NCBI GenBank assembly: GCA_002839545.1 | Contig: PGYG01000003.1 | Span: 1-32,718 of the forward strand | From: Candidatus Methanoperedentaceae archaeon HGW-Methanoperedenaceae-1 | Lineage (GTDB): Archaea; Halobacteriota; Methanosarcinia; Methanosarcinales; Methanoperedenaceae | Direction: 5' to 3' | DNA: 32,718 nucleotides | In this document: positions 1 to 32,718 of the stretch, piece by piece | Numbering within the stretch: position 1 is the first letter of the stretch | Layout of the letters: the number at the start of each line of letters is the position of its first letter | Made by a program: the position numbers and the translations under genes | Notes under the pieces: model-generated | The model's database searches: none | Seen by the model: only the letters and a program-made list of their open reading frames with translations | What the model was told of the DNA's origin: nothing

Positions 1-2
1 CA

Positions 3-902
3 ATCGGCAACCTCTTTGGAAAAACAAAAGCAACGATTAGCGAGCATCTTACGAAAATATATGCAGAGGGGGAATTGCTAATGGATTCAACTGTTCGGAA
101 TTTCCGAACAGTTCAAACGGAAGGATTAAGACAAGTAGAACGGGATTTGGAGTTCTACAACCTCGATGCCATCATCTCAGTCGGCTACCGCGTAAACTCC
201 TATCAAGCCACCCAATTCCGCATATGGGCAACCAAAACCCTGAAAGAATACATCATCAAGGGCTTTGTAATGGATGACGAACGACTCAAACAGGGAAAAC
301 TATTCGGCAAAGACTATTTCGAAGAACTCCTTGAGCGCATTCGGGAAATCCGTGCAAGTGAACGGCGGTTTTACCAAAAAATCACAGACATTTATGCACT
401 TTCTGCAGACTATGACAAAAACGCACCAATAACAAAAGATTTTTTCGCAACAGTTCAGAACAAGCTCCACTGGGCAATTACAGGAAAAACCGCAGCAGAA
501 ATTATTTACGATTCAGCAGATGCAACAAAGCTCTATATGGGTTTGACAAACTGGAAACATGCGCCTGATGGGAAAATCATAAAACCAGATGTTTCCGTTG
601 CCAAAAATTACCTGAACGAAGCCCACATCAAGCAACTGAATCAAATCGTATCCGCATATCTTGATTTAGCGGAAAACCGGGCACAGCGGAATATTTTGAT
701 GAAAATGACGGATTGGATTGAATTTCTGCACAACTTTTTGGAATTATCCAGTTACCCGATACTACTGGATAAAGGCAAAGTCAGCGCATTGGAAGCGAAA
801 CTAAAAGCTGAGCAGGAATATGAAGAATATCGGGTTATACAGGATGAAAATTATATTTCCGATTTTGACAAAGAGATACAGCGCATTAAGGAAAAAAGAT
901 GA
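3..902 (+). CDS. RhuM-family protein, 5'-truncated at the window edge
   Basis: The frame is open from nt 3 (IGNLFGKTKATISEHLTKIYAEGELLMDSTVRNFRTVQTEGLRQVERDLEFYNLDAIISVGYRVNSYQATQFRIWATKTLKEYI). It has the recognisable RhuM/Virulence_RhuM core. The TTG at 75 is not the real start. Confidence 0.85.
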   Translation: MGNLFGKTKATISEHLTKIYAEGELLMDSTVRNFRTVQTEGLRQVERDLEFYNLDAIISVGYRVNSYQATQFRIWATKTLKEYIIKGFVMDDERLKQGKLFGKDYFEELLERIREIRASERRFYQKITDIYALSADYDKNAPITKDFFATVQNKLHWAITGKTAAEIIYDSADATKLYMGLTNWKHAPDGKIIKPDVSVAKNYLNEAHIKQLNQIVSAYLDLAENRAQRNILMKMTDWIEFLHNFLELSSYPILLDKGKVSALEAKLKAEQEYEEYRVIQDENYISDFDKEIQRIKEKR

Positions 903-1048
903 CGGTAAGGTAAATTATCTAATGTCTGAATTTTAAAGCCAATAAAACGAAAAAGACAATATAAATTATTGCACTAAATTTTTATGGAGTTGAGTAAAAC
1001 CCTGTGCATGATAATGTTTAAGGATGGATATTGTTATGGAGGCGGTTC

Positions 1049-3706
1049 TTAATTTTCCATAATAATGAACCATTTACCATCCTTTAATCCTGTATACGAC
1101 TTCTTACCGTTAACAACATTGAAATTATTTACAACCTCATAGTTCTTTTCTACTTCAATTTCTGTTTCATCATATACAATAAACTTACCATTTAATCTAT
1201 TTGCAATAAAAGCAATGCTACCGTTGATATCGGTTGGGGATCGGATATCATTGTACTTTTTTCCAATTTCCACCCCGTCATAAACAATGATTAACTTACC
1301 TCCTTTATTTGCAAGATAAGCTAGTTTACCGTTAATGTTGACAGGATTCCAGGCATCATCATATTGTGAGCTCACGACTTTTTCCCCGTGAACAATGAAC
1401 CTTTTGTAGTTGTTTTCAGCAGTATATGCTATTTTCTCGCCTACAACAATGAGATCATATATATTCTCGTATTCTACTCCCTCCTTTCCGTTATAAACTA
1501 CAATCCACATTCCATCTTTTTTATATGTATGATCGATTTTTCCTTCAGCGTCATAAACTGAAACCCATCTCACGTCTTTTTGAGCTTTATAGACCATCTG
1601 ATTGTTGACGTTCATAAAATTCTTGATCTTGCGGTATTTTATGCCTTCTAAACCGTTGAAGACAGTAAACGATCTCTCACCTAGATTAGCAACGTATGCA
1701 GGCTGCCCCCCAACATCTATAACTGTCTCTACATTATCATATTGTTTTCCAAGTTCCCTTCCTTTATAAATAATTAAGTTTTTCAACAAAATTACGTCGC
1801 CATCCATATATTCAGTGTTGACAACATATAGCGTCTCCCTTCCAACATCAACGAAATAACTCATACTGTAGTTTAATACTTCTTCTTCCCCATCAATAAC
1901 CGCGAAAAATTGATCTTCGTTCTTTGCACCATAAGCCAGCTTTCCCCCAACATCGGCGGGAGACCAGACAAATCTGTATTGTGTTCCGAATTCTCTTCCA
2001 TCATAAGCTATGATGTATCCATCCTCACAAGCTCCATAAGCGGCTTTTCCGGCAACATTTATAATAGAATTGATACAATTATATGGTTTTCCTTCATCTC
2101 CTCCATAAACTAAGAACCACTTTCCCTTCTTTTTTGCCTTGTAAACAACTTTTCCGCCAATATCCTTGATGGATCCAATACTATCATATTTGTTTCCTTC
2201 TTTGCCATCATGAACAACCACATACCCCCCATCTTTTATAGCTTTAAATGTGACTTTTCCGCCAACGTCACTAACACTCTCTATACTGTCATATTGCCCA
2301 CCTAACTCCCTGCCATGATATACAACAACCATTCCCTCGTCTACTTCAGCAATATAAGCCAATTTCCCACTGATATTGGATATTGAATAAATCCATTTGT
2401 AGTTACCTATTTCCTCACCATCGTAAACAAGAATCCATCTGCCAGATTTAAGGGCTTTATATGCAACCCTGCCCCCCACATCTGTTATAGTTTCAATACT
2501 ACCATACTCTGTTTCCATCTCCACCCCGTCAAGAACGATGAACCATTTTCCATCTCTCTTTGCCGCATAACCCATCTTACCGTTAATTTTCACTGGATTA
2601 TCAATATAGTCATATCTTATCTCCTGTTCTTTACCATCATATACAACAATGGCTCTCCCCCCCTTTGTAGCCTTATAAGCAAGCTTTCCATCAATATCAA
2701 CTAAAGTGCCTACATCATCATAATCGACACCGATTTCGTACCAATCATGGACAACCACCCATTTTCTACCATTCTCGGCTTTATATGCCAACTTCCAGTC
2801 AATGTTAATAAGATCTTGAACACTGTCGTATTGTTTTCCTACAACACCGTTATAGATGATAAGATACTTCTCATCATTTACAGCCATATAGGCTCGTTCT
2901 CCATTGATGACATTGACACTCAAGATGTTTTCGTATTCTCCCCCTATCTCTTTGTCGGCATAAACAACCCTTGCAAGATTATCTTTAACACTCACATAAG
3001 CTAACTTTCCGCTCCAGTTATATGGTAATGTTGAATACTCATATTCAGTACCTACTTCCTCTTTATCATAGACTACTACATTACTTCCATTTTTCAGGGT
3101 AGTATAGGCAATCTTTCCATTCACATTTAAAATATCAAAAAATACATTGTACTGAGTTTCTATCTCTTCACCGTCATAAATTAGAAAATATATTCCATCT
3201 TTATTAGCGCGATATAATATCTTCCCATCAACTTCTGTATAAGACAGGACAATGTCATATTGTGTTCCAATTTCTGTGTTGTCATATACAAGAATCCATG
3301 TTCCGTTTTTTCCGGCTAAATATGCGGTCTTCCCGCCAATCTTCCTTAAATCAGTTATATCATCGTAATAAGTTCCTTCAGTACCATTATTAACAATTAA
3401 TTTCTTACCGTCCTTTTCGCATATATATACTGGACTGTTATTGAAAAGACCCAGAAAATCAATACTTTCATAGGGTCCCAACTGATGCCATTCCCTTTGG
3501 TCAGGACTATTTAATTGAATTTGTGATACATCTTTGTCATCTTCTTGGACCGCCCCGAGCATTTTTGTTTGAACTACGGTGTTTGTTTCTTCGGCAGGTA
3601 CTTCTAAACCGACGGACTGATTTTCTTTATATATACAACCTGAAAAAAATATTGACAATAACAATATAACAATTAAACTTGATTGTAATAGGTTTTTCAA
3701 GGTCAT
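1049..3706 (-). CDS. Lipoprotein with ~22 tandem ~36-aa repeats (WG-like / beta-propeller-like)
   Basis: Internal Met at 3706 gives MTLKNLLQSSLIVILLLSIFFSGC, a signal peptide with lipobox. The rest is repeated [GN]GK[LIV]AYxAxKDGKWxxVYDGxEIGxxYDSIxxxxDV. The ORF track start at 3784 adds 26 aa upstream of the signal peptide. Confidence 0.75.
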   Translation of the reverse strand: MTLKNLLQSSLIVILLLSIFFSGCIYKENQSVGLEVPAEETNTVVQTKMLGAVQEDDKDVSQIQLNSPDQREWHQLGPYESIDFLGLFNNSPVYICEKDGKKLIVNNGTEGTYYDDITDLRKIGGKTAYLAGKNGTWILVYDNTEIGTQYDIVLSYTEVDGKILYRANKDGIYFLIYDGEEIETQYNVFFDILNVNGKIAYTTLKNGSNVVVYDKEEVGTEYEYSTLPYNWSGKLAYVSVKDNLARVVYADKEIGGEYENILSVNVINGERAYMAVNDEKYLIIYNGVVGKQYDSVQDLINIDWKLAYKAENGRKWVVVHDWYEIGVDYDDVGTLVDIDGKLAYKATKGGRAIVVYDGKEQEIRYDYIDNPVKINGKMGYAAKRDGKWFIVLDGVEMETEYGSIETITDVGGRVAYKALKSGRWILVYDGEEIGNYKWIYSISNISGKLAYIAEVDEGMVVVYHGRELGGQYDSIESVSDVGGKVTFKAIKDGGYVVVHDGKEGNKYDSIGSIKDIGGKVVYKAKKKGKWFLVYGGDEGKPYNCINSIINVAGKAAYGACEDGYIIAYDGREFGTQYRFVWSPADVGGKLAYGAKNEDQFFAVIDGEEEVLNYSMSYFVDVGRETLYVVNTEYMDGDVILLKNLIIYKGRELGKQYDNVETVIDVGGQPAYVANLGERSFTVFNGLEGIKYRKIKNFMNVNNQMVYKAQKDVRWVSVYDAEGKIDHTYKKDGMWIVVYNGKEGVEYENIYDLIVVGEKIAYTAENNYKRFIVHGEKVVSSQYDDAWNPVNINGKLAYLANKGGKLIIVYDGVEIGKKYNDIRSPTDINGSIAFIANRLNGKFIVYDETEIEVEKNYEVVNNFNVVNGKKSYTGLKDGKWFIIMEN
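1052..3439 (-). repeat. Tandem coding repeats of ~105-108 nt (35-36 aa), about 22 units
   Basis: Manual alignment of the translation, e.g. GGKTAYLAGKNGTWILVYDNTEIGTQYDIVLSYTEV / DGKILYRANKDGIYFLIYDGEEIETQYNVFFDILNV / GGKVVYKAKKKGKWFLVYGGDEGKPYNCINSIINV. Confidence 0.9.
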
Positions 3707-3936
3707 TTTATTAATATATACCGTTTCAGGACTTAAAAAAACTGTTGTAATGGTCGATATTTCAGTTCTCGGATACATTCCCAACAGTGTTTGGTGAAAA
3801 GACCGGCATTTCAGATTTGCAGATGTATGTTCATAGTTACTTTTTGGATATGATATTGAGAATTGTAATTGTAATAGAAAATCTCTCTAAAGGTAAAGTA
3901 TATTTATGCGAGACATAAATGATTTAGAAGCAAGGT

Positions 3937-4923
3937 TCATACCTCAAGCACAGTATTAATCTCACCCAATGCCCGTGCATACGTCCCCATCTTATTCAAA
4001 TGCGCCGAAAGCTTATACGGTCTGTGTCCGCCAGGATGGTAAACGATAACAGCCTCTGGCTTGCAGCCCTCAACCATACCCACAAGCTCGTTCACATCCA
4101 TGTGGTCGCTGATATTAATCGTGGGAATCTTATAATCCTTCCTGCCTGTCAGGATGAACTTCCTTGTGTCAGAAAGCCCTGGAATCTGCGCAGGCGTAAC
4201 AATACGGATACTGCAATCGCTGTCAATATCAACAAGCTGTCCCGCATTCTCCATCAATCCTTCAGTAAGCGCAAGCGAAACAGGCTCCATCCCGATATCA
4301 CCCGAATACCCTGCTTCCCTGATAAGTTTAACAGCGCGCTGCGCCTTCCCGAACGAATACGCGCCAAAGGCAATATTTTCATCACACGAGTTTTCAATCG
4401 CTTCCCTGAAACCCTCAATATCATCCTTAAAATGGCACTTCGGGTCAGAAGGGTCGCCATAATTTGCCTCGGTAATAAGCACATCGCATTCAGGTAAATC
4501 CGCTGCGTCCTTAACATCCCCTGTCACAAGAATGCGTGTTCCCAGTTCATTTTCCCAGTAAAAAGCGCATGAGCCGATAGTATGATGGGTCGGGTATGTT
4601 TTCACCTCAACGCCGCAGACATCGACACTCTCGCCCGTCTTGAAAGTAATTCCAGCATATTCTTTCCCGTAAAGAATCTCAAGAGCACGGGCAGTTTCCT
4701 CTGAACATACCGCTTTCCCGGAAACCATTGCGGATTTGCCGTAATGGTCTGAATGAGCGTGTGTTACCAGGAATGCGTCAGGTCCGCAAGCACACGAATT
4801 CGAAGAATCAACTGCAAAAGTCAGCCTTTTTCCAGCATTAAAAACAAGTGAAACATGGGGCTTGAATCCTCTATTTGTCCTGTACCTTATGGGAAGCACA
4901 CCGAGGTCAAATAAAGGCTGCAA
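3937..4923 (-). CDS. MBL-fold (metallo-beta-lactamase) exonuclease/RNA-processing-like protein
   Basis: HAHSDH metal-binding motif, TGDVKD, and C-terminal VIVYHPGGHRPYKLSAHL, resembling CPSF/Artemis-like nuclease relatives. Probable TTG start. Confidence 0.7.
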   Translation of the reverse strand: MQPLFDLGVLPIRYRTNRGFKPHVSLVFNAGKRLTFAVDSSNSCACGPDAFLVTHAHSDHYGKSAMVSGKAVCSEETARALEILYGKEYAGITFKTGESVDVCGVEVKTYPTHHTIGSCAFYWENELGTRILVTGDVKDAADLPECDVLITEANYGDPSDPKCHFKDDIEGFREAIENSCDENIAFGAYSFGKAQRAVKLIREAGYSGDIGMEPVSLALTEGLMENAGQLVDIDSDCSIRIVTPAQIPGLSDTRKFILTGRKDYKIPTINISDHMDVNELVGMVEGCKPEAVIVYHPGGHRPYKLSAHLNKMGTYARALGEINTVLEV

Positions 4924-4934
4924 TAAACCCCTCT

Positions 4935-5207
4935 TTATTTCAAAGCAGCGTTAATGTCTTCTTCCAGCACATTGGCGCGGGTAACGCCGGTATACCGCTT
5001 GAAGACTTTTTCGTCCTTTTCAAGAATCAGGGTTGGAATTGCATGAATCGTATATTTCATAGCAAGTTCCTGGTTTTTATCCACGTCAATCTTCTTGAAC
5101 TCAACCTTTCCCTCGAATTTCTTTTTCAGTTCATCAATTATAGGATCCTGCATCTTGCACGGCCCGCACCAGTCTGCATAAAAATCCATTAATATTACAT
5201 TACTCAT
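4935..5207 (-). CDS. Thioredoxin-family protein
   Basis: MSNVILMDFYADWCGPCKMQDPIIDEL with WCGPC active site and cis-Pro (AIPTLIL). Strong SD AGGAGG upstream of ATG at 5207. Confidence 0.93.
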   Translation of the reverse strand: MSNVILMDFYADWCGPCKMQDPIIDELKKKFEGKVEFKKIDVDKNQELAMKYTIHAIPTLILEKDEKVFKRYTGVTRANVLEEDINAALK

Positions 5208-5292
5208 TTCGTTTCCTCCTCGGGTAACAGATGCCACAGGTCTTGCATTTTTCCTTAACCGGCTTTTTACCATCCTGTTTTTTTTCCTGCAT
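5200..5292 (-). CDS. 30-aa Cys-motif microprotein overlapping the thioredoxin start
   Basis: MQEKKQDGKKPVKEKCKTCGICYPRRKRNE*, read manually. SD AGGTGA lies 5 nt upstream of ATG. The stop overlaps the thioredoxin start (ATGAGTAA, 8 nt). Too short for the supplied ORF track. Confidence 0.55.
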   Translation of the reverse strand: MQEKKQDGKKPVKEKCKTCGICYPRRKRNE

Positions 5293-5526
5293 TAACTCAC
5301 CTGTTCCAGACCTTTATATTATGTTATTGTTTAAAATAGTTGCCCAATGAAAAATATAACCCGCCCCAATCCAGAAGGTCAGGCTTTAACACTCCCTGGG
5401 GCGTAGCAGCAAGCTTAAAGTCCAGCATAACTTAATCATTATTATACTGATTTTATATAGCATATATAGATTATTGTGATAAAGTATATACATTCAGGAA
5501 AAACAACTGGGATAGAGACAATAAGA

Positions 5527-6486
5527 ATGACGGAGATTATAAGAATGATACGTATGGACAGGTTAAAGACAATAATAATTATAATTCTAGCTGGCGTATT
5601 CCTGGCAGGATGCGTGGACAATAATGAAAAACCACCAGATAATACTGCACAGCCTCTTTCAGGCACAGTCAAAGCAGACGGCTCAAGCACTGTATTCCCG
5701 ATAAGCGAAGCAGTGGCAGAGGAATTCCAGAAGCTCCATCCCAACGTCAGGGTAACCGTTGGTATCAGCGGCACAGGCGGAGGCTTCAAGAAATTCTGCA
5801 CAGGCGAGACCGATATAAACGATGCCTCAAGAGCGATAAAAGATTCCGAGAAAGAACTCTGTGCAAAGAACGGCATCACATACGAGGAATTCGCAGTGGC
5901 TTTTGACGGGCTTTCCGTGATGGTAAATCCCCAGAATGATTGGGTAGATTCTCTTACAGTTGCAGAGCTAAAGAAGATATGGGAGCCAAACAGCACTGTT
6001 AAGACATGGAAAGACGTACGCCCCAACTTCCCCAATGAGAAGATAATTCTTGTAGGAGCTGACACGGATTCAGGCACTTTTGACTATTTCACAGAAACGA
6101 TAGTAGGCAAGGAGAAATCCAGCAGGTCTGACTACACCGCAAGCGCGGATGATAATGTGCTTGTGCAGGCTATTGCAGGTGAGAAATATGCCCTTGGATA
6201 CTTCGGCTATGCATACTATGTTGAAAATCCGGGCAAGTTGAAACTGGTGGCAATAGACAGCGGTAAAGGGCAGGTTCTTCCTTCAGAGCAGACAATCAAT
6301 GACGGCACATATAAGCCATTATCAAGACCGCTCTTAATTTATGTAAATAAAGAATCCATGAAGCGTCCTGAAATTAAAGAGTTCGTAAAATATTACTTCA
6401 CTGCAGGAAAAGAGCTTGTATCGCAGGTAGGCTACGTGAAGATGCCGGATACGGTGTATGAAGAAGCATTGAGCAGGCTGGAATAA
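5527..6486 (+). CDS. pstS: Phosphate ABC transporter substrate-binding lipoprotein
   Basis: Lipobox [11 protein letters not shown], then [43 protein letters not shown] and [12 protein letters not shown]. Exact start ambiguous (GTG 5476, ATG 5527, 5545 or 5554). Confidence 0.93.
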
Positions 6487-6526
6487 AAACGCAAGTAATA
6501 TATCATGAAGTACAGGGTAAGAGCTA

Positions 6527-7429
6527 ATGGAGATAAGACCGGATGCATTGAAATGGCAAAACATCAGGGAGATGGCTATCGAGAAAGCCTTCTTCCTCTG
6601 CGCCATTGTTTCTATTTTGACGACTCTCGGTATTGTTCTTGTCCTTGTTTTTGAGACTTTTTCCTTTTTTAAGGAAGTCCCCGTCCTTGAATTCCTCACA
6701 GGCACGACCTGGGCACCCACATACCGCCCGCAGCATTTTGGCGTGCTCCCATTGATAAACGGCACGTTGATGATAGCAGGCGGCGCGGCTGTCATAGCAA
6801 TCCCGCTTGGCATAGCCAGCGCCATATATCTCAGTGAATATGCAAGCGCAAAAGTCCGCAATACCGTGAAACCCGCACTTGAGATTCTTGCAGGCATACC
6901 GACTGTGGTGTACGGTTATTTTGCAATAAGTTTCATAACCCCGCTTTTGCGGAATTTTGTGGACACAAACATCTTCAATGCCGCTTCTGCAAGTATTGTT
7001 GTTGGTATTATGATACTTCCCATGATATCAAGCCTGAGTGAGGATGCCATGCGCTCTGTTCCCCGTGCATTAAGGGAAGGCGCATATGCGCTTGGCTCAA
7101 CCAAATTTGATGTTTCAACAAAAATCGTTGTACCGTCTGCGCTTTCAGGCATAATCGCCTCTTTTATCCTTGCTATATCACGAGCCATAGGTGAAACCAT
7201 GGCAGTAACCTTAGCCGCAGGCGCAACACCAAAAATGACACTTAATTTCTTTGAAAGTATCCAGACCATGACAGCTTACATCGTCCAGGTAAGTATGGGT
7301 GACACACCATTCGGTAGTATTGAATACAAGACAATATTTGCCGTAGGAATGGTGCTTTTTGTCATGACCCTGTTCATGAACATCGTAAGCATGTGGATAA
7401 AAGGGAGATACAGGGAGGTATACAATTGA
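6527..7429 (+). CDS. pstC: Phosphate ABC transporter permease
   Basis: PstC-like membrane protein with [11 protein letters not shown] and the EAA loop [30 protein letters not shown]; located in the pst operon. Confidence 0.93.
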
Positions 7430-8265
7430 GTATAAAAGGACGGGCATTTGAATACACATGCCTTGCAGCCACAATGACTGCGCTTCTTCTCCTTGCCATG
7501 CTGCTCTGGGATGCATGGGATAAGGGAGCAGGCTGGCTAAGCTGGGAATTCCTTACCAGTTTCCCGTCACGGTTTCCTGAAAAGGCAGGTATAAAATCCG
7601 CCCTGTGGGGCTCTATATGGCTCATGATTATTACTGCTGTGGTTTCGCTCCCGCTTGGTGTTGGAACAGCAATTTACCTTGAGGAGTACGCTAAGAAAAC
7701 ATGGTTAACAAAGATAATCGAGATTAACATCTCAAACCTTGCAGGCGTTCCAAGTGTTGTTTACGGGCTTCTGGGTCTGGCGCTTTTCGTGCGGGGACTG
7801 GCGCTTGAGAGAAGCCTCATATCAGGCGCACTTACCATATCCCTTCTCATCCTGCCCATAATAATAATTTCAAGCAGGGAAGCCATAAAAGCAGTTCCAT
7901 CCTCAATAAGGGAAGCCTCGCTTGCCCTCGGAGCTACCAGATGGCAGACCGTGAAGTACCACGTCCTGCCTGCCGCACTTCCGGGAATACTTACCGGTAA
8001 TATCCTTGCTCTTTCCCGCGCCATAGGTGAGGCTGCTCCGTTGATTATGATTGGCGCGCTCACTTTTATAGCTTTCACGCCTGAAAGTATATTTGACCCG
8101 TTCACTGCGCTTCCCATCCAGATTTTCAACTGGGCGTCAAGACCAAAAGCAGAATTCCAGTTTCTTGCAGCAGCAGGCATCCTTGTATTGCTTGCTTTGC
8201 TTCTGGCTATGAATGCTGCTGCCATACTCATACGAAACAAATACCAGAGGTACGTAAAATGGTGA
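7426..8265 (+). CDS. pstA: Phosphate ABC transporter permease
   Basis: [18 protein letters not shown] and EAA loop [33 protein letters not shown] start at 7426 with SD GGGAGGT, overlapping the pstC stop; the ORF track start at 7393 is upstream. Confidence 0.92.
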
Positions 8266-8269
8266 TTAA

Positions 8270-9019
8270 ATGACCGCAGCCATCAATACAGTAAATTTAA
8301 ACGCATGGTACGGAAAAACACATGCGCTGAAAAACATTAACCTGAAAATTGAAGATAACAAAATCACAGCCATTATAGGTCCGAGCGGGTGCGGGAAATC
8401 CACGTTCATACGCTGCCTCAACAGGATGAACGACCTTATAGACGGTTTCAGGACTGAAGGTGAGCTTCTGGTTCATGGAACTGATGTGAATCAGGAAGAC
8501 CCTGTAGAACTTCGCAAAAAGGTAGGTATGGTTTTCCAGAAGCCAAACCCATTTCCCAAGAGCATCTATGAGAATATAGCCTATGGTCCGAGAATACATG
8601 GTATAAATGATAAGAAAAAGCTTGACGTTATAGTGGAAACAAGTCTTAAAAATGCAGCCTTATGGGATGAAGTCAAAGACAGGCTCAAAGATAATGCATT
8701 GGAATTAAGCGGAGGTCAGCAGCAGCGCCTGTGTATAGCAAGGGCGCTGGCTGTGGAACCCCAGATTATACTGTTTGACGAGCCATGCTCAGCGTTAGAC
8801 CCTGTCTCGACAAGCAAAATCGAAGACCTGATGACAGACCTTAAGGAAAAATATACCCTTGTCATAGTAACGCATAATATGCAGCAGGCAGCGAGGGTGA
8901 GCGATTATACTGCATTTTTCTTGATGGGTGAGCTGGTAGAGTTTGGAGAAACAAAGCAGATATTCAAGAAGCCGAAAGAGAAAAGCACAGAGGATTACAT
9001 AATAGGGAGGTTTGGATAA
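8270..9019 (+). CDS. pstB: Phosphate ABC transporter ATP-binding protein
   Basis: Walker A GPSGCGKS, signature [16 protein letters not shown], Walker B IILFDEP, and PstB-typical [11 protein letters not shown]. Confidence 0.96.
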
Positions 9020-9672
9020 TGGTAAGGGAAGCATATCACAATGACCTTCACAGGTTGAAGGATGAGACTATAAACATGGCATCACTTGTCGGAAAGGCGA
9101 TAAACGATGCCGTGTTGTCCCTCAAGAACCGTGATGTTGAACTGGCGCAGAAGGTTATTGACATGGATACCGAAATAGACGCTGTATATCACAAAATCGA
9201 GGATGATTGCATGCGCCTGCTTGCACTCCAGCAGCCCATGGCAAGGGATTTGAGGCTTATAATCTCGATATTGAAGATGGGTATTGACCTTGAAAGGATG
9301 GGAGACCTGGCGCTGGAAATCGGGATTATTACACAGATAACAGCAAATGTGCCGCCAATTAAACCACTGATAGACATTCCACGAATGTCAGAGATAAGCC
9401 AGGAAATGCTGGTTAATACCATGAAAGCCTTTAAAAACAAGGATGCTGAACTTGCGAGAGAAATTGCCAGAAAGGATGATGAACTCGATATGCTCTTTGA
9501 CCAGATACGAAGGGAACTTATCTCGTATATGATAGAAGACCCGAAAACGATAACCAGCGCCCAGCACCTTACTTTTGTGGCAAGGTATCTTGAAAGGATT
9601 GGCGACCATATAACAAATCTCTGTGAAGGTGTGGTGTTCATGGTTACAGGAGAAAGGGTGGAGTTAAACTAA
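9019..9672 (+). CDS. phoU: PhoU phosphate signalling protein
   Basis: Two PhoU helical-bundle repeats (ALQQPMARDLRLIISILKMGIDLERMGDLA; HLTFVARYLERIGDHITNLCE) following pstB. Confidence 0.95.
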   Translation: MVREAYHNDLHRLKDETINMASLVGKAINDAVLSLKNRDVELAQKVIDMDTEIDAVYHKIEDDCMRLLALQQPMARDLRLIISILKMGIDLERMGDLALEIGIITQITANVPPIKPLIDIPRMSEISQEMLVNTMKAFKNKDAELAREIARKDDELDMLFDQIRRELISYMIEDPKTITSAQHLTFVARYLERIGDHITNLCEGVVFMVTGERVELN

Positions 9673-9696
9673 AAAAATCTGGAAACCCTGTAAAAC

Positions 9697-11466
9697 TTAC
9701 CTATTTGAACTCAGCTTTGCATGTGTCCTTATAATATCATATTTCGTAAGCAGCCCTATAAGTTTTTTCTGGTCTTTGCTATCCACGACTGGCAGCCTGC
9801 CGATTTTCCTGTCAAGAAGCCTGCCAAGTGCTTTTTCAAGGGATTCCTCTGGTGTGGTAACTATTAGCTCTTTAGTCATTACCGTCTCAACAAAGGTGTT
9901 CTCCCGTTCTTCAACAGGGACACGTTCTGCATCTTCAAACGTCATCATGCCAACCAGTTCCTTTTTCTCGTTAACCACAGGGAAGCCTGTGTACCCGTAT
10001 TTATGTATCAGGTCAAGCACGCTTTTGGCAGTCAAAGATGGAAGGATGGTAACCACATTTGTGTTCATGGCATCTTTCACCAGCGCGCGCTCAAGTATAT
10101 CCACTGTCATCTCGCGCCTGTGGGCAGGCGATGCTGCTCTGCTCTGTGCCTGTTTCTCGTATATTGTCCATTTTCCTGACAATAGATATGAAAGAGTCGA
10201 AGCCACCATCAGGGGCGCAAGCAGGTTGTAGTTCCCTGCCATCTCGGAAACCATGACAATAGCGGCAATCGGGACTTTTGCAATACCTGCAAGCAATGCA
10301 CCCATTCCTACCAGAACGTATGAGCCAGGCTGAGTGATTGCATTCGGGAAAATGGAATTCATTATCTGTCCGTATGCCCCGCCCACCATGCCGCCGATTA
10401 CAAGCGACGGTGCAAACACGCCGCCGCTTCCGCCTGAACTTATGGTAAACGAGGTAGCAAGGATTTTGATAAGCACAAGCACCATCATCAGAGCCACTGA
10501 CAGGCTGGCAAGGTCGCCGTTCATTGCCATCTGTACCCAGCCGTAACCTGTCCCGAGTACCTGTGGGAAAAACATGGCAATTATCCCGACAAAAAGCCCC
10601 CCGATTGCAGGCTTGAAATGGGGTTTGATTTTAAGCGGCCTGAAAAATTTGTTGCGCATCCCATAGAAAATTACCACGAAAAGTATCGCAGTGGCAGCGC
10701 ACAGTATTCCGAGAATGCCGTAAAAAACCAGCTCTGACGGATGGGTGAAACTGAAACTTGGCATGGAGAAGATATGCCCCCACCCGAAAAATGATGAGAA
10801 TATTGAATACGCAACAGTGGATGAAATAAATGCGGGAACAAGCCCTTCAGTTTCCATGTCGCTTTTGTAGAGAACCTCAATAGCAAATATTGACCCGCCA
10901 AGCGGTGCCTTGAATATACTGCCAATGCCTGCTGCTGTTCCGCATATGAGCATAATCCTGCGGTCACGGTCACTCAGTTTAAGAAATGTTGCAAGGGCTG
11001 AACCGAAACCTGCCCCGATCTGGGCGATGGGTCCTTCCCTGCCTGCGCTTCCGCCTGTACCAATGGTGATGATAGATGAAATGGCTTTTATAATCGGCAC
11101 CCTTTTCCTGATAATTCCCCTTTTATTATTGTAAGCGTCAATGACAGCATCAGTGCCGTGTCCTTCCGCTTCAGGCGCGAAAGTGAAAATTATGATGCCT
11201 GCAAGCAACCCGCCTGCTGCTGGTAACAGGAACAGGACCCATTTAGCGGTTTCAAAATCTGGCGGGGTGAATAATGGCAGCTCCCCTGCAGGCACAGGGG
11301 GATAATAGCCGCCGATGCCGCCAAGGATGTAGTTTGTAGCAGCCCCCAGCCCGAGATAGAACAGGATAGCTCCGAAGCCTGATACAATCCCTATTATAAA
11401 ACTAAACAGCGTCCATCTCTGGACCTGTCTTAAATCAAGCTCATTTAAAATTTCACGAATTTTCAA
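9697..11466 (-). CDS. ClC-type chloride channel/antiporter with C-terminal CBS pair
   Basis: GTGGSAGREGPIAQIGAGFGS (gating Glu retained), SSGGSGGVFAPSLVIGGMVGG, and two CBS domains. Confidence 0.94.
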   Translation of the reverse strand: MKIREILNELDLRQVQRWTLFSFIIGIVSGFGAILFYLGLGAATNYILGGIGGYYPPVPAGELPLFTPPDFETAKWVLFLLPAAGGLLAGIIIFTFAPEAEGHGTDAVIDAYNNKRGIIRKRVPIIKAISSIITIGTGGSAGREGPIAQIGAGFGSALATFLKLSDRDRRIMLICGTAAGIGSIFKAPLGGSIFAIEVLYKSDMETEGLVPAFISSTVAYSIFSSFFGWGHIFSMPSFSFTHPSELVFYGILGILCAATAILFVVIFYGMRNKFFRPLKIKPHFKPAIGGLFVGIIAMFFPQVLGTGYGWVQMAMNGDLASLSVALMMVLVLIKILATSFTISSGGSGGVFAPSLVIGGMVGGAYGQIMNSIFPNAITQPGSYVLVGMGALLAGIAKVPIAAIVMVSEMAGNYNLLAPLMVASTLSYLLSGKWTIYEKQAQSRAASPAHRREMTVDILERALVKDAMNTNVVTILPSLTAKSVLDLIHKYGYTGFPVVNEKKELVGMMTFEDAERVPVEERENTFVETVMTKELIVTTPEESLEKALGRLLDRKIGRLPVVDSKDQKKLIGLLTKYDIIRTHAKLSSNR

Positions 11467-11567
11467 AGTAAGGTCTTCCTCGGGGATTTAATATAACTCA
11501 TTATACTTTAATACCTTCCAGAACGCAAGAACATATTTTACAGGTCAGTGATATTTAATAGAATACA

Positions 11568-12035
11568 ATGAAGAAAATGGAACAGCATAACCTGGATGCC
11601 CTCATTTCGGCTGAAGAAAGGGAACATTTCCTGTCAGGGCTGCACCGCTACCTTGTATGGGTCGGGGAAAAATTACCTGATGAAGTGGAAGTGGACGGGA
11701 CAAAAATAAGACTTCATGACCTTATATGGAGCTGTGCCCACAAGAAGCAGTTTTCCGAAGATGAAAAAAAGCGGCTTCTTGAGCTTGTTGATACCCTGGA
11801 TAAAAAAGAAAAACATGATGAGGTCATCCTGCAGAAAGCGAATCTCACCCGCGAGGAAGCTGAACAGTTATATCATGAATCTGCAAGCCTTATCAGGGCA
11901 ATCATTGATTTGAGGGATTGTGAATCCGGAAAAGTAAAACCAATAGAAACAGGTGAGGAAATAAGGACTAAAGTAAACGATGCACGAAGATGGCTTGGAT
12001 TCTTGAAAAACATCGGTAAGGACAGTGTTAAGTGA
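11568..12035 (+). CDS. DUF5788-like archaeal protein
   Basis: VGEKLPDEVEVDGTKIRLHDLIW...LTREEAEQLYHESASLIRAIIDLRD resembles an archaeal conserved family; family assignment from memory. Confidence 0.6.
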   Translation: MKKMEQHNLDALISAEEREHFLSGLHRYLVWVGEKLPDEVEVDGTKIRLHDLIWSCAHKKQFSEDEKKRLLELVDTLDKKEKHDEVILQKANLTREEAEQLYHESASLIRAIIDLRDCESGKVKPIETGEEIRTKVNDARRWLGFLKNIGKDSVK

Positions 12036-12065
12036 CGTATAAATAGAGTCAGGGTTCATTTTGTA

Positions 12066-12263
12066 ATGATGGAAAACGATGAAGATTTTGACAGGCTTGA
12101 AGAGTTAATTATTGAAGAGGGAAAGAAAAGCCCTTCAAAGAAGCTCCTGATATGTCCGGTATGTAAGTCCACTCATGTTATGTATTATCTCGGGGGGCAG
12201 ATTGGATACATGTACCAGTGCAAAGACTGCGGGTATGTAGGCTCTTTTGTTATTGAAAAATAA
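12066..12263 (+). CDS. Small zinc-ribbon protein
   Basis: LICPVCKSTHVMYYLGGQIGYMYQCKDCGYVGSFVIEK: two CxxC knuckles. Confidence 0.75.
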   Translation: MMENDEDFDRLEELIIEEGKKSPSKKLLICPVCKSTHVMYYLGGQIGYMYQCKDCGYVGSFVIEK

Positions 12264-12281
12264 AAACAGCGAGTATTAAGG

Positions 12282-12603
12282 CTACACGTGAAAAACAACC
12301 CCCTTTGTATTTTCCACAAGGGAATTTCTTAATCCATAAAGACTCTGGCGTGCATCCTTGAAATAAAAGCGCTCCTCAAGGATACCTTTTTTCTTTAACC
12401 TGTCAAGTGCGTACCTGACAGTCCTTGGAGGCAGGTAGGTTTCCCTTGTAATTTCTTTCTGGGTCATTGACCCGCCATGTTCCAGGATTTTAAAAACAAG
12501 TTTTGCCGAAGGTGGCAGCTTTTCCAGCTTAATGTCTTCTTCGGCTACCGGTACGTTATTTATTTCATGGTTGTTTCCAGTAACAACAAAAACGATCCCT
12601 CAT
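12282..12603 (-). CDS. Winged-helix/MarR-like transcriptional regulator, apparently frameshifted near the N-terminus
   Basis: MTQKEITRETYLPPRTVRYALDRLKKKGILEERFYFKDARQSLYGL is wHTH. The same frame continues upstream of that ATG as ...NNVPVAEEDIKLEKLPPSAKLVFKILEHGGS. An SD-preceded ATG at 12603 is one nt out of frame. Confidence 0.65.
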
Positions 12604-12742
12604 TGGTATCACCGGAGGAGTTAACAGCGTTAACTATTATAAATCTTCCTGTAATTCCCTGATGGCAGAAAGATCCTACTATGGATAATCCGAATTAAAC
12701 ATATCAAAGAATCCTGAACAGATTCATTAAATTGTTAAAAGT

Positions 12743-12979
12743 TTATACCGGAACCATTGCAAGGGTTCCGACAGGGCAGTTACGTGTACACAACCCGCAG
12801 GCAATACACGCATCGTAATTAACAAAGGCTATGCCATTGTTAACAGCAATTGCAAGTTTAGCAGTATTTATATCAAAGTCTTCTTCCTTTGACAACTTTG
12901 TATTTGTCGGGCAGACCGTCACGCAAATCCCGCATCCGTTGCAATTCCCAGAAAGTACAAGTTTCTTATCTTTTGCCAT
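12743..12979 (-). CDS. Ferredoxin with two [4Fe-4S] motifs
   Basis: CNGCGICVTVCP and CIACGLCTRNCP. Confidence 0.92.
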   Translation of the reverse strand: MAKDKKLVLSGNCNGCGICVTVCPTNTKLSKEEDFDINTAKLAIAVNNGIAFVNYDACIACGLCTRNCPVGTLAMVPV

Positions 12980-13017
12980 GAGGTATGATACTGGTTAAAA
13001 CAATATGAATATTTCGT

Positions 13018-14115
13018 TTAGTACATGGGTTCAAGCCCGTCCATTTTATTTGAAATGGATAGATTCTGCATGGCTATCTGTTCCTTCTTCCCACGTTCTT
13101 TTTCGATGGCTTCAACACCAATATTAAATAACCTGTCAAGTTCAACCGATGCCCCGATAGACAGGACCGTCAGTACCCTTGGCATTACGCCGTCTCGTAA
13201 AAGCACACCTTTAAACACATGACCTATATCGCTTGAAAGCCTGTCTACTTCTGTGGTAATGTCGTTAATATTGAGGTATTTTTTATCCCCTTCTATAATC
13301 ATCATTGCCCGTGTCGCTTCTTTATAGGGGTCAATCTGGAAAAGAAGACCGCCGTGAGATAAACTCTGTTTAATGGTTGACTTGATAGTAAGATTATTGC
13401 TGGCTTCACCATAACCGATTGTAGCAAGTTTTGAGCCTGCTGCCATGACAGTCTTAAAATCACCCAGGTCAGTAACCATCATCATTTCACTGTCAAGTGC
13501 CTTTAAGAGGAAAAGGAACCTCTGTGCGATTGTGTGGTTAATACCGTCATAGGCTGCTTTTATATCCTTGCCAAGATTTTTTAAGAACTCGTTATCTGCG
13601 ATGATAGTACCGTCACCGTTTCCCGACATGAGTTCTTTCAGGCAGAAAATCGAATTCTGGAGGTAAATGGAACCTTCTTCCCTGAACGGAAGTACTAAAA
13701 TACCGTAAACATTGAAGTTATACCGTTCTTTCATTGCCTCAATCAAAGGCGGAGTGAACGATGAGCCGGTACCGCCAGAGGCGGAAGCGATTACAAAAGC
13801 GACGTCAAAATCCCCGCGCTCCTCGATAGCGCGAAGCAGGAGTTCCTTGTTATCTTCAAAACAATCCTTTCCGACATTCCTGTTTGCACCGACACCGTGA
13901 AGGTATGGAACGTGTATCCTGTCCCTGGATTTTGTATACCTGAGTTCTTTCAAATCATTTACTGCGGTATTAATCGCAATTGTCTGTACATTGCTTACGA
14001 ATTTCTGTTTTCCGTAATATTTAGAGACAACCCCGCCGCCAAAAGCTTCCCTGTTTATTGAATCAAGTATCCTGTTACCGCACTGTCCAACGCCTATAAG
14101 AAGTATGTTTAACAT
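13018..14115 (-). CDS. Divergent FtsZ/tubulin-superfamily GTPase (CetZ-like/noncanonical)
   Basis: N-terminal ILLIGVGQCGNRILDSI, tubulin signature-like SASGGTGSSFTPPLIEAM, and T7-like VTDLGDFKTVMAAGSKLATIGYGEA. Confidence 0.85.
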   Translation of the reverse strand: MLNILLIGVGQCGNRILDSINREAFGGGVVSKYYGKQKFVSNVQTIAINTAVNDLKELRYTKSRDRIHVPYLHGVGANRNVGKDCFEDNKELLLRAIEERGDFDVAFVIASASGGTGSSFTPPLIEAMKERYNFNVYGILVLPFREEGSIYLQNSIFCLKELMSGNGDGTIIADNEFLKNLGKDIKAAYDGINHTIAQRFLFLLKALDSEMMMVTDLGDFKTVMAAGSKLATIGYGEASNNLTIKSTIKQSLSHGGLLFQIDPYKEATRAMMIIEGDKKYLNINDITTEVDRLSSDIGHVFKGVLLRDGVMPRVLTVLSIGASVELDRLFNIGVEAIEKERGKKEQIAMQNLSISNKMDGLEPMY

Positions 14116-14124
14116 TATGTCCTC

Positions 14125-15291
14125 TTAATATCTATACTCTTTATGTTTTCTAATGGTAAATAATAGTACTCCAATTATTACACCGATTGCAGGTATGATG
14201 ATATACCAGTAATCCACCGGGTTTTTCTCTTTTTTAGTCACTGAAATTGTTTCGGAACTTGTAGCGAAACCAGTTGTATCATCATTGTAGCTGGTTTTCA
14301 GGCGGATTGTATAATTGCCGCCGTCAACAGCCTTTAAAATAATTGAATATGATTCGGATTCCCCTGATTCTATTTTCTTATATACCTGCCTTAAATCACC
14401 TTCTTCCAGTTTCAGCCCGTTCGGAACCAGACCGTCAACAAGTACGGATTCCGCGGAAGAGTTCCCATTATTTGTAATTTTCACAACCATATTGATTAAG
14501 TCATCTGTCATTACATCATTTTTATCAATTGTAATTGCTGTTGTAAGGTTGGATTTTTCCTTCACTTCCCTGGCGACAGTTATTGTAATTGAGTTTGATT
14601 TACTGGTTTTTGAACCATAACTCAGGATTGCGGGTTCAATGTTGAATGTACCCCCCTCTACAGCTTTTAATCCATATACAATCGTATCAATTTGCCCCGG
14701 GTCAAGGCTCTTTTTTATTTCAGGAGGGAACATGGTGCCTGCGGCACGGGTAAAACCACTTGGAAGAAACTCTGTCAGTGTCATGTCGCTGGCTGTCCCG
14801 TTGCCTGTGTTTTCAACAGTTAGCTTGAACTCCACAACATCCCCGATATTGACGTTTGTTTTGCCTACAGATTTTGTCAACACAATATTCGGGACTTTGG
14901 AAGCCTCAATAAGGGCAGGTGTTGCGATTTCATATTTTACAGGAGTGCTCCATGTATCCGGGTATGTGACATTAAGCCTGAAACTAGCCGGGGCAGCAAC
15001 TTGGAACATAGAAGCAGTAATCTGGGTTTTATTATATGGCAACCCTGCCTCTTTAGTTATTGACTCCGCAGAGTCATACAAATAGAATGTTCTTGATGAG
15101 TCACCTGAACTTATATTTACTTTTGCAAAAGTTAAATCACCTGGTTTGCTTATATCAATAATTTCTATTTTGTAATAACCAAGCTCAAAATTCAAGCCGG
15201 TGTTGTTTCGCATCTCAAAACCTTCTGTTGTTGCACTCGCAACACTCGAAAACATCAATAAAACCAGTACTAAAATCCACAGTATTTTCAT
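14125..15291 (-). CDS. COG1361-type surface protein: signal peptide, two DUF11-like domains, C-terminal TM anchor
   Basis: N-terminal signal sequence MKILWILVLVLLMFSSVASA; repeated VENTGNGTASDMTLTEFLPSGF and ITNNGNSSAESVLVDGLVPNGL; C-terminal WYIIIPAIGVIIGVLLFTIRKHKEYRY. Confidence 0.82.
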   Translation of the reverse strand: MKILWILVLVLLMFSSVASATTEGFEMRNNTGLNFELGYYKIEIIDISKPGDLTFAKVNISSGDSSRTFYLYDSAESITKEAGLPYNKTQITASMFQVAAPASFRLNVTYPDTWSTPVKYEIATPALIEASKVPNIVLTKSVGKTNVNIGDVVEFKLTVENTGNGTASDMTLTEFLPSGFTRAAGTMFPPEIKKSLDPGQIDTIVYGLKAVEGGTFNIEPAILSYGSKTSKSNSITITVAREVKEKSNLTTAITIDKNDVMTDDLINMVVKITNNGNSSAESVLVDGLVPNGLKLEEGDLRQVYKKIESGESESYSIILKAVDGGNYTIRLKTSYNDDTTGFATSSETISVTKKEKNPVDYWYIIIPAIGVIIGVLLFTIRKHKEYRY

Positions 15292-15419
15292 TCAGAGTTC
15301 TCCTTTTTCCCATCTGCTATTGTACAATAGATACATCGACAAACGCTTAATAATATTCAATTCTATATAAATCTTATGAGTATAATCATCCATTATAAAT
15401 CCAATAAGAGTAAAAGGAT

Positions 15420-16235
15420 TCACACATTTAGTTTAAGGCTGACATCAAGCCAGTTCGATGAGTGTGTAAGCGCACCGATTGAAATAACATCAATACCTGT
15501 TTTTGAATAATCCCCGATATCACGCAGTGTTATGCCGCCAGAGGCTTCAAGGATAACGTTTTTTCTCAGGTTTTTCTCGTCCAGAGACTTAACACTCTGT
15601 TCAATTTCATCCACAGACATGTTATCAAACATGATAATATCCGCGCCCATTCCAGCCGCAAGTATTGCAGACTCCATATCTTCCACTTCAACTTCAAGCT
15701 TCTGGGTGAAACTTTTTGACTTTTGGGCGTTTTTTATGGCGTTCTCAAGCCCCATGACTTCAATATGGTTATCTTTAATCATAACAGAATCCGAAAGGTT
15801 AAACCTGTGCGGGTCGCCGCCTCCTGCAATAACTGCTTTTTTCTCGAATTTGCGAAAACCTGGTGTTGTTTTTCGTGTGCATGCAATCCTGACGCCGCCT
15901 GCCATGTCAACATACCTGCGTGTAAGTGTGGCAATCCCGCTCATTTTACCAAGGAAATTAAGAGCCAGCCGCTCAGCCCGCAGTATTGACCTTGCTCCGC
16001 CTTCAAGCGTAAATATCACATCATTTTTTTTCACAGCCGAGCCGTCTGTCAGCCCGGTTGCCGCAAATACATCAAAATACTCAAACACCTGTGTGGCTTC
16101 CGCAAGCCCTGCAACAATACCCGCTTCTTTTGAGACAACTTCCCCGCTGACTTCACAGTCAGGGATGATACTGCACGAAACATCGTTATAGCCGATGTCC
16201 TCTTCAATAAAACGCTCAAGTTCTGATAGTAACAT
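15420..16235 (-). CDS. nadC: Nicotinate-nucleotide pyrophosphorylase (carboxylating)
   Basis: ARAERLALNFLGKMSGIATLTRRYVD-type motif (RAERLALNFLGKMSGIAT), TRKTTPGFR, VIKDNHI, EASGGI. Confidence 0.95.
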   Translation of the reverse strand: MLLSELERFIEEDIGYNDVSCSIIPDCEVSGEVVSKEAGIVAGLAEATQVFEYFDVFAATGLTDGSAVKKNDVIFTLEGGARSILRAERLALNFLGKMSGIATLTRRYVDMAGGVRIACTRKTTPGFRKFEKKAVIAGGGDPHRFNLSDSVMIKDNHIEVMGLENAIKNAQKSKSFTQKLEVEVEDMESAILAAGMGADIIMFDNMSVDEIEQSVKSLDEKNLRKNVILEASGGITLRDIGDYSKTGIDVISIGALTHSSNWLDVSLKLNV

Positions 16236-16306
16236 AATCGGTAAAGTTAATTGTCTTCGGATTACTTATATAATGCTGTCAATGTATTAGGAAACTGGAA
16301 CATATT

Positions 16307-17119
16307 ATGCTAAGGATAGGAGTTATCGGCTGCGGTGCTATCGGTGCAGAGATATGTAAGGCAATCGATTCAGGAAAGATAAATGCCGAACTTGCGGCTG
16401 TCTTTGACAGGAACACTGAGCAGTGCGGGAAACTTGTTGAATTGCTTACCACTAAACCTGATATAACAACTCCTGATGAATTAATATCAAGAGCTGATAT
16501 TGTTATCGAGTGCGCTTCTGCTGCTGCTGTCAGGGAATTCGGGCTTGCGGTTCTTGAACGTGGAAAAGAGCTTATGGTTATGAGTGTAGGGGCGCTGACT
16601 GACCCTGTTTTTCTCGAAAGCCTCAGGGAAACCGCTTCTGCAAATGGATGCAGGATATATGTTCCATCAGGTGCCGTCACAGGTCTTGACGGCTTGAAAT
16701 CCGCATCTGTTATTCATATTGATAAAGTAACCTTGTGCACAACAAAGAACCCAAAAGGACTGGAAGGCGCACCTTATATTACTGAAAATAACATCGACCT
16801 TGCCTCTTTCCGTGAAAAAACCCTCCTGTTTGAGGGAAGTGCAAAAGAAGCTATCAGGGCATTTCCTGCAAATGTTAATGTTGCAACCTCGCTAAGCCTT
16901 GCCGGGATTGGCGTTGAAAAGACACAGGTAAAGGTTTTCGCTGACCCGGCTGCTTCACGGAACATTCATGAGATTGAAGTCGAAGGTGAGTTCGGGAAGT
17001 TCACATGCCGTATTGAGAATGTGCCATGTCCCGGAAATCCAAGGACAAGCTTTCTTGCAGCCCTGTCAGCAATCGCCACGCTAAAGAGGATAACCGAACC
17101 GCTGCAAATTGGTACCTGA
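16307..17119 (+). CDS. nadX: L-aspartate dehydrogenase
   Basis: GVIGCGAIGAEI Rossmann motif, PSGAVTGLDGLKSAS, FPANVNVATSLSLAGIG; next to nadC. Confidence 0.9.
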   Translation: MLRIGVIGCGAIGAEICKAIDSGKINAELAAVFDRNTEQCGKLVELLTTKPDITTPDELISRADIVIECASAAAVREFGLAVLERGKELMVMSVGALTDPVFLESLRETASANGCRIYVPSGAVTGLDGLKSASVIHIDKVTLCTTKNPKGLEGAPYITENNIDLASFREKTLLFEGSAKEAIRAFPANVNVATSLSLAGIGVEKTQVKVFADPAASRNIHEIEVEGEFGKFTCRIENVPCPGNPRTSFLAALSAIATLKRITEPLQIGT

Positions 17120-17120
17120 T

Positions 17121-17999
17121 ATGGAACTTGAAGATTTTACGCTGGTTCTTTCGGAATTAAGAAAAAAGCTGTTTTACATCATAGCATTTTTTGGGGCGAG
17201 TGTCGTACTTTCATTTTCATATATGGGTAGTTTAATCTTAAAAATCCAGTCAGACATGTTCTGGCACTTGAACATTCCTGTAAACATTGATGTCTCAGGT
17301 AAGTTAGTTGACATCTCGCGCAGCCTGACTGCAATGTCAGGAGAGCTGGCAAAGGGAAATCAAGCAATTGCGCATAATTTGACATTAATTTCAGGCGAAC
17401 TTGTTAATATCTCCATGAATTTGAATACATTCAAACCAAATATTGTTTACCTTGCGCCAATGGAAGTTGTGATGCTCAAGTTCAAGATGTCTGTTGTTTT
17501 CGGATTGCTTGTCACATCACCGTTAATTATATTTTACGCTGTAAAGGCAATCAGGAAACGATTCGGGATTTCCGTACCATTTAGCAGGTCACTGGTGGTT
17601 TACACGGCAGTTTCTGCCATCGGGTTGTTTTTGCTTGGCGCGGCTTATGCCTATTATTACATGCTGCCGTTTTTCCTGGGCTTCCTTTACCAGGACGCTA
17701 TTGATATGGGCGTCAATGCAACGTTTTCGGTTTATTCATTTATCTATTTTGTAATATCAACAACACTTATTATCGGGCTTACATTTGAGCTTCCGATTAT
17801 CCTGACGCTTCTTGTCCATCTCAGGTTAACGGACAGGAAGAAGCTGGTTTATTACAGGAGGCACGCATATATTGTGCTTTTGATTATTGCGGCTGTTATT
17901 ACGCCTGACCCAACATTTGTCAGCCAGATAATGGTGACTGTGCCTTTTATTGTGCTTTATGAAATAAGCCTGTTGTTGATGAAGTTTACGGGAAAATAG
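17121..17999 (+). CDS. tatC: Twin-arginine translocase subunit TatC with expanded first extracytoplasmic loop
   Basis: MELEDFTLVLSELRKKLFYI, YLAPMEVVMLKFKMSVVFGLLVTSPLIIFY, GLTFELPIILTLL, VITPDPTFVSQIMVTVPFIVLYEISLLL. ATG at 17121; the ORF track start at 17109 overlaps nadX. Confidence 0.9.
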   Translation: MELEDFTLVLSELRKKLFYIIAFFGASVVLSFSYMGSLILKIQSDMFWHLNIPVNIDVSGKLVDISRSLTAMSGELAKGNQAIAHNLTLISGELVNISMNLNTFKPNIVYLAPMEVVMLKFKMSVVFGLLVTSPLIIFYAVKAIRKRFGISVPFSRSLVVYTAVSAIGLFLLGAAYAYYYMLPFFLGFLYQDAIDMGVNATFSVYSFIYFVISTTLIIGLTFELPIILTLLVHLRLTDRKKLVYYRRHAYIVLLIIAAVITPDPTFVSQIMVTVPFIVLYEISLLLMKFTGK

Positions 18000-18008
18000 T
18001 TTTATTCC

Positions 18009-19712
18009 TCAAAAACCGTGTGCCGCGTAAGGCGCGAAAATCACGAAGATAAACGACATAAGAATTAACACGGCAAATACAACTACAATTGCATTGGAGA
18101 GACGTTCCACCTTCTCGCCGTTACCCATTACCCTTGAGAGTGTTGAAGTCATGACATCCCTGAACACATGCCCGCCGTCAAGTGGAACAGCAGGGAGGCA
18201 GTTAAATAATCCTACATAGAAATTCATCCAGCCAACCCAGAGAAGTACGGTCAGTATCCAGAAAATTTCCGTTCCGAGTGAGGAAGCCCAGCCGGAATTT
18301 TCATAATAGTACGTCAGCACACCAGTGAAACCTGTAAAGAGTTCACCATCAGGACTTCCGGCAAAAGGCAGGCTGAACAGCATGAGCCATCCGTAAGTAC
18401 CAGTAAGCTTTGACGGGATGGATTTTAACCCGTTTAAAAAACCAGATGCAGGGAATTGTGCGATGGAAACGCCAACAGAATAACTGGTAGCGCCATCAGG
18501 GGCATAAGATACACCGAGAAAACCCTTCGTTGCAGAAGGGTCATCTGGATACTTATCCAGTTTAACATTACTGAACACCTGTAACGTGGCATTTACGGAT
18601 GTATTGCTCAAGGCATATACATCCACCTTTTGCCCGGCAGCGGTTGAACCCATGAACCTGATAAAATCCGTAAGGTCGGTTATATTGGTATCGTTCATCC
18701 TGACAAGAACCATATCAGGCAAAAGACCCGCAGCTTCAGCAGGAGTTTCATTTAAAACCTTGAATATCCTCACACCTGTTACAGTCTCGTTCCTTCCTGA
18801 TGTAATAAACGTGAGATCTTTTTTAGTACCGTTTTCAATAAGGTCAAGCTTAACTTCTGCACCAGGTTCCAGACGTTTGGCATAAACCAGGAAATCATGG
18901 GCATTTTCTACCTGCTTCCCGTTAATACCTGTGATAATCATATTCGGCTTAACACCTGCTTCTTCTGCAGGGTAGCCGGGAACCGTCTGTACGACTGTGA
19001 CATCCCCGACCGGGGAAAGAGACCCAAGTAGTGAAAAGAACAAGATAAATGCAATAAATGCTGTGACAAAATTTGCCATTACGCCTGCTGTTAGCACCCT
19101 CACGCGCTCATTGCGTGTTGCAAGTTTTTTTGGCTCCTTTGGCGTTAATCCTGCCTCGTTTTCCTCATCTGTATCGCTTTGTTTCCCAAGAAGCTGTTCC
19201 TCGTCTGGCTCGGCAAACCCGCCTATGGGCAAAATTGCTACTAATAACCCCATGGATTTTACCCTGATTCCTTCCACCTTGCACAGTATGGCATGTGCGA
19301 ATTCATGGACTACAAGGGTTATTATCAGTGCGATTATCCCCCAGGTGAACGGTATGAATTCATTAATACCAGGTATAAGGAATATATTGCGCGGCTCGTT
19401 GAACTTGCCGGGATGTGGAACAGTTTGTGCCTGGAATGAGGTTATAATGGAATAATCGATAAACAGTATCAGCAGGAACATCACGAGCATCCCGATAAGC
19501 ATCGCAGGAAGCCCTGCGTTTGCAAACAGTCTCCAGAATCTTTTATGGACTGCAAGCCTGTCAAGGAATTCCTGTCCTTTCTGGGTACGTATCATCAGAA
19601 CAGGACCGTGGGCGGTGATATTGTATTTATTTAATATCCCGCGCCTGTCAAGATATCTTACTAACATCCAGTATAGTAAAATCACCAGCAAAACAAGATA
19701 TAAATTATTCAA
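18009..19712 (-). CDS. Site-2 protease (M50 metalloprotease) with two PDZ domains
   Basis: VVHEFAHAILCKVEG zinc motif, C-terminal NCLPAVPLDGGHVF, and two PDZ-like segments (PAEEAGVKPNMIITGINGKQV; PAEAAGLLPDMVLVRMND) between them. Confidence 0.92.
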   Translation of the reverse strand: MNNLYLVLLVILLYWMLVRYLDRRGILNKYNITAHGPVLMIRTQKGQEFLDRLAVHKRFWRLFANAGLPAMLIGMLVMFLLILFIDYSIITSFQAQTVPHPGKFNEPRNIFLIPGINEFIPFTWGIIALIITLVVHEFAHAILCKVEGIRVKSMGLLVAILPIGGFAEPDEEQLLGKQSDTDEENEAGLTPKEPKKLATRNERVRVLTAGVMANFVTAFIAFILFFSLLGSLSPVGDVTVVQTVPGYPAEEAGVKPNMIITGINGKQVENAHDFLVYAKRLEPGAEVKLDLIENGTKKDLTFITSGRNETVTGVRIFKVLNETPAEAAGLLPDMVLVRMNDTNITDLTDFIRFMGSTAAGQKVDVYALSNTSVNATLQVFSNVKLDKYPDDPSATKGFLGVSYAPDGATSYSVGVSIAQFPASGFLNGLKSIPSKLTGTYGWLMLFSLPFAGSPDGELFTGFTGVLTYYYENSGWASSLGTEIFWILTVLLWVGWMNFYVGLFNCLPAVPLDGGHVFRDVMTSTLSRVMGNGEKVERLSNAIVVVFAVLILMSFIFVIFAPYAAHGF

Positions 19713-19778
19713 AAACAGTCCCCATAGATATATGTAAGTTTTTAAGTATTCCGTGCATAATAAGCGTGAGGTGTGTTA

Positions 19779-20087
19779 ATGTTTTCACTCGTATATATAA
19801 CCGCTGGGGATATGGAAGAAGCCCGGAAAATCGGGAAAAAGCTTGTTGAAGAACGCCTTGCTGCGTGCGTAAATTTCTTTCCGGTAACTTCGATTTTCAG
19901 GTGGAAGGGACTTATTGATGAGGCAAATGAAGTTGCGATTATCGCCAAGACAACATCCGGTAAGGTAAAGGATATTGATAAAAGGGTGAAAGAGCTTCAC
20001 AGTTATGATGTGCCATGTGTGGTGTCGTTTAATATGGAAGAAGGCTCGAAGGATTTTCTTGACTGGATAGCAGAATCAGTAGAATAA
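19779..20087 (+). CDS. cutA: CutA-like divalent-ion tolerance protein
   Basis: GKKLVEERLAACVNFFPVTSIFRWKGLIDEANEVAIIAKT is the CutA signature. Confidence 0.95.
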   Translation: MFSLVYITAGDMEEARKIGKKLVEERLAACVNFFPVTSIFRWKGLIDEANEVAIIAKTTSGKVKDIDKRVKELHSYDVPCVVSFNMEEGSKDFLDWIAESVE

Positions 20088-20326
20088 GAGGAGGATTGGG
20101 ATGGTAAAACTCCATCTTTAAAAACTCATTCCTTAAGTGGTGTTTTGAATGGAACCCACAATGAGGTTTACTAATTATCCCGAAACCAATAAGTCAATTT
20201 CTCTACTGTAGAATCCCCGGAATTTTTAAAAACATTTAACTCTTCAAAAAGAAATATGGTTTTCCGGGAGCATAATATCATGTATTTATACTATATACAC
20301 TATCATAATAATCAGGTATCATATAC

Positions 20327-20335
20327 TTATAAATA
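20327..20335 (+). promoter_or_regulatory. Candidate TATA box upstream of the KaiC-like gene
   Basis: TTATAAATA, 40 nt upstream of ATG 20376, in an AT-rich intergenic region; SD AGGTGG precedes the ATG. Confidence 0.5.
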
Positions 20336-20375
20336 TCAATCGGTTTTAAAACTAGTTTAGTTAGGTGGTAAAATT

Positions 20376-21146
20376 ATGGCTAACAAAAAGAAGGATGAAG
20401 TTGAATCTTCGGAGTCAAAAAGAGTTCCTACGGGAATTCCAGGCTTTGATGAGATATGTGAGGGGGGTTTGCTCAGGAACAGGACATACCTTCTTTCAGG
20501 AACATCTGGGGCGGGAAAGACAATATTCGGTCTCCAGTACCTGTACAACGGGATTACCAAGTACGGGGAAAATGCGATTTATATAGCAACCGAAGAACGT
20601 CCCGAACAGGTAAGGGAAACAGTAAAAGAATTCGGATGGGATTTCGAAGCGCTGGAAGACGAAGGTAAACTTGCAATACTTGATGCCTGTTCTACGAAAA
20701 TCGGTGTCCCATCCCATGAAAAGTATGTCGATGTGAGACCATTTGATATGCGGTCAATGATGGACCAGGTTATCGCTATGCAGGAAGATATCGATGCAAA
20801 GCGGGCTTTTGTAGACGGGACAACGTCCATTGGGTTTTACCTCCAGGACCCTGCAAAGATAAGGGTGGAGCTTCTAAAATTAAGCACAACGCTTGAAATC
20901 CTGGGACTGACATCGTTGATGACGTGTGAAGTCGTTGACCCGGGTGCAACCAGCAGGTTTGGTGTTGAAACATTTGTTACCGAGGGCACTATAATGATGT
21001 ACAACAACAGGGCAGATGCCGTACGGGTGCGTAGCATTGAGATTTATAAAATGAGGGGCTCAAACCACAGCCAGAGTATTCATCCGTATGATATAACCCC
21101 GGACGGGATTGTAGTACATCCGCATGAAGAAGTTTATACGGCGTAG
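20376..21146 (+). CDS. KaiC-like RecA-superfamily ATPase (single domain)
   Basis: RVPTGIPGFDEICEGGLLRNRTYLLSGTSGAGKTIFGLQYLYNG with Walker A; archaeal KaiC-domain architecture. Confidence 0.92.
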   Translation: MANKKKDEVESSESKRVPTGIPGFDEICEGGLLRNRTYLLSGTSGAGKTIFGLQYLYNGITKYGENAIYIATEERPEQVRETVKEFGWDFEALEDEGKLAILDACSTKIGVPSHEKYVDVRPFDMRSMMDQVIAMQEDIDAKRAFVDGTTSIGFYLQDPAKIRVELLKLSTTLEILGLTSLMTCEVVDPGATSRFGVETFVTEGTIMMYNNRADAVRVRSIEIYKMRGSNHSQSIHPYDITPDGIVVHPHEEVYTA

Positions 21147-21169
21147 AATTTGGACAGAGGATCAGGAAA

Positions 21170-21841
21170 ATGGTACAGAAACCGATGATAGTGTTGAATT
21201 TTAAAACGTATGCCGAAAGTATGGGGGCTAATGCGGTCAGGATGGCAAAGTATTGCGGGGAAGTGAGCGAAGAGTCGGGTGTTGAAATTATTGCCGTCCC
21301 ACAGATTCCTGATATAGCGCGTGTAGCTGATTCGGTGAAAATACCGGTTTATGCACAGCATATCGATGGTGTGGGCGCGGGAGGTTACACCGGGCATATT
21401 ACTGCGGATTGCGTGAGGTCAGCAGGTGCGCAGGGATGCCTGATAAACCACTCGGAGCGCAGAATGCTGTTGGCAGATGTGGATTCAGCACTCCAGTTTG
21501 CAAAAAAAGCCGGATTAACAGCTATTGTCTGCACGAATAATATTGCAGTTACCTCGGCAGCAGCAGCATTGGCGCCTGAATACGTGGCAATCGAGCCGCC
21601 AGCCCTGATCGGTTCCGGAATCCCGGTTTCAAAAGCAGACCCTGGCATAGTTACGGGTTCTGTCGAGGCGGTAAAAAAAGTAAACCCTTATGTTAAAGTC
21701 CTGTGCGGAGCAGGTATTTCCACAGGGGAGGATGTGGCAGCAGCACTTGATCTTGGCGCTTACGGCGTTCTTCTTGCGTCGGGTGTGATTAAAGCCAAAG
21801 ACCAGAAAGCTGCATTAATTGACCTGATAAGTAAAGTATGA
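21170..21841 (+). CDS. tpiA: Triosephosphate isomerase (archaeal type)
   Basis: VLNFKTYAES, QHIDGVGAGGYTGHI, LINHSERR, YVAIEPPALIGSG, VLCGAGISTGED. Confidence 0.96.
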   Translation: MVQKPMIVLNFKTYAESMGANAVRMAKYCGEVSEESGVEIIAVPQIPDIARVADSVKIPVYAQHIDGVGAGGYTGHITADCVRSAGAQGCLINHSERRMLLADVDSALQFAKKAGLTAIVCTNNIAVTSAAAALAPEYVAIEPPALIGSGIPVSKADPGIVTGSVEAVKKVNPYVKVLCGAGISTGEDVAAALDLGAYGVLLASGVIKAKDQKAALIDLISKV

Positions 21842-22034
21842 TAATTATATCAACATGAAATAATTTAAATGTTGGGGGTATGTACTAGAATGAAATGCAG
21901 AGAAAGATTTAAGCCAAATAAGGTTGTTAGAGGGGCGCACGTCCACGAGGTTTTAACAGTAATTGCAATCGATTAAAGAGTATTTATTATCCATGATTTG
22001 CAGCGTATGTTCAGGATTAGTGGATGGACTGTGT

Positions 22035-22141
22035 GGGCTCGTAGCTCAGTCAGGCAGAGCACCGGGCTTTTATTCAAACCGGTTTAATAACCGGTATGGA
22101 AAGAAACCCGATGGCCGAGGGTTCAAATCCCTCCGAGCCCG
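22035..22141 (+). tRNA. tRNA-Lys(TTT) with a 33-nt intron at position 37/38 (intron 22073-22105)
   Basis: Acceptor GGGCTCG/CGAGCCC, D-stem GCTC/GAGC, T-arm GAGGGTTCAAATCCCTC. Removing TTCAAACCGGTTTAATAACCGGTATGGAAAGAA restores loop CTTTTAA. Bulge-helix-bulge: CTTT:AAAG helix flanked by 3-nt bulges TAT and AAA. CCA not encoded. Confidence 0.93.
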
Positions 22142-22162
22142 TTTTGTCCGGGAGGTAATTGC

Positions 22163-22420
22163 GTGAAGCAGAAAGAGGCGACTGGAAGAGAATTCAAACC
22201 TATAGAACATGTAATGGTACCAGACCATGAAATATTGGATGGAAATGAAGTTGATAAGATATTAGTAGAATACAATATAGAAAAAGAACAATTACCCAAA
22301 ATATATGTTTCGGACCCTTCAGCAGTGTCCATTAAAGCGAAAATCGGGGATGTTATACGTATTACGAGGCAGAGCCCGACAGCAGGGCGGTCAGTTTACT
22401 ACCGTATGGTAATCGCGTAA
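22163..22420 (+). CDS. rpoH: RNA polymerase subunit H
   Basis: 85 aa archaeal Rpb5-like C-terminal domain (KIGDVIRITRQSPTAGRSVYYRMVI). GTG start with SD GGGAGGT; first RNAP gene of the operon. Confidence 0.95.
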   Translation: MKQKEATGREFKPIEHVMVPDHEILDGNEVDKILVEYNIEKEQLPKIYVSDPSAVSIKAKIGDVIRITRQSPTAGRSVYYRMVIA

Positions 22421-22447
22421 AGCAGGTCTCTTATAAGAGAGGTATTT

Positions 22448-24055
22448 ATGATAGATAGAAGTGTATTATCAAGATCGTATTTTACAAGTGATAAAATAGT
22501 AAGGCACCACGTTGATTCTTTCAATTCTTTCCTGGAAACCGGTCTTCAGAAAGTTATTGATGAGCAGAGAATTATTGAAACCGATATTGAAGGCACCCAT
22601 ATAAGACTCGGTAAAATCCGTATAGGGCATCCTGTTGTGAGGGAAGCGGACGGTGCAATAGATAAACTCTACCCAACAGAAGCAAGGTTAAGGAATATAA
22701 CTTATGCAGCACCGCTTAATCTCGGAATGACAATTGTAAGTTCCGTGGGCGAGAAAGAAGAAAAAGAGGCAGAAATCGGTTTGCTCCCTATAATGAAAGG
22801 GTCAAAGATATGCAACCTTATTAACCTGACCAACCAGGAAATGGTTGAACTGGGGGAAGACCCGCAGGATCCCGGCGGATATTTCATTGTGAACGGTACG
22901 GAACGCGTAATTACCACTCTTGAAGACCTTGCGCCAAATAAAATCATGGTGGAATTCGAAGACCGGTATGGCGATAAAATAGAGGTCGCAAAGGTCTTCT
23001 CACAGCGCAGGGGATATCGTGCCCTTGTGGTTGTAGAACGCAGCAGGAAGTCGATTCTTGAAGTTTCATTCCCTTCCATATCAGGCAGGATTAATTTTGT
23101 TACTCTTATGAGGGCGCTGGGTATTGAAACTGATGAGGATATCGTGAATGCCGTATCCGAAGACCCTGAAATTATCAAGTTCATGCTTGAGAACTTAGAG
23201 GAAGCCGAAGTAAGTAATAAAGACGAAGCCATGGAGAAAATAGGGGTACGCGTGGCATCCGGGCAGGGTAAGGAATACCAGGTTAAAAGGGCAAACTACG
23301 TAATAGACCGGTACCTGATGCCGCATCTCGGGAACGATGAGGCGCACCGCCTGATTAAAGCCCAGTTCCTTGGAAGAATGGCACAGGCATGTTTTGAACT
23401 GTCGCTGGGCAAAAGGGCACCGGCTGATAAAGATCATTATGCAAGCAAACGTCTCAAACTGGCGGGTGACCTGATGGAAGACCTGTTCAGGGTTTCGTTT
23501 AACAGGCTGACCCGTGATATAAAGTACCAGCTTGAAAGAGCCAGCATGAGAAACAGGGACCTGAACGTTGCAACAGTAGTCAGGGCAGATGTACTCACAG
23601 AACGTCTTGTCCATCCGCTGGCAACAGGTAACTGGGTAGGCGGACGTACTGGTGTATCGCAGCTTCTTGACCGCACGGATTATATTGCTTCCTTATCACA
23701 CCTGAGAAGGGTTATTTCACCATTATCACGGTCACAACCTCATTTCGAGGCAAGGGATTTGCATCCGACCCAGTGGGGACGGGTATGCCCCTCGGAAACA
23801 CCTGAAGGTCCCAATTGCGGACTGGTTAAGAACTTTGCACAGCTGGTTGAAATCTCAACAAGCGCTGGCAGTGAAACACAGATAAAGAGCATAATTTATT
23901 CGATGGGGGTAAAACCGATTGATCCTCATCTTGTTGGAATGGAAGAACAGGTAACGACCTATGTTTCTGAACTTGAGGCACTTGAGGAAGCCCAGGAGAT
24001 GAAAATCGAACATGACGAAGATGATGTAGGTGTGGAGGCGGATATTTTTGAATAA
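22448..24055 (+). CDS. rpoB2: RNA polymerase subunit B''
   Basis: Rpb2 N-terminal half: [49 protein letters not shown]. Confidence 0.97.
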
Positions 24056-25862
24056 AACACGTATTTACATGAACGGCGAGCTCATGGGAACCCATGACTT
24101 CCCGAAAAAGTTCGTAGCTGATTTCCGGGCGAAACGCGGTCAGGGTGAACTCAGGAAACAGGTTAACATTGCTTTTTTTGAGAATACCGATGAAATCCAT
24201 ATAAACACAGACCAGGGGCGGGCAAGGCGTCCAGTAATTATTGTGAAAAACGGCGTGTGTCTTGTAACTGAAGAACATATCGAACGCCTGAAGAATGGCG
24301 AAATCTCATTTGATGCTCTTGTAGGTGAAGGCGTAATCGAGTATATTGATGCTGAAGAGGAAGAAAATACATTCATTGCCATTAATGAAGCTGATTTGAC
24401 GCCTGAACATACGCATCTTGAGATTGACCCGGCTCTGACACTTGGTATCTGTACCGGCATGGTTCCTTTCCCGGAACACAACGCATCCCCCAGGAATACG
24501 ATGGGCGCAGGCATGGTAAAACAGTGTCTTGGCATGTCTATGCCTAATATGAAACTCCGTCCTGATACAAGAGCTAATTTCTTGCAGTACCCGCAGAAGG
24601 CACTTGTGTCAACACAGACCGCAGAAGCGATTGGTTTTGATAACCGCCCGGCAGGGCAAAATTTTGTGGTTGCTGTCATATCATATGAAGGTTATAATAT
24701 TGAAGATGCCCTTGTCATAAATAAGGGTTCGATTGAGCGCGGTCTTGGAAGAAGTTATTTTTTCAGGACAAACGAGGGAGAAGAACGGAGGTACCCTGGC
24801 GGACAGGAAGACAAATTCGAGATACCTGATGCCGAAGTAAGGGGTGCCCGCGGTGCCGAGGTGTATACGCATCTTGATGATGACGGTCTTGTCAATCCTG
24901 AAATACAGGTAGATCCGAACGCAGTCCTTATCGGGAAAACAAGTCCCCCCCGGTTCCTTGAGGAACCCACAGACCTCGGGCTCAGCCCTGTGCAGCGCAG
25001 GGAAAGTTCAGTGACAATGCGCTCAAATGAGAAAGGTATTGTTGATACTGTAATCCTGTCTGAATCAGAGAACGGCGCGCGGCTTGCGAAAGTAAGGACA
25101 CGGGACCAGAGAATCCCTGAAGTAGGGGATAAATTCGCTTCAAGGCACGGACAGAAAGGCGTAATCGGGCTTATCGTGCCGTATGAGGATATACCGTTTA
25201 CTGAGAACGGAACGGTTCCTGACCTGATTATTAACCCGCATGCTATTCCTTCACGAATGACAGTCGGGCATGTTCTTGAGATGATAGGTGGAAAAGTCGG
25301 CTCCTTTGAAGGCAGACAGATAAACGCAACCCCGTTCTCAGGTGAATCCGAGGATGACCTGCGTTCTGCACTTACGAAGTACGGTTACTCACACACCGGT
25401 AAAGAAGTGCTTTATGACGGTATAACCGGCAACAGGTTCCAGGTTGATATTTTTGTAGGCGTAATCCTTTACCAGAAGCTTTACCACATGGTTGCATCAA
25501 AGATGCACTCCCGTTCCCGCGGACCTGTGCAGGTATTGACCAGGCAGCCCACGGAAGGAAGAGCCAGGGAAGGCGGTTTGAGGTTCGGTGAGATGGAACG
25601 TGATGTTCTTATCGGGCACGGTGCAGCAATGGCATTGAAGGAAAGACTGCTTGATGAATCTGACAAGGTTGTACAATATGTCTGTTCCCATTGCGGGATG
25701 ATTGCCACACTCGACAAACGAAGGAATGTTACGGTGTGTCCAAGCTGTAGTGCGGAAACGGATATTTTCCCTGTTGAGATGAGTTATGCGTTCAAACTCC
25801 TGATTGATGAGATTATTTCACTCGGTGTCGCACCGAGACTTGTTTTGGAGAGTGCGGTATAG
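24048..25862 (+). CDS. rpoB1: RNA polymerase subunit B'
   Basis: Rpb2 C-terminal half: [73 protein letters not shown] start at 24048 with upstream GGAGG. Confidence 0.97.
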
Positions 25863-25871
25863 GAGGAGACT

Positions 25872-28529
25872 ATGGTAGTTGCAACCCCAAAAAGAATAAA
25901 AGAGATTAAATTCGGTCTTATTTCACCAAAAGAATACAGGAAAATGAGTGTTACAAGGGTGATAACGGCTGATACTTATGACGATGACGGTTTTCCTATT
26001 GATATGGGATTAATGGATACGAAACTCGGTGTCATTGACCCGGGATTGCGGTGTAAGACTTGCGGCGGAAGGGCAGGTGAATGTCCCGGGCATTTCGGGC
26101 ATATTGAACTTGTCGCACCTGTCATACATGTGGGTTTTGCCAAGTTGCTGCGTAAGATATTAAGAGGCGTATGCAGAGAATGCGGTGCATTGCTCCTTGA
26201 CCCGAAAAAGAAAGAAGAATATATCGGGCAGATAAGGACCCTCAGGAAAATGGGGCAGTCCACTGAGGATGTTGTCAGCGAAGTGTTTAAGGAGGCAAGG
26301 AAAGGCGGAACGTGCCAGTATTGCGGCGAGTCACAGCGGGATATCAAGTTTGAGAAGCCTTCCACCTATGTTGAGGTGGATGAGGTGGATGGTATCAAGT
26401 ACGAGCATAAACTGATGCCCACTGATATCCGCACACGTCTTGAAAAGATGAGTGACGAGGATGCCGAGGTTATCGGGATGGACCCCAATAATGCCAGACC
26501 TGAATGGATGATACTGACTGTACTTCCTGTTCCCCCTGTTACGATGCGTCCATCGATTACCCTTGAATCCGGGCAGCGCAGTGAAGACGACCTGACCCAC
26601 AAACTTGTGGATATCATAAGGATTAACCAGAGATTCCAGGAAAACAGGGAAGCTGGTGCGCCGCAGCTGATTATTGAGGATTTGTGGGAATTATTGCAGT
26701 ACCATGTTACCACATTCATAGACAATGCGGTCTCCGGTGTGCCGCCAGCGCGCCACAGGTCTGGAAGACCTCTTAAAACGCTTTCCCAGAGATTAAAAGG
26801 CAAGGAAGGGCGTTTCAGGGGCAGTTTATCAGGCAAACGTGTCAATTTCTCGGCAAGGACTGTTATTTCACCTGACCCGAACCTGAGGATATTCGAAGTA
26901 GGTGTCCCGCTTGAAATAGCAACGGAATTAACTATCACTATGAATGTAACTCCCCGTAATATCGAGGAGACAAAAGAATATGTAAGGCGGGGACCTGAAA
27001 ACCATCCTGGTGCCAATTACGTAATCAGAGCTGATGGCAGAAGGGTAAAGGTCACTAAAATCAATGGTGATGAACTTGCCGACCTGATTGAATTCGGATG
27101 GAAAGTGGAGAGGCAGATAAAAGACGGGGATATCGTGCTGTTTAACAGGCAGCCGTCACTTCACAGGATGAGTATCATGGCGCATGAGATAAAAGTGCTG
27201 CCAAATAAGACGTTCAGGCTCAACCCGGCTGTGTGCCCGCCGTACAATGCGGATTTTGACGGTGATGAAATGAACATGCATATTCCGCAGACCGAGGAAG
27301 CGCGGGCTGAGGCTAAAATCCTGATGCATGTAAAGCATAACATCCTGTCACCTAGGTTTGGCGGACCTATCATCGGTGGTATCCACGACCATATTTCAGG
27401 ATTGTTCCTGCTTACGAACAGTACTGATAAAATAAATAAGAACGATGCCCTGGAACTCCTGGCAAAAATGGAAATAAGGGAACTTCCCGAACCGGCAGGT
27501 AAGGATGGCGGTAAACCGTACTGGACAAGTAAACAGATATTCAGCCAGATTTTACCGGAAGGGCTTGACCTTGAGTTCAAGGCGGAAATATGCGAAAAAT
27601 GTGATGATTGCAAGGGCGTAGATTGCGAACATGATGCCTATGTAGTGATTAAAGACGGTATACTTGAGCAGGGTACCATAGACGAGAAAGCAGTGGGCGC
27701 ATTCAAGAGTATAATACTTGACAAACTGATGAAAGAGTTCACTCCTGAGATAGCATGCAAATTCATCGATGATGCAACACGTCTTTCCATACGCGCTATT
27801 ATGCGGAAAGGGTTCAGTTTCGGGATAAGTGACGAGTATATTCCTGATGAAGCCCAGTCAGAGATAAATATTGTTCTTAACAATGCAAGTGACAAGGTTG
27901 AGGAGTATATTTCTGCATATAAGGCAGGAGAACTCGAACAGTTACCAGGACGTACCATCGACGAAACACTTGAAATGGAAATCATGAAAGTGTTAAGCAA
28001 AGCCAGGGATTCCACGGGTGATATTGCCGGCAGGCATCTCGGTATGGAGAATTCTGCGGTAATAATGGCGCGTTCAGGTGCGAGGGGTTCGATGCTTAAC
28101 CTTACACAGATGGCGGCATGCGTTGGTCAGCAGGCAGTCAGGGGCGAGCGCATCCAGAGAGGATATGCAGGACGTACTTTGCCTCATTTTGATAAAGACG
28201 ATCGTGGTGCGAGTGCACATGGTTTCGTGAAAGCAAGCTATAAGAGCGGATTATCCCCGACCGAATATTTCTTCCATGCAATCGGTGGCAGGGAAGGTCT
28301 TGTGGATACTGCGGTCAGGACATCCCAGTCAGGGTATCTCCAGCGCAGGCTTGTGAATGCTATGCAGGACCTGGAAGTACAGTATGACGGTACTGTAAGG
28401 GATACAAGGAAAATGATAATCCAGTTCAAATACGGAGAAGACGGGATTGATCCCATGAATAGCGATTTCAGCAAACCTGATGCGGCAAAACGTATTATTG
28501 ATTCGGTTCTCGGGAAGGTGAAAGAATGA
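25872..28529 (+). CDS. rpoA1: RNA polymerase subunit A'
   Basis: Rpb1 N-terminal part with NADFDGDEMNMHIPQT catalytic motif, CKTCGGRAGECPGHFGHIEL zinc site and bridge/trigger region. Confidence 0.98.
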   Translation: MVVATPKRIKEIKFGLISPKEYRKMSVTRVITADTYDDDGFPIDMGLMDTKLGVIDPGLRCKTCGGRAGECPGHFGHIELVAPVIHVGFAKLLRKILRGVCRECGALLLDPKKKEEYIGQIRTLRKMGQSTEDVVSEVFKEARKGGTCQYCGESQRDIKFEKPSTYVEVDEVDGIKYEHKLMPTDIRTRLEKMSDEDAEVIGMDPNNARPEWMILTVLPVPPVTMRPSITLESGQRSEDDLTHKLVDIIRINQRFQENREAGAPQLIIEDLWELLQYHVTTFIDNAVSGVPPARHRSGRPLKTLSQRLKGKEGRFRGSLSGKRVNFSARTVISPDPNLRIFEVGVPLEIATELTITMNVTPRNIEETKEYVRRGPENHPGANYVIRADGRRVKVTKINGDELADLIEFGWKVERQIKDGDIVLFNRQPSLHRMSIMAHEIKVLPNKTFRLNPAVCPPYNADFDGDEMNMHIPQTEEARAEAKILMHVKHNILSPRFGGPIIGGIHDHISGLFLLTNSTDKINKNDALELLAKMEIRELPEPAGKDGGKPYWTSKQIFSQILPEGLDLEFKAEICEKCDDCKGVDCEHDAYVVIKDGILEQGTIDEKAVGAFKSIILDKLMKEFTPEIACKFIDDATRLSIRAIMRKGFSFGISDEYIPDEAQSEINIVLNNASDKVEEYISAYKAGELEQLPGRTIDETLEMEIMKVLSKARDSTGDIAGRHLGMENSAVIMARSGARGSMLNLTQMAACVGQQAVRGERIQRGYAGRTLPHFDKDDRGASAHGFVKASYKSGLSPTEYFFHAIGGREGLVDTAVRTSQSGYLQRRLVNAMQDLEVQYDGTVRDTRKMIIQFKYGEDGIDPMNSDFSKPDAAKRIIDSVLGKVKE

Positions 28530-29671
28530 GTTTATCTGAAAAAACCATCGAGGAGGCTGTTCTAAATCTCCCCCTGCCAGAGAAGATTATCAGTAACCTG
28601 CTTGGCGAACTCAATAAGACAAAGGTTACCAGGAAACAGCTGGACGTTATAATCGAACGTATCCTGGCAGCGTATGAAAATTCCAAGATTCCTGCATGCG
28701 AGGCAGCAGGCGTGGTTTCCGCCCAGTCAATTGGCGAACCGGGCACACAGATGACAATGAGGACATTCCACTATGCTGGTGTTGCAGAAATAAACGTCAC
28801 ACTCGGTTTGCCGCGTTTGATAGAAATAGTGGATGCAAGGAAAAACCCCAGTACTCCTATGATGACGATTTTTCTTGAGAAGGATTTCGCTCATGACAGG
28901 GATAAGGCGCGCGACCTTGCATGGAAAATTGAAGGTACGTATATTACTGCGCTTGGAAGTGTGTCCACAGACATCAACGAGATGAAAATAATAATCGAAT
29001 TGAACAAAAAAGCACTTAGCCAGCGAAGTATTTCAGTGGAAGAACTGGCAGGAAAAATCGAAGAGGAACTCGGTGTTCCTGTTCAAACAACTGATAATAC
29101 CCTGATGTTGGGTCCCGAAGAGCCATCGTACAGGCAGTTGCTCCAGCTTGGCAAACAGCTCCAGACGATTACGCTAAAAGGTATCAAGGGAATTAAAAGA
29201 GTCGTTATCCGGAAAGAGGATAGCGGCGAATACGTGTTATACACTGAAGGGTCAGAACTCAAACTGGTTCTTTCCATAGAAGGCGTGGACGCTACAAGGA
29301 CAAGGACAAATAACGTCAATGAGATCTATGAGGTAATGGGAATTGAGGCAGGAAGAGCTGCCCTGATACATGAAGCCACAGAAACACTCAATGAGCAGGG
29401 TCTTACGGTGGATATACGCCATATCATGCTTGTATCTGATATCATGACCGTGGATGGTGAAGTTAAGTCGATAGGAAGACACGGTATATCAGGCGAGAAA
29501 GCAAGTGTTCTTGCAAGGGCTGCTTTTGAGGTAACCGTGAATCACCTCCTGGACTCCGGTATAGCAGGGGATGTTGATGAACTCAGGGGCGTGACCGAAA
29601 ATGTAATAGTCGGGCAGCCTATTAGGTTAGGAACCGGAAATGTTAAACTAATTTCTAAAAAAGCCACATAG
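28526..29671 (+). CDS. rpoA2: RNA polymerase subunit A''
   Basis: GVVSAQSIGEPGTQMTMRTFHYAGVAEINVTLGLPRLIEIVDARKNPSTPMMTI. ATGA overlap with rpoA1. Confidence 0.98.
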   Translation: MSLSEKTIEEAVLNLPLPEKIISNLLGELNKTKVTRKQLDVIIERILAAYENSKIPACEAAGVVSAQSIGEPGTQMTMRTFHYAGVAEINVTLGLPRLIEIVDARKNPSTPMMTIFLEKDFAHDRDKARDLAWKIEGTYITALGSVSTDINEMKIIIELNKKALSQRSISVEELAGKIEEELGVPVQTTDNTLMLGPEEPSYRQLLQLGKQLQTITLKGIKGIKRVVIRKEDSGEYVLYTEGSELKLVLSIEGVDATRTRTNNVNEIYEVMGIEAGRAALIHEATETLNEQGLTVDIRHIMLVSDIMTVDGEVKSIGRHGISGEKASVLARAAFEVTVNHLLDSGIAGDVDELRGVTENVIVGQPIRLGTGNVKLISKKAT

Positions 29672-29683
29672 AGGAGATAATTT

Positions 29684-29971
29684 ATGGAAACAGATATAAA
29701 TAAAGTACTGCGAAGCGTTCTCTCGACAGGTAAGGTTGTTATTGGTACAAAACAATCAATAAATGCCGTGAAGGACGGTAAAGCACAGGTTGTCGTAGTA
29801 TCATCCAATTGTCCCGAAAAAACACTGGATGAGATAAAGGGTGTACCCCTTGTAAGATTCCCGGAATCTGGTGTTGAGATGGGTGCCGCTTGCGGCAAAC
29901 CTTTTCCTATTACTGTAATGGCAGTAGAGGAGACGGGTGATTCGGATATACTCTCTTTTGGGAGCAGTTAA
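29684..29971 (+). CDS. rpl30e: Ribosomal protein L30e
   Basis: DINKVLRSVLSTGKVVIGTKQSINAVKDGKAQVVVVSSNCP; canonical position. Confidence 0.95.
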   Translation: METDINKVLRSVLSTGKVVIGTKQSINAVKDGKAQVVVVSSNCPEKTLDEIKGVPLVRFPESGVEMGAACGKPFPITVMAVEETGDSDILSFGSS

Positions 29972-30399
29972 TGAGTGAAGTCAGGTTAAACAGTGATGGA
30001 ATAAGGTATATTGCATTATTTGAAAGCCTGACAGGAGCACAGGCAAAGGATTGTTACGAGGATACCGATGGAAGGTTAATCTTCGTTGTTAAGAACGGGA
30101 ATATGGGTATCGCCATCGGAAAAGGTGGAGAACATATAAACCGTGTCAAGAAGTCAATAGGTAAGAATATTGAAATTATCGAACATTCGGATGACCCTGT
30201 TGAGTTCGTGAAAAATGCTTTTCATCCGGTTTCTGTAAAAAAAGTTGATGTGGTTTCTAAGGATGACAAGCGCATAGCTTATGTAGAGGTACTTACTAAA
30301 GAGAAAGGCCTTGCAATTGGCAGAGATGGCAAGAATATTGAGAAAATAAAAAAAATCTGCCGAAGACATCATAATATAGACGATGTGATTATCCAGTAA
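29971..30399 (+). CDS. nusA: NusA-like KH-domain transcription factor
   Basis: Two KH-type motifs ([32 protein letters not shown]); archaeal NusA size and position. Confidence 0.95.
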
Positions 30400-30452
30400 T
30401 TAATATAGCAATCCCCGTAATTAATAACGGGTATTGGAGGAATGAAAACTTC

Positions 30453-30881
30453 ATGGGAAAAGGAATGTATGCGGCTCGCAAGTTACAAAGCGATCATAAG
30501 AATTTCAGATGGAAAGATAGGGATTATAGCAGGCGCGCCCTTAGTCTTGATATTAAGGCTGACCCGCTTGGCGGATCACCACAGGCGCGGGGCATTGCAC
30601 TTGAAAAAGTCGGTGTTGAGGCTAAACAGCCAAATTCGGCAATCCGGAAATGTATAAGGTTACAGCTTATTAAAAACGGGAAACAGATTACTGCTTTCTG
30701 TCCGGGTGACGGCGCGATTAATTTCATTGATGAACACGATGAGGTTCTCGTTGAGCGAATAGGCGGACGAATGGGCGGTGCCAAGGGAGATATCCCGGGG
30801 GTACGCTGGAAGGTAACTGCTGTTAATGACATGGATCTCAGACAGATGGTTATTGGCAAGAAGGAAAAACCGGTGAGGTAA
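30453..30881 (+). CDS. rps12: Ribosomal protein S12
   Basis: [49 protein letters not shown]. Confidence 0.98.
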
Positions 30882-30882
30882 T

Positions 30883-31443
30883 ATGCAGAAATTGTTTGGA
30901 AAATGGGATTTTACTGAGGTTGAGGTTACAGATGTTGGAGTCAGGAATTATATTGATCTCACACCGACATCAGTTCCGCATTCAGGCGGTAAGAATTCTA
31001 AACAGCAGTTTGCCAAGTCAACCTTGAACATTGTCGAGCGGCTTATTAATAAGTTAATGAGGGAAGAGCATAATACCGGTCAGAAGATAACGGTTTATAA
31101 GAATGTTAAATCGTCTTTTGAGATCATTAATAAAAAGACTGGACAGAATCCTATACAGGTACTGGTTAATGCAATTGCAAATGCCGGACCGAGAGAGGAA
31201 ACTGTGAGACTGCGGTATGGCGGCATTGCTGTCCCGAAAGCTGTTGATGTAGCACCCCAGCGCAGAGTGGATACGGCACTCAGGCTGATTTCAGAAGGTG
31301 CGCACAAGGCTTCATTTACTACAAAGAAACCGTTACCGAATTCTATTGCAGATGAGATTATTTCAGCAGCCACATGGGATGTTAAAGGCTATGCAATGGG
31401 CAAGAAGGATAACATGGAACGTGTTTCAAAGGCAGCACGGTAA
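30883..31443 (+). CDS. rps7: Ribosomal protein S7
   Basis: KVIERLINK-like ([20 protein letters not shown]), [26 protein letters not shown]; follows rps12. Confidence 0.98.
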
Positions 31444-31456
31444 ATATTGTATTGTT

Positions 31457-31494
31457 GCATAGCCTGTAATGGGTTATGCGAATCTCTTTTTTTT
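31457..31494 (+). terminator. Hairpin plus T8 tract downstream of rps7
   Basis: Stem GCATAGCC (31457-31464)/GGTTATGC (31472-31479), one G-U pair, 7-nt loop; TTTTTTTT at 31487-31494. Confidence 0.6.
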
Positions 31495-31593
31495 CTTGGA
31501 ATCAGTCAGGGTTCCATGTGGTTTTATGTTAATTGTTTTAAGAATAGTATACGATACGACCTTTCAAATCTATATCCAAACCAAACCGGAAAC

Positions 31594-31603
31594 AAATATA
31601 TAA
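31594..31603 (+). promoter_or_regulatory. Candidate TATA box for the terminal secreted-protein gene
   Basis: AAATATATAA, 33 nt upstream of ATG 31637, downstream of the rps7 terminator. Confidence 0.5.
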
Positions 31604-31636
31604 GAACAAAACGTAATTGTAATCGGGTGGTTAATT

Positions 31637-32718
31637 ATGAAACGGTATATATTAGTAATTTTTATAGCTGCCTGTCTGCTTATTTCCATATCCGGACCTG
31701 TTATTGCCCGGATGGGCGGCGGTTCTATGGGGGGAGGGCAGATGGGAGAAAGAGGAAGAGCTTTTGATATGATGAATCAAGGCATGGGATTAAGGGGCGG
31801 TCAGGGCATGCATGGTCTTGGTTTCATGCATTCCGGTGAAAATGCCTTCGGAGAATATGTGACTTTTACAGTTGATAACCGGACAGGAAATGTAATTGAT
31901 TATGGTGTTGCAGGAATCCCGTTGTTTGATATTGGTATTGCGGACTTTAGTTATGACTCCACAACCGAAGCGGGGTCTATAACAAGAATATCAAATACAG
32001 ATGGTTCGATATTGGTACAGCTTCATGATAACCCGGCAGGGATAATCAATATCATAACAAATAAAAACATATCTGTAACATTCACACTCGCAGACGGTGT
32101 GAATGCTTCAAAGGAGGATAAACTTGTTAAGATAGAGTCTGGCAGTCTTGTCGCGTATATCGCAGGTACAGGAATTATCACAACGTCTGTAAGCAGCACG
32201 GCGGTTGTAGTTGAGGCATCAGGGGATAGCGCGATGGTTTTCCGTGCTTCACCTGTCAACATGCCAATGTTCGATAATATGGGGCAAAGGTTTTCACAGG
32301 AGATTGCCGGAAACAGGCTTGGGATGGAGATAGCATTCGGGCGCAACAGGACTTATAATGCTATTAATTATTCAGCAGATATGCATGTGAGGGTCCAGGC
32401 AATGGAACAGGACCGCATAAGAATGTTTGTTAACTCAACTGACCCGACAGGACGTGTTATCAGTATGAATCTTGATAATTCGTCTCTGGTGATTGGCGCG
32501 CGTGAAAGGCTGAGAATCCATTATGACGGTACGCCGCTGCAGTGTGTGAATGACCCGAACATTGTGTTTAATGGGACAGACCGTCCCCTTTGCTGGATAT
32601 CGCAGGAACAGGATAGAGCAAGGGCACAGGTTATGATACATGTTCCTGATTTTTCGGAGCATACTATTGATATTGTGGTTGAGCCGGAAGAACCTGTAAC
32701 GCAGGAAACACCTGAACC
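31637..32718 (+). CDS. Secreted protein with Met/Gly-rich N-terminal region, 3'-truncated by the window
   Basis: Manual translation is open to the window end: MKRYILVIFIAACLLISISGPVIARMGGGSMGGGQMGERGRAFDMMNQGMGLRGGQGMHGLGFMHSGENAFGEYVTFTVDNRTGNVIDYGVAG... Signal peptide, GGTGG SD and TATA. Missing from the supplied ORF track. Confidence 0.85.
   Translation, partial: MKRYILVIFIAACLLISISGPVIARMGGGSMGGGQMGERGRAFDMMNQGMGLRGGQGMHGLGFMHSGENAFGEYVTFTVDNRTGNVIDYGVAGIPLFDIGIADFSYDSTTEAGSITRISNTDGSILVQLHDNPAGIINIITNKNISVTFTLADGVNASKEDKLVKIESGSLVAYIAGTGIITTSVSSTAVVVEASGDSAMVFRASPVNMPMFDNMGQRFSQEIAGNRLGMEIAFGRNRTYNAINYSADMHVRVQAMEQDRIRMFVNSTDPTGRVISMNLDNSSLVIGARERLRIHYDGTPLQCVNDPNIVFNGTDRPLCWISQEQDRARAQVMIHVPDFSEHTIDIVVEPEEPVTQETPE

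Follow-up and report, generated by a model that had tools for sequence, protein, structure and literature searches.

The gene for a DUF11 transmembrane protein with a conserved C-terminal tail is linked to the cetZ gene of Methanosarcinia

The gene for the Methanosarcinia-type CetZ, a tubulin-superfamily GTPase, is obligately linked to a gene for a DUF11 membrane protein. Of 101 distinct loci, 95 include at least 1,300 nt of sequence upstream of cetZ, and in 94 of these the DUF11 gene adjoins cetZ on the upstream side, with both genes on one strand. The pairing of a membrane-anchored DUF11 protein with a tubulin-like GTPase, which the first-pass annotation had proposed, is thus borne out by these loci and by the joint presence and absence of the two genes. 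Our observations concern the gene identities, their adjacency, their joint presence and absence, and a signature in the C-terminal tail of the DUF11 protein. We lean towards the reading that this protein is dedicated to CetZ as its transmembrane partner and that its tail would recruit CetZ to the membrane. It is therefore a testable candidate link between the CetZ cytoskeleton and the cell envelope, in a group that includes aceticlastic methanogens as well as methane-oxidizing ANME-2 and Methanoperedens archaea.

The window is the whole stretch of DNA that was analyzed, 32,718 nucleotides of contig PGYG01000003.1. Read from the sequence, the ORFs for the ferredoxin, the GTPase and the DUF11 protein are all found on the minus strand at the positions first noted, with the 9-nt gap between DUF11 gene and cetZ that had been claimed. 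The minus-strand gene order is nadC, 128 nt, DUF11 gene, 9 nt, cetZ, 38 nt, ferredoxin gene, and nadX is divergent from nadC. The features are the following.

16307..17119, plus strand: nadX, L-aspartate dehydrogenase (Pfam Asp_DH_C, 9.3e-37)
15420..16235, minus strand: nadC, quinolinate phosphoribosyltransferase (Pfam QRPTase_C, 1.9e-58)
15364..15371, minus strand: possible archaeal TATA box TTTATATA, about 73 nt 5' of the DUF11 start, read from the sequence
14125..15291, minus strand: DUF11 transmembrane partner, 388 aa (Pfam DUF11, 4.9e-16; BatD-like, 6.7e-11)
14152..14220, minus strand: predicted transmembrane helix of the partner, residues ~358-380 (helix 358-386 in the model), with a hydrophobic 19-mer
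14128..14151, minus strand: tail RKHKEYRY-COOH of the partner, the lowest-entropy segment of the protein
14116..14124, minus strand: 9-nt spacer between DUF11 gene and cetZ, reading GAGGACATA, with a Shine-Dalgarno-like GAGG ahead of cetZ
13018..14115, minus strand: cetZ, Methanosarcinia-type tubulin-superfamily GTPase, 365 aa (Pfam Tubulin, 5.4e-29)
13759..13785, minus strand: T4 nucleotide-binding loop SASGGTGSS, residues 111-119, read directly
13459..13476, minus strand: T7-type catalytic loop VTDLGD, residues 214-219, 6/6 residues invariant among 25 orthologs
13021..13038, minus strand: CetZ C-terminal peptide GLEPMY-COOH, closing a variable linker (consensus G-[LM]-[ED]-P-x-Y)
12743..12979, minus strand: 2[4Fe-4S] ferredoxin, 78 aa, with two C-x2-C-x2-C-x3-C-P motifs (Pfam Fer4, 3e-13)

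Identity of the GTPase

The GTPase is a clear ortholog of the CetZ family with a solved structure. Its top PDB match is 3zid, the CetZ of Methanosaeta thermophila (E 9e-123), which is listed with bound GDP (PMC11594714). In Foldseek comparisons, the predicted model matched 3zid with a TM-score of 0.87-0.88 and 51% identity; 4b45 and 4b46 (Haloferax CetZ2 and CetZ1) ranked next, followed by FtsZs. We also built a tree of 49 rows, with FtsZs taken from eight reference genomes and from the genome under study. All 32 CetZ rows were split from the 17 FtsZ rows at 100/100, and the Methanosarcinia-type CetZs formed one group (94/96) beside 19 other CetZs (100/99). The GTPase thus falls outside FtsZ1 and FtsZ2 and with CetZ. 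The protein, first described as a "divergent FtsZ/tubulin-like GTPase", is divergent only relative to FtsZ. A new tubulin family was considered and rejected, in view of the grouping with CetZ in the tree and of the solved ortholog.

The NCBIfam ftsZ equivalog TIGR00065 scored 73.9 bits, below its cut-off of 295.2, and Pfam CetZ_C reached 19.9 bits (cut-off 21.6) with 62 of 180 positions aligned. The genome contains three tubulin-superfamily genes, the one cetZ and two of FtsZ type (FtsZ1 and FtsZ2). In the genome contigs searched, the closest named relative of the cetZ gene is found in Candidatus Methanoperedenaceae archaeon Kmv03 (93% identity). The boundary of the subgroup is sharp, as matches within the phylum fall from E 1e-164 to 1e-37, and outside the class, families f16 and f23 were the only ones in which the Methanosarcinia-type CetZ was detected.

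The two sequence motifs named at first, SASGGTGSS and VTDLGD, are present exactly as given, and the FtsZ motif GGGTGTG is absent from the GTPase. In the aligned T4 loops, SGGTGSS here corresponds to GGGTGTG in the FtsZ rows and to GGGTGSG in other CetZs. The GGTGSS core is nearly or fully invariant among the 25 orthologs, with S111, G114, G115, G117, S118, S119 and F120 invariant. At the other end of the protein, the C-terminal peptide has its final Y in 99 of 101 sequences and its P in 94 of 101. Other CetZs, which have no DUF11 partner, have similar C-termini, for example IEPLF, so that the peptide is a trait of the family and not specific to the partner. Judged from these sequences, its binding target may be something other than the DUF11 protein.

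Much of this agrees with earlier work on the family. The available text of Brown & Duggin 2023 (PMC9856176) describes one CetZ per Methanosarcinales genome, near nadC/nadA/nadX. The protein in the window resembles 3zid and the "non-Halobacteria-like" Methanosarcinales CetZs of that text in full-length identity (51%), in fold, in the SGGTGSSF loop, in the single copy per genome and in the nadC/nadX surroundings; nadC and nadX are part of the known cetZ neighborhood described there. The CetZ therefore adds a member to an established group, whose single copy per genome and nad neighborhood were already known. Tree and fold also place it in one family with CetZ1 and CetZ2 of Haloferax volcanii (PDB 4b46/4b45), although identity is only 22-23% and the loop is the canonical GGGTGSG there. 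CetZ-related proteins in Halobacterota further include the Halo.Tub and CetZ-like groups (PMC9871819), whose gene context is described as coiled-coil genes and tandem copies rather than a DUF11 membrane protein as here.

The DUF11 partner and its tail

The DUF11 domain of the partner scored 59.5 bits (gathering score 24.6), in two stretches. The protein is predicted to comprise a signal peptide, a beta-sandwich (Ig-like) ectodomain, one C-terminal transmembrane helix and a tail of 7-8 residues. In the AlphaFold model (pLDDT 85.5, pTM 0.43), an N-terminal hydrophobic helix is followed by beta-sandwich domains, and a single long helix at the C-terminus spans the membrane and reaches the tail. 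Foldseek searches of this model against the PDB gave nothing beyond generic beta-sandwich folds (integrin, transglutaminase/protein 4.2, RbmA), none with a TM-score above 0.36, and the fold search thus gives no functional hint. The ectodomain is of the same type as in the DUF11/BatD-like surface proteins of methanogens and is weakly conserved, with ~20-30% identity between families. Because of the signal peptide, the single C-terminal transmembrane helix and the positive charges, the tail is predicted to be cytoplasmic.

The tail is far better conserved than the rest of the protein, with an entropy of 1.33 bits, versus 1.74 for the transmembrane segment and a whole-protein mean of 2.24. Its consensus is [RK]-x-[RK]-[QE]-[YF]-[KRS]-[FYM]-COOH, with x = [HRSY]. 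In the fetched neighborhoods, this signature was found in 96/96 true partner ORFs and in 0/108 other C-terminally anchored ORFs. Of 2,053 ORFs with 100 aa or more that are not partners, a single one carried it, in control sets that include some spurious ORFs. A control restricted to DUF11 proteins of eight genomes gave the same picture, with the tail in 8/8 neighbors of CetZ and in 0/7 other anchored DUF11 proteins. The latter end in short arginine/lysine tails in these genomes, not in [QE][YF]x[YF]. One profile-matched ORF, in locus L033, turned out to be a different DUF11 protein, which ends in LRRKV and has no such tail.

The score on the partner side is partly by construction, since the pattern was written after viewing the alignment, whereas the counts for non-partner ORFs and the relocated partner of genome G246 (see below) are independent of the alignment-derived pattern. 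Searching whole genomes for the tail with a degenerate DNA pattern proved too unspecific, as the reversed control also matched many genomes; the protein-level control was used instead.

These observations suggest a two-gene module that would connect cytoskeleton and envelope, with the ferredoxin outside it. CetZ would be a cytosolic, GTP-binding tubulin-like protein that presumably polymerizes. The DUF11 protein, by its predicted topology and fold, would expose its Ig-like ectodomain outside the cell and, beyond one membrane helix, a short basic-aromatic tail inside. This tail, or a membrane patch marked by it, could bind CetZ and so recruit and position it at the membrane, where CetZ assemblies might exert an effect on the envelope or react to it. 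By analogy with Haloferax CetZ1, a role in cell shape or envelope remodeling, as suggested in the first-pass annotation, is plausible. The small size of the cytoplasmic tail, only 7-8 residues, speaks against the recruitment reading. A more far-reaching idea, to which we give only tentative weight, is that of a single-pass surface receptor which ties the tubulin-family cytoskeleton to the envelope via its short cytosolic tail, loosely like an integrin, and passes mechanical or adhesive information from one side of the membrane to the other.

The DUF11 protein and CetZ might also form a functional pair without direct docking. The tail would then bind a third protein (for example SepF, a MinD homolog or secretion machinery), and CetZ would be reached through this intermediary. 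The similar C-terminal peptides of CetZs that have no DUF11 partner fit such an arrangement, as does the link between MinD and CetZ1 reported in Haloferax (PMC11621097). However, the tail signature is essentially confined to CetZ partners among the sequences examined and vanishes with CetZ, and no third gene was comparably linked in the fetched neighborhoods. We consider an intermediary rather unlikely on this evidence.

We think it less likely still that the DUF11 protein is a cargo, with CetZ polymers determining the place or time of its insertion and the tail serving as a targeting signal that is read at the CetZ site. A conserved tail on a diverging ectodomain would suit a sorting signal equally well, and a coupling of envelope synthesis to mid-cell machinery has been discussed for Haloferax (PMC7617429). 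On the other hand, many other anchored surface proteins of the same genomes lack the tail, so that the sorting system would have to serve a single substrate.

Recruitment of CetZ by a dedicated transmembrane partner would have a parallel in FtsZ and its membrane anchor SepF. SepF is a cytosolic anchor that uses an amphipathic helix and binds the tail of FtsZ. The candidate anchor described here, which would bind CetZ, differs in having a signal peptide, an ectodomain and a transmembrane helix. The comparison with archaeal FtsZ and SepF (PMC8178401, PMC8187382) is an analogy only, in that both systems combine a GTPase ending in a short conserved C-terminal peptide with a separate membrane-linking protein. 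As the candidate partner always accompanies this CetZ and its tail is short and defined, the questions of what CetZ does outside haloarchaea and of how it meets the membrane become approachable in Methanosarcina acetivorans, a genetically tractable methanogen.

Linkage and joint occurrence of the two genes

A first round of loci, sampled across the class, had an A1-family DUF11 gene next to cetZ on its upstream side, in the same orientation, in 39/39 cases. The sole exception in the set of 95 loci is G246, a genome from outside the class. Here, the partner gene (522 aa; L334 1006-2574 on G246:C40) lies about 8 kb away, on the strand opposite cetZ, and its product carries the tail RHKQYSYK. Where the sequence extended 4,500 nt or more upstream (87 loci), the partner gene was found there 86 times, nadC 57 times and nadX 56 times. 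The pair of cetZ and DUF11 gene thus outlasts local synteny. It is also present outside the class in G255 and G264, and it has been duplicated as a pair in G044, G070 and G173. No DUF11 partner was detected within the 6 kb fetched around the cetZ genes of other CetZ groups, in a best-scoring second-tier sample that was not exhaustive.

Joint occurrence was analyzed in 238 genomes of the class. At E 1e-20, CetZ was detected in 190 of them; at E 1e-30, the partner was detected in 191. Both genes were present in 187 genomes and both absent from 44; seven calls were discordant (CetZ only in G022, G042 and G151, partner only in G043, G065, G005 and G123). Four of the seven are contig-end cases. In G123 and G005, a contig opens with a fragment of the partner gene; in G022, the last 115 residues of the partner, tail included, are found at a contig end adjoining cetZ; and in G042, cetZ itself is truncated at an open frame end. 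In two further genomes, G043 and G065, the matches are unrelated DUF11 proteins without the tail. In the remaining genome, G151, all that is left of cetZ is a remnant interrupted by a stop, next to nadC, a loss of the cetZ-DUF11 module caught in progress. After this inspection, none of the 238 genomes clearly had one gene and lacked the other. Joint absence is scattered across genus g24, a large share of g26 and some of g2.

The decaying cetZ of G151 (L346, G151:C12 about 88176-88469) has a 115-residue frame with an internal stop, in a g26 genome without the partner. A second cetZ in G008 (L109 4849-5364, G008:C1 about 1389725-1390360) is present as its C-terminal half only (residues 155-366, ending in GMEPEY), directly upstream of type I CRISPR-Cas-like genes.

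Since one deletion can remove an adjacent pair, such co-occurrence is weaker evidence than independent loss of unlinked genes would be, and the partner of G246, relocated yet retained, is more telling than joint presence and absence. It also bears on the view that the adjacency is inherited gene order of little functional meaning, with two unrelated genes in one transcription unit. Orthologous loci do share descent, and adjacent genes can go together, but nadC and nadX have been lost from the neighborhood while the pair stayed, and in G246 the partner has moved and was nevertheless kept with its tail; we therefore regard this explanation as highly improbable.

The obligate DUF11 partner and its tail appear to be new, as features added here to the account in the available text of Brown & Duggin 2023 (PMC9856176). 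No paper among those searched mentions both "CetZ" and "DUF11", though an earlier mention may exist in the 2015 Nature CetZ paper or in supplements. In the available text of PMC9856176, four arCOGs are listed (00476, 04459, 00245, 01482) but only nadC, nadA and nadX are named; the fourth, without a name, could in principle be the DUF11 gene.

The ferredoxin gene and other genes of the window

The first-pass annotation had placed a two-cluster ferredoxin downstream of the GTPase gene on the same strand, and the two cysteine motifs and the Fer4 match agree with this. All three genes adjoin in other Methanoperedenaceae as well, so that neither this neighborhood nor the placement of the GTPase outside FtsZ1 and FtsZ2 refutes the first-pass proposal by its own criteria. 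The ferredoxin gene is found 3' of cetZ in most loci of this family, usually with a gap of 38 nt, and is here probably co-transcribed with cetZ. In the fetched loci, only members of the Methanoperedenaceae (f1) genera g1 and g2, and not all of these, had a ferredoxin gene at most 600 nt 3' of cetZ, and none was beside cetZ in families f2, f3, f4, f5 and f7 or in genus g3. The ferredoxin was therefore rejected as a member of the module and is regarded as a lineage-specific neighbor. G044 and G070 each contain two cetZ-DUF11 pairs (L039/L040 and L041/L042, respectively), with a ferredoxin gene by one copy in each genome and none adjoining the second cetZ copy.

A link to the redox state, raised in the first-pass annotation, is unsupported, because the ferredoxin neighbor is confined to some Methanoperedenaceae and absent from all other families sampled. 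A three-gene module under ferredoxin-based redox control is hardly credible to us, as the close spacing within Methanoperedenaceae, which would favor it, stands against the ferredoxin-free cetZ loci of the other groups and of the second copies in G044 and G070.

Other genes of the window were noted in passing. A short winged-helix ORF is located at 12282-12467 (minus strand), and its Pfam matches miss the N-terminal part of the domain. As the same length is conserved in L033, the ORF probably has an unusual start codon and is not a broken gene. Judging from the translations, 5476-9672 (plus strand) holds a phosphate-uptake run of PstS-, PstC-, PstA-, PstB- and PhoU-like genes. At 1049-3784 (minus strand), a putative secreted lipoprotein of 911 aa contains many repeats of the type GKxAYxAxKxGxxxVVYDGxExGxxY.
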